A stretch of 64,000 nt of DNA from an uncultured Pseudomonadota bacterium (GTDB lineage Bacteria; Pseudomonadota; Gammaproteobacteria; Methylococcales; Methylomonadaceae): contig CAISXF010000097.1 of the NCBI GenBank assembly GCA_903889445.1, positions 1-64,000 of the forward strand. Reading direction: 5' to 3'. The position numbers and the translations under genes are program-made. Positions 1-64,000 of this stretch are shown piece after piece (position 1 is the stretch's first letter; each line of letters opens with the position of its first letter). The notes beneath the pieces were generated by a model, which saw only the letters and a program-made list of their open reading frames with translations, did no database searches and was not told where the DNA came from.

Positions 1-330
1 AGGCTTGGCAACCGATCCCGTGAGTACAATAAGCACTCTTGATTCCGAAACGGGTGTTGAAAAACAAGTTCCTCGTGTGAAGGCTTACACACCTTTTAAA
101 AAACCAAAAGGACAGGAACTGACTGAGCAACAAAAAGCGTTGAATCGCGCTTTAGCCTCAATTCGGATTCGGGTGGAACACTGCAAAAAACTGGACGATT
201 CTTGCTACACGATTTCGCTGTTCTCATTCTATTTAGGGGCGGGTCATGCAGACTATTTGTGAATTCCATATAAAAGTATCTATGGTCTTCTAAACGCTTC
301 AACGCCAATTGCGGCCCCGATAAATCGGAA
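1..330 (+). pseudogene. Decayed DDE transposase, 3' part only
   Basis: The frame open from the window edge to 262 carries the segment KAYTPFKKPKGQELTEQQ followed by NRALASIRIRVEH. This is the typical C-terminal region of DDE transposases (DDE_Tnp_4/IS5-like proteins), where the last glutamate of the catalytic triad sits in RVEH. After RVEH the reading jumps: the frame starting near 190 reads KNWTILATRFRCSHSI, the expected continuation, and then hits a stop. The gene is therefore frameshifted and interrupted, and its 5' part lies outside the window. It cannot encode an active enzyme. The assignment to a transposase is firm; the exact IS family is not. Confidence 0.7.
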
Positions 331-619
331 TGCTCCTTTCGCAATCAAACCGAAAGTGTTAAAGAGTGTAATTGAAGACTGTTATTTTTAAAATGTTTTT
401 TGTTATTTAGTGGATAAATCGTGTTTTTGAATACAACAAATGACTACATTTTGATATAAATTACTATAAATAATGTAAAAGAAAAACATATTTGCGGGCT
501 TGTAAATCAACAGATACTTCGTTGACAAATGGCGGCAGGTAATAAATCTGCTTATTGTGCATAAACTCTTTTGTCCTCAATTCACACCCGCGCCAACAAA
601 CGTTTTAAAATATACTTTT
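331..619. other. AT-rich non-coding stretch
   Basis: No convincing gene was found here. Short frames on both strands lack protein-like composition. The stretch lies between the transposase remnant and the stop codon of the ABC ATPase gene and may include the lost right end of the insertion sequence, but no inverted repeat could be matched because the left end lies outside the window. Confidence 0.5.
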
Positions 620-2206
620 TTAGAATTTTGGCACAGCGGCTAATAATTTTTGCGTATAAACGTGTTTTGGATTCAGCAATACTTCCGCTACCGTGCCTTG
701 TTCGACAATTTTTCCTTGATACATCACCGCGACATCGTCCGCAATTTCAGCCACCACGCCCAAATCGTGCGTAATGAATAAATAACTCATGCCTTGTTCG
801 CGTTGCAATGTTTTCAATAATTGAATAATTTGCGCTTGAACCGAAACATCCAACGCGCTGGTCGGTTCGTCACAAATAATCACTTTCGGTTCAACCGCCA
901 ACGCTCGCGCAATACAAATCCGTTGTCGTTGCCCACCCGAAAATTCATGCGGATAACGATACATCGCCGTTTCAGGTAATTCGACCCGCAACAATAAATT
1001 CCGCACACGATTTTCACGTTCGGCGGCAGGCATTTCAGGACGCAACGCGCGTAATCCTTCCGCGATAATTTCACCGACCAACAAACGCGGATTCATCGAC
1101 GAAAACGGGTCTTGAAACACGATTTGCATTGCCGCGCGTTGTTGACGCAAAGCCTCGCCAGCTAATGAATGTAACGCAATCCCGTCTAAAAATACTTCAC
1201 CGCCGTTCGATGAAATTAAATGCAACAAGGCTTTGCCCAATGTGGTTTTGCCGCACCCCGATTCGCCGACTAATGCTAAGGTTTTACCGCGTTGCAACGA
1301 AAAACTCACACCGTCTACCGCTCGGACATAATCCACCACTCGTTTGAAAATACCTTTACGAATCGGATAATGACAATGGAAATTTTGAACTTTTAATAAC
1401 GCGGGTTTGACGGTAATTTCTTTATTTTGGCAACTTTGCAGCGACGGCAACGCAGCCACTAATTTTTGCGTGTACAAATGTTGCGGATGTTGAAACAGTG
1501 ATTTTGCGTCGCCCGTTTCGACAATTTTGCCGTTTTGCATCACTGCGACACGTTGAGCAATGCTCGCCACCAACGCCAAATCGTGACTAATCAACCACAA
1601 CGCCATGCCCGTTTGCGCTTGAATGTTTTTGAGCAATTCTAAAATCTGCGCTTGAATCGTCACGTCCAACGCGGTGGTCGGTTCGTCAGCAATCAATAAA
1701 TCAGGCTTTCCAGCGAGTGCCATCGCAATCATCACGCGCTGGCGTTGTCCGCCCGAAAGTTGGTGAGGATAATCGTTTACACGTTGCGCGGCATTCGGCA
1801 ATTCAACTTGCTGCAACAATTCTACGACACGATTTTTGAGTTCAATTTTTGAAAGTTTGAAATGCAGATTTAACACTTCGGCGATTTGTTGCCCAATGGT
1901 CATGACGGGATTGAGCGACGCAATCGGATCTTGAAAAATAATCGCAATGCGTCGTCCACGAATTTTGCACCAATTTTTTTCAGAAAGTTGCACCAAATTT
2001 TCGTTTTGCAAACGCATCGAATCGCTTTCAACAATCGCGTTGTGCGGCAATAAATTCAACGCTGCCAACGCAGTCATCGATTTCCCCGAACCCGATTCGC
2101 CGACTAATGCGAAAGTTTCACCCGCGTGAATTTCAAAACTGATTTTATCGACGACAGACACATCACCGAACCGAACCGTTAAATCGTTCACTGCAAATAA
2201 AATCAT
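620..2206 (-). CDS. Peptide ABC transporter, duplicated ATP-binding protein
   Basis: This 528-residue protein has two complete ABC ATPase domains, matching the YejF / fused OppD-OppF family that powers import of oligopeptides, dipeptides or similar substrates at the inner membrane. Domain 1 has Walker A GESGSGKS, signature LSGGQRQRV and Walker B LLIADEP. Domain 2 has [18 protein letters not shown] and VIICDEP. Each half ends with the oligopeptide-transporter C-terminal tail ([24 protein letters not shown]). Its ATG overlaps the stop of the upstream esterase gene. No permease or binding protein is adjacent; an OppC-like permease lies far away at 41534. The family is certain, the substrate unknown. 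Confidence 0.93.
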
Positions 2207-2886
2207 TTAAAAATCGTGTTGATAAATATCGCAATTTGCTCCATTTCTTCCACACACAAACTGTGTTCCATTACATAATCGTGCCATTGAATCGGATAAC
2301 CCATTGCTTTCAAACCATCAAATGCCGCTTTTCCGCTTTCAATATCAACAACGGAATCAATAATCCCGTGAGCCATAAAAATCGGCGTGTGATTATTCGC
2401 TTCAGCGCGTTGATTTTGCAAATTAGCCAACGTCGGCAAATACGCCGACAACGCAATAATGCCCGCGAGCGGTTGATTAAAGCGCAAACCCGTGTGCAAC
2501 GCCAACACGCCGCCTTGTGAAAACCCGACCAACAAAATGTTTTTCGACGGAATACCTTTGTCGATTTCGTGTTGAATCAGTTGATTGATTAACGTCGCCG
2601 AATGCTCAATTCCCGCCACATCGACTTCTCGATTCAAATCATTCATGCTCAAAATGTCGTACCACGCCCGCATTTCTACACCGTGATTGATAGTGATTTT
2701 TTGAATGGGCGCGTGGGGGAAAATGAAATAAATGCTCGATGAATCAATCAAATGTAATTCAGGCACGATGCCTTCAAAATCGTGACCGTCCGCGCCTAAA
2801 CCGTGCAACCAAATGACAGAGTATTTGTGTGTTGAAGTCGCTGGAATCTCAACGCTTTGCAGCGCATTTGCGTTTTGCTGTGTCAT
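2203..2886 (-). CDS. Carboxylesterase/phospholipase (alpha/beta hydrolase)
   Basis: An alpha/beta hydrolase of the phospholipase/carboxylesterase (YpfH/acyl-protein thioesterase-like) family, which hydrolyses short acyl esters. The nucleophile elbow is GFSQGG, the oxyanion region is IWLHGLGADG, and Asp and His of the triad are probably in GIIDSVVD and VMEHSLC. The frame is open to 2934, giving a possible signal peptide (MLHFAKIFLISILGLVMTQQ). The ATG at 2886, however, is preceded by GGGG at normal spacing, so the shorter, cytoplasmic form is preferred. It lies just downstream of thiE and overlaps the ABC ATPase gene by 4 bp, so it is probably cotranscribed with both. Confidence 0.85.
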   Translation of the reverse strand: MTQQNANALQSVEIPATSTHKYSVIWLHGLGADGHDFEGIVPELHLIDSSSIYFIFPHAPIQKITINHGVEMRAWYDILSMNDLNREVDVAGIEHSATLINQLIQHEIDKGIPSKNILLVGFSQGGVLALHTGLRFNQPLAGIIALSAYLPTLANLQNQRAEANNHTPIFMAHGIIDSVVDIESGKAAFDGLKAMGYPIQWHDYVMEHSLCVEEMEQIAIFINTIFK

Positions 2887-2937
2887 AACTAACCCCAAAA
2901 TCGATATAAGAAAAATTTTTGCGAAATGTAACATTTT

Positions 2938-3561
2938 TTAATGACTAATTTGTGAAAATAATGCTGAAAATGTTTGTGCGGAACGCTCAGAATCTGCCGT
3001 CGCTAAACTGCCAATGACCGCTAATAAATCCGCGCCAGCATCAATCAACATCGCGCCATTTTCGGGCAAAATGCCACCAATTGCCACAATCGGTAATGTT
3101 AAAACTTTTTTTGCAGCAGTTAATGTGCCGATTTCAGCGGGGGCGGCGAGTGGTTTTGAATTCGAGGTGAAAAATCGTCCAAACGCCACATAATTTGCAC
3201 CTTCTTTTTCGGCGGCAATGGCGCGTTCAATCGAGTTGTAACACGACACACCAATAATTGCAGAATCACCCAAACGCTGACGCGCTTCTAAAATCGACCC
3301 GTCATCTTTGCCCAAATGCACGCCGTCCGCGCCAATGGTTTCGACAAGTTCTACATTATCGTTAATCAGAAATGGCACGTTATGCGCGTGGCAAAGTTCG
3401 AGTAATTTTTTTGCCAAATCGGTTTTATCATTTCGACCTTTTTCTCGATATTGAACAATACACGCGCCACCTTTTAAAACCGCTTCAGTAAATTCCAAAA
3501 TCTGAACCGCCGTTTTTCCTTCGGGCGTAATCGCATAAAGCCCCCATTTTGGCATTAACAT
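2938..3561 (-). CDS. thiE: Thiamine-phosphate synthase
   Basis: ThiE couples HMP-pyrophosphate with the thiazole phosphate to give thiamine monophosphate. The TIM-barrel shows the family signatures VQYREK near residue 37, INDNVELV with GVHLGKDD near 66-81 (pyrophosphate and magnesium binding), IGVSCYN near 103, FGRFFTSNSKP near 127 and AIGGI near 166. The length of 207 residues is normal. The gene starts directly after the thiD stop codon, so the two final pyrimidine-branch and coupling steps are in one transcription unit. No THI-box riboswitch was recognised upstream of the pair. Confidence 0.95.
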   Translation of the reverse strand: MLMPKWGLYAITPEGKTAVQILEFTEAVLKGGACIVQYREKGRNDKTDLAKKLLELCHAHNVPFLINDNVELVETIGADGVHLGKDDGSILEARQRLGDSAIIGVSCYNSIERAIAAEKEGANYVAFGRFFTSNSKPLAAPAEIGTLTAAKKVLTLPIVAIGGILPENGAMLIDAGADLLAVIGSLATADSERSAQTFSALFSQISH

Positions 3562-4356
3562 TTATTCATCTCTCCAAAAAAGTCTATTCGGATTCAATTG
3601 CCCTGCGCCCGTTCGATAACCTGCTTGCAAACTGTGCCACGCATATTCTTGTGCGTCATTGATAGCCTGCAACGGTTCAACGCCCAACGCAAATAACGCC
3701 GCAATACTCGCCGCCAACGTACAACCTGAACCGTGATAATTTGCCGGCAATCGCGCCCAAGTGTAATTTTGTTGATGTTCAAAATAAAAAAGCCGATTTT
3801 CTACGCTTTCTGTCGCTTCATCCGCCCCCGTGATTAAAACGTATTCACAACCCGAATCCAGCAATTTCAAACCACACGCTTCAACCTCTTCCAAACCCGT
3901 CAAACGTCGCGCTTCCTGACAATTCGGCGTTAAAACCGTTATTAACGGCAACAATAATTCGCGCATCGCCGCCAATAATTCGTCATTCGCTAAATTCGTT
4001 CCACCGCCCGCTGCTAAAATCGGATCTAAAATCACCGGAATCAATGGATAACGTCGCACAATATCCGCAATCGCTTGGGCAATATCCGCGTTACCAATCA
4101 AACCAATTTTAAACGCATGAACGGGCATATCATTTAACAACGTTTGAGCTTGCCGAATAATATGTTCTGGTTTTTGCGGTACGATTTCTGCTACATTTTT
4201 TGTATTCTGTTCTGTTAGGCAAGTAATGATGCTTGCCGCGTGACAATGATGGCTAATAATAGTTTCAATATCTGCCTGAATCCCCGCGCCACCGCTAGGG
4301 TCATGACCCGAAAATGAAACTACAACAGGTCGTGGTGAGCTTGTTGAATAAATCAT
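3562..4356 (-). CDS. thiD: Hydroxymethylpyrimidine/phosphomethylpyrimidine kinase
   Basis: ThiD phosphorylates HMP and then HMP-phosphate to supply thiamine synthesis. Ribokinase-fold motifs are present: SFSGHDPSGGAGIQADIETI at the N-terminus, VILDPILAAGGG near residue 150, and the anion hole/catalytic segment NYHGSGCTLAASIAA near 205-220. The frame runs back to a TTG at 4374 inside an A/T homopolymer, but the first ATG is at 4356 and is followed at once by the conserved core, so 4356 is taken as the start. It directly precedes thiE. Confidence 0.94.
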   Translation of the reverse strand: MIYSTSSPRPVVVSFSGHDPSGGAGIQADIETIISHHCHAASIITCLTEQNTKNVAEIVPQKPEHIIRQAQTLLNDMPVHAFKIGLIGNADIAQAIADIVRRYPLIPVILDPILAAGGGTNLANDELLAAMRELLLPLITVLTPNCQEARRLTGLEEVEACGLKLLDSGCEYVLITGADEATESVENRLFYFEHQQNYTWARLPANYHGSGCTLAASIAALFALGVEPLQAINDAQEYAWHSLQAGYRTGAGQLNPNRLFWRDE

Positions 4357-4372
4357 AACCGCCTGATTTTGC

Positions 4373-4390
4373 AAAAAAAAAAAAAAAAAA
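4373..4390. repeat. 18-nt poly(A) homopolymer
   Basis: An uninterrupted run of 18 A on the plus strand lies just upstream of the thiD start (poly-T as read in the thiD direction), in the intergenic space between thiD and the divergent chemoreceptor gene. A run of this length is prone to slippage during replication and to sequencing error. It could alter promoter spacing or leader length, but no function is shown. Confidence 0.85.
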
Positions 4391-4490
4391 TAGAAAAATC
4401 CCTTACAGTCGGTGCGTGTTTGATACTATTCTTACGAGAATGTGCAATTTTTCTAAATTTGAATTTTAACCTTTAACCATAAATTAAAAT

Positions 4491-7184
4491 ATGTCTACGA
4501 ACCAAGAATATGTCTTAACAGACTCCGATTTAATTGTATCAAAAACGGATTTGAAAGGAATTATTACCTATACCAATGACGATTTTATTCGTATTGGCGG
4601 CTTTTCAAAAAAAGAGTTAATCGGTGCACCGCATAACATTTTACGCCATCTGGATATGCCAAAAGCCGCGTTTGCGGATATGTGGAAAACCTTAGAAACG
4701 GGTAATCCATGGACGGGCATCGTTAAAAATCGGACAAAAGACGGCGGTTTTTATTGGGTTCGTGCTAACGTTATGCCTATTTGGGAAAATGACAAATGTG
4801 CTGGTTATATGTCGGTACGAAACAAACCTTCCGTCGATGAAATCAGTAATGCCGCAAATTTATACTGCGAAATGAACGCAGGGCGCAACAAAATAAAACT
4901 GGATTCCGGTGAGATTATTACACCCAGTTTGACCGCTGCCATCCGTCGCACGTTTGAAAATATCACCGTTAAAACCAAACTAACCACATTGGTTACGGCA
5001 TCATTACTCGCACTCGGTAGCGTGGGAATGTACGGGTATTACGGCATCAACATCATTAAAGATGCTAACATACAAAATCAACACAAAATTGAATTGCACG
5101 CGCAAAATGTCAATTTATCGCGATTGGTGCAAATTGAATTCAAAACGCAAATCCAAGAGTGGAACACATTATTGCACGGACAAGATAAATCGCAATTTAT
5201 CAAATACAGTCAGGCATTTGACGAACAAAGCGTAAAAATTCACAATGGATTAACGACGTTAAATAATCTGATGGCGGAGATGCCAGAAAAAGACATAGTG
5301 GCGTTAGTCGATATAGCACTAAAAAATCATGATGAATTTATAGTGCTATATCGCGCCACGTTGAAAACGTATCAAGCTGACAATGTGGCTGATATTTTTG
5401 CAGTGGATACGATGACAAAAGGGATTGATAAGCAGTTTATGGAAAATATAAATAAACTGGTGTCATTCCATCAGGCTGAAATTATAAAAAATATCGATGA
5501 GAGCAAAGACTTTTCAGAACATGAGACGGCTCTGTTTTCACACAATGTATTGGTGATGACAATTGTGATTGGCTTGATTTTATTGGGCTGGGCAATTGCC
5601 ACATTAACAAGCGTTTTAACGCCAATCAAAACAGCAACCCATTTAATTTACGATGCTGTGGAAGGCAAAGAAATTCGGCACAATGAGTTTTCTAAAAACG
5701 AATTAGGCAAATTGATTCAAGCCATTAAATCATTGGCTATTATTACAGAATTCAACATCGCTGAAGAAAGACGTGCTGTTAATGAAATGACGCGCATTAA
5801 AATGGCATTAGACGAAGTGACGACACCGGTCACGTTGTCAAATTCTGAACGTGAATTTATTTATATGAATAAATCAGCGATGATGTTGTGGAAAAGAATG
5901 GAAAGCGAAATCACCAAACGCATCCCAGGTTATACGGTTGAAAGTATGTACGGAAATTTACTTTTATCTTATTTAGAAATTGCCGAAGCCCCCTTTTTTG
6001 ATTTTGATAAATCCACGAAAGAAATAAAAATAACTAATTTGAATTTGGGTGGCAGAAAACTTCAAGCCACGATTGTATCCATTTTTGATGAGCGCGATTT
6101 TTACATTGGACATGCGACGCAGTGGATTGATCGAACGACAGAATTAGCATTAGAAGAACAAATTTCTAATATCGTTTCGGCTGCAATCAAGGGCGATTTC
6201 CAAAGGCGCATCAAAGCCGAAACATCAAATATGTTCTTTAAGCAGTTGGTTGAAGGTTTGAATGTATTACTCGAAACCTGTGAAAAAAGTTATAGCGATA
6301 TAGCGAATACTTTTGACGCGCTTTCACGCGGGGATTTATCGCAAACAATTACAAATGAATACACGGGCGAATTTGAAAACATTAAAAACAATGCCAACAA
6401 TACGCTTTATAAATTAACTGAAATTATTGAAGCGATTAAAGGTACTACGCGCATCGTGAAAGATGGTTCAGTAGCAATTTCGTTGAGCAGTAGTCAATTA
6501 GCGACGCGAACAAATTCTCAAGCCTCCGCCATTGAAGAAACGGCGGCAAGTATGCACGAATTGGATTCTACGGTTAATTCAAACACCGAAAATGCAAGTC
6601 ATATAAATGATTTTGTGATTGGTGCGTCAAACAACGCCACGCGCGGTGTAGACGTAATTCGTCGTACCGTCACAACGATGGAAGAAATTCGAGAATCATC
6701 ACGAAAAGTGGTGGATATTATTTCTGTCATTGACGGAATTTCGTTCCAAACCAACATCTTAGCCTTGAACGCGGCAGTTGAAGCTGCTCGGGCGGGTGAA
6801 CAAGGGCGGGGTTTTGCGGTAGTGGCAACAGAAGTGCGGAGTTTAGCGCAACGAGCGGCAGCGGCAGCAGGCGAAATTAAAATCTTAATTAACGATTCGG
6901 TGGAAAAAATCGAAGACGGTAGCAAATTAGTCGTTGATGCGGGTCATACGATGGAAGATATTGTCGGTTCAATTCGCACCGTCACAGAAATGATTGTTCA
7001 AATCAGCGCGGCATCTACCGAACAAAGTCTAGGTATTAGACAGGCAAATCAAGCCATTTCAGATTTGGAAGAAACAACCCAGCAAAATGCGATATTGGTT
7101 GAACAATCGGCAGCCACGTCAGATAGTTTGAAAAGTCAGGCGGCAGATCTTGCCAAAGCAGTCGATTATTTCAAACTTGGTTAA
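4491..7184 (+). CDS. PAS-containing methyl-accepting chemotaxis (Aer-type) receptor
   Basis: An 897-residue chemoreceptor. Residues about 10-115 form an Aer-like PAS domain (TYTNDDFIRIGGFSKKEL, then NILRHLDMPKAAFADMW and GGFYWVRANVMP), a class that often binds FAD or heme and senses redox or oxygen. Two membrane segments (about 164-186 and 347-372) flank a helical periplasmic region. A HAMP-like linker, a second degenerate PAS (about 430-560) and another HAMP-like stretch lead to the MCP signalling domain, whose hairpin tip FQTNILALNAAVEAARAGEQ is at about 752-771. There is no CheR-tethering pentapeptide. It stands alone, with no che genes nearby, and the next gene starts 4 nt later. Confidence 0.92.
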   Translation: MSTNQEYVLTDSDLIVSKTDLKGIITYTNDDFIRIGGFSKKELIGAPHNILRHLDMPKAAFADMWKTLETGNPWTGIVKNRTKDGGFYWVRANVMPIWENDKCAGYMSVRNKPSVDEISNAANLYCEMNAGRNKIKLDSGEIITPSLTAAIRRTFENITVKTKLTTLVTASLLALGSVGMYGYYGINIIKDANIQNQHKIELHAQNVNLSRLVQIEFKTQIQEWNTLLHGQDKSQFIKYSQAFDEQSVKIHNGLTTLNNLMAEMPEKDIVALVDIALKNHDEFIVLYRATLKTYQADNVADIFAVDTMTKGIDKQFMENINKLVSFHQAEIIKNIDESKDFSEHETALFSHNVLVMTIVIGLILLGWAIATLTSVLTPIKTATHLIYDAVEGKEIRHNEFSKNELGKLIQAIKSLAIITEFNIAEERRAVNEMTRIKMALDEVTTPVTLSNSEREFIYMNKSAMMLWKRMESEITKRIPGYTVESMYGNLLLSYLEIAEAPFFDFDKSTKEIKITNLNLGGRKLQATIVSIFDERDFYIGHATQWIDRTTELALEEQISNIVSAAIKGDFQRRIKAETSNMFFKQLVEGLNVLLETCEKSYSDIANTFDALSRGDLSQTITNEYTGEFENIKNNANNTLYKLTEIIEAIKGTTRIVKDGSVAISLSSSQLATRTNSQASAIEETAASMHELDSTVNSNTENASHINDFVIGASNNATRGVDVIRRTVTTMEEIRESSRKVVDIISVIDGISFQTNILALNAAVEAARAGEQGRGFAVVATEVRSLAQRAAAAAGEIKILINDSVEKIEDGSKLVVDAGHTMEDIVGSIRTVTEMIVQISAASTEQSLGIRQANQAISDLEETTQQNAILVEQSAATSDSLKSQAADLAKAVDYFKLG

Positions 7185-7187
7185 GTT

Positions 7188-7880
7188 ATGCGAACGATGA
7201 TTTTAGCGGCAGGACGCGGTGAGCGAATGCGTCCTTTGACGAATAATACACCAAAACCGTTGCTTTTAGCGGCAGGGAAATCGTTAATTGAACGCACGAT
7301 TGAACAATTAGTGGCGGCGAATTTTACCGAAATAGTCATCAATCATGCGTATTTGGGTGAACAAATCGAAGCGGCGTTGGGCGATGGTTCACAATTTGGC
7401 GCGACGATTGTTTATTCGCCTGAAGGTGAAAATGGTTTAGAAACAGCGGGCGGAATTATTCACGCGCTGCCTTTGCTCGGCGACAAACCATTTTTAGTGG
7501 TGAATGGTGATATTGCCACGGATTTTCCGTTTGAAACATTGCAAAAACAGCCCGTCGATTTGGCACATTTGGTTTTGGTGGCGAATCCTGAGCATCATTT
7601 ATCGGGTGATTTCCACATTCATTCAAACGGTCGAATTAAAGCACATCCCCCCTGCCCCCCTTCAAAGGGGGGAATGCTTACTTTCAGTGGCATCGGGATT
7701 TATTCGCCCGAATTTTTCAAAAATGCGCCGCAAAATAGCACCCAACTTGCGCCATTATTACGCGCCGCCATGTCAGAAAATCGCGTAAAAGGTCAATTTT
7801 TTGATGGTTTTTGGTTGGATATTGGTACGCCTGAACGGTTACAAATTCTTGAAAATCGCCTCGCGCCCACGCTCGTTTAA
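7188..7880 (+). CDS. murU: N-acetylmuramate-1-phosphate uridylyltransferase-like nucleotidyltransferase
   Basis: This is a sugar-1-phosphate nucleotidyltransferase of the MurU type, which makes UDP-MurNAc in peptidoglycan recycling. The nucleotide-binding signature ILAAGRGERMRPLTNNTPKP is at the N-terminus, followed by VNGDIATDFPF (metal site) and FWLDIGTPERL near the C-terminus. Residues about 152-162 (HPPCPPSKGGM) are an extra segment not expected in the family, encoded by a palindromic repeat at 7644-7676 that keeps the frame. The gene follows the receptor by 4 nt. The usual partner kinase AmgK is not adjacent. MurU is preferred over glucose- or mannose-1-P transferases on length (230 aa) and C-terminus. 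Confidence 0.8.
   Translation: MRTMILAAGRGERMRPLTNNTPKPLLLAAGKSLIERTIEQLVAANFTEIVINHAYLGEQIEAALGDGSQFGATIVYSPEGENGLETAGGIIHALPLLGDKPFLVVNGDIATDFPFETLQKQPVDLAHLVLVANPEHHLSGDFHIHSNGRIKAHPPCPPSKGGMLTFSGIGIYSPEFFKNAPQNSTQLAPLLRAAMSENRVKGQFFDGFWLDIGTPERLQILENRLAPTLV
7644..7676. repeat. Palindromic repeat inserted in frame in murU
   Basis: A C6 run, the loop TTCAAA and a G6 run form a perfect hairpin (7655-7672), preceded by a further C-rich stretch. The insert translates in the murU frame as PPCPPSKGG, a peptide typical of small dispersed palindromes that land inside genes. A longer related element with the same CCCCC-TTCAAA-GGGGG core lies at 43824-43945. The unit size of about 33 nt is compatible with an in-frame insertion. 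Confidence 0.75.
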
Positions 7881-7940
7881 ATTTATACTTATGCTGCGTC
7901 GAACGACGCAATTTAAAATAAAAACAATAAGGAATTATTC

Positions 7941-8345
7941 ATGCAAAAAATAGCGTTAGGTTTAGTCGCTTTATTATTCGCTGCAAACAGCTACGCGATT
8001 GATCACAGTATGCACGGCGGGGGCGCGAGTGGCGGCGGGGGCGCGAGTGCATCGTGTGAAAAAGCACGCTTTGAAAAATTTGTACCTGAAAATTTAGCCA
8101 CCGTTTCACCCGAATCTGAATTTTCGTTTTACGCTTTTAACGTGCAAAAACCGGAACAAATCGAAGTCAATATAAAATCTCAACCCGTTGCGATTACCAC
8201 CGAAGCGCGAGGCGATCTTTTTCGCGTAGTCGGAAAATTACCCGCTGGGCTGACGAATACCGTGGCTCGCATCAACATCAAAGCAACGACCAAAGCCGAA
8301 AAGTGTAACGGTGAAGGTGGTTGGCTTTTGACGATTGGCGAATAA
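7941..8345 (+). CDS. Small exported protein, unknown function
   Basis: A 134-residue protein with a clear Sec signal peptide (MQKIALGLVALLFAANSYA, cleavage after YA). The mature N-terminus starts IDHSMHGGG, followed by a Gly/Ala/Ser-rich linker and one Cys. The rest is a compact beta-rich domain of about 95 residues (FVPENLATVSPESEFSFYAF onward) with a second Cys near the C-terminus, so one disulfide is possible. AAGGAA lies at good spacing before the ATG. The His/Met pair at the mature N-terminus could bind metal, but that is only a suggestion. No family was recognised. rlmJ follows after 3 nt. Confidence 0.7.
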   Translation: MQKIALGLVALLFAANSYAIDHSMHGGGASGGGGASASCEKARFEKFVPENLATVSPESEFSFYAFNVQKPEQIEVNIKSQPVAITTEARGDLFRVVGKLPAGLTNTVARINIKATTKAEKCNGEGGWLLTIGE

Positions 8346-8348
8346 CGG

Positions 8349-9194
8349 ATGCTAAGTTATCGTCACGCTTTTCATGCTGGAAATTTTGCCGACGTGTTAA
8401 AACACATCGTGTTGTTGGAAGTGCTGGAGTATTTAGCGCAAAAAGAAAAACCGTTTTGCGTGATTGACACGCACGCGGGCGCAGGGAAATACGCACTTGA
8501 CAGTGATTTTGCGTTGAAAACACGCGAGTTTGACGGCGGCATTGGTCAATTATGGCAGCGTGACGATTTACCGCCGAGCGTGGCGAATTACGTTACGATG
8601 CAGAAACGCTTTAATTCGACCAAGCAACTCACGCGCTACGCGGGTTCGCCGCTGTTGATTAAACAATTGCTTCGTGCGAAAGATAAACTGCATTTGTTTG
8701 AATTGCATTCGACGGAAATTGGGTTGTTAACCACGACCATGAAACACGATAAACGCATTTGTATCGAACACGCCGACGGGTTGAAAAATAGTCTTAATTT
8801 GCTGCCACCGCTTGAACGACGCGGGTTGGTTTTCATCGATCCATCGTATGAAATGAAAACGGATTACGATCAAGTTGTTAAATCGCTGGTGCAAATGCAC
8901 AAACGTTTTGCGACGGGAACGTATGTTTTGTGGTATCCCGTGATTGAACGCGAACGAAATCAAGCGTTAGAAAACGCGCTGAAAAAAAGTGGTATTCCGA
9001 ATGTACAGCTGTTTGAATTAGGCATTTCTGCTGATGATTCTGTGCGCGGTATGACGGCAAACGGCGTGATTGTGATTAACCCGCCGTGGAATTTAGCGGC
9101 AACGATGCAAACCATTTTGCCGTGGTTAGCGCAAATTTTAGGGCAAAATGGCGCAGGAAAATTTCGCGTAGAAACGTTGGCGGCTGAAAAATAA
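8349..9194 (+). CDS. rlmJ: 23S rRNA (adenine-2030-N6)-methyltransferase
   Basis: RlmJ methylates A2030 of 23S rRNA. The N-terminus MLSYRHAFHAGNFADVLKHI is the family hallmark, followed by the SAM-binding motif VIDTHAGAGKY and the catalytic tetrapeptide-like FIDPSYE (residues about 160-166). The length of 281 residues matches the E. coli enzyme. The start is well fixed by conservation right from residue 1. The gene converges on ftsX, whose stop lies immediately beyond. Confidence 0.95.
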   Translation: MLSYRHAFHAGNFADVLKHIVLLEVLEYLAQKEKPFCVIDTHAGAGKYALDSDFALKTREFDGGIGQLWQRDDLPPSVANYVTMQKRFNSTKQLTRYAGSPLLIKQLLRAKDKLHLFELHSTEIGLLTTTMKHDKRICIEHADGLKNSLNLLPPLERRGLVFIDPSYEMKTDYDQVVKSLVQMHKRFATGTYVLWYPVIERERNQALENALKKSGIPNVQLFELGISADDSVRGMTANGVIVINPPWNLAATMQTILPWLAQILGQNGAGKFRVETLAAEK

Positions 9195-9195
9195 A

Positions 9196-10227
9196 TTAGA
9201 CTTTGAGTTGTTGCAATTGCAATCGCACCACGACCCAAGAACCAACAATTCCCAGTAACGAAGACACAATAATTAAGCCGATTGATTCGAGAAAACCTAG
9301 AAATAATAAGTGAAAACCGCTGTTATAAAGTAGAGCTAATTTTTCAATCGGTTGTTTTAAAATCAGCATCATAATCGTGACGATAAACCACGCGCTAATT
9401 CCCGAAAAGAAACCAATCCAAAAACCGCTGTATAAAAATGGACGTTGCACAAAGCTATTCGTCGCGCCCACTAATTTGGCAATCACAATTTCATCGCGGC
9501 GATTGTGCAACTCTAAGCGAATCGTATTGCCGGTAATAAACAACACCGCAAAGCTCAACAAAATACCCATCAACGCCACCGAACGCTGCCCCACTTCAAT
9601 AATCAGCTGCAACCGTTTCACCCATTGCATATCCAATTGTGCGAAATCGACTTCCGCCGCCTGTTTGAAATTTTCGACCAGCGTTTCGATATTTTGCCCA
9701 TCTTCGAGCGAATTTTTTGGAATTACTTGCAACACAATCGGCAACGGATTTTTTTCTAACGCCCGCACTGCTTCACCAAAACCGCTGAAATCTTCAAATT
9801 CTTTTAACGCTTGTTCTTTGGTAATCACTTTGACGGCTTGCACACTGGGATCTAATTTAATGCCATTCGCCAAGCGATTCGCACTCGCCAGCGACACATC
9901 ATCACGCAAAAATAAGGAAATTTGATTGCTGGATTCTAAATCCGACGTTAATTGTTGAACGTTTTGAATCAACAAATAAAATCCGCACGCCAACGAAATC
10001 GAAATCGCCAACACAATAATCGTCAACGCTGCATTCAACCGTGAAGCAATCAGTCGTCCCAAACTTGAAAATAAAGCGTGCGCGTGTAAATCTCGATACG
10101 CGCGTAATCGATCCGAAAAATCACCGCCGACCAGCGACGTTTGTTTGGTATTTTTTTTCGCTTCAATGATGCGATTATTATTTTTGTATTTTGGCGTGTA
10201 CTTAGATTCGTGATTCATAATTTTCAC
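9196..10227 (-). CDS. ftsX: Cell division protein FtsX
   Basis: FtsX is the integral membrane partner of the ATPase FtsE; the complex couples septal ring assembly to periplasmic amidase activation. The N-terminal tail (about 60 residues, basic) is followed by TM1 (AALTIIVLAISISLACGFYL), a large periplasmic domain starting with SNQISLFLRDD, and three more membrane segments in the C-terminal half. The cytoplasmic motif ELHNRRDEIVIAKLVGATNSF (about residues 235-255) is typical. It overlaps ftsE by 26 bp, so the two are translationally linked. The start used gives a longer N-tail than in E. coli, and a downstream start is possible. Confidence 0.92.
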   Translation of the reverse strand: MKIMNHESKYTPKYKNNNRIIEAKKNTKQTSLVGGDFSDRLRAYRDLHAHALFSSLGRLIASRLNAALTIIVLAISISLACGFYLLIQNVQQLTSDLESSNQISLFLRDDVSLASANRLANGIKLDPSVQAVKVITKEQALKEFEDFSGFGEAVRALEKNPLPIVLQVIPKNSLEDGQNIETLVENFKQAAEVDFAQLDMQWVKRLQLIIEVGQRSVALMGILLSFAVLFITGNTIRLELHNRRDEIVIAKLVGATNSFVQRPFLYSGFWIGFFSGISAWFIVTIMMLILKQPIEKLALLYNSGFHLLFLGFLESIGLIIVSSLLGIVGSWVVVRLQLQQLKV

Positions 10228-10882
10228 CGCCCGTAATTAAATTCCCGTGTTCCAATGTTAATAGACGATGATTCAACTGTGAAATAAGCGAAATGTCGTG
10301 CGAAGCGATTAAAACCGTGACCCCAATTTGTTTAAACTGTTCAAATAGATACATAATTTCAGCGGACAATTCGGGATCCAAATTCCCCGTTGGTTCATCC
10401 GCTAAAATCATCAACGGTTTATTCACCACCGCTCGCGCAATACCGACGCGCTGTTGCTCGCCACCCGACAAGGTGAGCGGATATTTTTTTTCTTTACCGA
10501 GCAACCCGACTTTATCCAACGCCGCTCGAACACGGCGCGAAATCTCGTTATAACTGTAGCCCATAATAATCAGCGGCAACGCTACGTTATCAAAAACGGT
10601 GCGGTCGTTGAGCAATTTATAATCCTGAAAAATCAGCCCCATTTTGCGACGAATAAACGGAATTTGGTTCGGTTTCACATTGCCTAAATTGTAATCACTA
10701 AAGGTAATTTTTCCACGTTTCGTGCTTTCCATCATTGCAATCAGCTTGAATAACGTACTTTTCCCCGCGCCAGAATGCCCCGTCAAAAACGCAATTTCGC
10801 CTTTTTCTAAATGAAAACTCACATTCCGCAACACGTCGCCAACTTCAGGATAACGCATACTTACCGCATCGAACTTTAACAT
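10202..10882 (-). CDS. ftsE: Cell division ATP-binding protein FtsE
   Basis: This is an ABC ATPase of 226 residues that forms a complex with FtsX at the division site. Walker A is GHSGAGKST, the signature LSGGEQQRVGIARA and Walker B LMILADEPTGNLDPE. The early stretch MLKFDAVSMRYPEVGDVLRN is the usual FtsE N-terminus. The gene lies 6 nt after the CtaA-FtsY fusion gene and runs into ftsX, giving the conserved ftsY-ftsE-ftsX order, although the rpoH usually found next is absent here. Confidence 0.95.
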   Translation of the reverse strand: MLKFDAVSMRYPEVGDVLRNVSFHLEKGEIAFLTGHSGAGKSTLFKLIAMMESTKRGKITFSDYNLGNVKPNQIPFIRRKMGLIFQDYKLLNDRTVFDNVALPLIIMGYSYNEISRRVRAALDKVGLLGKEKKYPLTLSGGEQQRVGIARAVVNKPLMILADEPTGNLDPELSAEIMYLFEQFKQIGVTVLIASHDISLISQLNHRLLTLEHGNLITGGENYESRI

Positions 10883-10888
10883 GGTCGT

Positions 10889-12583
10889 TTAATCTTTAAT
10901 AAACAAAGCATTAACAAAATTTTCGGCATCAAAATCTTGTAAATCTTCAATGCTTTCGCCAATGCCAATGTAACGAATCGGAATACCAAATTGTTTTGCC
11001 AGCGCGAAAATCACGCCACCTTTTGCTGTGCCGTCCAATTTCGTCAACGTCAAACCCGTCAACGTCACGGCTTCGTTGAACAATCTTGTTTGCGAAATCG
11101 CATTTTGCCCCGTTCCCGCATCCAAAACTAATAGCACCTCATGCGGCGCAGTGTCGTCAAGTTTCGACATGATACGTTTTACTTTTTTCAATTCGTCCAT
11201 CAAATTCGACTTCGTTTGCAAACGCCCCGCCGTATCTGCAATCAAAACGTCAATGCCCTTCGCTTGCGCCGATTGAATTGCGTCATAAATGACCGAAGCC
11301 GAATCTGCGCCCGTGTGTTGCGCGACAACGTGAATCTGATTGCGGTCGCCCCACGCTTGTAATTGCTCCACCGCCGCCGCTCTGAACGTATCACCCGCCG
11401 CCAACATCACGCTGTGACCTTGCATTTTTAAACGGTTCGCCAATTTGCCAATCGTGGTGGTTTTGCCTGCGCCATTTACGCCAACCACTAAAATGACAAA
11501 CGGTTTGTCTTGTTTGGGAATGGTTAAATTGAGGCTGCACGGACGCAAAATTTCAAGTAATTCTTCTTTTAAAATCGCTTCCAATGCCGCGCTGTCTTTC
11601 AATTCTGAACGGGTGACGCGCTCATTTAATTTCGCAATAATCGCGCTTGTCGCTTCAACGCCAACGTCCGCCATTAACAAATTCGCTTCGATTTCTGCGA
11701 GCAAATCATCGTCAATCGTTTTCGATAATGATAACGTTGAAAATACGCCGCCTAGCCCGTTTCGTGTGCGTTGTAATTGCGATTTTAAACGTCCGTACAA
11801 CGAATCAGCCGCTGTTTCGCCGACGGGAAATTGCGTTTTTTCGGCTTCACTTTCGGGTAAAAGTGGAAAGTCATATTTGCTGTAAAAATGAATCGCAATC
11901 AGCGGCAACATTAACAACGTCGCCAACGTCGCGTGAATCACCGACATCCACCACGGCAAATCCAATCGAATCGTGAGGATACTCAAACTGATTTGCAAAA
12001 ATAACAGCCCGCTCAACCACAAACCCGCTTTGCGTAAGGTTTTCGACGGTGCAGAAGTCGCTTGAAACGTGATGCCGCTCAAAATCACGAAACACAATAA
12101 CGCGCCCGCACGATGCAACCACGCCAAGGTAATTTGCGCGTCGTAAGCCACAACGCCGCTGTAATTATTTTGCAAACCGTAAAATAAATTCAGCGCATTT
12201 TCATAATTCAACGCCGGCAACCACGTTCCGTTACATTGCGGGAAACCTCGGCACGCCACCGCTGCATGATTTGCCGTCGTCCAATCGCCCAAAAGCACTT
12301 GAATAAACAAAATCAGCAACGCAACTTGCACAAACAAACGGCTTTGCGGTTCGGGCGATAAAATCACTTTCGGATTCAAACGCAAATACAGCGCGAACAA
12401 CAACCAAAAAAAGCCATTGATTAGCAACAATTGTCCCGTGACCACAATCGGCATGGTTTTAGGCAGTGAATTATACAGCGCGGTAAATTGACCAAAATCA
12501 ATCGGCGATAAGCGCATCCATTCGCCGCCAATCAGCATCAATAACGATAATACGATGCTAAATCCTGTTATTTTTCTAAACAT
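10889..12583 (-). CDS. ftsY: Fusion: heme A synthase-like (COX15/CtaA) membrane domain + FtsY
   Basis: One uninterrupted 564-residue frame joins two proteins. Residues 1-240 hold about six membrane helices with C-terminal-half COX15/CtaA features: GDWTTANHAAVACRGFPQC (Cys111 and Cys117), LHRAG with His157, and VIHATLATL with His217. The N-terminal heme half, with its first His pair, is largely missing. Residues 262-564 are a complete FtsY NG domain: G1 GVNGAGKTTT, DTFRAAA, DTAGR (450-454), TKLDGTAKGG (514 onward). FtsY is the SRP receptor GTPase. The heme domain replaces the usual acidic A domain as a membrane anchor. There is no in-frame ATG at the junction, only a TTG at Leu262. It sits at the end of the cox genes and before ftsE/ftsX. 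Confidence 0.9.
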   Translation of the reverse strand: MFRKITGFSIVLSLLMLIGGEWMRLSPIDFGQFTALYNSLPKTMPIVVTGQLLLINGFFWLLFALYLRLNPKVILSPEPQSRLFVQVALLILFIQVLLGDWTTANHAAVACRGFPQCNGTWLPALNYENALNLFYGLQNNYSGVVAYDAQITLAWLHRAGALLCFVILSGITFQATSAPSKTLRKAGLWLSGLLFLQISLSILTIRLDLPWWMSVIHATLATLLMLPLIAIHFYSKYDFPLLPESEAEKTQFPVGETAADSLYGRLKSQLQRTRNGLGGVFSTLSLSKTIDDDLLAEIEANLLMADVGVEATSAIIAKLNERVTRSELKDSAALEAILKEELLEILRPCSLNLTIPKQDKPFVILVVGVNGAGKTTTIGKLANRLKMQGHSVMLAAGDTFRAAAVEQLQAWGDRNQIHVVAQHTGADSASVIYDAIQSAQAKGIDVLIADTAGRLQTKSNLMDELKKVKRIMSKLDDTAPHEVLLVLDAGTGQNAISQTRLFNEAVTLTGLTLTKLDGTAKGGVIFALAKQFGIPIRYIGIGESIEDLQDFDAENFVNALFIKD

Positions 12584-12589
12584 TTTCTA

Positions 12590-13192
12590 CTAACCAATTT
12601 GTGAAATTTTTAAAAGGTGCATCAAATCACTTTTCGCGTCGTACGGATTAAAATTTGGCGCGTATTGCATCATAAAATTGCCGAGCGGATCGACGAGTAA
12701 TAATACACCTTCGGGAATTTGTCTATTATAAAGCAGGTTGAGTTTTTCGATGACAGCCGCATTCGGTTTTAAACGCAATAAATCGCCGTCTTCTTTCCAC
12801 CAATTCGCGGCGGAGTCTTGCGAAACGGTTGAATCCAGCACCAAAACTGCGCGGCGCGTTCGCACTAATTCTTTGTTTAACATCAAACGCAATTGCCGAC
12901 TTTTGTAAATTGCGTCTAAACAAATTTCACCACAATCGCCTTTCGGAATCACGTTGACGATTAACCAATGCGCGTCTAATTCTTTTAAATTGTCCTGCGA
13001 AAATGTGTCAAAACCTTGAAAATCCGTGCGTTCCGTGGTGATAATGGGCGCGATTAACTGCCCGTGATTGGTCGCGGACGGTGTCAGTAATTCGGGATTT
13101 TTTGCCAAAAACCACGCGATGCTGAACGGAATAATCGACATCGCGAAAATTCCGATAATGAGTTGTCTATTTTTACGTTGTTGGGGAGTCAT
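12590..13192 (-). CDS. SCO-like cytochrome oxidase assembly membrane protein
   Basis: A 200-residue protein with one N-terminal membrane anchor (LIIGIFAMSIIPFSIAWFLA) and a periplasmic domain. The segment GDCGEICLDAIYKSRQLRLM carries a CxxxC pair resembling the copper site of SCO1/SenC proteins, and the C-terminal GVLLLVDPLGNFMMQY resembles a thioredoxin-like fold. Proteins of this kind sit between SURF1 and CtaA in many gammaproteobacterial cox operons, as here, and probably help CuA or CuB assembly. It overlaps the SURF1 gene by 20 bp and is followed 6 nt later by the CtaA-FtsY fusion gene. The precise role is inferred from context. Confidence 0.75.
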   Translation of the reverse strand: MTPQQRKNRQLIIGIFAMSIIPFSIAWFLAKNPELLTPSATNHGQLIAPIITTERTDFQGFDTFSQDNLKELDAHWLIVNVIPKGDCGEICLDAIYKSRQLRLMLNKELVRTRRAVLVLDSTVSQDSAANWWKEDGDLLRLKPNAAVIEKLNLLYNRQIPEGVLLLVDPLGNFMMQYAPNFNPYDAKSDLMHLLKISQIG

Positions 13193-13892
13193 TTTTTTTC
13201 AAGCCATATTTAATAAAGATTATTGTCAGCACAAACGCCAAACCAAACCATTGTAGCGCGTAGCCCAAATGTTGTTCGGGTTGCATAATTTTCGCTGCCG
13301 ACCATTCGCGTTTAAAACCATTGGGCGAATTTGCGTCTAATTCTAGTTGAAAATTGAACAATTCATAACCCGTATTCGTCGCTAAAACATGCGCGTCCAT
13401 CACACTAACCACGGCTGGATTGGTTTTTGACGGTTGATTTGCGCCAGATAATGTCAAACCCACGCTCGGAAATGTGTTAATCCGTCCCGTTAATGTCGTT
13501 TCGCCTGTGGCTTGAAAATCGACATTTGGCAACGTCGCACGCGGTTCAATTAGTGGAATCCAGCCGCGATTAACCAAAATCACTTTGGGACTATTTTGTA
13601 ATTTAAACGGCGTGAACACAAAATAACCGGCTTTCCCCGCTTCAATTTGATTGTCGAGTAAAAACTGTTTCGTCGTGTCGTAATGCCCCGTGACGCTCGC
13701 TTTTTTATAACGCAATTGGGCGGAATTATCGGGCGTTTCATTTGTTAATTGCACCGATTCGCTGATTCGATTGGCTTCGAGATTTAAAAATTGTTGTTTA
13801 TCGTCCGCACGTTGAACTTGCCAAATCCCCAAGCCCAAAAATAACGTAAAAAATCCCAAATACGCAAACACCCACCTCAATTTTATATTCAT
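13173..13892 (-). CDS. SURF1 family cytochrome oxidase assembly protein
   Basis: SURF1 helps insert heme A into subunit I of cytochrome c oxidase. Two membrane helices flank a periplasmic domain: WVFAYLGFFTLFLGLGIWQV at the start, ending with the motif WQVQRADDK, and GYALQWFGLAFVLTIIFIKYG at the end. The core motifs GHYDTTKQFLLDNQ and VNRGWIPL are visible. The frame extends to 13931, but the ATG at 13892 has AAAGG at correct spacing and is followed at once by the TM helix, so it is chosen. The gene is divergent from the DUF2909-type gene at 13969. Confidence 0.9.
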   Translation of the reverse strand: MNIKLRWVFAYLGFFTLFLGLGIWQVQRADDKQQFLNLEANRISESVQLTNETPDNSAQLRYKKASVTGHYDTTKQFLLDNQIEAGKAGYFVFTPFKLQNSPKVILVNRGWIPLIEPRATLPNVDFQATGETTLTGRINTFPSVGLTLSGANQPSKTNPAVVSVMDAHVLATNTGYELFNFQLELDANSPNGFKREWSAAKIMQPEQHLGYALQWFGLAFVLTIIFIKYGLKKNDSPTT

Positions 13893-13968
13893 TTTGTTGC
13901 CTTTAAAGTTGTATTGCCGCCGTAAAATCATCGAAAATAGGTTTTTCTTTTTTCACGAGATAAAATTT

Positions 13969-14220
13969 ATGTTTATTAAAACGATTGTTATTATTGCATT
14001 TTTAGCGATTATCGCCAGTTTAGGCTCGGCGTTATTTCGCTTAGTAAAACACAAAGACACCGCAGATTCACAAAAAATGCTCAAAGCGTTGACGTTCCGA
14101 ATTGGTTTATCCGTCGCGTTATTTATTTTTATGGTGATTTTAGTCGCGACGGGAGTAATCGAACCGACCGGTTTGGGTGCGCGAATTCACGCGCCTTCCT
14201 CCGAACTTAAAACGAATTAA
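13969..14220 (+). CDS. DUF2909-type twin-TM protein of the cox cluster
   Basis: An 83-residue protein with two membrane helices (IKTIVIIAFLAIIASLGSAL and GLSVALFIFMVILVATGVI). The linker has the RLVKHKDTADSQKMLKALTF pattern of DUF2909 proteins, which are regularly found beside cytochrome c oxidase and SURF1 genes. The frame is open upstream, but the ATG at 13969 starts directly before the first helix. It is the only plus-strand gene inside an otherwise minus-strand cluster, and a bidirectional terminator follows it. Molecular function is unknown. Confidence 0.8.
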   Translation: MFIKTIVIIAFLAIIASLGSALFRLVKHKDTADSQKMLKALTFRIGLSVALFIFMVILVATGVIEPTGLGARIHAPSSELKTN

Positions 14221-14230
14221 CTTCGCTGAC

Positions 14231-14268
14231 AAAAAAAAAGCGTGGTCGATTGTGACCACGCTTTTTTA
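14231..14268. terminator. Bidirectional intrinsic terminator
   Basis: A strong hairpin with stem AAGCGTGGTC / GACCACGCTT and loop GATTGT is flanked by an A run on the left and a T run on the right. It can terminate both the plus-strand DUF2909-type gene and the minus-strand coxC transcript that converge here. Confidence 0.88.
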
Positions 14269-14283
14269 CAAAAAATTTTCGAT

Positions 14284-15150
14284 TTACATTAAATAAACGA
14301 AAATAAACAAACCTAACCAAACCACGTCCACAAAATGCCAATACCAAGCAGCTGCTTCAAATGCGAAGTGATTTTCAGGGGTGAAGTGACCTTTCGCGCT
14401 ACGGAATAAAACCACGCTCAAAATAATGGCACCCACGCAAACGTGGAAACCATGAAAACCGGTCAACATGAAAAAGGTCGAACCGTAAATACCTGAACCT
14501 AACGTTAAGCCCATTTCGGTGTATGCTTCGTGGTATTCAATCGCTTGGCAAAACACGAACAAAAAGCCTAAACCGACTGTTGCCGCTAAACCTTGAATCA
14601 ATTGTTTACGATTTTTAGCAATCAAACCGTGGTGCGCCCAAGTACACGTTACGCCACTGGTTAAAAGCAATAATGTGTTTAACAAAGGCAAGCCAAACGC
14701 GCCCATTGGTTCAAAATGTCCACCGACATTTCCAGGTCCATTTGTTGGCCAAGTCGCGTTAAATGCGGGCCACAAAATTTCTTTTGTTGCCATTTTCGCG
14801 CCCTCGCCACCTAACCAAGGCACTGATAAATTGCGGGTGTACCACAACGTACCGAAAAACACCGCAAAGAACATGATTTCAGAAAAAATAAACCACATCA
14901 TGCCCATGCGATAAGACACGCCGACACCGTGATTGTACATTCCTGTTTCGCTTTCAGTGGCTTGCAGTGTGAACCAACCTGCCAACATCACCACCAAAAT
15001 CGCCAGACCAGCAATCATCAGTGTTGAGCCAATCGATGCGCCGTTAAGATAATTTGCAAATCCCACTAACGTCGTGAGCAAACCCGCTGTCGCCAGCACG
15101 GGCCACGTCGCTCTGTGTGGAATGTAATAAGTTGTATTACTTGTAGACAT
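14284..15150 (-). CDS. coxC: Cytochrome c oxidase subunit III
   Basis: Subunit III of the aa3/caa3-type terminal oxidase, an inner-membrane protein with seven helices. Hallmarks include MGMMWFIFSEIMFFAVFFG (about residues 81-99), the segment LLLTSGVTCTWAHHGL, YHEAYTEMGLTLGSGIYGST and the C-terminal FEAAAWYWHFVDVVWLGLF. The length of 288 residues is normal. It is the last gene of the coxB-coxA-small ORF-ctaG-coxC run, with 13 nt between it and ctaG, and ends at a terminator. Confidence 0.97.
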   Translation of the reverse strand: MSTSNTTYYIPHRATWPVLATAGLLTTLVGFANYLNGASIGSTLMIAGLAILVVMLAGWFTLQATESETGMYNHGVGVSYRMGMMWFIFSEIMFFAVFFGTLWYTRNLSVPWLGGEGAKMATKEILWPAFNATWPTNGPGNVGGHFEPMGAFGLPLLNTLLLLTSGVTCTWAHHGLIAKNRKQLIQGLAATVGLGFLFVFCQAIEYHEAYTEMGLTLGSGIYGSTFFMLTGFHGFHVCVGAIILSVVLFRSAKGHFTPENHFAFEAAAWYWHFVDVVWLGLFIFVYLM

Positions 15151-15163
15151 AAACTTCCCCTTG

Positions 15164-15715
15164 TTATTTTTTTACGGCTGTTTCAGTGTTATCGAAAAAA
15201 GTATAAGACAACGTAATCGTTTTGTAATCGGTCGGTAACGCAGGATTCACCACAAAACGCATCGGCATGGTTTTCTTTTCATGCGGGGCAAATGTCTGTT
15301 CTGAAAAACAAAAACATTCGACCTTCTCAAAATAAGTGCTAGTCAAAGCGGGCGAAAAACTCGGAATTGCTCGCGCAATCATCGTTTTATTCGTCTTATT
15401 CTCAGCATAAAAATTAACCGTGTGATATTCACCTGGATGAACTTGCAATTGCGGCATCTCCGAACTAAAAACCATCGGTGTGTTTTCGTTTAACGAAGTC
15501 ATAAATTCCACGTTAACATTACGATTCACATCGACGGTATAAGCCGTTTCGGGAATCGCTTTAATCGCGTCAGGACGATCGCGCTCAATCCATTTCCATT
15601 CACACAACACGTCATACAACGGCACTAACGCATAACCAAAACCAAACATGGCAATGGCAGCAATCGCTAATTTTTGCCCCAACTTTTTATTTTTTACAGA
15701 AACATCATCGTTCAT
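15164..15715 (-). CDS. ctaG: Cytochrome c oxidase assembly protein CtaG/Cox11
   Basis: Cox11 delivers copper to the CuB centre of subunit I. One N-terminal membrane helix (LAIAAIAMFGFGYALVPLYD) is followed by a periplasmic domain with the copper motif ECFCFSEQ (about residues 133-140) and the conserved CEWKW downstream of the helix. The length of 183 residues is normal. Its ATG overlaps the stop of the preceding 32-codon ORF (ATGA), implying coupled translation. Confidence 0.95.
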   Translation of the reverse strand: MNDDVSVKNKKLGQKLAIAAIAMFGFGYALVPLYDVLCEWKWIERDRPDAIKAIPETAYTVDVNRNVNVEFMTSLNENTPMVFSSEMPQLQVHPGEYHTVNFYAENKTNKTMIARAIPSFSPALTSTYFEKVECFCFSEQTFAPHEKKTMPMRFVVNPALPTDYKTITLSYTFFDNTETAVKK

Positions 15716-15810
15716 CGTGAAATCGCTTGAATGACTGCCATAACGTAAATCGTAGTAGCAATGGCGAGTAACACCACTGCCGTTAGAATATTTTTTTGTT
15801 TAATCGTCAT
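15712..15810 (-). CDS. Small single-helix protein between coxA and ctaG
   Basis: A 32-codon ORF begins MTIKQKNILTAVVLLAIATT and continues as IYVMAVIQAISR. It consists of a short basic N-tail and one hydrophobic helix. Its TGA overlaps the ctaG ATG, which supports it as a real, translationally coupled gene. Proteobacterial cox operons often carry a tiny one-helix assembly protein at this place. It is too short for similarity to be decisive, and its ribosome site is weak. Confidence 0.6.
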   Translation of the reverse strand: MTIKQKNILTAVVLLAIATTIYVMAVIQAISR

Positions 15811-15863
15811 AATCGACTCGATTCAAAATAGAGACGTGAAAATCACGCCTCTACATTTTGACC

Positions 15864-17486
15864 TTAATTGTGATCGCAAGGAATCACAGTGGGTGGCGTA
15901 GAAAAGGTGTGATAAGGCACGGGCGATGGCAAAGTCCATTCTAAACCGTGTTTATGAGCATCTTCCCACACTTCGTCAGTCACTTTTTCGCCTGTGCCGC
16001 CTTTAATTGTGTCAATCACAATCCAAAGGAATAACAATTGGCTCGCGCCGAATATGAAACCACCAATACTTGAAATCATGTTCCAATCCGCAAATTGAAT
16101 CGCGTAATCAGGAATACGACGTGGCATACCTGCTAATCCCAAAAAGTGTTGTGGGAAAAACAAAATGTTCACCGAAATCGTAGACAACCAAAAATGCAAT
16201 TGTCCGATTTTTTCGTTGTACATGTGACCCGTCCATTTAGGCAACCAAAAATAACCCGCCGCCATCAAAATGAAAACTGATGCTGGAACAAGTGTGTAAT
16301 GGAAATGTGCCACAATGAAATAAGTATCGTGATATTGGAAATCAACTGGTGCAATAGACATCATCAAACCCGTGAAACCGCCTAATGTGAACAACACAAC
16401 AAAGGCAATTGAAAACAACATTGGAGTTTCAAATGTCATTGCGCCTTTCCACATCGTCGCTGTCCAGTTAAAGACTTTCACACCTGTTGGAATCGCAATT
16501 AACATCGTCGCATACATGAAATACAGCTCACCTGAAATTGGCATACCGACGGTGAACATGTGATGCGCCCAAACGATAAATGATAAAAACGCGATTGACG
16601 CTGTGGCATAAACCATTGAGCTGTAACCAAATAAAGGTTTACGCGCAAAAACAGGAATAATTGTTGAAGCTACACCGAACGTTGGCAAAATCATGACATA
16701 AACTTCTGGATGTCCGAAGAACCAGAAAATGTGTTGATAAAGCACTGGATCGCCGCCACCCGCTGCATCAAAGAAGCTGGTGTGGAAGAATTTGTCGGTC
16801 AATAACATTGTTACCGCGCCAGCAAATACAGGCATAATCGCGATTAACAAAAAGCCCGTAATCAACCAAGTCCAAACAAACATTGGCATTTTCATCAACG
16901 GCATCGCAGGCGCACGCATATTCAAAATCGTTGCAACGATGTTAATCGCGCCCAAAATTGAAGAAATACCTAACAAATGCACTGAGAAAATAGCAAACGG
17001 TAAGGCTTTGCCTGTTTGTAAAACTAACGGTGGATACAAAGTCCAGCCACCAGCAGGTGCGCCGCCTTCCATAAATAATGTGGAAGCCAACAACAAAACG
17101 CCTGAAACCAACAACCAAAAACTCATGTTGTTCATGCGTGGTAACGCCATATCAGGCGCACCAATCATCATCGGAATCATCCAGTTTGCCAGCCCAACAA
17201 ACGCTGGCATAACCGCGCCGAAAACCATTACCAATGCGTGCATCGTGGTCATCGAGTTAAAGAACTTGGGATCGACAAATTGCATTCCAGGTTCAAACAA
17301 TTCAGCACGAATAATCATTGCCATCGTGCCGCCGACAAAAAACATCGCCAACGCAAACAACAAATACAACGTACCAATATCTTTATGGTTGGTGGTAACT
17401 ATCCAACGCAACCAGCCCTTTTCTGGGCCATGCGCGTGATCATCGTGATGATCATCGTGTTCATGTTCAGCTGTTACAGCAGACAT
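15864..17486 (-). CDS. coxA: Cytochrome c oxidase subunit I
   Basis: The catalytic subunit, carrying heme a and the heme a3-CuB oxygen-reduction site. The 540-residue protein has twelve membrane helices. The histidine signatures are present: [19 protein letters not shown] (low-spin heme ligand), [18 protein letters not shown] (CuB His plus the cross-linked Tyr), [11 protein letters not shown] (CuB His pair) and [13 protein letters not shown] (heme ligands). The N-terminus is His/Asp-rich ([14 protein letters not shown]), perhaps metal-binding. The gene lies between coxB and the small ORF before ctaG. Confidence 0.98.
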
Positions 17487-17540
17487 ATTTTTACCTCATT
17501 AAAAAGTTAAAAAAGAATAAAGACGAGAAACCGTTATTTA

Positions 17541-18665
17541 TCACTCGTCGTCATAAACGGGTGTGATAGCCTTGGGTTGAATTTCGTCGCCAACTTTATT
17601 GCCGAGTTCAGGCGCATTTCTAATGTAAGTAATGACTGCCGCTAATTCGTTGTCTTTCAACTTAGCAAATGAAGGCATTTTGCTTGTGCCAGCTTGCAAG
17701 AAACCAATCAATGGATCAACGCCTGCGTTCACTTTTGCACTGCCACGCAAGGCAGGATAATCGCCTGGAGCACCTGCGCCGTCAATTTGATGACAAGATA
17801 CACAGTTTTTCAAATAAACTGCCGCACCATTTGCCATTAACTGTTCACGCGATAAATCGCTTAAATCAGGTTTTTCTTCTTGTTTCGCTAAAGTGGTTTT
17901 TACCCAATTATCATAATCGCCTTGTTCCATTGCGATAACGACGATAGGCATAAAGCCATGATCGCGTCCGCATAATTCGGTACATTGACCACGATAAGTG
18001 CCAGGTTTATCAACCGATGTCCACGCTTCGTTGATGAAACCTGGGTTTGCATCTTTTTTCCAACCTAAATCAGGCACCCACCAAGAATGGATTACGTCAG
18101 CTGATGTGAAAACGAAACGAATTTTTTTGCCAACAGGAACGACCAATGGTCTATCCACGCTTAACAAATAGTGTGGAACGCTATGTGGATCTGAACCATC
18201 ACGATGCGCTTTTTCACTGGCAGCATCTAAATGACTTTCAAAGTGAACGCCAGTGCCAAGATATTCATAATCCCAATACCATTGCTTACCGGTCACTTTA
18301 ATCGACATATCGGAATTTTGAACGTTATCCAATTCAATCATCGTTTTGGTCGCTGGAATAGCCATTGCAACTAAAATGATGGTTGGAATAATTGTCCAAA
18401 TGATTTCGACAGTGGTGTTTTCATGGAAATTCGCGGCTTGGTGTCCTCTGGATTTACGATGATGGTACATCGAGTAAAACATCGTACCGAAAACGGCAAT
18501 CCCAATAAACACACACACCCATAAAATGAGCATGTGCAGGTCATAAATATCATTACTGACTTTCGTGACCCCTTGCATTAAGTTAAGTGCGTAATCCGCG
18601 TATGCGCTTTGCAACCCGAAGGTAGCTAATGTCGCACCAGCGAACAGTTGCTTTGTTTTTTTCAC
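17541..18665 (-). CDS. coxB: Cytochrome c oxidase subunit II with fused cytochrome c domain
   Basis: Subunit II accepts electrons through its CuA site. After a signal-like first segment ending SAYA there are two membrane helices, then the cupredoxin domain with the CuA ligands in QCTELCGRDHGFMPIVV (about residues 225-241). The C-terminal 90 residues are an additional cytochrome c domain with the heme motif CVSCH (about 290) and a probable axial Met in SKMPSF. That makes the complex caa3-type. The gene starts the cox run; a possible promoter lies about 110 nt upstream. Confidence 0.96.
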   Translation of the reverse strand: MKKTKQLFAGATLATFGLQSAYADYALNLMQGVTKVSNDIYDLHMLILWVCVFIGIAVFGTMFYSMYHHRKSRGHQAANFHENTTVEIIWTIIPTIILVAMAIPATKTMIELDNVQNSDMSIKVTGKQWYWDYEYLGTGVHFESHLDAASEKAHRDGSDPHSVPHYLLSVDRPLVVPVGKKIRFVFTSADVIHSWWVPDLGWKKDANPGFINEAWTSVDKPGTYRGQCTELCGRDHGFMPIVVIAMEQGDYDNWVKTTLAKQEEKPDLSDLSREQLMANGAAVYLKNCVSCHQIDGAGAPGDYPALRGSAKVNAGVDPLIGFLQAGTSKMPSFAKLKDNELAAVITYIRNAPELGNKVGDEIQPKAITPVYDDE

Positions 18666-18754
18666 GGAGCAAACTCCTCTAGTAGTTTAAAAACTTTATC
18701 GTATATCCATTGGTAATTCAAAGCGATATTACATATTTGCTTTGCTCCTTTTAC

Positions 18755-18783
18755 GCAATAATTATCACAAATAATCCTGTCAA
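18755..18783 (-). promoter_or_regulatory. Possible sigma-70 promoter for the cox genes
   Basis: On the minus strand TTGACA (18778-18783) is a perfect -35 hexamer in the coxB upstream region. The -10 candidates 14-17 nt further are only AT-rich (AATTAT or TATTGC) and match poorly, so the assignment is tentative. Confidence 0.3.
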
Positions 18784-18824
18784 TTCTAACCTATGAAACT
18801 TATCTATGCTAGTTTGAAACAGGC

Positions 18825-20488
<1,664 letters not shown>

Positions 20489-20548
20489 TTCTTCGATTCA
20501 CAACGGCGCAGGTTTAATTTTTATTTTTGCGCCACAGCCTACTTTTCA

Positions 20549-21286
20549 ATGACATCAATTAAAGATTCGCTTTACAGTCAACCGCTTGGGGAAGTTAATG
20601 GCTTTGCCTTTGACGAAAACGTCGCGCAAGTTTTCCCCGATATGATTCAACGTTCCGTCCCAGGTTATCAAACAATAATCGCGGCGATTGGTTTGTTGGC
20701 GGGACGTTTTGCACGACCGCACAGCGTTTGTTATGACTTAGGTTGTTCGCTCGGTGCCGCCTCTTTTGCAATGCGCCAAAATATCACCGTTGAAAATTGT
20801 AAAATTATCGCCGTCGATAATTCATCAGCGATGTTGGCGCGTTTAGAAAATTTGCTCGAACAAGAAACGCCGCGCCATTCGACCATTATCGAATTGCAAT
20901 GCGCCGATATTCGAGACGTGAAAATTGAAAATGCGTCCATCGTCGTGTTAAATTTCACGCTGCAATTTTTAGCTGTTGAAGACCGTGAAAATTTACTGGC
21001 GAAAATTTACGCAGGTTTGTTACCAAATGGCGCGTTGATTATTTCCGAAAAACTCGCGTTTGAAGATACACGGCAACAAGCCTTGCAAATTGATTTACAT
21101 CACGCTTTTAAAAAAGCCCAAGGTTACAGTGCGTTAGAAATCAGCCAAAAACGCACTGCGTTAGAAAATGTTTTAATTCCCGAAACCTTCGCGCAACATC
21201 AACAACGGCTGCAATCCGTTGGGTTTGGCAGCACGGAATTGTGGTTTCAATATTTTAATTTTGCCTCCTTTATCGCGCTTAAATAA
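20549..21286 (+). CDS. cmoA: Carboxy-S-adenosyl-L-methionine synthase
   Basis: CmoA converts SAM and prephenate to carboxy-SAM, the donor for the wobble base cmo5U34 in tRNA. The 245-residue Rossmann methyltransferase fold shows the motif VCYDLGCSLGAASFA (about residues 62-76) and the acidic IAVDNSSAML. The N-terminal FAFDENVAQVFPDMIQRSVPGY is characteristic of the family. Its stop TAA overlaps the ATG of cmoB by one nucleotide, so the two are translated together, as is common in gammaproteobacteria. Confidence 0.96.
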   Translation: MTSIKDSLYSQPLGEVNGFAFDENVAQVFPDMIQRSVPGYQTIIAAIGLLAGRFARPHSVCYDLGCSLGAASFAMRQNITVENCKIIAVDNSSAMLARLENLLEQETPRHSTIIELQCADIRDVKIENASIVVLNFTLQFLAVEDRENLLAKIYAGLLPNGALIISEKLAFEDTRQQALQIDLHHAFKKAQGYSALEISQKRTALENVLIPETFAQHQQRLQSVGFGSTELWFQYFNFASFIALK

Positions 21287-22257
21287 TGCCCTATTCTGCT
21301 TTGTACCACGCTTTAAAAGAAGCCCACGCTGAAGATTGGGCAGAGCAATTGCCGCCACAAATCGCCGAGGCTTTCGATACCACAAAACACGGCGATTTAT
21401 CTCGCTGGCAAACGCAATTAGAACAGTTGCCAAAAATTATGCCGCTGGTTCGCTCAATTTCGACTGATGCGGTGAAATTGGGCAGCGAGGTGGAAATTTC
21501 GTCAGACGTGCAACAGGAATTGAGAACGCAATTACAGGCATTTAGTCCGTGGCGCAAAGGCCCTTACGATTTATTTGGGATTCACATTGACACCGAATGG
21601 CGTTCGGATTGGAAATGGCAACGGCTGGAGAATTACATTGCGCCTCTGACAAATCGATTGGTTTTAGATGTCGGTTGTGGCAACGGCTACCATTGTTGGC
21701 GAATGTTGGGGGCGGGTGCCAAACGGGTGATTGGCATTGATCCGATGTTGTTGAACGTGATGCAATTTCAAATTATCAAACAATTTTACGGTGACGCGCC
21801 GATTGATGTTTTGCCGCTGGGAATTGAAGCATTGCCGCCGAATTTGCACTGTTTTGATACCGTGTTTTCGATGGGTGTTTTATATCATCGCCGTTCGCCG
21901 TTGGATCATTTGTTTGAATTGCGCGACTGCTTGAAAAGTGGCGGCGAGTTGGTTTTGGAAACGTTAGTGATTGACGGCGAATTGGGTGAAGCATTATTGC
22001 CTGAAGATCGTTACGCGCAAATGCGGAACGTTTGGTTTTTGCCAAGTTGTGCGACGTTGGTGAGTTGGTTGATTCGCTGTGGATTTAAAAATGTGCGCGT
22101 GCTCGATGTGATGGTGACTTCGACGGACGAACAACGCACGACCGACTGGATGCGTTTTCATTCGTTGAAAAATTTTTTAAATCCTGAAAATTCCGCATTA
22201 ACCTGTGAAAATTTACCCGCTCCCAAACGCGCCATTTTAATTGCTAACGCGCCGTAA
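21286..22257 (+). CDS. cmoB: tRNA U34 carboxymethyltransferase
   Basis: CmoB transfers the carboxymethyl group from carboxy-SAM to 5-hydroxyuridine at tRNA position 34. The SAM-type motif VLDVGCGNGYHCWRMLGAGA lies at about residues 126-145, preceded by the conserved segment RKGPYDLFGIHIDTEWRSDW that helps recognise the donor. The length of 323 residues is normal. It is the second gene of the cmoAB pair, and both halves of the pathway are intact. Confidence 0.96.
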   Translation: MPYSALYHALKEAHAEDWAEQLPPQIAEAFDTTKHGDLSRWQTQLEQLPKIMPLVRSISTDAVKLGSEVEISSDVQQELRTQLQAFSPWRKGPYDLFGIHIDTEWRSDWKWQRLENYIAPLTNRLVLDVGCGNGYHCWRMLGAGAKRVIGIDPMLLNVMQFQIIKQFYGDAPIDVLPLGIEALPPNLHCFDTVFSMGVLYHRRSPLDHLFELRDCLKSGGELVLETLVIDGELGEALLPEDRYAQMRNVWFLPSCATLVSWLIRCGFKNVRVLDVMVTSTDEQRTTDWMRFHSLKNFLNPENSALTCENLPAPKRAILIANAP

Positions 22258-22385
22258 TCCATGACATAAGTATTCGTTATTTTATTTTTTACCACATTCA
22301 CATTGCGAAAAATACGCTTTGGAATGAGTATCGACGTTCGGGTTTATAGATTTGATTTACGCTGTAACTAATACCGTAGACAGTA

Positions 22386-22391
22386 TATAAT
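22386..22391 (+). promoter_or_regulatory. Possible -10 element upstream of secA
   Basis: TATAAT occurs 46 nt before the secA ATG in the 180-nt gap after cmoB. No good -35 hexamer is found at 16-18 nt spacing, only TGTAAC, so this is a weak promoter prediction. No secM-like ORF was recognised in the gap. Confidence 0.35.
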
Positions 22392-22436
22392 TCCACGTTT
22401 TTACTAAATTTTCACTAAATTCACATTGGAAAAAGT

Positions 22437-25148
22437 ATGCTGGGCAAACTGGTCAAATTAGTTGTAGGTAGCCGCAATGACAGGCTGATTAAGAAAAAAA
22501 TTGTCTTGGTTAAAAAGATCAATGCACTGTCTTTAGAATACGAAAAACTTTCTGACGTGGCGTTGCAGGCAAAAACGCAAGAATTTCGTGAGCGTTTAGC
22601 GCAAGGGGAAAAATTAAATCAGCTTTTACCCGAAGCCTTTGCCACGGTACGCGAAGCCTCAACGCGCGTTTTCGGAATGCGGCATTTTGATGTGCAGCTC
22701 ATCGGCGGCATGATTTTGCACAGCGGTAAAATCGCTGAAATGAAAACGGGCGAAGGCAAAACGTTAATGGCGACGCTGGCTTCATACTTGAACGCCCTGC
22801 CTGCACGCGGTGTTCACGTTGTGACGGTCAACGATTATTTGGCTCAACGTGATTCCGAAACGATGAAAAAACTCTACGATTTTTTAGGGTTGAGTACGGG
22901 CGTAATTTTGTCACAAATGGAACCGCCTGAACGTCGTGTAGCCTACGCTTGCGACATTACTTATGGGACAAATAACGAATTTGGCTTCGATTATTTGCGC
23001 GACAACATGGCGTTTACGCTCGACCAAAAAGTACAACGTGATTTGTATTTTGCAGTGGTTGATGAAGTCGATTCGATTTTAATTGACGAAGCGCGTACGC
23101 CGTTAATTATTTCGGGACCGACGGACGACACCAGCGATATTTATCTCAAAGTCAACGCCATCGTGCCATTGTTAACGAAACAAGCGAAAGAACATGAAGC
23201 GGGCGATTATTCTGTCGATGAAAAAACGAAACAAATTCACTTAACCGAAAGTGGTCACGAAAACATCGAACGCCTGATGATCGAACATGGACTTTTCACG
23301 GAAGGCGCGAGTTTATACGATTCGGCGAATTTACGTTTAATGCACTACATCAGTGCTGCGTTACGCGCTCACACGTTGTTTAGACGCGATGTTGAATACA
23401 TCGTAAAAGACGAACAAGTCATTATTGTGGACGAATTCACTGGTCGAACGATGGCGGGTCGTCGTTGGTCTGAAGGCTTGCATCAAGCGATTGAAGCCAA
23501 AGAAGGCGTGCCAATTCAAAACGAAAATCAAACCCTCGCGGCGATTACTTTTCAAAATTATTTTCGATTATACGAAAAATTATGCGGCATGACTGGCACG
23601 GCAGACACGGAATCGTTTGAATTAAATAAAATTTATGGTTTAGAAGTCGTTGTGATTCCAACGCATCGCAACATGATTCGCCGCGATTTGGGTGACGTAG
23701 TTTTTTTAACTTCGGCTGAAAAATATAACGCTGTAGCGGGTGATATTAAAGATTGTGTTAGTCGTGGACAGCCCGTGTTAGTGGGAACAACCTCGATTGA
23801 AAATTCCGAATTGGTGTCGAATTTATTATTCTCACAAGGTATTAAGCACGAAGTTTTAAACGCCAAACAGCATGAACGTGAAGCGCATATTATTGAACAA
23901 GCGGGGCAACCTTTTGCCGTCACAATCGCCACAAATATGGCGGGTCGCGGCACAGATATTGTGTTGGGTGGTAATTTAGAAGCTGAATTAGTGGCACTCG
24001 GCGAAGACGCTCCCCAAGCGGCAAAAGATAAAATACGCGGCGCGTGGTTAGACCGTCATAATGCCGTGGTTGCCAGTGGCGGATTACACGTTATTGGTTC
24101 TGAACGCCACGAATCTCGACGTATTGACAATCAGTTGCGTGGACGTTCTGGACGACAAGGCGACCCGGGTTCAAGCCGATTTTTCTTATCATTAGAAGAT
24201 GATTTAATGCGAATTTTCGCATCAGATCGTGTCGCAAGTATGATGCAAAAATTAGGCATGGGCGACGGCGAAGCAATTGAACATCCTTGGGTAACACGCT
24301 CGATTGAAAATGCACAACGCAAAGTGGAAGCGCACAACTTTAACATTCGTAAAGAAATTTTGGCGTATGACGACGTGGCAAATGATCAACGTAAAGTGAT
24401 TTACGCCCAACGTAGCGACATCATGGCAGCGGATGATATTTCCGACATTGTGACAGCAATTCGCGAAGACGTGGTCAATAATATGATTACGCTTTATATT
24501 CCTGCGAAAACAATGGCAGAACAGTGGAACATTGCCGGTTTAGAAGAACATTTGCGGGTCGAATTTGGCGTTGAAATTGCCGTACAGAAACTACTTACTG
24601 AAAACAAAAGGCTTCAAGAAGAAACTTTACGCCAATATATCATCGATATTTTGGAAGCAAATCATGCCGAGAAAGAAGCCATTTTAGGTCAAGACACATT
24701 ACGTCACGTTGAAAAAACATTCATGTTACGCGCGTTGGATCACAACTGGAAAGAGCATTTAGCGGCGATGGATTATTTGCGTCAAGGTATTCATTTTCGG
24801 GGTTATGCGCAAAAAGACCCCAAACAAGAATATAAACGTGAAGCCTTCGATATGTTTACCGATTTACTCGAAACCATTAAGTTTGAAGTGGTGGGTTTAT
24901 TATTCAAAATTCCAACGGAAGCCGCTGAATTCGAAAAGGAACTTGAAGCCGAAAACGTGTCAACAACACCATTTCCCGTGACGGCCATGTCACGCGACAG
25001 CGAACATTTAATGGCGTTAGCAGATATGGAAGAACCTACTTTCGTAAATCAGCCGACGAGTTTAACGGATGACAGCATTGCGCGAAATGATCCCTGTCCA
25101 TGCAATTCCGGCTTAAAATACAAACAATGTCACGGTAAATTAGCTTAA
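22437..25148 (+). CDS. secA: Preprotein translocase ATPase SecA
   Basis: SecA drives unfolded proteins through the SecYEG channel. The 903-residue protein shows Walker [15 protein letters not shown] (about residues 101-114), the DEAD-type Walker [18 protein letters not shown] (about 207-223), [14 protein letters not shown] and the [17 protein letters not shown] arginine-finger helicase motif. The C-terminal zinc-binding tail [17 protein letters not shown] is complete and serves SecB and phospholipid contact. GGAAAAAG precedes the ATG. The pilus genes follow after about 90 nt. Confidence 0.98.
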
Positions 25149-25239
25149 ATTGCGGTCACATTCTGTGTGTTATGGTATGGCATTTGAGCGTGTTTCAAGT
25201 CTGTTTAATGATAATTTTTCATTAACTTTTAAAAAAATC

Positions 25240-26355
25240 ATGAACATGAATTGGTTAACAAACAAGCTCAAATTTACTCTCGACCCCAATGTTTTTAGGT
25301 TTAGAAAAAAACAAGCTACTGTCCTCGGTATTGATATTACGACGACTGTAGTGAAATTATTAGAACTGAGTAAACGCGGTAATAATTATAAAGTCGAAAG
25401 TTATATGGTTACGCCATTGCCGCGCGATGCCGTAGTGGATAGACACCTTGCTAACGTTGCGGTAATCAGTGAGGCTATTAAAAAAGCGGTAGAGAGATCG
25501 GGGACACGTTTAAAGCAAGCCGCTGTCGCAGTGGGTGGCTCTTCCGTGATTACCAAATTGATTACCTTACCGGCGGATTTAACGGACGATGAAATGGTGG
25601 AGCAAATCATCATCGAAGCGGAGCAATATATTCCTTACGGTATTGACGAAGTTAATTTTGATTTTGAAATAGAATGCCTGAATGAAATGGATTCAAGTCG
25701 CGTGAATGTTTTGTTAGCTGCCTCTCGAAAAGAAAATGTTGACGATCGCGTGCTGGCATTGTCATTAGCTGGATTGAAAGCAAAAATTGTCGATATTGAA
25801 GCCTTTGCCATTGAAAATGCGTTTACGCTGTTAGCTAATCAGCTGCCTTATTCGACAGAGAATAAAACCATTGTTGTGATTGAAATCGGCGCAAGTTTAA
25901 CAACACTTCATGTTCTTTATAATGGACGGGCAATTTATACCCGCGAACAGAATTTTGGCGGCAAACAACTGACGGAAGATATTCAACGGACTTATGGTTT
26001 AACTTACGAAGAAGCGGGTATCTCGAAAAAAGTCGGCGGTTTACCCGATAATTACGAAACATATGTTCTTGAACCTTTTAAACGTAGCATGGTTCAACAG
26101 ATTCAACGCGGCATACAATTTTTTGTGGCTTCGACCGCTAGCCGCCCCATCGATAGCGTTATTATTGCAGGGGGGTGTGCGTCAATTTTAGGTGTTGATC
26201 AATTGGTCTCTCAAGCGTTAGGGGTACCAACGTATATTGCGAATCCATTTGTGGATATGGAACTGTCGTCGCGGGTCAACCCAAACAATTTAGGGAAAGA
26301 TGCCCCCGCGATGTTAGTGGCTTGCGGGTTGGCGTTACGGAGCTTTGATGAATGA
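25240..26355 (+). CDS. pilM: Type IV pilus inner-membrane assembly protein PilM
   Basis: PilM is an actin-like cytoplasmic ATPase-fold protein that binds the N-terminus of PilN and begins the alignment complex of type IV pili. Signatures are ATVLGIDITTTVVKLLELSK (phosphate-1 loop), VAVGGSSVITK, FDFEI, VVIEIGASLTTLHVL and VIIAGGCASILGV. The frame is open back to a TTG at 25150, but the first ATG codons are at 25240 and 25246, just before the conserved core, and neither has a strong Shine-Dalgarno site. The pilN ATG overlaps its stop codon. Confidence 0.94.
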   Translation: MNMNWLTNKLKFTLDPNVFRFRKKQATVLGIDITTTVVKLLELSKRGNNYKVESYMVTPLPRDAVVDRHLANVAVISEAIKKAVERSGTRLKQAAVAVGGSSVITKLITLPADLTDDEMVEQIIIEAEQYIPYGIDEVNFDFEIECLNEMDSSRVNVLLAASRKENVDDRVLALSLAGLKAKIVDIEAFAIENAFTLLANQLPYSTENKTIVVIEIGASLTTLHVLYNGRAIYTREQNFGGKQLTEDIQRTYGLTYEEAGISKKVGGLPDNYETYVLEPFKRSMVQQIQRGIQFFVASTASRPIDSVIIAGGCASILGVDQLVSQALGVPTYIANPFVDMELSSRVNPNNLGKDAPAMLVACGLALRSFDE

Positions 26356-26939
26356 TTAAAATCAACTTATTGCCGTGGCGCGAAGAATTACGCAAACAAA
26401 AACAACAAAACTTCATCAATGCTTTGGCCGTATCAGTTGTGGCAGTTGCCGGTATTTTTATAGGCATTCATTTTTACATTGCCGATTTACAAGATTATCA
26501 AACGCAACGTAATAACCTATTACAAAACGAAATTACCTTGTTGGATAAGCAAATTATCGACATTAAAAACATTGAAGAACAAAAAACAAGTTTAATTAAC
26601 AAAATTACCGTAATTCACAATTTGCAGCAATCGCGCCCAGAAATTGTACATTTATTTAATGAAATTCCACGCACTGTTCCCGATGGTTTGTTTATAACGA
26701 AATTGACGCGCACGGGTAGAAATCTGGTGTTTGAGGGCAAAGCGCAGACGAATGATTTAGTGTCGGCATTCATGAGTAGAATTGATGATTCGCCTTGGTT
26801 ACAAACGCCTGCATTAGACGTAATTAAATCGCCTAATAATCTCGCTACGGAAAAAGGAATTGGCGAGGAAGAAATGAGTGATTTTACTTTGCGAACCCAA
26901 CAAAGCGATTTACCCGACGTAAAAAAAACGGATAAATAG
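26352..26939 (+). CDS. pilN: Type IV pilus assembly protein PilN
   Basis: A bitopic inner-membrane protein. The N-terminal MIKINLLPWREELRKQKQQ is the PilM-binding peptide typical of PilN, followed by a membrane helix (ALAVSVVAVAGIFIGIHFYI), a coiled coil rich in Lys/Asn/Glu (about residues 45-90) and a ferredoxin-like periplasmic domain (FNEIPRTVPDGLFITKLTRT). Length 195. It begins inside the pilM stop (ATGA overlap) and is followed 4 nt later by pilO. Confidence 0.95.
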   Translation: MIKINLLPWREELRKQKQQNFINALAVSVVAVAGIFIGIHFYIADLQDYQTQRNNLLQNEITLLDKQIIDIKNIEEQKTSLINKITVIHNLQQSRPEIVHLFNEIPRTVPDGLFITKLTRTGRNLVFEGKAQTNDLVSAFMSRIDDSPWLQTPALDVIKSPNNLATEKGIGEEEMSDFTLRTQQSDLPDVKKTDK

Positions 26940-26943
26940 AGCG

Positions 26944-27567
26944 ATGAAATTAGCAAAAATAAATTTAGCGGAAATCGATTGGAATTTTAATTCGGCATGG
27001 GAATGGCCGATGCTGGTTAAAATCGGGGTCATCACCTTGAGCTGCATGGTCATAGCAGGTGGCGCGATTTATTACGATACCAGCGGTCAATTAGCAGCAT
27101 TAGATGTCGCAGAAAAAAAAGAAATTGAATTAAAAAGCGCGTTTGTCACGGGGTATAATCAGTCGAAAAATTTACCTGAATATCAAAATCAGATTAAGAC
27201 CATTAAACAAAAATTACTTGAGATTATTAAGCAAATGCCAATGGAAGAGGAAATATCGGGATTGTTAATTGATATTTCGCAAGCTGGTACTTCTAGCGGC
27301 TTAGAATTCAAATTATTGAAGCCGATGCCTCCTGTGAGCCAAGATTTTTATTCTGAATTACCCATTAACCTGGAAGTAATTGGAAAATACGAAGAACTCT
27401 GTTTATTTATTGGTAAATTGGCATCATTGCCGCGTATTGTTACTATTCACGATTTAACCATTACGCCTATTGATAAAGCAAAAATTAGCACACAGCATAA
27501 AGTATCAATGGCAGTCATGGTAAAAACCTATCGTGACAATGGAAGCAGTCAACATGATGTTCAATAG
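26944..27567 (+). CDS. pilO: Type IV pilus assembly protein PilO
   Basis: PilO heterodimerises with PilN in the periplasm and links PilM to PilP and the secretin. It has a short cytoplasmic N-tail with IDWNFNSAWEWPMLVKIG, one membrane helix (VITLSCMVIAGGAIYYDTS), a coiled coil and the conserved periplasmic pattern EISGLLIDISQAGTSSGLEF, followed by LEVIGKYEELCLFIGKLASL. Length 207. Its last 14 bp overlap the chosen start of pilP. Confidence 0.95.
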   Translation: MKLAKINLAEIDWNFNSAWEWPMLVKIGVITLSCMVIAGGAIYYDTSGQLAALDVAEKKEIELKSAFVTGYNQSKNLPEYQNQIKTIKQKLLEIIKQMPMEEEISGLLIDISQAGTSSGLEFKLLKPMPPVSQDFYSELPINLEVIGKYEELCLFIGKLASLPRIVTIHDLTITPIDKAKISTQHKVSMAVMVKTYRDNGSSQHDVQ

Positions 27568-28105
27568 TCCGATGCGATTATCACGCATCCATTTTTCGTT
27601 GGTTATTTTTATGGTAACTTTCTTAACTGCGTGCGAAAGCCATGATTTCAGTGAATTACACGGTTACATTGCGAGTATTAAAATCGATCATCCAGCTGTA
27701 ACAATTGAACCCGTGCCGGATTTCAAAATCGTTGAACCTTTTATTTTCAAGCCAACCGAAAATTTACGCGATCCATTTAAATTGGTTGAAAAAATTAAAG
27801 TCGCGCCCGAAAAAAATGAGCCAGATAATGGCATTCGCCCGGACACCAATCGGGTCAGAGAGCCACTCGAAGCCTTTGAAATAAGTGGTATGAAAATGGT
27901 CGGTACCGTTAACATGAAGTCGGTGTTGTGGGGGTTAATTAAAAATGATGGCATTGTTTATCGTGTAAAAGTAGGTAATCATCTCGGCAAAAATGACGGC
28001 AAAATTATATTTATCGATAAAGATAAAATCGACACAATTGAAATTATGCCAAATAAACCAGGGCGTTTTATCGAACAGCCCACCACTTTAACCTTAACGG
28101 AGTAA
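27554..28105 (+). CDS. pilP: Type IV pilus assembly lipoprotein PilP
   Basis: PilP is an inner-membrane lipoprotein that connects PilNO to the PilQ secretin. A lipobox is visible at FLTACESHDF, so the mature protein begins at Cys. A long extended linker (PVPDFKIVEPFIFKPTENLR) leads to the beta-sandwich HR-like domain with MVGTVNMKSVLWGLIKNDG and YRVKVGNHLGKNDGKI. The ATG at 27554 has GGAAG eight nt upstream and is taken as the start; 27533 and 27572 are alternatives. The pilQ gene follows closely. Confidence 0.92.
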   Translation: MMFNSPMRLSRIHFSLVIFMVTFLTACESHDFSELHGYIASIKIDHPAVTIEPVPDFKIVEPFIFKPTENLRDPFKLVEKIKVAPEKNEPDNGIRPDTNRVREPLEAFEISGMKMVGTVNMKSVLWGLIKNDGIVYRVKVGNHLGKNDGKIIFIDKDKIDTIEIMPNKPGRFIEQPTTLTLTE

Positions 28106-28109
28106 GCCC

Positions 28110-30473
28110 ATGATTGCCAAAATCAGCTTGCTGTCAAACGTGTTAATTACCATTTGGCTATTTTTCACGCCCGTTGCAGGTTACGCCGCTGTACCGTTGA
28201 CATTATCAGCGATTAACTTTACCTCGCAATCTAGCGACAAATTACAAATCCAACTAGAATTATCGGATACCGCCGTCACGCCAAAAATTTTTAAAACGGA
28301 CAATCCAGCACGAATCGTACTCGATTTTGTAAATGTAAAAAATGGACTGACTAAAAAAATCTATCCTATCAATCAAGGTTCTGCTCTGAATGCGTATGTG
28401 ATTGAAGCGGATGGGCGTGTCCGAGTAATTTTGAATTTACTTGATACGACACCCTTTGAAATGAAAACTGAAGGTAACAAAGTATTGCTAACCCTGACAC
28501 CCAACGTTGAAACGAAAACAGTATTCACTCCCCAATCGCCAGCAAAATTGAGTACCACCGAAACGACTAAATCTACGAATGCGATGGTTTCCGCGTTTAT
28601 TCCAGAGCAAGCCATTAGCGGTTTTGATTTTCGGCGCGGCGACAAAAGCGAAGGGCGAATTTTAGTGTCGTTGGCAAATCCAAATACGCTCATCAATTCT
28701 AAAAAAGAAGGTGGAAAGGTTATTATCAGTTTCTTAAATACGCAATTGCCAAATGGTTTGGCGAAACGTTTGGACGTTTCCGAATTTGCCACGCCCGTTA
28801 AATTTATCGATACGACTTCGGTGAAACAAGAAACTACTTTGACCGTTACGACAGTGAATGAACTGTATGATTATTCGGTACTGCAAACAGATGGTTTATT
28901 GACGATTGAATTTCGTCCGCTGGTAGATGAAGAAAAAGAAAACGAGCGTTTAAAATACACCGGAGATCGGCTATCCCTTAATTTTCAAGATATTGAAATT
29001 CGCAACATCATTTCTATTCTGGCAGAATTTACGGGTAAAAATATGATAGCGAGTGACGATGTAACGGGAAATATCACGTTAAAACTTGACGATATTCCTT
29101 GGGACGAAGCACTTGATTTTATTATGATGACGAAAGAATTGGGTAAATATCAAACCGGCAATGTGACGTTAATTTCACCGCTCGATAAAATTAAAGACTA
29201 CAAAAATAAGCAGCAAAAAATGGAAGAAGTCATCGAAAAGTCTGACGCGCTGGTGACGGAATACCTTAAAATAAACTACGCGAAAGCCGAAAGTTTTAAA
29301 AATTTACTCAATGGATTAGATACGGGAGCGTTTGGCAGTTGTGGCGCAGATAACGAAACGAGTAGCAGTAGTTCGGCTGGCGCAGGCTCCAGTATCTCAG
29401 GTAATAATCAACAGAATCAAAATAACGTAGGCAATTTAGGTAACAACCAACAGAATCAGAATAACTTAGGCAACGACGAACAGAACCAAAATAACACAGG
29501 CAATAACAACCGCCAGAATCAAAATAAACGTTCAAATGACGAAATTAACCCACCAGAAAATCGTTTATTATCAGTACGAGGTTCCGCAACGGTTGATTCC
29601 CGTACGAATACGTTAATTGTTAAAGATATGGCAAAAAAATTGGAAGAGGTAAAAAAACTGATTTATAAATTAGACGTGCCTGTACAACAAGTCATGATTG
29701 AATCCCGCATTGTTATCGCGGATGATTCATTTGCGAAAAATTTAGGCGTTAAATTTGGTGCTGCTAAACAAGGGGTAGTTGGTGGTAATACCGGTTATGC
29801 CATTGGTGGTGCGGGTACAAAAGGTTCAGCATCACCGAGTTCTGATGGTTCGGTTGGTGTATTAAATGATTCGCTGGTCGATTTAGGTGCCGGTGCAATT
29901 GGCTCAACGCCTGTTGGGGCATTAGGAATGACGTTAGCGAAAGGCGCGGATTATGTTTTAAATTTAGAAGTACAGGCTTTGCAATCGGATGGTCGGGGTG
30001 AAAGTATTTCAAATCCACGAGTCATGACGATGAATCGCTGCACCGCGCATATTCAACAAGGTGTTCAAATACCGTATACGACCGGTGGAACGAGTACCAC
30101 ATCAGCCAATACGCGATTTCAAGATGCTTTATTATCTCTAAATGTGACTCCGCAAATCACACCTTCTGGTGCGGTACTCATGAATTTGGTGATTAAAAAA
30201 GATAATGCAAATACTTCCATCAGCGTGAATGGTAATGTGGCTATCGATAAACGAGAGCTTCAAACATCGGTTTTAGTTAAAGACGGTGAAACGATTGTGT
30301 TAGGCGGTGTCTACGAAGATAGCGATTCGCTGAGTAAAAACAAAATTCCGTTTTTTGCAGATTTGCCGTGGATTGGTTATTTATTCACCAATAGCGCGAA
30401 CAAAAACAGCAAAAAAGAACTGTTGATTTTCGTTACGCCAAAGATTGTTAAAGACAATGTGGCGGCTCAATAA
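28110..30473 (+). CDS. pilQ: Type IV pilus secretin PilQ
   Basis: PilQ forms the outer-membrane pore for the pilus. After a signal peptide (ending in GYA) come two AMIN domains (about residues 30-130 and 165-270, with VLDFVNVKN) that bind peptidoglycan, the N0 domain (LSLNFQDIEIRNIISILAEF), an N1 domain and the secretin beta-barrel (VMIESRIVIAD onward, then SISNPRVMTMN and the C-terminal GETIVLGGVYEDSD). The N1 domain is interrupted by an Asn/Gln-rich repeat insert (about residues 431-478). Length 787. Last gene of pilMNOPQ, followed by a strong inverted repeat. Confidence 0.95.
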   Translation: MIAKISLLSNVLITIWLFFTPVAGYAAVPLTLSAINFTSQSSDKLQIQLELSDTAVTPKIFKTDNPARIVLDFVNVKNGLTKKIYPINQGSALNAYVIEADGRVRVILNLLDTTPFEMKTEGNKVLLTLTPNVETKTVFTPQSPAKLSTTETTKSTNAMVSAFIPEQAISGFDFRRGDKSEGRILVSLANPNTLINSKKEGGKVIISFLNTQLPNGLAKRLDVSEFATPVKFIDTTSVKQETTLTVTTVNELYDYSVLQTDGLLTIEFRPLVDEEKENERLKYTGDRLSLNFQDIEIRNIISILAEFTGKNMIASDDVTGNITLKLDDIPWDEALDFIMMTKELGKYQTGNVTLISPLDKIKDYKNKQQKMEEVIEKSDALVTEYLKINYAKAESFKNLLNGLDTGAFGSCGADNETSSSSSAGAGSSISGNNQQNQNNVGNLGNNQQNQNNLGNDEQNQNNTGNNNRQNQNKRSNDEINPPENRLLSVRGSATVDSRTNTLIVKDMAKKLEEVKKLIYKLDVPVQQVMIESRIVIADDSFAKNLGVKFGAAKQGVVGGNTGYAIGGAGTKGSASPSSDGSVGVLNDSLVDLGAGAIGSTPVGALGMTLAKGADYVLNLEVQALQSDGRGESISNPRVMTMNRCTAHIQQGVQIPYTTGGTSTTSANTRFQDALLSLNVTPQITPSGAVLMNLVIKKDNANTSISVNGNVAIDKRELQTSVLVKDGETIVLGGVYEDSDSLSKNKIPFFADLPWIGYLFTNSANKNSKKELLIFVTPKIVKDNVAAQ
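29400..29543 (+). repeat. Asn/Gln-rich tandem repeat inside pilQ
   Basis: The DNA encodes imperfect repeats of 11-14 residues built on GNNQQNQNN, GNDEQNQNN and GNNNRQNQN. They lie in a loop of the N1 domain, flanked by acidic and Ser/Gly-rich linkers. Tandem structure at the DNA level suggests copy number can vary by slippage without breaking the frame. Confidence 0.85.
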
Positions 30474-30494
30474 AGTTACATAGCCACAAAAAAA

Positions 30495-30555
30495 GGTGGG
30501 CGCGAATTGATTCGCGCTTTTTTTGCAAGTGCAGCGCGAATCAATTCGCGCCCAC
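30495..30555. terminator. Terminator within a 22-bp inverted repeat after pilQ
   Basis: Two arms of 22 bp (30496-30517 and 30534-30555) are perfect reverse complements; each begins or ends with GTGGGCGCGAA or its complement. The left arm is itself palindromic (GCGCGAA / TTCGCGC) and is followed by a T7 run, giving an intrinsic terminator for pilQ. The whole can also fold as one long stem with a 16-nt loop. Confidence 0.8.
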
Positions 30556-30584
30556 AATATAAAGTGAAAACAAACTAGGGACGC

Positions 30585-31112
30585 ATGAAACAATCTGAAA
30601 ATATTTATTTAGTCGGTCTGATGGGCGCAGGTAAAACCACCATTGGGCGACAACTGGCTCGTACATTAAAATTACCGTTTTACGATAGCGATAAAGCGAT
30701 TGAAGAACACACGGGCGTTGATGTGGCAACCATTTTTGAATTCGAAGGCGAAGAAGGTTTTCGTAACCGTGAACAAAAAATGTTGAAGCAACTCACCGAA
30801 CTCAAAGGCATTATTTTAGCGACGGGTGGCGGTGCAATTCTGCGCGAAGAAAATCGGCAATTACTCATGAAAAATGGTTTTGTTGTCTATTTGCATTGTG
30901 ACGTGGATAATTTGCTCGAACGCACGCGCCGCGATTTTCATCGCCCGTTGCTGAATACGGAGGAAGATCCGCGCCACCGTCTCGAAGCCTTATTGAATGA
31001 ACGCAAACCGTTGTATTCGGGAAGTGCTGATTTAACAGTGGACACGGGCATCATGCAAAGTAAAGATGTGGTGATTCAAATTTTAGATATTTACGAAGCG
31101 ATTCAAAATTAA
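30585..31112 (+). CDS. aroK: Shikimate kinase
   Basis: AroK phosphorylates shikimate in the aromatic amino acid pathway. The P-loop is [18 protein letters not shown] at residues about 9-26, followed by the substrate motif [11 protein letters not shown], the segment [10 protein letters not shown] and the glycine-rich [17 protein letters not shown]. The lid has RPLL. The length of 175 residues is standard. In gammaproteobacteria aroK-aroB-damX follows pilQ, exactly as here. Confidence 0.96.
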
Positions 31113-31126
31113 CTTCAGGCTCTCGC

Positions 31127-32206
31127 ATGAAAACATTAACCGTTGCGTTAGGTGAACGCAGTTATCCCATTTATATTGGCGACAATTTACTCGCCCAAGC
31201 CGATTTATTAACGTGCTATATTCAATCAAAACAAGTGCTGATTGTGACGAATGAAACGATTGCCCCCTTGTATTTACAATCTGTGTTGCAGCATTTAAGC
31301 GCGTATCAGGTTGAAAGTGTAATTTTGCCTGACGGTGAACAATTCAAAACACTGGATTCGGTCAATGTCATTTTTGATAAATTGCTCGCGTGTAAATTTA
31401 GTCGAAATGCGACGTTAATTGTGTTGGGCGGCGGTGTCATTGGCGATATGGGCGGATTTGCGGCGGCATGTTATCAGCGTGGAATTGCGTTTATTCAAAT
31501 TCCCACGACGCTATTGGCGCAAGTCGATTCATCGGTCGGTGGAAAAACGGGCGTAAATCACCCGCTCGGCAAAAATATGATTGGCGCGTTTTATCAGCCG
31601 CAAGCCGTCATTGTGGATGTCGATGTGTTGGCGACGTTGGATAATCGCCAATTTTCGGCTGGTTTAGCGGAAGTGATTAAATACGGTTTGATTCGAGATG
31701 TAGAATTTTTCGTTTGGTTAGAAGAAAATATCGACGCTTTATTAGCGCGAGATAAAACCGCTCTCACCTTTGCGATTGAGTATTCATGCCGCATGAAAGC
31801 CGAAGTAGTTGCCGAAGATGAACACGAAGGCAGCGTTCGAGCGACATTGAATTTAGGTCATACATTTGGACACGCCATTGAAACGGGTATGGGTTACGGA
31901 ACCTATTTGCACGGCGAAGCGGTTGCCATTGGAACGTGTTTGGCGGCGGATTTATCACACAGCAAAGGCTTGTTAACCGCTGAAGAGGTGGCGCGAATAA
32001 TCGCTTTATTTGAACGAGCAAACTTGCCCGTTCAATCGCCTACTGAATTAACCGCTGAACGTTTTGTTGAATTAATGGCGGTGGATAAAAAAAATGTGGA
32101 TGGCGCGATTCGCGTGATTTTACTCGATTCAATTGGCAAAGCGACTTTGCCTATGAATATCGATAATTTGTCTTTGATGAAAACACTACAAACTTATGGC
32201 AGATAA
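31127..32206 (+). CDS. aroB: 3-dehydroquinate synthase
   Basis: AroB cyclises DAHP to 3-dehydroquinate using NAD and a divalent metal. Motifs are [18 protein letters not shown], the NAD-binding [19 protein letters not shown] (about residues 101-119), [20 protein letters not shown], and the metal ligands in [19 protein letters not shown] and [10 protein letters not shown]. The length of 359 residues is normal. Its 3' end overlaps damX by 11 bp. Confidence 0.97.
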
Positions 32207-33935
32207 TCATCCGTTTTCGACTGGGTTAAATCACGGTTCTTTCGATGACGAAGAGCAGGATATTTTGCCGCTTATTACCAAAGAACGAACACAAAAATTC
32301 GAGTTATTGCTACATTTGATTCTGAATTTGAAACAGCATTTAATCGTGTCGGGTGCGGCGGGAATTGGCAAAACAGTATTTCTCGATATGCTCTACGATG
32401 TTGACAGCGAGGCGTGGCAATGTTGTTTTGTGGAAGGCAACGCGGAATTGAGTTTTGAAAAAATTGAAGCGCAACTGACAAAAACCATGTTGCGAAACCG
32501 GCACGAATCGCTCAATCAAGCATTTCAAGACTTTGAAGAACAACACAAAAAAATCGTGTTGATTATCGACGATGCTGGTTTATTGGTGTCGGGTTTAATG
32601 ACGACGCTGATAGATTATGCTTCCAATCAACCCGCGTTAAAATTGGTTTTTTCGCTAACCCACGAAGCGCGGAAAAATCATCGACAAACCGATAAAGCGT
32701 TGGATAATTGCTATTTACTTGAAATTCCAGCCTTAACAAGACAACAATGCGCGGTTTTTTTACGTCATTTAGCCAAAAAACCACGCACTTATGGTGCGTT
32801 GCCAACGATGGACGCAAAGCTACTCGATAAAATCTATCGAGAATCGCAGGGTATTCCGGCGCGGTTGATTAGTCATTTCGCCAAATTTTCACGCGAAAAA
32901 CAAAATAATTACACCAAATGGTTGTTGGCGTTTGTCGGTTTAATTATTTTGGCGATGGGAATCAATCAAGGTGTGCGTTATTTCAAAGGAAAATCTGCAA
33001 ATGACTCGCCTATTTTACCCATTAAAAAAGTAGAAATCGTTGAAAAAATACCTGTTATTCAAGCAGAAAAACCGTCCATTGAATCACAACCCAAAACGGA
33101 ACAAGATATTGTTATTCCCGAATTTCAGTTAGATATTGAAAAAGGTATTGTCTCCGCGCCAACAAATCCGCCAGCAGAAATTACTGCGCCGATTGAAAAA
33201 AACCCAGAAACCGCACCGATTGTTGCGTCAGAAAAAGTGGCTGAACCCATTCAATCTATATCCGAACCCGTTAAAGTTACGCCGATAGTTGAAACGCCTC
33301 CCGCTGAATCCGAAACGGTCATTGTGGCTCCGGTGTCACCTGTCGTAATTGAAACGGTAAAACCCATTCCTTCGCCCATCATTGCCTTTCCAAAAATTGA
33401 ACCGGCCATTGGTATGAAAATACAAGCATTGCCTGAAAAATCAAAAATCGACATCACGCCCATTCCCGCTCCAGAAACAAAAGCCGTCAAAGAAGTCAAA
33501 ATTGAACCCGTTAAAAAAGTCGAAATCAAACCGGTTGAAAAACCTGCCGAAGTAAAAAAACTGGAACCGGTAAAAGTGGCACCAGTACAAAAAATTGAAC
33601 CGAAGTCCACGAAAGAAAAAATAGTCCTCAATCATCAGAAAACAAAAAATGATACAAAAGAAAATAAAGAAAATGTGGTGGCTATCGCGCGACCTGTTGC
33701 CGGACATTACACGTTGCAATTGATTACGCTTTCTAGCAATGCGGCAATCACCCAATTTCAAAAAAAACATCCCTCATTGAGCAAAAATTTTCGCGTCGTG
33801 AAATCCGGTAGCGCAGGACAAGAACGATTTTCGTTAATGTACGGCGGTTTTGCCAACACGGAACAAGCCGCCAAAGCGCGACATACTTTACCGACTGAAT
33901 TTGCCAACGCTTTTCCACGAAAACTAACGCCCTAA
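32196..33935 (+). CDS. damX: DamX-like ATPase/SPOR-domain cell division protein
   Basis: A membrane protein in the DamX position after aroB. Residues about 20-230 form an AAA-type ATPase related to GspA/DamX with Walker [12 protein letters not shown] (about 48-58) and Walker [11 protein letters not shown]. One membrane helix follows (about 242-262). Then comes a long low-complexity linker of Pro, Lys, Glu, Ile and Val (about 270-490) with [12 protein letters not shown]-type repeats, and a C-terminal SPOR domain ([18 protein letters not shown] onward) that binds denuded septal peptidoglycan. The SPOR domain and synteny make the division role likely; the ATPase substrate is unknown. Confidence 0.88.
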
Positions 33936-33947
33936 TTTCTAAACACT

Positions 33948-35015
33948 ATGACTACATTAAAAAACGATACGTTTATCAAAGCACTTTTGAAACAACCCAC
34001 CGAATACACACCAATTTGGATGATGCGCCAAGCCGGTCGTTATTTGCCCGAATATCGTCAAGTGCGCGAACAAGCTGGAAGTTTTATGGCGGTTTGTACG
34101 AATCCGGAATTGGCGTGTGAGGTGACATTGCAACCATTACGCCGATTTGATTTTGATGCTGCGATTTTGTTTTCGGATATTTTGACGATTCCCGACGCAA
34201 TGGGTTTAGGCTTATATTTCACCGAAGGCGAAGGCCCAAAATTTAAAAATCCGTTACGCACCGCTGCCAATATTGAAAAATTGCCAATTCCTGATCCTGA
34301 AATTGAATTACGTTATGTGATGGATGCAGTGCGCTTGATTCGTAAAAATTTGAATGGCAGCGTGCCGTTGATTGGTTTTTCGGGAAGCCCGTGGACGTTG
34401 GCAACGTATATGATTGAAGGTGGCAGCAGCAAAAACTTCGCCAAAGTCAAAGCGTTGATGTACAACGAACCGGCGTTGATGCACCAATTATTGGATAAAT
34501 TGGCGCAATCCGTGGCGGCATATTTGAACGCGCAAATTGCAGCGGGCGCACAAGCTGTGATGCTTTTTGATACATGGGGCGGAATGTTAAGCGGTGACGA
34601 TTACAAAGAATTTTCGTTGTATTACGCGCAACAAGTGCGTTCGTTGTTGAAAACTGAAATCGATGGTCAACAGATTCCCACCGTTTTATTTACCAAAGGC
34701 GGCGGTTTGTGGCTCGAAGACATGGCGGCGACGGGTTATGACGCGCTCGGTTTGGATTGGCAAACGGACATTCACCAAGCGCGTGCGCGAGTTGGTTCAC
34801 ACGTTGCGTTGCAAGGAAATTTGGATCCGCTTGCGTTGTATGCCAAACCTGAAATTATTACGGAAAAAGTGAAAACGATTTTGCAAAAATACGGCAACGG
34901 TTCGGGTCATGTTTTCAATTTAGGACACGGAATTTTGCCCGACATCAATCCTGAACACGTTAAAATGATGGTGGATGTGGTGCATGAACACAGCCGTGTT
35001 TATCACCAAGGTTAA
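33948..35015 (+). CDS. hemE: Uroporphyrinogen decarboxylase
   Basis: HemE decarboxylates uroporphyrinogen III to coproporphyrinogen III. Motifs are [16 protein letters not shown] (N-terminal signature, with the active-site Arg pair), [44 protein letters not shown] (Tyr/Asp region) and [16 protein letters not shown]. The length of 355 residues is normal. It follows damX by 12 nt and precedes glk by 6 nt. Confidence 0.97.
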
Positions 35016-35021
35016 AATAAG

Positions 35022-36029
35022 ATGATTTTAGCAGGCGATATTGGTGGTACAAAAACGTTGTTAGCCCTTTTTGATGGTGAAATTTGCGTCGCGAAACACC
35101 GTTTTGAAAGTGCGAATTATCCGACATTTCATGACTTGTTGGCGGATTTTTTAGCGTTGATTCCTAGCGTAAAAATTGACACCGTTTGTTTGGGTGTCGC
35201 CGGAGCGATTGTAAACGGTGATTGCGAAACAACCAATTTACCGTGGCGATTAACCTGCCTTGAAATTGCGAAACAATTAAACGCGCAAAAAGTTTCATTA
35301 CTGAATGATTTAGAAGCGGCGGCGTGGGGCGTTTTATCGTTGCCAGAAAGTGATTTTGTCGCGCTGAATCCAAACGCTAAAACGCAACGTGGAAATTGTG
35401 CGGTTTTGGCAGCGGGAACCGGTTTGGGCGAAGCGATTATTTTTCACAATGGTAAGCAACATTTTGTCATTGCGAATGAAGGCGGGCATTGTGATTTTGC
35501 CCCGACAGACGCGCAACAGATTGAATTACTTTCGTTTATGCACGCGCGTTATCCTGATCACGTCAGTTATGAACGATTAGTTTCTGGCGTGGGCATCGTG
35601 GCAATTTATGATTTTTTGAAACAATCGGGCGATTACGCACTTTCCACTGAGTTGGAAGTACAATTGCAAATGGCTGACGATTCGGCAGCGATTATTAGCG
35701 CGGCGGCAATCGCGAAAGGCGACGAATTATGCGTGGCAACGTTGCAATTATTTGCGAAAATTTACGGTGCCGAAGCGGGAAATTTAGCGTTGAAATGTTT
35801 GCCTTATGGTGGCGTGTATTTGGCGGGTGGAATTGCCGCAAAATGTTTACCCGCATTGCAAGAAGGCGCGTTTTTGGAAGGATTTTTAGCGAAAGGACGT
35901 TTTCAGAATACACTCGAAAAAATCGCGGTGAACGTTTGTACTCAGCCCGAAGTTGGCTTGTTGGGTGCGTTGTATTTTGCACAAAACGACAAATCTACCT
36001 TGCTAATGTTGACATCCTCCCCGCCCTAA
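35022..36029 (+). CDS. glk: Glucokinase with IS-derived C-terminal tail
   Basis: Glk phosphorylates glucose with ATP. The 335-residue protein shows the phosphate-1 loop GDIGGTKTLLALFDG, SLLNDLEAAAWG, the ATP-site AGTGLGEAI and the metal/sugar site NEGGHCDFAP, ending in the family-typical QPEVGLLGALYFA. The last six residues, LTSSPP, and the stop TAA come from the end of an IS200/IS605-type element: the stop codon lies in the loop of its terminal hairpin. The native end was therefore replaced, but the catalytic core is whole and activity is probably kept. Confidence 0.93.
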   Translation: MILAGDIGGTKTLLALFDGEICVAKHRFESANYPTFHDLLADFLALIPSVKIDTVCLGVAGAIVNGDCETTNLPWRLTCLEIAKQLNAQKVSLLNDLEAAAWGVLSLPESDFVALNPNAKTQRGNCAVLAAGTGLGEAIIFHNGKQHFVIANEGGHCDFAPTDAQQIELLSFMHARYPDHVSYERLVSGVGIVAIYDFLKQSGDYALSTELEVQLQMADDSAAIISAAAIAKGDELCVATLQLFAKIYGAEAGNLALKCLPYGGVYLAGGIAAKCLPALQEGAFLEGFLAKGRFQNTLEKIAVNVCTQPEVGLLGALYFAQNDKSTLLMLTSSPP

Positions 36030-36045
36030 ACGGCGGGGATTCCTA
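36009..36045. mobile_element. IS200/IS605-type right-end hairpin
   Basis: The end begins TTGACATCCT and contains a perfect 7-bp hairpin, CCCCGCC / GGCGGGG with loop CTAAAC (36019-36038). This is the familiar right end of TnpB-only (IS1341-group) elements. On the minus strand it overlaps the 3' end of tnpB and would form the scaffold of an omega-RNA, whose guide would be read from glk sequence below 36009. The loop holds both the glk and the tnpB stop codons. Confidence 0.82.
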
Positions 36046-36850
36046 CAGCTAGACGCTCATGTCCGAGCGCGAGAATATTCTTAGCCACATTAACATCTCT
36101 GTCATGCGTCGTGCCACACTCGGCACAAGTCCATTCTCTTATTCCAAGTCCTGCTCTACCTTTCGGACTATTTGCGGATATGAGTCCGCAACACGAGCAG
36201 GTTTGGGCAGTGTAGCTTTCGTTGACTTCTATAAACACGCCTTGCGTCGCTATCGACTTATATTCAAGTTGTGTTTTCAGCATGAACCATCCCGCATCTA
36301 AAATAGACTTTGCCAGTCCGCTTTTTGCGAGTTTCCGACTGCTGACGTTGCCAACGATAATTAAACTGTTTTCGCGCACGATTTTGTTGGTGAATTTATG
36401 TATTGCGTCCTTGCGGGTATTTTTTATTTTGGCGTGAATCGCTTTAACGCGCTTTTTATTCTTCGCTCGTTGTGCTTTTCCGAGTTTCAATTCTAAGTTT
36501 CTATAACAATTTTGTCTTGCAAAGCTATCGCCATTTGAACAGGTTGCGGTTGTTTTCAAACCTAAATCAATGCCAATCTGTCCGCCTTCGGCTTGCCTTG
36601 CGACGGATTCAAGTTGAATAACTATGTTGAAATACCAACGTCCGCGTGAATCTTGACTAAAACAGCCCGAGCGAAAATCCAATTTCGACAAATCCAACGT
36701 GCGAAAATCTTTGCGGCGCAAATCGGCAACGTGTGTTTTATCAGCATTTTTCAACTTTTGTTCGATTTCAACGCGCGTTAAATCTGCCGCGAAGACATTT
36801 AAACTCAATGCTAACGTCGTAAAACCTAAAAGCATTTTTTGTAATTTCAT
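36026..36850 (-). CDS. tnpB: Chimera: pentapeptide-repeat protein N-terminus + TnpB C-terminal nuclease part
   Basis: The ATG at 36850 has GGAG eight nt upstream and starts a signal peptide (MKLQKMLLGFTTLALSLNVF, cleaved near AA). Residues 22-60 look like a secreted pentapeptide-repeat protein (ADLRR KDFRT LDLSK). At about residue 57-63 the sequence turns into TnpB: CFSQDSRGRWYFN, RuvC-I GIDLGLK (Asp95), VGNVSS at the RuvC-II position (Gly167-Asn168, no Glu), a zinc finger (Cys218, 221, 242, 245) and RuvC-III HDRDVN (Asp252). The N-terminal RNA/DNA-binding part of TnpB, well over 100 residues, is missing. Probably inactive as a guide-directed nuclease; the signal peptide may export it. Confidence 0.8.
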   Translation of the reverse strand: MKLQKMLLGFTTLALSLNVFAADLTRVEIEQKLKNADKTHVADLRRKDFRTLDLSKLDFRSGCFSQDSRGRWYFNIVIQLESVARQAEGGQIGIDLGLKTTATCSNGDSFARQNCYRNLELKLGKAQRAKNKKRVKAIHAKIKNTRKDAIHKFTNKIVRENSLIIVGNVSSRKLAKSGLAKSILDAGWFMLKTQLEYKSIATQGVFIEVNESYTAQTCSCCGLISANSPKGRAGLGIREWTCAECGTTHDRDVNVAKNILALGHERLAVGIPAV

Positions 36851-36871
36851 TTTTCGCTCCAAAATCTAACA

Positions 36872-37252
36872 TCAAAAATCCGCTAATTGAATCTCAGGTA
36901 AAAATTTAAAATCCTTGCGGTTATAGGTGAACAACGGGATTTGATAATAAATCGCCGTCGCACCAATTACCGCATCGGGTAAAGCCAAACCCTGTGATAA
37001 ACGATAAGTGCGAATATAATCAGTCGCTAAATCAAAAATCACCTGTTGCATATCCAGCAATCGAAACGAACGTAGCTTTTTCTCAATGGCTCTCAACTCA
37101 TTTTTATTTCGTGCGCCTTGCAACAGTTCCATTTCAATTACTGAATTGATAAACAGCGTCATATTACGATTTTGTAACTCGTTTAAAACGTGACTACGTT
37201 CATTCATAAAGTCGATAATGACGCAGGTGTCACACAGCACATAATTAGACAT
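36872..37252 (-). CDS. vapC: PIN-domain ribonuclease toxin (VapC family)
   Basis: A 126-residue PIN-domain protein, the toxin of type II VapBC modules, which cleaves RNA such as tRNA in a magnesium-dependent way. The acidic active-site residues are present: Asp8 in YVLCDTCVIIDF, Glu42 in EMELLQGAR, Asp93 in ALPDAVIGATA and Asp114 in YNRKDFKFL. The start overlaps the end of the upstream antitoxin gene by 8 bp. The chimeric tnpB gene begins 22 nt downstream. All catalytic residues are intact, so it should be functional. Confidence 0.9.
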   Translation of the reverse strand: MSNYVLCDTCVIIDFMNERSHVLNELQNRNMTLFINSVIEMELLQGARNKNELRAIEKKLRSFRLLDMQQVIFDLATDYIRTYRLSQGLALPDAVIGATAIYYQIPLFTYNRKDFKFLPEIQLADF

Positions 37253-37505
37253 GATTCTCTCTTTGCCAAGCCATCGTTCTTAAATTTCGTCCGAAATTCG
37301 CGGCGTCGACAACGTCTGCAAAAGGCAATACGTCATTATTTTCGTCATTCACATCGTAATCAATTGAACGCGAACAACGCAACGCATCAACAACGGATGG
37401 TGTTTTTTGCAAATGTGGAAACTGTTGCAACAATCGAAAAACTAACTCCAAATAGCCCTCATCGAGTTGTTCAATTTCTTGTTTTAAATCTTCTTTTGTA
37501 ATCAT
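37245..37505 (-). CDS. Antitoxin partner of the PIN-domain toxin
   Basis: An 86-residue protein placed directly upstream of the PIN toxin and overlapping it by 8 bp, the usual antitoxin-first arrangement. The N-terminal part (KEDLKQEIEQLDEGYLELVF) is a predicted helix pair as in DUF2281/VapB-like antitoxins, and the C-terminus is acidic then basic (FGRNLRTMAWQRENHV), suited to wrap the toxin. The DNA-binding fold is not recognised with certainty. A ribosome site (GGGAGAA) precedes the start. Confidence 0.75.
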   Translation of the reverse strand: MITKEDLKQEIEQLDEGYLELVFRLLQQFPHLQKTPSVVDALRCSRSIDYDVNDENNDVLPFADVVDAANFGRNLRTMAWQRENHV

Positions 37506-37587
37506 TTAATTCTCCCAAAAAATCACCATTCAAAAATCCCGCGCGGGCGGATTGAAAATCCACCCACATAAAAGGAAAACGCTGTTG

Positions 37588-38811
37588 CTACCGTACTAAT
37601 CGAATACTAACGTCGCTGCCCTTACCGTAGCCGTTCGCATGACCGTCGCTAAAATCGACACTCCAAACATGACCGGCATCATCAGCGGGCGAAAAAGAAA
37701 AAAACCAATCACTTTTTGTGTTAGGGAAATACATTGCGTCGATTGTCGGCGCATAGCCTGATTTAACAACACCACGCAATTCATCTATAGATGGCATTCG
37801 CCAATCATTTTTACTGCACAATGATTGTGTATTTACAGCATTAGTAAAAGCATAAGTATCGCAATCGCTACCTTTGCAAACACTAGAACCACTTCCAAAA
37901 AAATTATTTTTAGAACCTTCCCAACCACCATTTTTACTGGCATCGGGTTCGTACCAAGAATAACGGTTATTTATGTCATGCAACCCTCCATCCGTGGTTT
38001 TCACTTCCCACATCAAGCCGGTTTTGTTGTCTTGGGTGCAAGCCCAATCGGTAGGATTTGCACCGAGTTTGGCATCATCCGAAAGTACAGAGCCGTTGTT
38101 GGCAATTTTTGAATAGCCCGTTGTTTTTGCAATCACCGTAAAACTATCGCCATTTGAATCAACGATTTCGCCTTTGGCATCGAAAATATCAATTTGAAAT
38201 TGTTGCTCGCCAATTTCTGTCGGCTTGAAATTAAAAGAAAAATCCGTGCCTGAACCTGTCATTGTTTGTGATTCACCGCCATCAATACTGATTTTGATTG
38301 TGTAAAAACCAACTGCCAAAGCGTGGTCTAACGTGGCGTTGATTATTGTTGAACTGCCCAGCGTGATTTGTTGCGGATTGACTGAAACACTTTGAATGGC
38401 TGGCGGAAGCGGTGTGCCAACACTAAACGAACGAATTTCACCCGTTTTGCTGTTATCGGCGGCAGTTTTGCCCACCGATTGAACTTGCCAGAAATAATCG
38501 CCGTTCACTTTCAACATCGCATGAGTTGCCGCAACGTTATAAGACGGCGACGCGACGGTGTACAAAAAACACGTTTTGGTATTTAAACATTTAAATTTGT
38601 TCGCATCGTAATTCGCAAAACTTTTATCGTTAGAAAAAATCAGCCGATATTTCGATGCGCCCGTCACTTTTTGCCAAGTAAATTTTGCGGCTTTTTTGAT
38701 CGGTAAATTTGCTGCACCTGTAGGCGTTAAAAGCGTTGGCGAAGCCAATTGCGCTTCAGCCAAACCGACAAAAGCAAACATCAGCCCCGTAATTAAAAAT
38801 AGTTTTTTCAT
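37588..38811 (-). CDS. Secreted DUF1566 (Lcl C-terminal-like) protein
   Basis: A 407-residue exported protein with signal peptide (LFLITGLMFAFVGLAEAQ). Residues about 25-130 form a fibronectin-III-like domain (PTLLTPTGAANLPIKKAAKF, DYFWQVQSVGK), about 140-230 an Ig-like domain, and about 240-407 a DUF1566 domain, a C-type-lectin-related fold: DNKTGLMWEVKTTDGGLHD, CSKNDWRMPSIDELRGVV and the ending VWSVDFSDGHANGYGKGSDV. Such proteins are surface adhesins or ligand binders. The last 40 residues are rich in Asp, His, Asn, Tyr, Ser and Gly, as in variable regions of diversity-generating retroelement targets, but no reverse transcriptase is in the window. Confidence 0.82.
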   Translation of the reverse strand: MKKLFLITGLMFAFVGLAEAQLASPTLLTPTGAANLPIKKAAKFTWQKVTGASKYRLIFSNDKSFANYDANKFKCLNTKTCFLYTVASPSYNVAATHAMLKVNGDYFWQVQSVGKTAADNSKTGEIRSFSVGTPLPPAIQSVSVNPQQITLGSSTIINATLDHALAVGFYTIKISIDGGESQTMTGSGTDFSFNFKPTEIGEQQFQIDIFDAKGEIVDSNGDSFTVIAKTTGYSKIANNGSVLSDDAKLGANPTDWACTQDNKTGLMWEVKTTDGGLHDINNRYSWYEPDASKNGGWEGSKNNFFGSGSSVCKGSDCDTYAFTNAVNTQSLCSKNDWRMPSIDELRGVVKSGYAPTIDAMYFPNTKSDWFFSFSPADDAGHVWSVDFSDGHANGYGKGSDVSIRLVR

Positions 38812-38837
38812 AAATTCTCTTTTGATTTAAAAAATGT

Positions 38838-41069
38838 TTAAAACTTCATCCAGCGCAACCGATTGGCATTTGAAACCACCGTCACCGACGACATTGCCAT
38901 TGCCAAACCTGCAATCATGGGATTCAACAACACGCCAAAAACGGGATAAAACAAACCCGCCGCCAAGGGAATACTAACCGTGTTATAGAAAAATGCGCCC
39001 AATAAATTTTGTTTAATGTTCGCCAACGTCGCGGTCGATAATTTCATCGCTTCAGCCACTTTCAACAACGAACCTTGCAAAATCACAATGTCCGCGCTTT
39101 CAATCGCCACGTCGGTGCCGCCACCAATCGCCATACCAACATCTGCTTGCGCCAAAGCGGGCGCGTCGTTAATGCCGTCGCCCACCATGCCAACGCAATA
39201 ACCCGCTTGTTGTAATTCGCGCACGATTTCGGCTTTAAATTCGGGCAAAACTTGCGCTTTCACTTCGGTAATTCCCGCCTGTTTAGCAATTGCATTCGCG
39301 GTAATTTCGTTATCACCCGTCACCATAATTAAACGCACACCGAGATTTTTCAACGCTTGCACCGCTTCAGCGGAATCCGTTTTAATCGGGTCTGAAACCG
39401 ACACAATCCCAATAATTCCACCATTCGCCGCCAACAACATCGGCGTTTGTCCCAATTCCGCTAATTCGTCTAACGTCGTTAAATAATCATCAACAGCAAT
39501 TTTTTGTTCAAGCATCAAGGTTTTATTGCCAAACAAAACGGGCTGTTCTTTCCATTGACCGATTACGCCGCGTCCTGCAATCGCTTTGAATTGTTTGATT
39601 CGGTGAAGTTTCAAATCTTTCGCTTTTGCTGCTGACAAAATACTGCTTGCAAGTGGATGTTCTGAACCTGATTCTAAACTTGCCGCTAATTGTAAAACGG
39701 CTTTTTCGTCAAATTCACCAAATGCCAAAACCGTTGCAACCGTTGGTTTACCTTGCGTAACGGTGCCTGTTTTATCCAAAATAATGCAATTCAATTTGCC
39801 AGCCGTTTGCAACGCTTCGCCTTTGCGAATCAAAATGCCCGATTGCGCCGCACGTCCCACCGCAACCATCACAGAAATCGGTGTCGCCAGCCCCAACGCA
39901 CACGGACAGGCAATGACTAAAACCGTCATCGACGTAACAAACGCATACGCCAACGCGCCTTCGCCGCCAAAAATCAGCCACATTAAAAACGTCACTGCTG
40001 AAATTCCGACCACCGTCGGCACAAACACACTCGCAATTTGGTCGGCTAAACGGGCAATTTGCGGTTTGCTACTTTGCGCTTGGCGAACGCTTTTGATGAT
40101 TTGCGCCAACGCCGTATCTCGTCCAATGCGCGTCGCAGTAAATAAAAAACTACCCGTTTGATTCATCGTGCCACCCGCGACCGACGCGCCAATCGTTTTT
40201 TCGACAGGCATCGATTCGCCCGTCAACATCGATTCATCAACGCTCGAATGTCCTTCGGTCAAAACGCCATCGACGGGAATTTTCTCACCAGGTCGCACGC
40301 GCAACGTTTCGCCTAAACCCACTTCTTCAATCGGCACGTCGAGTTCTTCGCCATTGCGAACGACTCGTGCGGTGCGCGGTTGCAAGCCTAATAATTGCCG
40401 AATTGCGCCCGACGTTTTGCCACGCGCTTGCGTTTCGAGCGCGTTGCCTAAATTGATAAACGCTAAAATGACCACCGCTGCTTCAAAATAAGCGTGTTGC
40501 GACAACGCAGGAAACGCGGCGTAATAATCAATCATCACGCACGAATACAGCCACGCCGAACCCGTTCCGAGCGCAATCAATGTGTCCATATTGTATTGTT
40601 TGAGTTTCAACGATTGGTACGCGCCACTGTAAAAATGCCCGCCGCAAACCGCCATAATTCCCAACGTTATCACCGCCACCAACGTCCAAAACCACTGACT
40701 ATTTGGCATTCCCATCATCGGCATCCAACCGAATTGTTCCAAAGTCATCAAAAACGCGCCAAACGCGCCAGAGATTTTCGCCTTCTGCATCAACGACGCA
40801 TAACGCGCTAATTCTTGTGCTTCTTGTTCGGCAGGATCTTCAAAACCTTCCATAATTGCGGCATCGAACCCCGCCGCTTTCACCGATTTTTTCAAAGTTT
40901 CAATGTCGGGATTACCTTTGATAATCGCAGAATGGTCGGCGAAATTTACGCTGACCGATTCCACGCCCGCGACAGAAGTTAATGCGCCTTCAACCGAGGC
41001 AATACAGCCCACGCAGCGCATTCCTAAAATAGATAAACGTAATTCTGGAACGTGAGAATCGGTCGTCAT
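38838..41069 (-). CDS. copA: Copper-translocating P-type ATPase
   Basis: A P1B-type ATPase of 743 residues that exports Cu(I) across the inner membrane. There is one N-terminal metal-binding domain ([15 protein letters not shown], Cys19/Cys22), eight membrane helices, the channel motif [10 protein letters not shown], the actuator TGES, the phosphorylation site [12 protein letters not shown] in SEHPLASSI and the hinge [23 protein letters not shown] plus the late membrane motifs ([15 protein letters not shown] and [16 protein letters not shown]) specify copper. The copper chaperone gene lies 5 nt upstream. Confidence 0.96.
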
Positions 41070-41074
41070 TATTT

Positions 41075-41284
41075 TTACTCTACGCCAAAACCAGCAGCAA
41101 TAATCACATCTTCTAAATCGTCGATTTCAATTATTTCGGGTTTGAATTCAATGCTGACGTGGTTTTCTTTGCAATCCGCAACGGCACTGATTACGCCGTT
41201 TAATGCGGTTAATTTTTCGATGACGTTGTTTTCACAACCGCCACATTTCATGCCGGTAACGGTAAAAATTGCTGTTTGTATCAT
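41075..41284 (-). CDS. Copper chaperone (heavy-metal-associated domain)
   Basis: A 69-residue HMA-domain protein of the CopZ/Atx1 type with the Cu(I) site [15 protein letters not shown] (Cys15/Cys18 region), beta-alpha-beta-beta-alpha-beta pattern and acidic C-terminal helix ([20 protein letters not shown]). It is upstream of the copper ATPase with 5 nt between, so it probably hands copper to it. No CueR-type operator was recognised in the 250 nt upstream. Confidence 0.9.
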
Positions 41285-41533
41285 GGGATGTTCCTCAATT
41301 AGAATTAAAAAGTTCGGCTATATGATTACCGTAGCGGTGACGCATTGCAATTCCAGAGCAGACGCATATAAGTGGTGAGAAAACTTATCCACGTCCGTTA
41401 AGGTGCTGATGTAACGATAAAGTCTACAAAGAATTAGTCGCCTTAGCAACGTCAAATCTGGCTTGGAAAATCTCAAGGCGGTTTTTATTTTTGCGTTAAA
41501 ATTCTTTTTTTATTTCAAAATAGGTTTCTCATC

Positions 41534-42826
41534 ATGGTGATTTTATGGACGGACGCGCTGATTTTTACGCTGCTAATTTTGGTGGCGAGTTTGACGTATT
41601 ATTTGCGTCGAAAAGAACATTTAAAACGCCCCTTGACCACGCTAAAACAAAGTTCAACGGCAATGGCATCGTTGATTATTTTGTTATTTTTTATCACGAT
41701 TGGCTTGTTGGATTCGATTCATTTCAAACCGCCGACGCAAAATAATGACATCATCAGCGTGTTGGATTATGGCGCGTCATCGTTGCGTGAACACGGCGAA
41801 AAAACCTATTCCGAACCGTTTGCGACCACGCTTTATAACAAAGAAATGATTGTCGAATCGAATGGCACCACACGCTGGGATTATCCGCGTTTGGTGTTTG
41901 GCGGAAAGCATTTAAATAATGAAAATCAAAAATCTTCCGATATTTTTCAGAAAACAGCGACTGGATTTTTCGTTGGCGTTGGCATTTTCACGTTGTTGAC
42001 ATTCGGTTTTAAATTCAAACTTAACGCGGCGAATTTGACCGTTTTCGTTTTAATCACCGTGAGTTCAACGCTGATTTATTTGTCGAATTATTATCACGTT
42101 TTCGGCACCGATAAAGTCGGCGAAGATGTGTTTTATCAAACCATTAAAAGCATTCGCACGGGTTTAGTTTTAGGCACGTTGACGACGCTGATTTTGTTAC
42201 CGTTTTCGTTAGTTTTAGGCATTTTGTCGGGCTTTTTTCGCGGTTGGTTGGACGATGTCATTCAATTTTTATACACCACGTTAAACTCGATTCCGAGCGT
42301 GTTGTTGATTGGCGCGTCGGTGTTAATGGTGCAGGTTTATATGGCGAATCACGAAAGCGATTTCACCAGCTTAATTGTTCGCGCCGATATGCGTTTGCTG
42401 TTTTTGTGTTTAATTTTGGGTATGACGAGTTGGACGGGTTTGTGTCGATTGTTACGCGCGGAAACGTTGAAGTTGCGCGAAATGGAATATGTGCAAGCCG
42501 CGACTTCATTGGGCGTAAAACAACACACCATTTTATTTCGGCACATTTTGCCCAACGTGATGCACATTGTGTTAATTTCGATTGTGTTGGATTTTAGTTC
42601 GCTCGTTTTAGCCGAAGCCGCGTTGTCATATATCAACATTGGCGTAGATTCCAGCACTTACAGCTGGGGAAATATGATTAACGGCGCACGTTTAGAAATG
42701 GCACGCGAACCCGTTGTGTGGTGGTCATTATCAGCGGCATTTTTATTCATGTTCGCGTTGGTGTTGGCGGCAAATTTATTCGCGGAAACTGTCCAAACCG
42801 CGTTTGATCCACGACGCAGCCAATAA
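41534..42826 (+). CDS. Oligopeptide/dipeptide ABC transporter permease (OppC-like)
   Basis: A 430-residue permease of the OppC/DppC/YejE group. The C-terminal 250 residues hold the transport core with the EAA loop EYVQAATSLGVKQHTILFRH followed by ILPN (about residues 319-342) and several helices, ending FAETVQTAFDPRRSQ as in OppC. The N-terminal half is long, with two early membrane helices and a periplasmic-looking segment (DSIHFKPPTQNNDIISVLDY, containing GGKHLNN), plus two more helices. No OppB, ATPase or binding protein gene adjoins it; the fused ATPase at 620-2206 is a candidate partner elsewhere. Confidence 0.88.
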   Translation: MVILWTDALIFTLLILVASLTYYLRRKEHLKRPLTTLKQSSTAMASLIILLFFITIGLLDSIHFKPPTQNNDIISVLDYGASSLREHGEKTYSEPFATTLYNKEMIVESNGTTRWDYPRLVFGGKHLNNENQKSSDIFQKTATGFFVGVGIFTLLTFGFKFKLNAANLTVFVLITVSSTLIYLSNYYHVFGTDKVGEDVFYQTIKSIRTGLVLGTLTTLILLPFSLVLGILSGFFRGWLDDVIQFLYTTLNSIPSVLLIGASVLMVQVYMANHESDFTSLIVRADMRLLFLCLILGMTSWTGLCRLLRAETLKLREMEYVQAATSLGVKQHTILFRHILPNVMHIVLISIVLDFSSLVLAEAALSYINIGVDSSTYSWGNMINGARLEMAREPVVWWSLSAAFLFMFALVLAANLFAETVQTAFDPRRSQ

Positions 42827-42906
42827 TTTTTTTTGCCAACTTGAAAAATTTAAAAATCAAGCTACAATAATTTTCGGTCTGTTTTTATCAATCACTGGGG
42901 GAAATT

Positions 42907-43773
42907 ATGACATCGAATTCACTCATAAATCATTACGCTACTAAAAAAAGAGCGAATGCTGCTGACGCTAAACTCGTTATGATAGATTTGATTTCCGCGA
43001 ACCACGAATTAGCGGTTCAAAATTCTGAAAAAGAAGAGGCTGCGGCAGAACTCGTGGCGGCATACCAAAAATTAGCGGTTCAAAGTTCTAAAAAAAAAGA
43101 ACGAGCGGAGGCACTCGCGATTGCATACCGCAAATTAGCTGTTCAAAGTTCTGAAAAAAAAGAACGGGCGGAGGCACTCGCGATTGCATACCGCAAATTA
43201 GCTGTTCAAAGTTCTGAAAAAGCAGCGCGTTCGGACGAACTCGTGATTGAAAACCACGAATTGGCGTTTCAAAATTCTGAAAAAGAAGCGCATTCGGCAG
43301 AACTCTTCCGTGCCAATGTGGAATTATTCTTTCAAAACTGTGAAAAAGACAAACGGGCGATAGCATTTATGAAAGTCCAGGAGGAACTTTTTATTCTGAA
43401 TGAAGAGCTTCGGACGACGAACGAATATCTTCATTTGAAAAACCTTGAAACAGAACAGCGTACTATTGAACTGACACAGTCTTATCGCGAAAATACAGCT
43501 TTGAATGAGCAAGTGTATCAGATGCAAAAATTGGAAAGCATTGGACAACTGATTACTGGCATTACTAACGATTTTAATAATATATTGACGAGTATGTTGG
43601 GTTTTAACGAAATGAATCACGATGTCATTGATGATGTGACGGATGAACGTTTAAAAGTAGAACTTGAAAATCACACCCAACAAATCGACATCGCGGGGAA
43701 ACGTGCTGCCACACTGATTAGCCAAATTCTGAATGATTGTCGTCAAAGATATAACGAAAACTGGATGGTGTAA
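42907..43773 (+). CDS. Truncated histidine kinase with 21-residue coiled-coil repeats
   Basis: A 288-residue protein. Residues 34-159 are six tandem 21-residue repeats (pattern KLAVQSSEKKERAEALAIAYR), a long coiled coil of the kind found before histidine kinase domains. Residues 205-288 resemble a HisKA dimerisation domain (KLESIGQLITGITNDFNNIL). The phosphoacceptor His expected in GIAHDFNN is Asn221, and no ATP-binding HATPase domain follows: the frame ends at 43773. It therefore cannot autophosphorylate or accept phosphate and may act as a dimerising decoy, or be a decaying gene. A MITE-like repeat begins 50 nt downstream. Confidence 0.72.
   Translation: MTSNSLINHYATKKRANAADAKLVMIDLISANHELAVQNSEKEEAAAELVAAYQKLAVQSSKKKERAEALAIAYRKLAVQSSEKKERAEALAIAYRKLAVQSSEKAARSDELVIENHELAFQNSEKEAHSAELFRANVELFFQNCEKDKRAIAFMKVQEELFILNEELRTTNEYLHLKNLETEQRTIELTQSYRENTALNEQVYQMQKLESIGQLITGITNDFNNILTSMLGFNEMNHDVIDDVTDERLKVELENHTQQIDIAGKRAATLISQILNDCRQRYNENWMV
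43006..43383 (+). repeat. Six tandem 63-bp coding repeats
   Basis: Units start at 43006, 43069, 43132, 43195, 43258 and 43321. The second and third (43069-43194) are almost identical at the DNA level, indicating recent duplication; the outer units have diverged. Each encodes 21 residues, exactly three heptads, so unit gain or loss keeps both frame and coiled-coil register. Confidence 0.92.
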
Positions 43774-43823
43774 AACTGACCATTGGCGTGATTGAAGAGA
43801 TAGCTTGAATGAGAGCTTAGAGC

Positions 43824-43945
43824 AAATCCCCCAGCCTTTCAGGCTCCCCCTTCAAAAAGGGGGCGAAAGATTAAAAAGCAACTGCTTTTGATTTGCCGTC
43901 CCCCCCCCTTTTTGAAGGGGGAGCGGCAATATCCGCAGGGGGATT
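43824..43945. repeat. MITE-like palindromic element
   Basis: The element begins AAATCCCCC and ends GGGGGATTT, forming 9-bp terminal inverted repeats over about 122 bp. Inside are two hairpins with the core CCCCCTTCAAAAAGGGGG and its counterpart. No ORF is present. The same core occurs in murU at 7655-7672, so a dispersed family exists in this genome. It fills most of the space between the truncated kinase and pssA. Confidence 0.75.
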
Positions 43946-44068
43946 TTCTTTAATTCCGAACGTGATTTGAAGGCAATTTTTTCGAGTTCAACATCACAAC
44001 GTGACACCACCCGCAAAATCCGAATCGTGTATAATTCGCGCAGTTTCACACTTGAATCCTTAACTTTT

Positions 44069-44809
44069 ATGACATTTGAAAAATCTACTATTCGCCGACG
44101 CGGCATTTATTTACTTCCCAATTTATTCACCACTGGCGCGTTATTTTCGGGTTTTTACGCGATAACGTCCGCCATGAATCAGCATTACGATATTTCTGTT
44201 GCTGCGATTTTTGTTGCCATGATTTTGGATGGTTTAGACGGACGAGTGGCGCGTTTAACCAATACCCAAAGCGAGTTTGGCGCACAATATGACAGCTTAT
44301 CGGACATGGTTTCGTTCGCGGTGGCACCTGCTTTGGTGATGTATTTGTGGGCGTTTTCGAGCTTGGGAAAAGTCGGATTATTTGCGGCATTCGTTCACAC
44401 TGCCGGTGGCGCGTTACGATTAGCGCGATTTAATACGCAACTGACTTCTGCCGATAAACGTTATTTTCAAGGTTTGCCCAGTCCCGCAGCGGCTGCTATT
44501 TTGGCGGGATTTGTTTGGTTGTGTTTAGAACACGGTTGGAATGTTGATTCAATAAAATATCTCGCACTGATTTTAACTATTTGCACGGGTTTGTTGATGG
44601 TGAGTAATTTCCGTTATTCAAGTTTTAAAGAAATCGATTTAAAAGGCAAAGTGCCATTTTTCGTGGCAATCGCGGTGATGTTGAGCATTGCCTTCGTCAT
44701 GGCGCAACCGCAAACGATGTTATTTTTGCTTTTCTTGGGCTACGCTATTTCGGGACCACTCGTCACACTCATTATGCGTCGCAAAAAATTACAGGCACGC
44801 AAAAACTAA
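44069..44809 (+). CDS. pssA: CDP-diacylglycerol-serine O-phosphatidyltransferase
   Basis: A membrane CDP-alcohol phosphatidyltransferase that makes phosphatidylserine, precursor of phosphatidylethanolamine. The family signature is visible as DGLDGRVARLTNTQSEFGAQ with YDSLSD following (about residues 56-80), where the four Asp residues bind metal. Preceding IRRRGIYLLPNLFTTGALFS is the usual N-terminus. Six or more helices are predicted. The frame is open to 43967, but the ATG at 44069 starts next to the conserved region. Of the two PssA types this is the integral-membrane type II. leuA follows. Confidence 0.92.
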   Translation: MTFEKSTIRRRGIYLLPNLFTTGALFSGFYAITSAMNQHYDISVAAIFVAMILDGLDGRVARLTNTQSEFGAQYDSLSDMVSFAVAPALVMYLWAFSSLGKVGLFAAFVHTAGGALRLARFNTQLTSADKRYFQGLPSPAAAAILAGFVWLCLEHGWNVDSIKYLALILTICTGLLMVSNFRYSSFKEIDLKGKVPFFVAIAVMLSIAFVMAQPQTMLFLLFLGYAISGPLVTLIMRRKKLQARKN

Positions 44810-44838
44810 TTTTTACTTTATTTTTGGATTAGCATTTT

Positions 44839-46383
44839 ATGAAAGACCAATTGATTATATTTGATACTACATTGCGCGACGGTGAACAAAGTCCAGGCGC
44901 GTCGATGACTCGTGACGAGAAAATTAGAATCGCTCGCGCGTTGGAACGTTTGAAAGTGGATGTAATTGAAGCGGGTTTTCCTGCCGCAAGTATGGGCGAT
45001 TTTGAAGCGGTACAAGCCGTGGCGAATATCATTAAAGACAGCGTCGTATGTGGTTTGGCGCGGGCGTTGGACAAAGATATTGACCGCGCCGGTGAAGCGT
45101 TGAAAGGTGCGAAACAATCACGCATTCACACGTTTATTGCCACGTCGCCGATTCACATGCAAATGAAGCTCAATATGACTCCTGAGCAAGTAATTGAACA
45201 CGCGGTAAAAGCGGTAAAACGGGCGCGACAATACACCGACGACGTGGAATTTTCGCCTGAAGACGCAGGACGTTCGGACGAAGATTTTTTGTGTCGTATT
45301 TTGGAAGCGGTAATTGATGCCGGCGCGACTACGTTGAACATTCCCGACACGGTCGGTTACAGCATTCCGCAACAATTTGGCGCGACGATTAAAAATTTGA
45401 TTGAACGGATTCCGAATTCGGATAAAGCGATTTTTTCGGTGCATTGCCACAACGATTTAGGGTTGGCAGTGGCGAATTCGCTTTCGGCGGTGATGAATGG
45501 CGCACGTCAAGTGGAATGTACGATTAACGGTTTGGGCGAACGTGCGGGAAATGCGTCTCTCGAAGAAATCGTGATGGCAGTTCGCACGCGCCACGATGTA
45601 TTTGATTGCCAAACGCGCATTGATACACGCGAAATTTTGACTTGTTCAAAATTGGTGTCGTCGATTACGGGCTTTCCCGTGCAACCAAACAAAGCAATTG
45701 TCGGCGCAAATGCGTTCGCACATGAAGCCGGAATTCATCAAGATGGTATTTTGAAAAGCCGCGAAACCTACGAGATTATGCGAGCTGAAGATGTCGGCTG
45801 GTCGGCAAATCGCATGGTTTTGGGCAAACATTCGGGACGAAATGCGTTCAAAAGTCGGATTAGCGAATTAGGATTTGAGTTTGACAGTGAAGCAGAATTA
45901 AATGATGCGTTTGCCCGATTCAAACAATTAGCCGACAAAAAACACGAAATTTTCGATGAAGATTTGCAAACGCTGATTTCTGAAACGACGTTGGAAGTGG
46001 AAGACGAACACATTAAATTGATTGCCTTAAAAGTGTGTTCTGAAACGGGCGAAGTGCCGAATGCGGTGGTCACGTTACGATTAAATAATCAAGAATTGAC
46101 CGGCAATTCAACGGGCGGCGGCGTGGTCGATGCGACGTTGAAAGCGATTGAAAAATTAGTACAATCGAATGCGTCGTTAGAAGTTTATTCGGTCAATAAT
46201 GTGACGAATGGCACGGACGCGCAAGGCGAAGTCAGTGTGCGTTTAGAAAAAGCGGGGCGTATTGTGAATGGTTTGGGCGCGGATACTGATATTGTAATTG
46301 CCTCGGCGAAGGCGTATATCAACGCGCTGAATAAATTACTCAACGTCAACGCGCGTCAACATCCGCAAAAGTCTGAGGTTTGA
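44839..46383 (+). CDS. leuA: 2-isopropylmalate synthase
   Basis: LeuA condenses acetyl-CoA and 2-oxoisovalerate, the first committed step of leucine synthesis. The TIM-barrel has [20 protein letters not shown] (catalytic Arg/Asp), [14 protein letters not shown] (metal His pair) and [18 protein letters not shown]. The regulatory LeuA dimer domain, which binds leucine, occupies about residues 385-500 ([20 protein letters not shown]). The length of 514 residues is normal. The stop is immediately followed by the ATG of gspG, so secretion genes may be partly transcribed from the leuA promoter. Confidence 0.96.
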
Positions 46384-46809
46384 ATGTTAATAAAATCAAA
46401 AACTCAATCGGGTTTTACCTTATTAGAATTACTCGTTGTTTTGGGAATTATTGCGATGTTAGCGGGCATCGTCGGGCCGCAAGTGATGAAACATTTGGGC
46501 GAATCCAAAACCAAAGCTGCAAAAGTACAAGTCGAAGATTTTTCTGCCGCGCTCGATATGTACAAATTAGACATGGGCAAATATCCGACCAGCGACCAAG
46601 GTTTGCAAGCGTTAATCGAAGCTCCCGAAGGTTCAAAAAGGTGGAATGGTCCGTATTTGAGAAAAGCGAAAACACCAGCGGATCCATGGCAAAATGAATA
46701 CCATTATGCGTCACCTGGCACGCATGGAAAATTTGATTTATTCACTTATGGCGCAGACGATAAAGAAGGTGGCGAAGGCGAAGATCAAGACATTAACAAC
46801 TGGGATTAA
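46384..46809 (+). CDS. gspG: Type II secretion major pseudopilin GspG
   Basis: The main subunit of the type II secretion pseudopilus. The prepilin signal is SGFTLLELLVVLGIIAMLAG (peptidase cleavage after the Gly), followed by the GspG core with KVQVEDFSAALDMYKLDMGK, YPTSDQGLQALIEAPEG and the calcium-loop region (ADPWQNEYHYASPGTHGKFD, then SYGADDKEGGEGED-like acidic end). The length of 141 residues is normal. It opens the gsp run and directly abuts leuA. Confidence 0.96.
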   Translation: MLIKSKTQSGFTLLELLVVLGIIAMLAGIVGPQVMKHLGESKTKAAKVQVEDFSAALDMYKLDMGKYPTSDQGLQALIEAPEGSKRWNGPYLRKAKTPADPWQNEYHYASPGTHGKFDLFTYGADDKEGGEGEDQDINNWD

Positions 46810-47247
46810 ATGCGCTCAAACGCAGGTTTTACGCTGCTTGAACTGATTGTAGTTTTGGCAATTGTGGCTTTAGGTTATAGTGCGGTGGCGGTGAATTTTT
46901 CGTCTGGCAATGATGCAATGGCATTAAAAGCCGCCGCCCGTGATTTAACGTCAGGTTTGCGTTATGTTCGTTCCCAAGCGATGTTATCGCACGCCTCCGC
47001 GACGCTCGATTTCAATCTCAGCGATAACAGTTATTCATTGACGGGACAAGATAAAATTTACACGCTCCCCGAAAATATCGATGTCACCATCAACACCGCC
47101 AAAGACGAACTCCACGACGGCGTGGCACAACTGCGATTTTTCCCCGACGGTTCGTCAATTGGTGGACGAATCACGTTAGAAAAAAAATCTCACGTTCAAG
47201 AAATTAACATCAATTGGCTGACCGGTCATGTCACGCTCGCCGAATAA
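46810..47247 (+). CDS. gspH: Type II secretion minor pseudopilin GspH
   Basis: A minor pseudopilin with prepilin signal NAGFTLLELIVVLAIVALGY (cleavage after Gly6) and a GspH/FimT-like domain (LTSGLRYVRSQAMLSHASAT, FFPDGSSIGGRITLEKKS). Length 145. It starts immediately after the gspG stop and overlaps gspI by 20 bp. Confidence 0.92.
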   Translation: MRSNAGFTLLELIVVLAIVALGYSAVAVNFSSGNDAMALKAAARDLTSGLRYVRSQAMLSHASATLDFNLSDNSYSLTGQDKIYTLPENIDVTINTAKDELHDGVAQLRFFPDGSSIGGRITLEKKSHVQEININWLTGHVTLAE

Positions 47248-47641
47248 ACAACGCGGGTTTTCGTTATTGGAAATGCTGATTTCGTTTTCGATTTTGGCAG
47301 TGTCGTTGGGCATTTTATTAAAAATCTTTTCGAGCGGAATCACCACCGCGCAAGTCGCCGATAATTACACCACTGCCGCACAAATTGCGTCGAATTTAAT
47401 GGCGAAAACGGGCGTGGAAACGCCATTAAAAATCAGCGAAGTCATTGGCGTGGAAAACGAGTTTTATCATTGGCGCGTGCGCGTTAATCCGCAAACGTTT
47501 GTGTCACCAGAATTAGATTTTCGCGGTTTGCCGATTGATTTATTCAACGTCAATGTCCAAGTTTGGTGGGGCGACGACGATAAAACCGACGACCGAGTTT
47601 TAGAATTAAGCACGTTAAAATTGGCGGCAAAAGTTGAATAA
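47228..47641 (+). CDS. gspI: Type II secretion minor pseudopilin GspI
   Basis: A minor pseudopilin of the tip complex. Prepilin signal QRGFSLLEMLISFSILAVSL, followed by a conserved GspI pattern of N-terminal helix (AAQIASNLMAKTG) and beta-domain with WRVRVNPQTF and VWWGDD. Length 137. Overlaps gspH by 20 bp and gspJ by 8 bp. Confidence 0.92.
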   Translation: MSRSPNKQRGFSLLEMLISFSILAVSLGILLKIFSSGITTAQVADNYTTAAQIASNLMAKTGVETPLKISEVIGVENEFYHWRVRVNPQTFVSPELDFRGLPIDLFNVNVQVWWGDDDKTDDRVLELSTLKLAAKVE

Positions 47642-48302
47642 ATCGCACGGTTTTACACTCATTGAAGTGCTGATTGGGATGACATTATTGAGTTTGATGG
47701 TGGTTTTATTGTTTAGCAGTTTGACGATTGGCGCGAAAAGTTGGGAACAAGGCGAAAAGAAAATCGCCGATGTGAATGAAATCGCCGTCGTGCAACAATT
47801 TTTCAATCATCATCTCGCCCACGCTACGCCGCAATGGAACGATTTTGAACCCGAAAAAGATCGCCTATTTTCATTTCAAGGCAAAAAAGAAACGCTGCAA
47901 TTTGTCGCCGCTTTTCCAGCCAGTGCGGAACGCGCGGGTTTGCAATTATTTTTGTTGGAACTGAAAGAAAAAGACAAACAACGTTTTATCAGCGTCACGC
48001 TCACGCCTTTTTTTCCATTAGCCGAAGGCGCGGAATGGTTTCAAGACGACGTGGAATTAGTGCGTGGCGTACAGAATTTTGAATTAGCCTATTTTGGTTT
48101 GAATGACGAAACGGGCGAATTTGTGTGGCAAAGCGAATGGCTCAATAAAGAACAGCAGCCGCGATTAGTCAAAATTTTATTGGAACTCGACGACGGACGT
48201 TATTTGCCCGAAATGATTGTCGCGCTCAATGTCGATAGCCCCTACAGCAACGCCGATTTAGAAAGCGTACCGACCGAAGACGTTGAGGATGTTGCCCAAT
48301 GA
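47634..48302 (+). CDS. gspJ: Type II secretion minor pseudopilin GspJ
   Basis: Minor pseudopilin of 222 residues. The prepilin signal SHGFTLIEVLIGMTLLSLMV lies right at the N-terminus, so the only workable start is the TTG at 47634, which overlaps the end of gspI. The GspJ features include the long first helix (WEQGEKKIADVNEIAVVQQF) and the beta-rich C-domain ending with acidic residues (DLESVPTEDVEDVAQ). It overlaps gspK by 4 bp. Confidence 0.9.
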   Translation: MNKSHGFTLIEVLIGMTLLSLMVVLLFSSLTIGAKSWEQGEKKIADVNEIAVVQQFFNHHLAHATPQWNDFEPEKDRLFSFQGKKETLQFVAAFPASAERAGLQLFLLELKEKDKQRFISVTLTPFFPLAEGAEWFQDDVELVRGVQNFELAYFGLNDETGEFVWQSEWLNKEQQPRLVKILLELDDGRYLPEMIVALNVDSPYSNADLESVPTEDVEDVAQ

Positions 48303-49291
48303 AACAACGCGGCGTTGCGCTAATTTTGGTGTTGTGGGTGTTGAGCATTTTAATGTTGATGGCGGGCAGTTTTACCAAAACCATGCGGCGTGAATCGGCG
48401 GGCGTAATCACGATTAAAGCGAATGCGGAAGCGAATGCTCAAGCGCAAGCTGGAATTGCGTTGGCGCAAGCCATGATGTTACACGAAGACGAAACAAAAC
48501 GCTGGCGTGTCGATGGCAGTATTTACGAAATCGAAACCGAAAATGCCACGATGCGAATTCGGTTGCTTTCTGAAACGGGAAAAATCGATATTAACAGCGT
48601 AACTGCGCCGTTTTTGCATCAAGTATTTTTGCACGCGCCACTGGAAACGAAAGCGCAAATCGAGTTAGAAAATGCGATTTTGGATTGGCGTGACGACGAT
48701 GAAAATACACGTCCTTTTGGTGCTGAAAAACCCGAATATCACACCGCCAAATTAAATTACACGCCACGCAATAAACCGTTTCGTTCGTTGGAAGAGTTAC
48801 AAATGGTGCGCGGCATGACGATGAATGTATTTGCGTGGATGCAACCGATTTTCACGGTTTATGCGGCGGGACAAACCGAGGTGGAATTTAATTTAGCGAC
48901 TCGCGACGTGTTGAATGTGTTGCCTCAAATCGACACGAATTTATTAGAGGCGTATTTTTTAGCGCGGCAACAAGCGATTTTGAATCACGCGCCACTGCCA
49001 ACATTACCGCGCATTGAAAACGCTACGCAAGCGATGTCGCACGATGTTGAAGCGACTACCGAAGCGGAAACCGCGCCAGAAATTTCAGTCGTGACGGTGG
49101 TGGTTGAAGCGATTTTAGAGAATGATGCGCGAGCCGCTGTTCAAGTGGTGATGGAAAAAATCGACGGCGCAAACAATTTACCTTTTCAAATTTTAACGTG
49201 GCAAAATCAAACCGACGCGCCTTCACTTTTTTCTGAAACTATGAACGCATTTGTGGTAGCGCGTTATGTTGAATCGAATCAAAGACGGTAA
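48299..49291 (+). CDS. gspK: Type II secretion minor pseudopilin GspK
   Basis: The large tip pseudopilin. The signal MKQRGVALILVLWVLSILML has no Glu at +5, which is characteristic of GspK. The body contains LRLLSETGKIDINSV-type and ILDWRDDDENTRPFGAEKPE-type sequences (calcium-binding insert), YTPRNKPFRSLEELQMVRGM and a helical domain with NVLPQIDTNLLEAYFLARQQ. Length 330. Thirty-one nt later comes the TerD-vWA gene that separates it from gspL. Confidence 0.92.
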   Translation: MKQRGVALILVLWVLSILMLMAGSFTKTMRRESAGVITIKANAEANAQAQAGIALAQAMMLHEDETKRWRVDGSIYEIETENATMRIRLLSETGKIDINSVTAPFLHQVFLHAPLETKAQIELENAILDWRDDDENTRPFGAEKPEYHTAKLNYTPRNKPFRSLEELQMVRGMTMNVFAWMQPIFTVYAAGQTEVEFNLATRDVLNVLPQIDTNLLEAYFLARQQAILNHAPLPTLPRIENATQAMSHDVEATTEAETAPEISVVTVVVEAILENDARAAVQVVMEKIDGANNLPFQILTWQNQTDAPSLFSETMNAFVVARYVESNQRR

Positions 49292-49322
49292 TTTTTCAAA
49301 TTTATTTTTATAGGAACACACA

Positions 49323-50579
49323 ATGGAAATTAAACGTGGACAGCGGTTGCCGCTCGTCGATTTTTTACAAAATAGCTTATCGTTTCAAATTGAATTATCC
49401 ATTGTCGGCGTGCCGGTTGATTTTACCTGTTTTGGTTTGAATACTGATGGGAAGCTGTTGCGCGACGAATACATGACCTTTTTCAATCAACGGCAAACGC
49501 CTTGCCATGGTGTTTCAGTTTCTTTTGCTATCCATTCGGCAACGTTTTTATGTGATTTGAATAAATTACCTTCGACGATTGAAACATTAAGTTTTACGGC
49601 GGCGATTGATGGTGCAGAAACCATGAATCAAATAAAATCGGGATATTTGAAATTTTTAAGTAATGGTCGAGAAGTCGCCTGTTTCAAATTGAATAGCACC
49701 GATTTTGACAGTGAAAAATCGTTAATGCTCGGCGATATTTATCGCAAAAATGGAGCGTGGCGTTTTAATGCTGTCGGGCAAGGTTTTAATGGCGGATTAT
49801 TAAGTGCGTTGCTTAAACATTTTGGGGGTGAAGAAGAACCTGTATTACAGCCTAAAGTGCAATTATCCAAAGCACTTTCATTAGAAAAGAAACTCGAAAA
49901 AGAGGCTCCTCAACTTCTTAGTTTGGCAAAAAAACTGTCTGTCAGTTTAGAAAAGAAACAATTACAAAATGTGATTGCTCGCGTCGCGCTTGTCATGGAT
50001 GCTTCTGGTTCAATGAAAAAGTCATATCGCAATGGCACGGTTCAGTCCGTTATGGACAGAATCGTGATTATCGCGGCGCGTATGGATAATGACGAGACAT
50101 TGGAAACATGGTTTTATGCGACAACTCATGAAAAATTCCCTGATATTTCGATTGAAAATGTGGAGGGATATTTAAAAATGTGCATAGAAAATGGTTTATT
50201 TCCAACGGATAAAAGGCTAGGTGGACGCAACAATGAACCGCCTGTTATGCAAGAAATTTTTGAACGATATAAGTCATCAAAATTGCCCGTGTTGATAATT
50301 TTTATAACAGATGGTGGCATTTCTGAAACAAAAAAAATCAAACAAATTTTGATTGAATCCGCTGATTATCCCATCTTCTGGCAGTTTGTTGGTGTTGCAG
50401 GTTCGGGTTATGGCGTACTTCAAGAATTAGAGAAAATGAAAGGGCGAGCGGTTGATAATGCGGGGTTTTTCTCGGTTGATGATTTAGCCAACATTAAAGA
50501 CGAAGAACTTTATGACCGACTGTTAAGTGAATTCCCCATTTGGCTTAAAGAAGTTAATAAAAAAGTGATTGTCAGGTAA
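49323..50579 (+). CDS. TerD/von Willebrand A domain protein (TerF-like)
   Basis: A 418-residue cytoplasmic protein. The N-terminal 170 residues resemble TerD-type domains (QRLPLVDFLQNSLSFQIELS, GVPVDFTCFGLNTDGKLLRD, ending KLNSTDFDSEKSLMLGDIYR). The C-terminal part is a vWA domain with the metal-ion (MIDAS) motif VMDASGSM (Asp226), followed by IIFITDGGIS and FWQFVGVAGSGYGVL. This pair of domains defines TerF-like proteins associated with tellurite resistance and stress complexes. It has its own ribosome site (AGGAAC) and lies between gspK and gspL. A link to secretion is suggested by position only. Confidence 0.8.
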   Translation: MEIKRGQRLPLVDFLQNSLSFQIELSIVGVPVDFTCFGLNTDGKLLRDEYMTFFNQRQTPCHGVSVSFAIHSATFLCDLNKLPSTIETLSFTAAIDGAETMNQIKSGYLKFLSNGREVACFKLNSTDFDSEKSLMLGDIYRKNGAWRFNAVGQGFNGGLLSALLKHFGGEEEPVLQPKVQLSKALSLEKKLEKEAPQLLSLAKKLSVSLEKKQLQNVIARVALVMDASGSMKKSYRNGTVQSVMDRIVIIAARMDNDETLETWFYATTHEKFPDISIENVEGYLKMCIENGLFPTDKRLGGRNNEPPVMQEIFERYKSSKLPVLIIFITDGGISETKKIKQILIESADYPIFWQFVGVAGSGYGVLQELEKMKGRAVDNAGFFSVDDLANIKDEELYDRLLSEFPIWLKEVNKKVIVR

Positions 50580-50589
50580 TTCAACTTAA

Positions 50590-51807
50590 ATGAACCTAAA
50601 CAAAAACGTTAAAATCGAACTGAAACCATTTCTGCGTTGGTGGGGACGGGAATTGGCATTTTTAATTCCTGCAAAAATTCGGCAATTTTTCCATGCGCCA
50701 CACGGGGCAATTATTATTCGTCCAATCGGCGAACAATTTGAGCTGAATTATGAAATCAACGGGCAACAGGAATTTCTGAAGACGGTGGCGCGTGATACTT
50801 CTGGCGCAGAAACCGTTAAAAATTTAATTCTCAACGACCGTTTTAAAAATGCACTGTTCATTTTGCGTTTATCTCATCGCGAGGCTTTGAGCAAAACGTT
50901 GAATTTACCACTTGCCGCGCAAGCTAATGTGTCGCAAGTTGTCAGTTATGAATTGGATCGTTACAGCCCATTTAAAGCGGATCAAGTTTATTTTGCCACG
51001 CGCGTTGAACGTATCGATACCGAAGCCGCGCAACTGATTGTTCAATTATTACTCGCGCCCCGTCCGTTACTGGAAACGCTTTATGCCGATTGCAAAACGT
51101 TGGGAATGTCTTTGCACTATGTCGATGTTGAAAATTGCCCGAATGATTTGCAGCAATTGCATTCGACTTATAATCTTTTGCCCGCCCATTTGCAGCCGAA
51201 AATTGCCAACACACCACGCCGCATTATTGCTGGATTATTGACATTATTGGCGGTGCTAAGTGTGAGCAGTTTGGCGTTGCCGGTGTGGTTGGAATATCAA
51301 GCGGTGGAAGTCTTGCAAACCAAAATCGCCAAAATCGACAAAGACGTGAAAGCGGTCAAAACGTTGCAAGCCGACATGGATGCGTTGCGTGAGGAAAATC
51401 AGTTACTCATCAACGAAAAAATCGCCACACCCAACGTCGTTGCCATTCTCAACGAAATCAGTCGGTTAATGAAAGATGACAGCTGGTTGTCTTATTTACA
51501 ATACAGCGAAGGACAATTGCAATTGCAAGGTGAATCACCAACGGCATCTATTTTGCTTGCTGATTTGGAAGCGTCCGAGTATTTTGCCAAAGCCAATTTT
51601 GCCTCGCCGGTCACACAAGACAAAGCCAGCGGCATGGAACGGTTTCAAATCTCTGCTGAAATCACCAAACCGGCAAATATAACAGCTGAAAACAGTGACG
51701 CGGCGACCACCGAAACAACTGCCGAACCGACGAGCGAATCGAATCACGACACGCCAACGGAAACGACGGTTGAAGACGTAAATCCTGAAGCATCGATAAC
51801 CGAATAA
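50590..51807 (+). CDS. gspL: GspL-like type II secretion inner-membrane protein
   Basis: A 405-residue protein combining a PilM/GspL-like actin-fold cytoplasmic domain (APHGAIIIRPIGEQFELNYE, AANVSQVVSYELDRYSPF; about residues 30-200), one membrane helix (IIAGLLTLLAVLSVSSLALP, about 217-236), a coiled coil and a PilN/GspL periplasmic domain (VVAILNEISRLMKDDSWLSY). The C-terminal tail of about 60 residues is Thr/Glu-rich and disordered. In type II systems GspL recruits the ATPase GspE, which is not encoded here. Confidence 0.85.
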   Translation: MNLNKNVKIELKPFLRWWGRELAFLIPAKIRQFFHAPHGAIIIRPIGEQFELNYEINGQQEFLKTVARDTSGAETVKNLILNDRFKNALFILRLSHREALSKTLNLPLAAQANVSQVVSYELDRYSPFKADQVYFATRVERIDTEAAQLIVQLLLAPRPLLETLYADCKTLGMSLHYVDVENCPNDLQQLHSTYNLLPAHLQPKIANTPRRIIAGLLTLLAVLSVSSLALPVWLEYQAVEVLQTKIAKIDKDVKAVKTLQADMDALREENQLLINEKIATPNVVAILNEISRLMKDDSWLSYLQYSEGQLQLQGESPTASILLADLEASEYFAKANFASPVTQDKASGMERFQISAEITKPANITAENSDAATTETTAEPTSESNHDTPTETTVEDVNPEASITE

Positions 51808-51820
51808 GTGGCGATTGAAA

Positions 51821-52405
51821 ATGGTACTGAAGAATAATAAAAATGAACGGTGGCTCGCGGTGGGCTTATTGTTAGCAGTAATGAGTTTTATAAGTTTTGT
51901 CATTATTTTGCCGTTAATTAACCAAGGTTTGGCGTTGAATGACGAACGAAATACGCTAGGTTTTCGCCTTGAACAATACGAGCGAATTTTGGCGCGTAAA
52001 CAAAGCGTGATTGAGGAAATGGAAACCTTGAAAACACAATTTGCCGACCAAAATTATTTAAGCACACAAAATACCAGCGCGTTAGCGTCAGCAGAATTAC
52101 AGGAAATGATTAAACAAGCAATTGTGGAAGCAGGTGGGCAATTGAGCAGCACACAAGGTTTGCCGATTGTGACGAAAAATAATTTTAATCGGATTCCGAT
52201 TAACGTTCGCATGACTGGAAATAGCGAAGTGTTACGCGCGGTGTTGCACAAAATTGAAACCGCTACGCCACTGGTGGTAGTTGAGCAAATCGACATTCGC
52301 CCGATGCGCGGCGTGCGAAATAAAGTCACCCATCAAATTGATCCAAGTAATGAATTGAGCGTGAATTTTCAAGCCATTAGTTTTATGAAAAAACCTGTCG
52401 CATGA
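51821..52405 (+). CDS. gspM: GspM-like type II secretion inner-membrane protein
   Basis: A 194-residue bitopic protein with an N-terminal helix (RWLAVGLLLAVMSFISFVII), a coiled coil (EQYERILARKQSVIEEMETL) and a ferredoxin-like periplasmic domain (SSTQGLPIVTKNNFNRIPIN, VVVEQIDIRPMRGVR). The pattern fits GspM/PilO proteins that pair with GspL. The ATG at 51821 is preferred over a TTG at 51815. It overlaps the next gene by 4 bp. Confidence 0.87.
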   Translation: MVLKNNKNERWLAVGLLLAVMSFISFVIILPLINQGLALNDERNTLGFRLEQYERILARKQSVIEEMETLKTQFADQNYLSTQNTSALASAELQEMIKQAIVEAGGQLSSTQGLPIVTKNNFNRIPINVRMTGNSEVLRAVLHKIETATPLVVVEQIDIRPMRGVRNKVTHQIDPSNELSVNFQAISFMKKPVA

Positions 52406-53067
52406 ATCGTCCGACACTTTTTGTTTTGATTGTGCTGAATACGTTATTCGCGGGCGTGTTAGCGATGGAATGGATGTCAACCACTCACATTCCAGCCGCC
52501 ACAGAAACATCAGCGAAAACTATAAATTCCGAAGCCGACGAACTGCCGCCGAGTTTTGATTTAACCGAATCCAGCGAAGACAGTTACAGCGATTTAGTCG
52601 AGCGTCCGTTATTTATCAAAGGGCGCAAACCGGTGAATGAACCGGTACCAGAAAGCGTGCCGGTGGCGGCGGTGAAAAAAGTTGAGGTGTTTGTCTGGGA
52701 TTTGACCGGCATTTTCACTACGCCAAAAGGCATGACGGCGTTTTTTAGTCGCACCAATACGAAAGTGGCGAAAGATAATCATCGTAAAATACAATTAAGT
52801 GAAGATTTAGACGGTTGGAAAGTGAGCGAAATTCACACCGATCATGTAGTGTTGACGCAAACCGGCGAAAGTAAAACGTTACTATTACACAAAATTAAAC
52901 CGAAACTGCCCATTCCAGTGGCGATGATGGCGAATAATCGCGCAGTGCCTCCGCCACAAAGACAAGAAATGCAGTTAAATACACCGTCTGAAGCCGTGCA
53001 AAATGCGCCACAAAATCCCGAAACAGAATCGTCCACAGTAGAAGACGTGAACCCTGAAAATCCATAA
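52402..53067 (+). CDS. GspC/GspN-like type II secretion connector
   Basis: A 221-residue protein with one N-terminal membrane helix (LFVLIVLNTLFAGVLAMEW), the segment YSDLVERPLFIKGRKPV, and an HR-like beta domain (VWDLTGIFTTPKGMTAFFSR, GWKVSEIHTDHVVLTQTGES). Pro/Gln/Glu-rich tail. In Xanthomonas-like systems the protein XpsN takes the GspC place and links inner membrane and secretin, and this looks alike. A canonical gspC gene is absent. Confidence 0.75.
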   Translation: MNRPTLFVLIVLNTLFAGVLAMEWMSTTHIPAATETSAKTINSEADELPPSFDLTESSEDSYSDLVERPLFIKGRKPVNEPVPESVPVAAVKKVEVFVWDLTGIFTTPKGMTAFFSRTNTKVAKDNHRKIQLSEDLDGWKVSEIHTDHVVLTQTGESKTLLLHKIKPKLPIPVAMMANNRAVPPPQRQEMQLNTPSEAVQNAPQNPETESSTVEDVNPENP

Positions 53068-53091
53068 ATGCTAAAAAATACCTAAAGACAC

Positions 53092-55245
53092 ATGAACTCA
53101 ACTCCAAACACATTCGTTCTAGCCACTGCCATTTTCACTTGTTTGACGTTATCAAGCTGTGAATTATTGACCACGCAACGACCAAAATTACCGTTGAATC
53201 CATCCACGGCAATTGAACCGATTCCGCCAGCGCAAAATAAAGCAGCGTCGAATGACGCACCTAAACCAAAAAGTGAGTTATATCCCAGCTCGGATTATGC
53301 CACGGCGTTGCCAGCGGCGACCGAACAAGCCGCACAAAATGCCACAGGCAAAAAAGGCAAAGGCGAATTTAGTTTGAATTTCGACGACGCAGATTTAGGC
53401 GAAGTGGCGAAAGTGGTGTTGAGCGATATTTTGGGACAAAACTACGTTATTAGCCCGAAAGTGGTTGGAAAAGTCACGCTGCAAACCACGCACGCTTTGA
53501 GCAAAGAAGAATTATTGCCGACGTTGGAAATGGTGTTAAGCATGAATAATGCGGCGTTGGTCAAAGATGGCGATATTTATCACATCGAACCGTTGAACGA
53601 AGCGTTGTACAGCGCGAATTTTTCGTCGGGACACAACGGAAAATTCGGTTATCAAGTGCGCGTCATTCCGGTGAAAAACGTTGCCGTCGATAATATCGCG
53701 GATTTGATTAAACCCTTGCTGCATGAAAAAACGTTATTGAGTGTGGATAATCGCCGTAATTTATTAGTTGTTTCGGGGGCTGCGGATGAATTGGCGCGAA
53801 TTGTAGACATGGTGAATACGTTTGATATTGATGTGTTAAAAGGGCGTTCGTTTGCGTTATTTCCGTTGGCGCACGTCGATGCCGAAACGTTGATTAAAGA
53901 ATTGGACGAAGTATTTTATAAAAAAGCCAAAGGAGACGAAGGCGAATTTTTTCGTTTTATGCCGATTGAACGCATGAACGCTGTTCTCGCGATTACGCAC
54001 CAAGCGCGTTATTTAAAAGATATTGAACAATGGGTGATGCGATTGGATAGAGCGAATTCCACCACGGGCGGTGGTGTAAATGTTTACAAAGTGCAACACG
54101 TCGATGCAGTGGAATTGGCGAATACGATGAATGATATTTTTGGAAACGGTAGCGGTTCGTCAAAACGTGAAAAAGCTCCAAAATTAGCGAGTGGTAAAAA
54201 AGCCGGTGAATTGACCAATAAAACCGACACTAAAAAAACAACAACACAACGTTCTGGCACGGGCGGAACGGGCGATGCAAAAGTGTCGAACGTGGGCGAC
54301 GTGCGAATTATTGCCGACGAAGCAAATAATACCTTAATCATCGTAGCGACCGCACAAGAATACGAAGTGATTCGCCCGATTATCAACCAATTAGACGTGA
54401 TGCCATTGCAGGTTTTGGTCGATGCCACGATTGTTGAAGTGACGTTGACGGACTCGTTGAAATACGGTCTTCAATGGTATTTTAATCACGGTAACGGCGG
54501 CACCAACTCGGCTAATAGCAATGGATTAGGCGTGTTATCAACAGAAACGGTAGCCAGTACAGCGGTCACTGCTGCAAAAGGCGGATTTGGTTATTCCTTT
54601 TTGAGTAAATCCAACGACATTGGCGCGATTTTAAATGCTCAAGCCAGCAACAATAACGTCAATGTCATTTCATCGCCGTCGTTAATGGTGCTTAATAATC
54701 AGGAAGCCAGTATTCAAGTGGGTGAAGAAATTTCATTATCGACGGGAACGTTCGGAGTAGCGGGCATTACTGGCGGAATAAACACAGGTAGCACAACGCC
54801 TTTAACGCAAAATCAACAACGCAAAACAGGTGTAAAACTAAAAATCAAACCGCGTGTGAATGCCAATGGTTTAGTCACCATGGAAGTCACGCAAAGCGTC
54901 GAAGATGTCGCTGATAGTATCAAAAATGGTGAAGTAAATCCCCGAATTTCGACACGCGAAATTGACAGCACTATTGTCGTTCAAAGTGGTGAATCCATTG
55001 TTCTAGGCGGCTTGATTAAAGATAAAAATACAAAAGGAGAAGGTGGAATTCCGTTGTTGCACGAAATACCTGTTTTAGGACCATTGTTTGGTAATAAAAA
55101 CAAAGAAGGCAATAAAATAGAATTGGTCGTCTTAATTACGCCGCGCGTGGTAAAAAGTCGTCAAGATGCCGGATTGATTACCGACGAATTTAAACGTAAA
55201 TTAAGCGGTATTTACGAAGACGAAACCGTGGTTAATCCGCGATAA
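53092..55245 (+). CDS. gspD: Type II secretion secretin GspD
   Basis: The outer-membrane pore of the type II secretion system, 717 residues. The signal has a lipobox (LTLSSCELL), so this secretin is probably a lipoprotein. N0 (FSLNFDDADLGEVAKVVLSD) and N1-N3 domains (VIPVKNVAVDNIADLIKPLL, FALFPLAHVDAETLIKEL, VYKVQHVDAVELANTMNDIF) precede the barrel (LQVLVDATIVEVTLTDSLKY, VISSPSLMVLNNQEASIQVG, GESIVLGGLIKDKN). Between N3 repeats there is a Lys/Thr/Gly-rich linker. It closes the gsp run. Confidence 0.95.
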   Translation: MNSTPNTFVLATAIFTCLTLSSCELLTTQRPKLPLNPSTAIEPIPPAQNKAASNDAPKPKSELYPSSDYATALPAATEQAAQNATGKKGKGEFSLNFDDADLGEVAKVVLSDILGQNYVISPKVVGKVTLQTTHALSKEELLPTLEMVLSMNNAALVKDGDIYHIEPLNEALYSANFSSGHNGKFGYQVRVIPVKNVAVDNIADLIKPLLHEKTLLSVDNRRNLLVVSGAADELARIVDMVNTFDIDVLKGRSFALFPLAHVDAETLIKELDEVFYKKAKGDEGEFFRFMPIERMNAVLAITHQARYLKDIEQWVMRLDRANSTTGGGVNVYKVQHVDAVELANTMNDIFGNGSGSSKREKAPKLASGKKAGELTNKTDTKKTTTQRSGTGGTGDAKVSNVGDVRIIADEANNTLIIVATAQEYEVIRPIINQLDVMPLQVLVDATIVEVTLTDSLKYGLQWYFNHGNGGTNSANSNGLGVLSTETVASTAVTAAKGGFGYSFLSKSNDIGAILNAQASNNNVNVISSPSLMVLNNQEASIQVGEEISLSTGTFGVAGITGGINTGSTTPLTQNQQRKTGVKLKIKPRVNANGLVTMEVTQSVEDVADSIKNGEVNPRISTREIDSTIVVQSGESIVLGGLIKDKNTKGEGGIPLLHEIPVLGPLFGNKNKEGNKIELVVLITPRVVKSRQDAGLITDEFKRKLSGIYEDETVVNPR

Positions 55246-55297
55246 ACAAGACGGTTTAATACTGAAACCGTTAATTTTGAACTATTTGGAGTGATTT

Positions 55298-55801
55298 ATG
55301 CGTTTATTTATTCTGTTGTTTAGCTTGTTATTCATGTCCCCTTTCGCGCTTGCCGAAGAAGGCGGTGGCGAAGGCGAGGCAAAAAGTGACGTGAATGGAC
55401 CGTCTTATATGGAAATTACACCTAAGTTTGTTGTGAACTTATTGGAGCCAAGAAAATACTTATCGATTAACCTGCAACTGTTAATTGAAGGTGCGCCCAC
55501 GGCTGCCGCGATTAAAAAACACATGCCCGCGCTGAAACATGAATTGATTATGTTGTTTAGCGACCGCTCAATGGACAGTTTGCAAACGATGGAACAACGC
55601 GAAGCCTTGAGACAAGAAACGATTGACGTAATTCACAAAACGATTGATAAAGCCGAAGGCGTGCCAGATTCAGAAGAAGTCGCAGAGGCAGCTCCGGCTC
55701 CCGTTGTGGATGCTCATAAAAAAGTGAAGAAAAAAGATTACGCACATTTGCCAAGTGAAGGTTTTAAAGATGCTTTTTTCACCGAATTTTTAGTGCAATA
55801 A
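55298..55801 (+). CDS. FliL-like exported protein
   Basis: A 167-residue protein with a cleavable signal peptide (LFILLFSLLFMSPFALAEE) in place of the usual membrane anchor and a FliL-type core: SYMEITPKFVVNLLEPRKYL, SINLQLLIEG, LKHELIMLFSDRSMDSLQTM, QETIDVIHKTIDK. FliL normally sits beside the flagellar stator. No flagellar gene is in the window, and an insert rich in Ala/Glu/Pro and Lys (about residues 125-150) precedes the C-terminal VYFTEFLVQ-like strand. Strong GGAG ribosome site. Converges with the HIT gene, overlapping its end by 12 bp. Confidence 0.8.
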   Translation: MRLFILLFSLLFMSPFALAEEGGGEGEAKSDVNGPSYMEITPKFVVNLLEPRKYLSINLQLLIEGAPTAAAIKKHMPALKHELIMLFSDRSMDSLQTMEQREALRQETIDVIHKTIDKAEGVPDSEEVAEAAPAPVVDAHKKVKKKDYAHLPSEGFKDAFFTEFLVQ

Positions 55802-56203
55802 TTCTAGCGGCGTTAATCGCGCCAGAATTTGATTTCGCTGCTGTTCCGTATACGGAATAGCGGCAAATTTCCCCCATATCGGTGCCGACCAGGCTTTATC
55901 GGTTTGATAGCGCACCACATGATGCAGATGCAATTGCGGTACGACATTTCCAATCGCCGCGACATTCAATTTATCCGCATTAAAAATCACGGCTAATTTT
56001 TCTGCCAAATAACTGGATTCTCGAATCAAAGTTATTTGATCGGCAGTTTCCAGTTGATAAATCTCACGAATCTCATTTCGTTGCGGCACTAAAATAAACC
56101 ACGGAAATTGGCTGTCGTTCACGAGCAAAACTTGGCACAATTCAAATTTTCCAATCACAAAACAATCTTTTTGTAACTGTGGGTGAAGTTGGAAGTTAGG
56201 CAT
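55790..56203 (-). CDS. HIT-family nucleotide-binding hydrolase
   Basis: A 137-residue histidine-triad protein that hydrolyses nucleoside phosphoramidates or dinucleotides. The HIT motif is HLHHVVRY (about residues 94-101) preceded by LNVAAIGNVVPQ, and the early segment FPWFILVPQRNEIREIYQL is typical for the bacterial Hit group (COG0537-like). The frame extends to a GTG at 56212; the ATG at 56203 (MPNFQLHPQLQ) is preferred. Confidence 0.9.
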   Translation of the reverse strand: MPNFQLHPQLQKDCFVIGKFELCQVLLVNDSQFPWFILVPQRNEIREIYQLETADQITLIRESSYLAEKLAVIFNADKLNVAAIGNVVPQLHLHHVVRYQTDKAWSAPIWGKFAAIPYTEQQRNQILARLTPLELLH

Positions 56204-56316
56204 TAAAATCACTTTCTTTTGCTAGTTGTTCTTTGGGTTAGGTTAAAAAGTTTGGTTAATCCGCTAATTCATCTCGGCACAACGAAAGAATTTGTCATGT
56301 ACAAAGTAAAATCTTG

Positions 56317-56407
56317 CTCTTTTCCTGTAAAGTTGCTTTGGCAAAAACAACTTTACGGGAAATCTGGGCATACTTTTCAACTCAATGAAAAAGTCGAACA
56401 TCGCGTA
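56317..56407 (-). mobile_element. Solo insertion-sequence end (relic)
   Basis: Read on the minus strand, this segment starts TACGCGATGTTCGACTTTTT and is clearly homologous to 63604-63697, which precedes a broken transposase. It includes a hairpin (56324-56359; stem GTAAAGTTG / CAACTTTAC, 12-nt loop). It abuts the rlmE stop codon. A 74-codon plus-strand frame covering the region is not considered a gene. No transposase is left here. Confidence 0.68.
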
Positions 56408-56412
56408 AAATT

Positions 56413-57033
56413 CTATAACTTAAAACCTTTTGCCAAAATATAAACTTCGTTACTGCGTGGACGGGAAGCCTTCGGTTTACGAATAATTACCGTCGTAAAG
56501 GCTTGCTGCACGTCTTTGTGAAAGGCTTCAAAACCTTCCCCTTGAAATATCTTTACTAAAAAAGTGCCGTTTTTTGTTAAGACGGTTTTTGCCATATCCA
56601 ACGCTAATTCGCTCAAATAAATGACTCGCGCTTGATCGGTACTTTTGTTGCCGCTCATATTGGGCGCGATGTCGGACATGACTAAATGAATCGGCGCATG
56701 ATTTAAAACGGCATAAAGTTCATTCAACACACTTTCCTCGCGAAAATCGCCAATAATCATATCCACGCCGTCAATCGGTTCAAATGGCAAAATATCCAAC
56801 GCTACTAATCGCCCTTCTTTGCCCAATAATTCTCGCGCAAATTGTGACCAACCGCCAGGTGCTGCGCCTAAATCGACGATATTCATGCCAGTTTTTATCA
56901 ATTTATCTTTTTCATTCATTTCTTTGAGCTTGAAAACCGCGCGAGAACGATAACCTTGCGCCTTCGCCATTTTGACGTATTCGTCGTCGAAATGTTCCTG
57001 CATCCATTGTGTACTGCTTTTAGTTCGTGCCAT
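56413..57033 (-). CDS. rlmE: 23S rRNA 2'-O-ribose U2552 methyltransferase
   Basis: RlmE (FtsJ/RrmJ) methylates U2552 in the ribosomal A loop. Motifs: FKLKEMNEKDKLIKTGMNIV (catalytic Lys), VDLGAAPGGWSQFARELLG (SAM motif, about residues 54-72), ALDILPFEPIDGVDMIIGD, MSDIAPNMSGNKSTDQ (catalytic Asp) and FLVKIFQGEGF (catalytic Lys). The length of 206 residues is normal. It is divergent from yhbY, as in many gammaproteobacteria. Confidence 0.96.
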   Translation of the reverse strand: MARTKSSTQWMQEHFDDEYVKMAKAQGYRSRAVFKLKEMNEKDKLIKTGMNIVDLGAAPGGWSQFARELLGKEGRLVALDILPFEPIDGVDMIIGDFREESVLNELYAVLNHAPIHLVMSDIAPNMSGNKSTDQARVIYLSELALDMAKTVLTKNGTFLVKIFQGEGFEAFHKDVQQAFTTVIIRKPKASRPRSNEVYILAKGFKL

Positions 57034-57094
57034 TGCGTGCCATTTTTAGTGTAAAATCGAATTTTATTAAAACTTTTGATTGTAGGAACAACGT

Positions 57095-57361
57095 GTGGAT
57101 GCTGTAAAAAAGAAAAAATTTAAAGCCGACTCGCACGCTTTAAAACCTGTCGTAATGGTGGGTCAAGCGGGTTTAACGGCAGCGGTACTAGCGGAAATTG
57201 AATCGGCATTGGATATTCATGAATTGATTAAAGTGAAAATTCGGGCTGAACGCGATGCGCGTAAAACGATTTGTGACGAAATTTGCACCTCGACAAAAGC
57301 CGAATTGGTTCAATCGATTGGACAAGTTATTGTCATTTACCGTTTGAATCCGAAAAAGTAA
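57095..57361 (+). CDS. yhbY: Ribosome assembly RNA-binding protein YhbY
   Basis: An 88-residue CRS1/YhbY (CRM) domain protein that binds the 50S precursor. The GxxG-like loop is VMVGQAGLTAAVLAEIESAL, followed by HELIKVKIRAERDARK and VIVIYRLNPKK. The start codon is GTG at 57095, with AGGAAC 6 nt upstream; no ATG is available at a suitable place. It ends before a bidirectional terminator shared with greA. Confidence 0.93.
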   Translation: MDAVKKKKFKADSHALKPVVMVGQAGLTAAVLAEIESALDIHELIKVKIRAERDARKTICDEICTSTKAELVQSIGQVIVIYRLNPKK

Positions 57362-57369
57362 AAACGATG

Positions 57370-57411
57370 AAAAGGTCAAAAGCGATTTTCTATTTTTGAC
57401 CTTTTGTTTTT
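57370..57411. terminator. Bidirectional intrinsic terminator between yhbY and greA
   Basis: A perfect 12-bp stem, AAAAGGTCAAAA / TTTTGACCTTTT (57370-57381 and 57394-57405), is followed by GTTTTTC on the plus strand and preceded by A-rich sequence. It can serve both converging genes. Confidence 0.82.
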
Positions 57412-57887
57412 CAAATATATTGAATTGAAATAATTTCGTAATCAATATCACCCGCTGGTGCTTTAACCACCACGACATCTTCGGCTTCTTTGCCAATCAA
57501 CGCTCGCGCAAACGGTGAACCAATTGAAATTCGACCGTCTTTAATACTGGCTTCGTCTTCACCAACAATTTGATAAATGACCCGTTTTTCTGATTTTAAA
57601 TCTTCCAATTCAACCGTCGAACCAAAAATCACTTTGCCGTTCGCGTCCACTTTCGTGACATCGATAATTTGTGCGTTGGCTAATTTCCCTTCGATTTCGC
57701 TAATTCTTCCTTCGGCAAAACTTTGTTGTTCTTTCGCGGCGTGATATTCGGCATTTTCTTTTAAATCACCGTGTGCGCGTGCTTCAGAAATTGCGTTGAT
57801 AATGCGCGGACGAACAACCGATTTTAATTCGTTTAATTCAGCGTTTAGTTTTTCTGCACCTTTTACGGTGAGGGGGACTTTGCTCAT
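57411..57887 (-). CDS. greA: Transcription elongation factor GreA
   Basis: GreA rescues backtracked RNA polymerase by stimulating transcript cleavage. The N-terminal coiled coil contains [20 protein letters not shown], then [20 protein letters not shown] with the tip acids Asp/Glu, and the C-terminal FKBP-like domain [20 protein letters not shown]. The length of 158 residues is exact. In enterobacteria greA lies near carAB and rlmE, as here. Confidence 0.97.
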
Positions 57888-57919
57888 TTTTCTGTTCCAA
57901 AACTATGTTACGTTTCAAT

Positions 57920-58363
57920 TCAATAAAGCTGGTATTCAATACCAGCCACTTTAAGTCGCTCAAATTCGCAACCATTTTCAAATGTCCAGCCATTAGGCAT
58001 TTTTTGCCTTAAATTGAGATTGATTTTTTTATCCAAGCGATTTTGTTCATCTTTTGAAATCAATACAATTTTTAAAAATTTACGAATGAAATCAGCAACT
58101 GTAGATATAGATTCTCCGTTATCAAACATCAGATGACATTGTGTACAAATCATCACACGAGGCACAACGTGTTCTTTGTATGTGCCTCCGCTTATTGATT
58201 GACCTACTGTAACGAATTTATCATGGACAATTGGCTCCATAAATAAACGAGTATCAGAATGTCCAGTTTCTTCCCACATGTGATGGACATTCCACGCGAT
58301 TCTATAAAATGTTCGTTGTAACATTTCTTCGTTTGAGTATTTTTCGGATACTGTACTAACCAT
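57920..58363 (-). CDS. Hypothetical protein between carB and greA
   Basis: A 147-residue soluble protein of unknown function. It contains EHVVPRVMICTQCHLMFDNG (about residues 64-83), where His, two Cys and a nearby acidic run recall a degenerate HNH-type or zinc-binding unit. A helical part follows (VADFIRKFLKIVLISKDEQN) and a C-terminus NLRQKMPNGWTFENGCEFER. The last part resembles a sequence family seen in scattered, often phage-linked proteins. It lies 33 nt after the greA start region in a normally gene-free gap of the car locus. The absence of a second HNH His makes nuclease activity doubtful. Confidence 0.6.
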   Translation of the reverse strand: MVSTVSEKYSNEEMLQRTFYRIAWNVHHMWEETGHSDTRLFMEPIVHDKFVTVGQSISGGTYKEHVVPRVMICTQCHLMFDNGESISTVADFIRKFLKIVLISKDEQNRLDKKINLNLRQKMPNGWTFENGCEFERLKVAGIEYQLY

Positions 58364-58393
58364 AAATTTCTATAAAGCCTAACTTGTTGATAC

Positions 58394-61300
58394 TTATTTC
58401 AGGCTTTTATGCAAATCTTGCAAGCAATTCACATCGCCTGCATCAAGCTCGCCTAGCGCAAAACACGCAGCTCTCGCACCTGCCATCGTCGTGTAATACG
58501 TCACACGATGTTGCAAGGCTTCGCGGCGCATGGTGAACGAATCTGAAATTGCTTTTTTGCCTTCAGTCGTGTTAATGATGAGCTGAATCTGCTCATTTTT
58601 AATCATATCCACCGTATTTGGGCGACCTTCGTTCACTTTATAAACGACTTCGCAAGGGAATCCATTTTCTTTTAAGAAACGCGCGGTGCCGCCTGTTGCG
58701 ACGATTTCATATTGCTTTTCAACCAACATTCGTGCAATTTCAGGCAATTTCGTTTTATCTTTATCACGAATACTAATTAACACTTTGCCGCTGTGGCTTA
58801 AATCAACACCTGCCGCACGTTGTGATTTTGCAAAGGCTTCACCGAACGTTTTACCCACGCCCATCACTTCACCCGTTGATTTCATTTCGGGGCCGAGCAA
58901 TGGATCAACGCCTGGAAATTTCACAAAGGGAAAAACCGCTTCTTTGACCGAAAAATAATTCGGAATGCGTTCTTCGGTAATGCCTTGTTGTTCAAGTGTT
59001 TGTCCAACCATTACGCGAGCCGCAATTTTTGCGAGCGGATAACCTGTTGCTTTTGATACAAATGGCGCAGTTCGTGAAGCACGCGGATTGACTTCTAAAA
59101 CGTAAATATCTTCGCCTTGAATTGCAAATTGCGTATTCATCAAACCGCGAACGCCTAGGGCTTCCGCCATTTTGGCGACTTGTTCGCGCAATTTATCTTG
59201 CAACGCAGGAGCTAAATCATACGGTGGTAACGAACATGCTGAATCGCCCGAATGTACGCCTGCTTGTTCAATGTGTTCCATCAAACCACCAATCAAAACG
59301 CGCTCGCCGTCATAAATCGCATCAACATCCATTTCCACTGCGTCATCTAAAAATCGGTCGAGTAAAACAGGCGAATCGTTTGAAACGCTGACTGCTTCTT
59401 TCATGTAACGTTGCAAACCTTCTTCATTAAAGACAATTTCCATTGCCCGACCGCCCAAAACATAAGACGGACGCACGACCAACGGATAACCCAATTCTTT
59501 CGCGGCGTTAATGGCTTGCTCGGTTGAACGTGCCGTGGCATTCGGTGGCTGTTTCAAACCAATTCGTTCCAACAATTTTTGAAAACGTTCGCGGTCTTCC
59601 GCTAAATCAATCGAATCAGGCGACGTGCCAATAATCGGAACGCCTGCCGCTTCTAACGCACGCGCTAATTTCAACGGTGTTTGTCCGCCATATTGAACAA
59701 TCACGCCTTTCGGTTTTTCAATATGAACGATTTCCAACACATCTTCGAGCGTCAACGATTCAAAATATAAACGGTCGGACGTATCAAAATCAGTCGAAAC
59801 GGTTTCAGGATTACAGTTCACCATAATGGTTTCGTAACCGTCTTCGCGCAATGCTAGTGCCGCATGAACGCAGCAATAATCGAACTCAATGCCTTGTCCA
59901 ATTCGATTTGGACCGCCGCCTAAAATAATAATTTTTTCTTTGTCCGAAACCCGCGCTTCGCATTCTTCTTCATACGTTGAATACAAATAAGCGGTGTCCG
60001 ACGAAAATTCTGCCGCACACGAATCAATGCGCTTATAAACGGGACGAATGTTTTGTTTATGACGAATGTTGCGGACTTCGGTTTCGGACGCATCGAGCAA
60101 TTTTGCCAAACGTAAATCTGAAAAACCTTTGCGTTTCAGTTTGTATAATTCGCCTGCTTTCAACGTCGAAAGCGTTTTAGTTGAAAGCGATTTTTCAGTC
60201 AAAATCAAATCTTCAATTTGCGCTAAAAACCACGGATCAATTTTGCTAGAATCATGCACTTCGGCAATCGTCATGCCGCTACGGAACGCATCCGCCACAT
60301 ACAACAATCTATCAGGGCCTGGATGACGCATTTCACGGCGCATTTTGTCGCCCGCGTCGTCAGCCGTTAAATCGGTAATTTCGTCTAATCCGCTGATGCC
60401 AATTTCTAAACCGCGTAACGCTTTTTGCAACGATTCTTGGAACGTGCGCCCAATCGCCATCACTTCGCCGACGGATTTCATTTGCGTCGTTAAACGGTCG
60501 TCAGCTTGTGGGAATTTTTCAAACGTGAATCGCGGTACTTTTACGACAACGTAATCAATCGACGGTTCAAACGAAGCAGGCGTTTTTCCACCTGTAATTT
60601 CATTTTGTAATTCGTCGAGCGTGTAACCAACCGCTAATTTTGCCGCCACTTTCGCAATCGGGAAACCTGTGGCTTTTGATGCCAACGCTGAAGAACGTGA
60701 AACACGCGGATTCATTTCGATAATAATCATGCGCCCATCAACAGGATTGATCGCGACTTGAACATTTGAACCGCCTGTATCTACGCCAATTTCGCGTAAC
60801 ACCGCAAGCGATACATTTCGTAAAATCTGATATTCCTTGTCGGTCAACGTTTGCGCGGGTGCCACAGTGATTGAATCGCCCGTGTGAACGCCCATCGGAT
60901 CAAAATTTTCAATCGAACAAACGATGATGCAATTGTCTTTCGTGTCACGCACAACTTCCATTTCGTACTCTTTCCAACCGAGTACCGATTCTTCAATCAA
61001 TAATTCGTTGGTCGGCGATAAATACAAACCGCGTTCGCAAATTTCGATGAATTCTTCTTTGTTGTACGCGATGCCGCCGCCGCTTCCGCCCATTGTGAAA
61101 GACGGACGAATCACCGTTGGATAACCGACTTCTTTTTGAGCGGCTAAGGCTTCTTCCATCGTGTGAGCGGTTTTGGATTTGGCGACTTCCAAACCAATTT
61201 TCTTCATCGCATCATTGAAAAGTTGGCGATCTTCGGCTTTGTTAATCGCTTCTTTTGACGCGCCAATCATTTCGACGTTGTATTTTGCCAGCACGCCGTG

Positions 61301-61612
61301 TTTATCCAAATCTAATGCGCAATTCAACGCCGTTTGTCCGCCCATCGTCGGTAAAATCGCGTCGGGACGTTCTTTGGCAATGATTTTTTCAACAGTTTGC
61401 CAGTCGATAGGTTCGATATAAACCGCGTCCGCCATTTCGGGGTCAGTCATAATCGTGGCGGGATTAGAATTGACTAAAATGACGCGATAACCTTCTTCGC
61501 GTAAGGCTTTGCAGGCTTGCGTGCCTGAGTAGTCGAATTCACACGCTTGACCAATAACGATTGGTCCTGCGCCTAATAATAAAATGGATTTTATGTCGGT
61601 TCTTTTTGGCAT
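58394..61612 (-). CDS. carB: Carbamoyl-phosphate synthase large subunit
   Basis: CarB makes carbamoyl phosphate from bicarbonate, ammonia (from CarA) and two ATP, feeding arginine and pyrimidine synthesis. Both ATP-grasp halves are present: the first starts [20 protein letters not shown], the second [20 protein letters not shown]. Metal-site sequences are [20 protein letters not shown] and [20 protein letters not shown]. The C-terminal allosteric MGS-like domain starts near residue 940 ([20 protein letters not shown]). The length of 1072 residues equals that of E. coli. It is separated from carA by a toxin-antitoxin pair. Confidence 0.98.
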
Positions 61613-61650
61613 AGTTTTATCTTAAAAGGTTGGAGTTTTTGCGGGATTGA

Positions 61651-62001
61651 TTAACTGAAGGATTCACCAACAATCAACGCCAAGGTTTGCTTCAATCGCT
61701 GTTTATCGGTTTCGCTTAAAAAGCCCAAAACTTTTTTAATTAACGATTTTTCAACAGTAAAAATAACCGGTTTAATGACGGATTCTTTAAGCAATCCGCT
61801 TTGTTGCCAGTGCTGAATAGATATTGCGGCAAATTCATTTTGTAATCGTGTTTGACTGGTTATCGCCATTAAAATGAGGTCGCTTTTAGTACGATTATAA
61901 ACTTTTGAACTAATCACTACCGCCGGACGTTGTTTGAAACCTTGCTGATTTGTAAAAGGAAACGACACCAAAACAACATCGCCAAAATCAAAATTGGTCA
62001 T
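61651..62001 (-). CDS. PemK/MazF-like endoribonuclease toxin
   Basis: A 116-residue SH3-like toxin. Signatures are FDFGDVVLVSFPFTNQQGFK, RPAVVISSKVYN and ILMAITSQ, typical of the PemK/MazF/Kid family of mRNA-cleaving enzymes, followed by VIKPVIFTVEKSLIKKVLGF. The frame is open to 62034, but the ATG at 62001 gives the standard N-terminus. It overlaps the antitoxin by 14 bp. Together they lie between carA and carB, in the same direction. Confidence 0.88.
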   Translation of the reverse strand: MTNFDFGDVVLVSFPFTNQQGFKQRPAVVISSKVYNRTKSDLILMAITSQTRLQNEFAAISIQHWQQSGLLKESVIKPVIFTVEKSLIKKVLGFLSETDKQRLKQTLALIVGESFS

Positions 62002-62212
62002 ATTCAGCATCATCAGCATTATTCCAAATGTCATTCAATACGGATTCTGAAGCCTTTTGAAAATCAGAATAATCATTTTGAACAATGATTTTTTTTGTAT
62101 CCGTATCGCGCTCTTTTTTGAATACTGAAAAAGCAATTCCCATGCGCTGTAACAACGCAAACACAAGCGTTTCATCAGCAGAGTTTTCAAGTTCTAAAGT
62201 GATTTCAGTCAT
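61988..62212 (-). CDS. Antitoxin of the PemK/MazF-like toxin
   Basis: A 74-residue acidic protein (MTEITLELENSADETLVFAL, then QRMGIAFSVFKKERD) placed directly upstream of, and overlapping, the toxin. The C-terminal half (NDYSDFQKASESVLNDIWNN, with a DDAEYDQF end) looks unstructured and acidic, as expected for toxin neutralisation. No clear ribbon-helix-helix motif was seen. It begins 5 nt after the carA stop, so it could be expressed from the carA promoter. Confidence 0.78.
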   Translation of the reverse strand: MTEITLELENSADETLVFALLQRMGIAFSVFKKERDTDTKKIIVQNDYSDFQKASESVLNDIWNNADDAEYDQF

Positions 62213-62217
62213 GACGA

Positions 62218-63339
62218 TTAACGCGCATTCATCAACGCAATAAACTCATCAAATAACGCTTCGACATCATTCGGGCCAGGACTTGCTTCGGGATGACCTT
62301 GAAAACTAAACGCGGGACAATCTGTCCGTTTAATGCCTTGCAAACTGCCGTCGAATAATGAGCGATAAGTGGCAATAACATTCGTGGGCAAACTCGCTTC
62401 ATTTACCGCGAAACCGTGATTTTGACTGCTAATCATCACACGACTTGTGGCAATTTCTTGAACAGGATGATTCGCGCCGTGATGCCCGAATTTCATTTTT
62501 TCGGTTTTCGCGCCACTCGCCAACGCTAGTAATTGATGCCCCAAACAAATGCCAAAAACAGGGATTTTCGTTTCCAAAATCGTTTTAATCGCCGCGATTG
62601 CGTAATCACAGGGTTCTGGATCGCCAGGGCCATTTGATAAAAATACGCCGTCAGGTTTTAACGCTAAAACTTCCGCAGCTGTTGTTTTTGCTGGAACAAC
62701 CGTGACGCGACAACCGCGATTTGCCAACAAACGTAAAATGTTTCGTTTCACACCGAAATCATAAGCCACAACGTGTTTCGTTAAATTTTCAGCTGGAACA
62801 TAACCTTTTTGCAAATCCCAAATGTTTTCCGTCCATTCGTAAGTTTCAGCGGTGGTGACTTCTTTCGCTAAATCCAAGCCTTTCAAACCCGCAAAATTTT
62901 GAATTGCGGTTTGTGCGTGTTCAATCGTCGCTTCGTTTCCAGCGATAATGCAACCACGTTGTGCGCCTTTATCACGCAAAATACGGGTTAATTTTCGCGT
63001 GTCAATGTCAGCAATCGCCACCACATTGTTGTCGATAAGATATTGTTGTAACGTTTTTTCACTGCGCCAATTACTGGTCAATAATGGTAAATCTCGAATC
63101 ACCAAACCACTCACGAAAACGCCGTGCGATTCTTGATCTTCGTCTGTTGTGCCGACGTTGCCGATATGTGGATACGTTAAAGTGACAATTTGTTGCGCGT
63201 AAGACGGATCGCTCAAAATTTCTTGATAGCCCGTCATTGCGGTATTAAAAACAACTTCGCCAACGCTACAACCCTCTACGCCTATGGATTCACCGTTAAA
63301 TACGGTACCGTCTTCTAATACTAATTGTGCGGAACTCAT
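62218..63339 (-). CDS. carA: Carbamoyl-phosphate synthase small subunit
   Basis: CarA hydrolyses glutamine and channels ammonia to CarB. The class I amidotransferase domain has [20 protein letters not shown] with the nucleophile Cys (about residue 267), and the catalytic His in [13 protein letters not shown]. The N-terminal domain contains [20 protein letters not shown]. The length of 373 residues is normal. AAGGAA precedes the ATG. Its leader (63366-63395) has a 7-bp hairpin, AACGGGA / TCCCGTT, of unproven role. Confidence 0.97.
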
Positions 63340-63603
63340 CGAAATTATTTCCTTCTAATGTGCAAAACGGGATTCGTCTATAACGCCTCCCGTTGTTAAA
63401 AAATCTGTGGCAACTATACAAAATTATGCCGTTTTGGTCATTAACAATTTCAAAGTATTTTTAAATCTGCTAATAATTTCGCCTGAGTTTCTGTACCGGT
63501 GATTAAATGATTCCATTGCCGCCACTTCATACCGTAAGTTTCTTAACGTTTTTATCTAAATCACTTTCAACATTTTGGTCTTGTTCCATTCTAAATTTTT
63601 AGA
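63340..63603 (-). other. carA leader and a decayed coding remnant
   Basis: The first 60 nt hold the carA ribosome site and a hairpin. Beyond it, minus-strand frames between 63424 and about 63600 give protein-like segments in different frames: DKNVKKL, then LRNLRYEVAAMESFNH, then HLITGTETQAKLLADLKIL. This suggests one small gene broken by frameshifts. Its family was not recognised. No tRNA or riboswitch was seen. Confidence 0.4.
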
Positions 63604-63697
63604 TACGCGATGTTCGACTTTTTCATTGAATTGAAAGCATAACCCGATTTCCTACAAAGTTGTTTTTGCCAAAGATCAACGTAATTCAGGAAAAGAG
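63604..63697 (+). mobile_element. Insertion-sequence end upstream of broken transposase
   Basis: The sequence TACGCGATGTTCGACTTTTT continues through AAGTTGTTTTTGCCAAAG to CAGGAAAAGAG and is homologous, with substitutions and small gaps, to the reverse complement of 56317-56407. The hairpin seen in that copy is degraded here. It leads directly into the transposase fragment. Confidence 0.66.
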
Positions 63698-63941
63698 ACA
63701 TGCAGTCGAAGATTTCATCATTTACGTTTATTGCTGTGTAGACGAGGCTTTTTTACATGATGTAGTAAAAACGCCGCTCAGAAAACGAGGATTTGCCCCG
63801 AACATGCGAAAGATTCCTTTAGCAACCCAACCAGTGAATCGGCAAAAAATTAATTATCAACGTTACATGAATCGGCTCGTTTCAGCTGTAAGTGAATTCT
63901 TGAAACTGATTGGTGAGTACGACGCGCCGCATTATTTGTAA
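63698..63941 (+). pseudogene. Transposase fragment
   Basis: The frame reads AVEDFIIYVYCCVDEAFLHD, then TPLRKRGFAP, which is the N-terminus of a DDE transposase (IS4/IS982-like; expected to continue with SDSEVL-type sequence). Instead it jumps to MRKIPLATQPVNRQKINYQR and ends at HYL, so an internal deletion is likely. The only nearby ATG (63700) is one frame off, so the start is also broken. The 3' end may lie beyond the window. Confidence 0.6.
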
Positions 63942-64000
63942 ATTTCAGTGTTGACGTTTGACGCGAATATCAACGGAAGCAATTACAAATTGTTACATTA

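What the first reader, a model, noticed from the sequence alone, without database searches (positions are those of the whole stretch)
36026..36850. In-frame chimera of a secreted pentapeptide-repeat protein and a TnpB nuclease half
A good ribosome site, signal peptide and the first pentapeptides of an exported protein run, without frame change, into the C-terminal RuvC and zinc-finger part of TnpB. The N-terminal RNA- and DNA-binding region of TnpB is gone. Either the TnpB element lost its left part by deletion into a host gene, or the host gene captured a nuclease domain. The signal peptide would send it to the periplasm, an unusual place for a RuvC fold.
Basis: seen in the sequence. Interest (0 to 1): 0.7.

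Follow-up and report, generated by a model that had tools for sequence, protein, structure and literature searches.

The report
Transposon scar fused to host gene
A broken transposon gene (tnpB) was joined by a chance DNA rearrangement to the first quarter of a secreted host protein gene, giving an open reading frame found in one genome only, while intact copies of both genes exist in relatives; it looks like an ordinary rearrangement scar and not a new protein.

Summary
In detail: 36029-36850 (-) is a 274-aa open frame. Residues 1-60 are the signal peptide and first pentapeptides of a secreted pentapeptide-repeat protein; residues ~58-274 are the C-terminal half of an IS200/IS605 TnpB, without REC and most of WED. 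Both parents exist separately in the same genus (apparently an unnamed Methylococcales): the ~241-aa pentapeptide protein in nearly every species, a 374-aa TnpB (about 90% identical) in three. The window's own genome also holds an intact pentapeptide gene, split over two contigs that overlap by exactly 141 bases. None of 300 other genomes sampled from the order has the fusion. It lies where two loci, separate in the closest relative, meet: glk plus the IS right end on one side, the pentapeptide promoter side with vapBC-DUF1566-copA on the other. The join falls in a 21-nt patch of similarity (8-nt core GATTTTCG) read in the same frame by both genes, which accounts for the preserved frame. Best reading: a microhomology-mediated rearrangement that decapitated an IS605 element inside a redundant gene copy. 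Catalytic and zinc residues persist, so a small chance of residual function remains. Relaxed selection could not be shown; misassembly is unlikely but not excluded. Interest is low.

The parts
36029..36850 (-). Chimeric ORF, 274 aa (stop codon 36026-36028)
36671..36850 (-). Pentapeptide-protein part: signal peptide and first ~4 pentapeptides (residues 1-60)
   Evidence: DNA 92% to the intact gene in G010, 89% to the intact copy in the same genome
36029..36691 (-). TnpB part: end of WED, RuvC with D95, E211 and D252, and CxxC...CxxC zinc finger
   Evidence: DNA 90% to full-length tnpB of G010 and G003; alignment A1
36671..36691 (-). Join: 21-nt patch shared by both parents (TTGTCGAAATTGGATTTTCGC), 8-nt exact core GATTTTCG at 36672-36679, same frame in both (LSK-L/F-DFR)
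36009..36060 (-). IS200/IS605 right end (GC-rich hairpin, terminal ...GGATGTCAA)
   Evidence: same end next to unrelated flanks in G010, G003 and G001; strong fold
35996..36121 (-). Probable omega-RNA/right-end RNA scaffold; weak, sub-threshold Rfam match to HgcC
35022..36029 (+). glk (glucokinase); its last codons and stop now come from the joined IS end
   Evidence: homology to G010 glk stops at 35994
36872..37505 (-). vapBC-like toxin-antitoxin pair just upstream of the fusion (PIN-domain gene 36872-37252); belongs to the ancestral pentapeptide-locus side
   Evidence: a remnant of the upstream gene sits at the same place in G005

Best explanation
This is a rearrangement scar. An IS200/IS605-family element with divergent tnpA and tnpB had inserted at the 3' end of glk. 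A recombination at a short patch of similarity inside tnpB and inside one copy of a secreted pentapeptide-repeat gene then joined the two loci, discarding the left end, tnpA and the N-terminal part of tnpB on one side and the last three quarters of the pentapeptide gene on the other. Because the patch encodes the same peptide motif in the same frame in both genes, an open frame resulted. The protein, if made, would be a signal peptide plus a RuvC/zinc-finger fragment without the parts that bind target and most of the guide RNA, most likely non-functional. Shown: both parents, the breakpoint, the shared patch, uniqueness, and the redundant intact gene. Inferred: the order of events, the recombination mechanism, and the lack of function.
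For: Full-length TnpB (374 aa, about 90% identical) in G010, G003 and G001, and a separate intact pentapeptide gene in those genomes and in most of the genus. An intact 241-aa pentapeptide gene remains in the window's own genome across C2/C10, contigs that overlap by exactly 141 nt. Synteny: in G010 the pentapeptide gene lies between rsmE and DUF1566-copA, and glk lies on another contig followed by a haem-oxygenase-like gene and a phytochrome-like gene; the window joins glk to the copA side. The N-terminal part of this tnpB, its tnpA (only a 30% relative is found) and the sequence that follows glk in G010 are missing from the genome. The join lies in a 15/21 similarity patch in the same frame, one of only 28 such windows among about 780,000 pairs. 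Only the window's genome has the fusion among 301 of the order and 61 searched with the whole protein.
Against: The frame is still open, and the RuvC D, E, D and four cysteines are intact. dN/dS over the TnpB half is low (0.13-0.16), only slightly above that between full-length copies (0.07-0.11); most of that divergence may predate the fusion. The two pentapeptide 5' copies in the genome differ by 11-13%, so a recent simple duplication does not account for the second copy.
Confidence: 0.84

Rival explanations
1. Assembly artefact: the metagenome assembly joined reads of a tnpB copy to reads of a pentapeptide allele, and the fusion does not exist in any cell.
For: The genome is in 121 contigs at 95% completeness; the exact 141-nt overlap of C2 and C10 shows graph branching inside the pentapeptide gene; the two pentapeptide alleles differ by about 11%.
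Against: The join is in the interior of a 67-kb contig; the overlap length points to a k of about 141, while the parents compared share exact words of no more than 11 nt, too short to misjoin at that k. No contig holds the missing N-terminal tnpB. The altered glk end is consistent with a real IS insertion.
Confidence: 0.07
2. A new functional gene: the host recruited the RuvC half of TnpB behind a signal peptide as an exported or membrane-side nuclease.
For: Ribosome site, signal peptide and catalytic residues are intact; the RuvC/TNB core is predicted to fold (pLDDT about 70-90 over most of residues 90-270); no stop or frameshift.
Against: Found in one genome only; the REC and WED parts that bind target and omega-RNA in ISDra2 TnpB are lost (PMC10097598); the N-terminal 53 residues are modelled at very low confidence.
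Confidence: 0.03
3. Simple decay in place: glk and a pentapeptide copy already lay near each other in this lineage, an IS605 element sat between them, and one local deletion removed the left part of the IS and the rest of the gene.
For: The IS right end and the truncated host gene are adjacent, as expected for a one-ended deletion; the relatives are draft genomes, so distances between the loci are not known for all.
Against: In G010 glk and the pentapeptide locus are on different contigs, each with other neighbours; rsmE and an intact pentapeptide gene are elsewhere in the window's genome, so more than one rearrangement touched this locus.
Confidence: 0.06

Closest known systems
Full-length IS200/IS605 TnpB of the same genus (G010:C9, G003:C25, G001:C163) and ISDra2 TnpB (PDB 8bf8, 8h1j)
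   Same: About 90% identical RuvC/TNB half and same right end in the genus; RuvC aspartates and four cysteines line up with ISDra2 TnpB.
   Different: The first ~155 residues (WED beta-1, REC, most of the second WED segment) are replaced by a host signal peptide; no tnpA or left end. In the whole subfamily the RuvC-II glutamate is at the alternative place (ExxxxxxCxxC), described as 'Ealt' in PMC10711439.
Secreted pentapeptide-repeat protein of Methylococcales (intact ~241 aa, e.g. G010:C3:3115-3840)
   Same: Residues 1-60 about 90% identical, same upstream locus (copA, DUF1566).
   Different: The repeat domain (residues 61-241) is lost.
Decayed or truncated IS elements and IS-borne rearrangement joints (general knowledge)
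   Same: One end and part of tnpB kept, the rest lost at a breakpoint.
   Different: Here the frame happens to stay open into a host gene.

Membership tests
TnpB (IS200/IS605 RNA-guided nuclease) | RuvC catalytic triad D-E-D | tested here: met
   D95, E211 (alternative position, six residues before the first Cys), D252 present (motif as in PMC10711439)
TnpB (IS200/IS605 RNA-guided nuclease) | CxxC...CxxC zinc finger (TNB) | tested here: met
   CSCC at 218, CAEC at 242; Pfam TNB 1e-21
TnpB (IS200/IS605 RNA-guided nuclease) | REC and WED domains for TAM, target and omega-RNA binding | tested here: not met
   Residues 1 to ~155 of the parent are missing; ISDra2 REC is 13-116, WED 1-12 and 117-176
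Complete IS200/IS605 element | Left end and tnpA present | tested here: not met
   No close tnpA or tnpB N-terminus in the genome
Complete IS200/IS605 element | Right end with hairpin | tested here: met
   36009 onward, same terminus next to different flanks in three relatives
Pentapeptide-repeat protein | Long run of A(D/N)LXX repeats forming a beta-helix | tested here: not met
   Only about four repeats left; no beta-helix in the model
Conserved (domesticated) fusion gene | Presence in more than one species | tested here: not met
   Only the window's genome among 301 of the order
Conserved (domesticated) fusion gene | Purifying selection after fusion | tested here: inconclusive
   dN/dS 0.13-0.16 vs 0.07-0.11 among full-length copies; 5 of 18 lineage-specific codon changes nonsynonymous

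The most novel reading that the evidence does not exclude
The fusion is expressed and exported, and its RuvC/zinc-finger core acts as a guide-free nuclease or nucleic-acid-binding protein outside the cytoplasm.
Probability: 0.03. Interest if true: 0.6.

Novelty: new member of a known kind. Interest (0 to 1): 0.13.

Why it matters
As a rearrangement scar it matters little beyond annotation: automatic pipelines would name it a TnpB or transposase with a signal peptide. It is a clear example of how a short shared peptide-coding patch can give an in-frame chimera by chance, which is worth remembering before a lone fusion ORF is called a new gene. If the protein were exported and active it would be a RuvC nuclease in an unusual compartment, but nothing found here points to that.

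Tried and rejected
Conservation of the fusion: searched 61 genomes with the whole protein, then 301 genomes of the order with a 47-aa stretch across the join; only the own genome covers both sides. Exact junction DNA in viral contigs: none. A reciprocal product (tnpB N-terminus with pentapeptide C-terminus): no tnpB N-terminus in the genome. A tblastn extension of TnpB homology upstream of the fusion start was inspected: the part upstream of the join shows only scattered similarity, so I treat it as a spurious gapped extension. The idea that the missing canonical RuvC-II glutamate was damage to the fusion was rejected: all close full-length relatives have VGN/IGN there and carry the glutamate at the alternative place. 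dN/dS was too blunt to date the fusion or test selection after it. Promoter scan uninformative. Paper searches found no report of such a fusion, but they were few and of open-access text only.

Full report
What is there. The window's ORF at 36029-36850 (-) encodes 274 residues. Pfam sees only the IS605 OrfB and TNB domains. DNA comparison gives a clean two-part structure: 36009-36691 matches full-length tnpB genes of the same genus at about 90%, and 36671-36850 matches the 5' end of an intact secreted pentapeptide-repeat gene at 76-92% in the species compared. The two matches overlap by 21 nt.

Origin. The window lies in a 2.49-Mb, 121-contig genome. Nearly every genus member has one pentapeptide gene of about 241 aa; G010, G003 and G001 carry a TnpB of about 374 aa with the same C-terminal half, and in G010 a divergent tnpA lies next to it. 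G004 shows about 25 matches to the right end of the same IS; all five that I opened stop at a contig end, as expected of a multicopy element.

The junction joins two loci. In G010, the closest relative, the pentapeptide gene sits between rsmE and a toxin-like gene, a DUF1566-like protein and the copper ATPase, and glk sits on a different contig before a haem-oxygenase-like and a phytochrome-like gene. In the window, hemE-glk is followed directly by the IS right end, the tnpB 3' part, the pentapeptide 5' end, vapBC, DUF1566 and copA. G005 has a remnant of the vapB-like gene directly upstream of its pentapeptide gene, which supports that the right half of the window is the ancestral pentapeptide locus. 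The sequence that follows glk in G010 is not in the window's genome, nor is the N-terminal part of this tnpB or a close tnpA. glk itself has lost its native stop and now ends about a dozen residues beyond the conserved part, inside the IS end.

The host gene was redundant. Contig C2 holds pentapeptide residues 1-118 and contig C10 residues 73-241 plus rsmE; the two contig ends overlap by exactly 141 nt and together encode an intact 241-aa protein. Its upstream neighbour differs from that in the relatives examined (a formiminotransferase-cyclodeaminase-like gene, judged by eye), so this side was rearranged too. The two pentapeptide 5' ends in the genome differ by 11-13%, about as much as either differs from G010, so the second copy is an old duplicate or was imported from a relative; which of these is open.

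Why the frame is open. The parents share a patch TT(g/a)TC(g/a)AA...GATTTTCG(c/t), read in the same frame as LSK-L/F-DFR. The patch reaches 15 of 21 identities, which only 28 of about 780,000 window pairs do, and the join falls in it. The exact core is 8 nt, which is not rare in itself (longest shared word 11 nt; codon-shuffled controls mostly 9-11). Microhomology-mediated joining is therefore the likely mechanism (inference), and the preserved frame needs no selection.

Could it function? The RuvC D95, E211 and D252 and the four cysteines are present. The glutamate is in the alternative position used by 'Ealt' TnpBs (PMC10711439), as in the close full-length relatives, so it is not damage. 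The REC domain and most of WED, which in ISDra2 TnpB recognise the TAM and share in omega-RNA binding (PMC10097598), are gone. The right-end RNA region is retained and folds strongly (sub-threshold HgcC match). AlphaFold2 models the RuvC/TNB core with moderate to good confidence and residues 1-53 with very low confidence (mean pLDDT 68). dN/dS over the TnpB half is 0.13-0.16 against 0.07-0.11 between full-length copies; this neither shows nor excludes relaxed selection, because most of the divergence may predate the fusion.

Uniqueness. Only the window's genome, among 301 drawn from the order, matches across the join; the exact junction is absent from the viral contigs.

Verdict. Misassembly is possible but unlikely because the join is interior to a 67-kb contig and the parents share no long exact word.

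Noticed in passing
G004 contig ends (L172, L173, L174, L175, L176): About 25 matches in this genome stop ~114 nt inside the right end of the same IS605 element; the five opened are all at contig ends, suggesting a high-copy, recently active IS that breaks the assembly.
   Followed up: partly
36029-36850 and full-length relatives L086-L118: This IS605 TnpB subfamily (Methylococcales, Thiofilum, Thiothrix, Chromatium) has the RuvC-II glutamate at the alternative position (NE.Y....C) with a DLG, not DPG, RuvC-I motif; more distant Streptomyces relatives L133/L134 have VED at the canonical place instead.
   Followed up: partly
36872-37505; L043 4206-4686; L035 3871-4176: The toxin-antitoxin slot upstream of the pentapeptide gene varies between species: vapBC here, a remnant in G005, a different toxin-like ORF in G010.
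   Followed up: no
35985-36029: glk has lost its native stop codon; its last residues (about LTSSPP) are encoded by the IS right end.
   Followed up: yes
L034 (G000:C2) 1-1261: The intact pentapeptide gene of this genome has a formiminotransferase-cyclodeaminase-like gene upstream, unlike the relatives examined: a second rearrangement at the same gene. The two pentapeptide 5' copies differ by 11-13%, unexplained.
   Followed up: partly
35996-36121 (-): Sub-threshold Rfam match to the HgcC RNA family (23 bits, E 0.013, full model length) over the IS right-end RNA; may mean that HgcC is related to TnpB guide RNAs.
   Followed up: no
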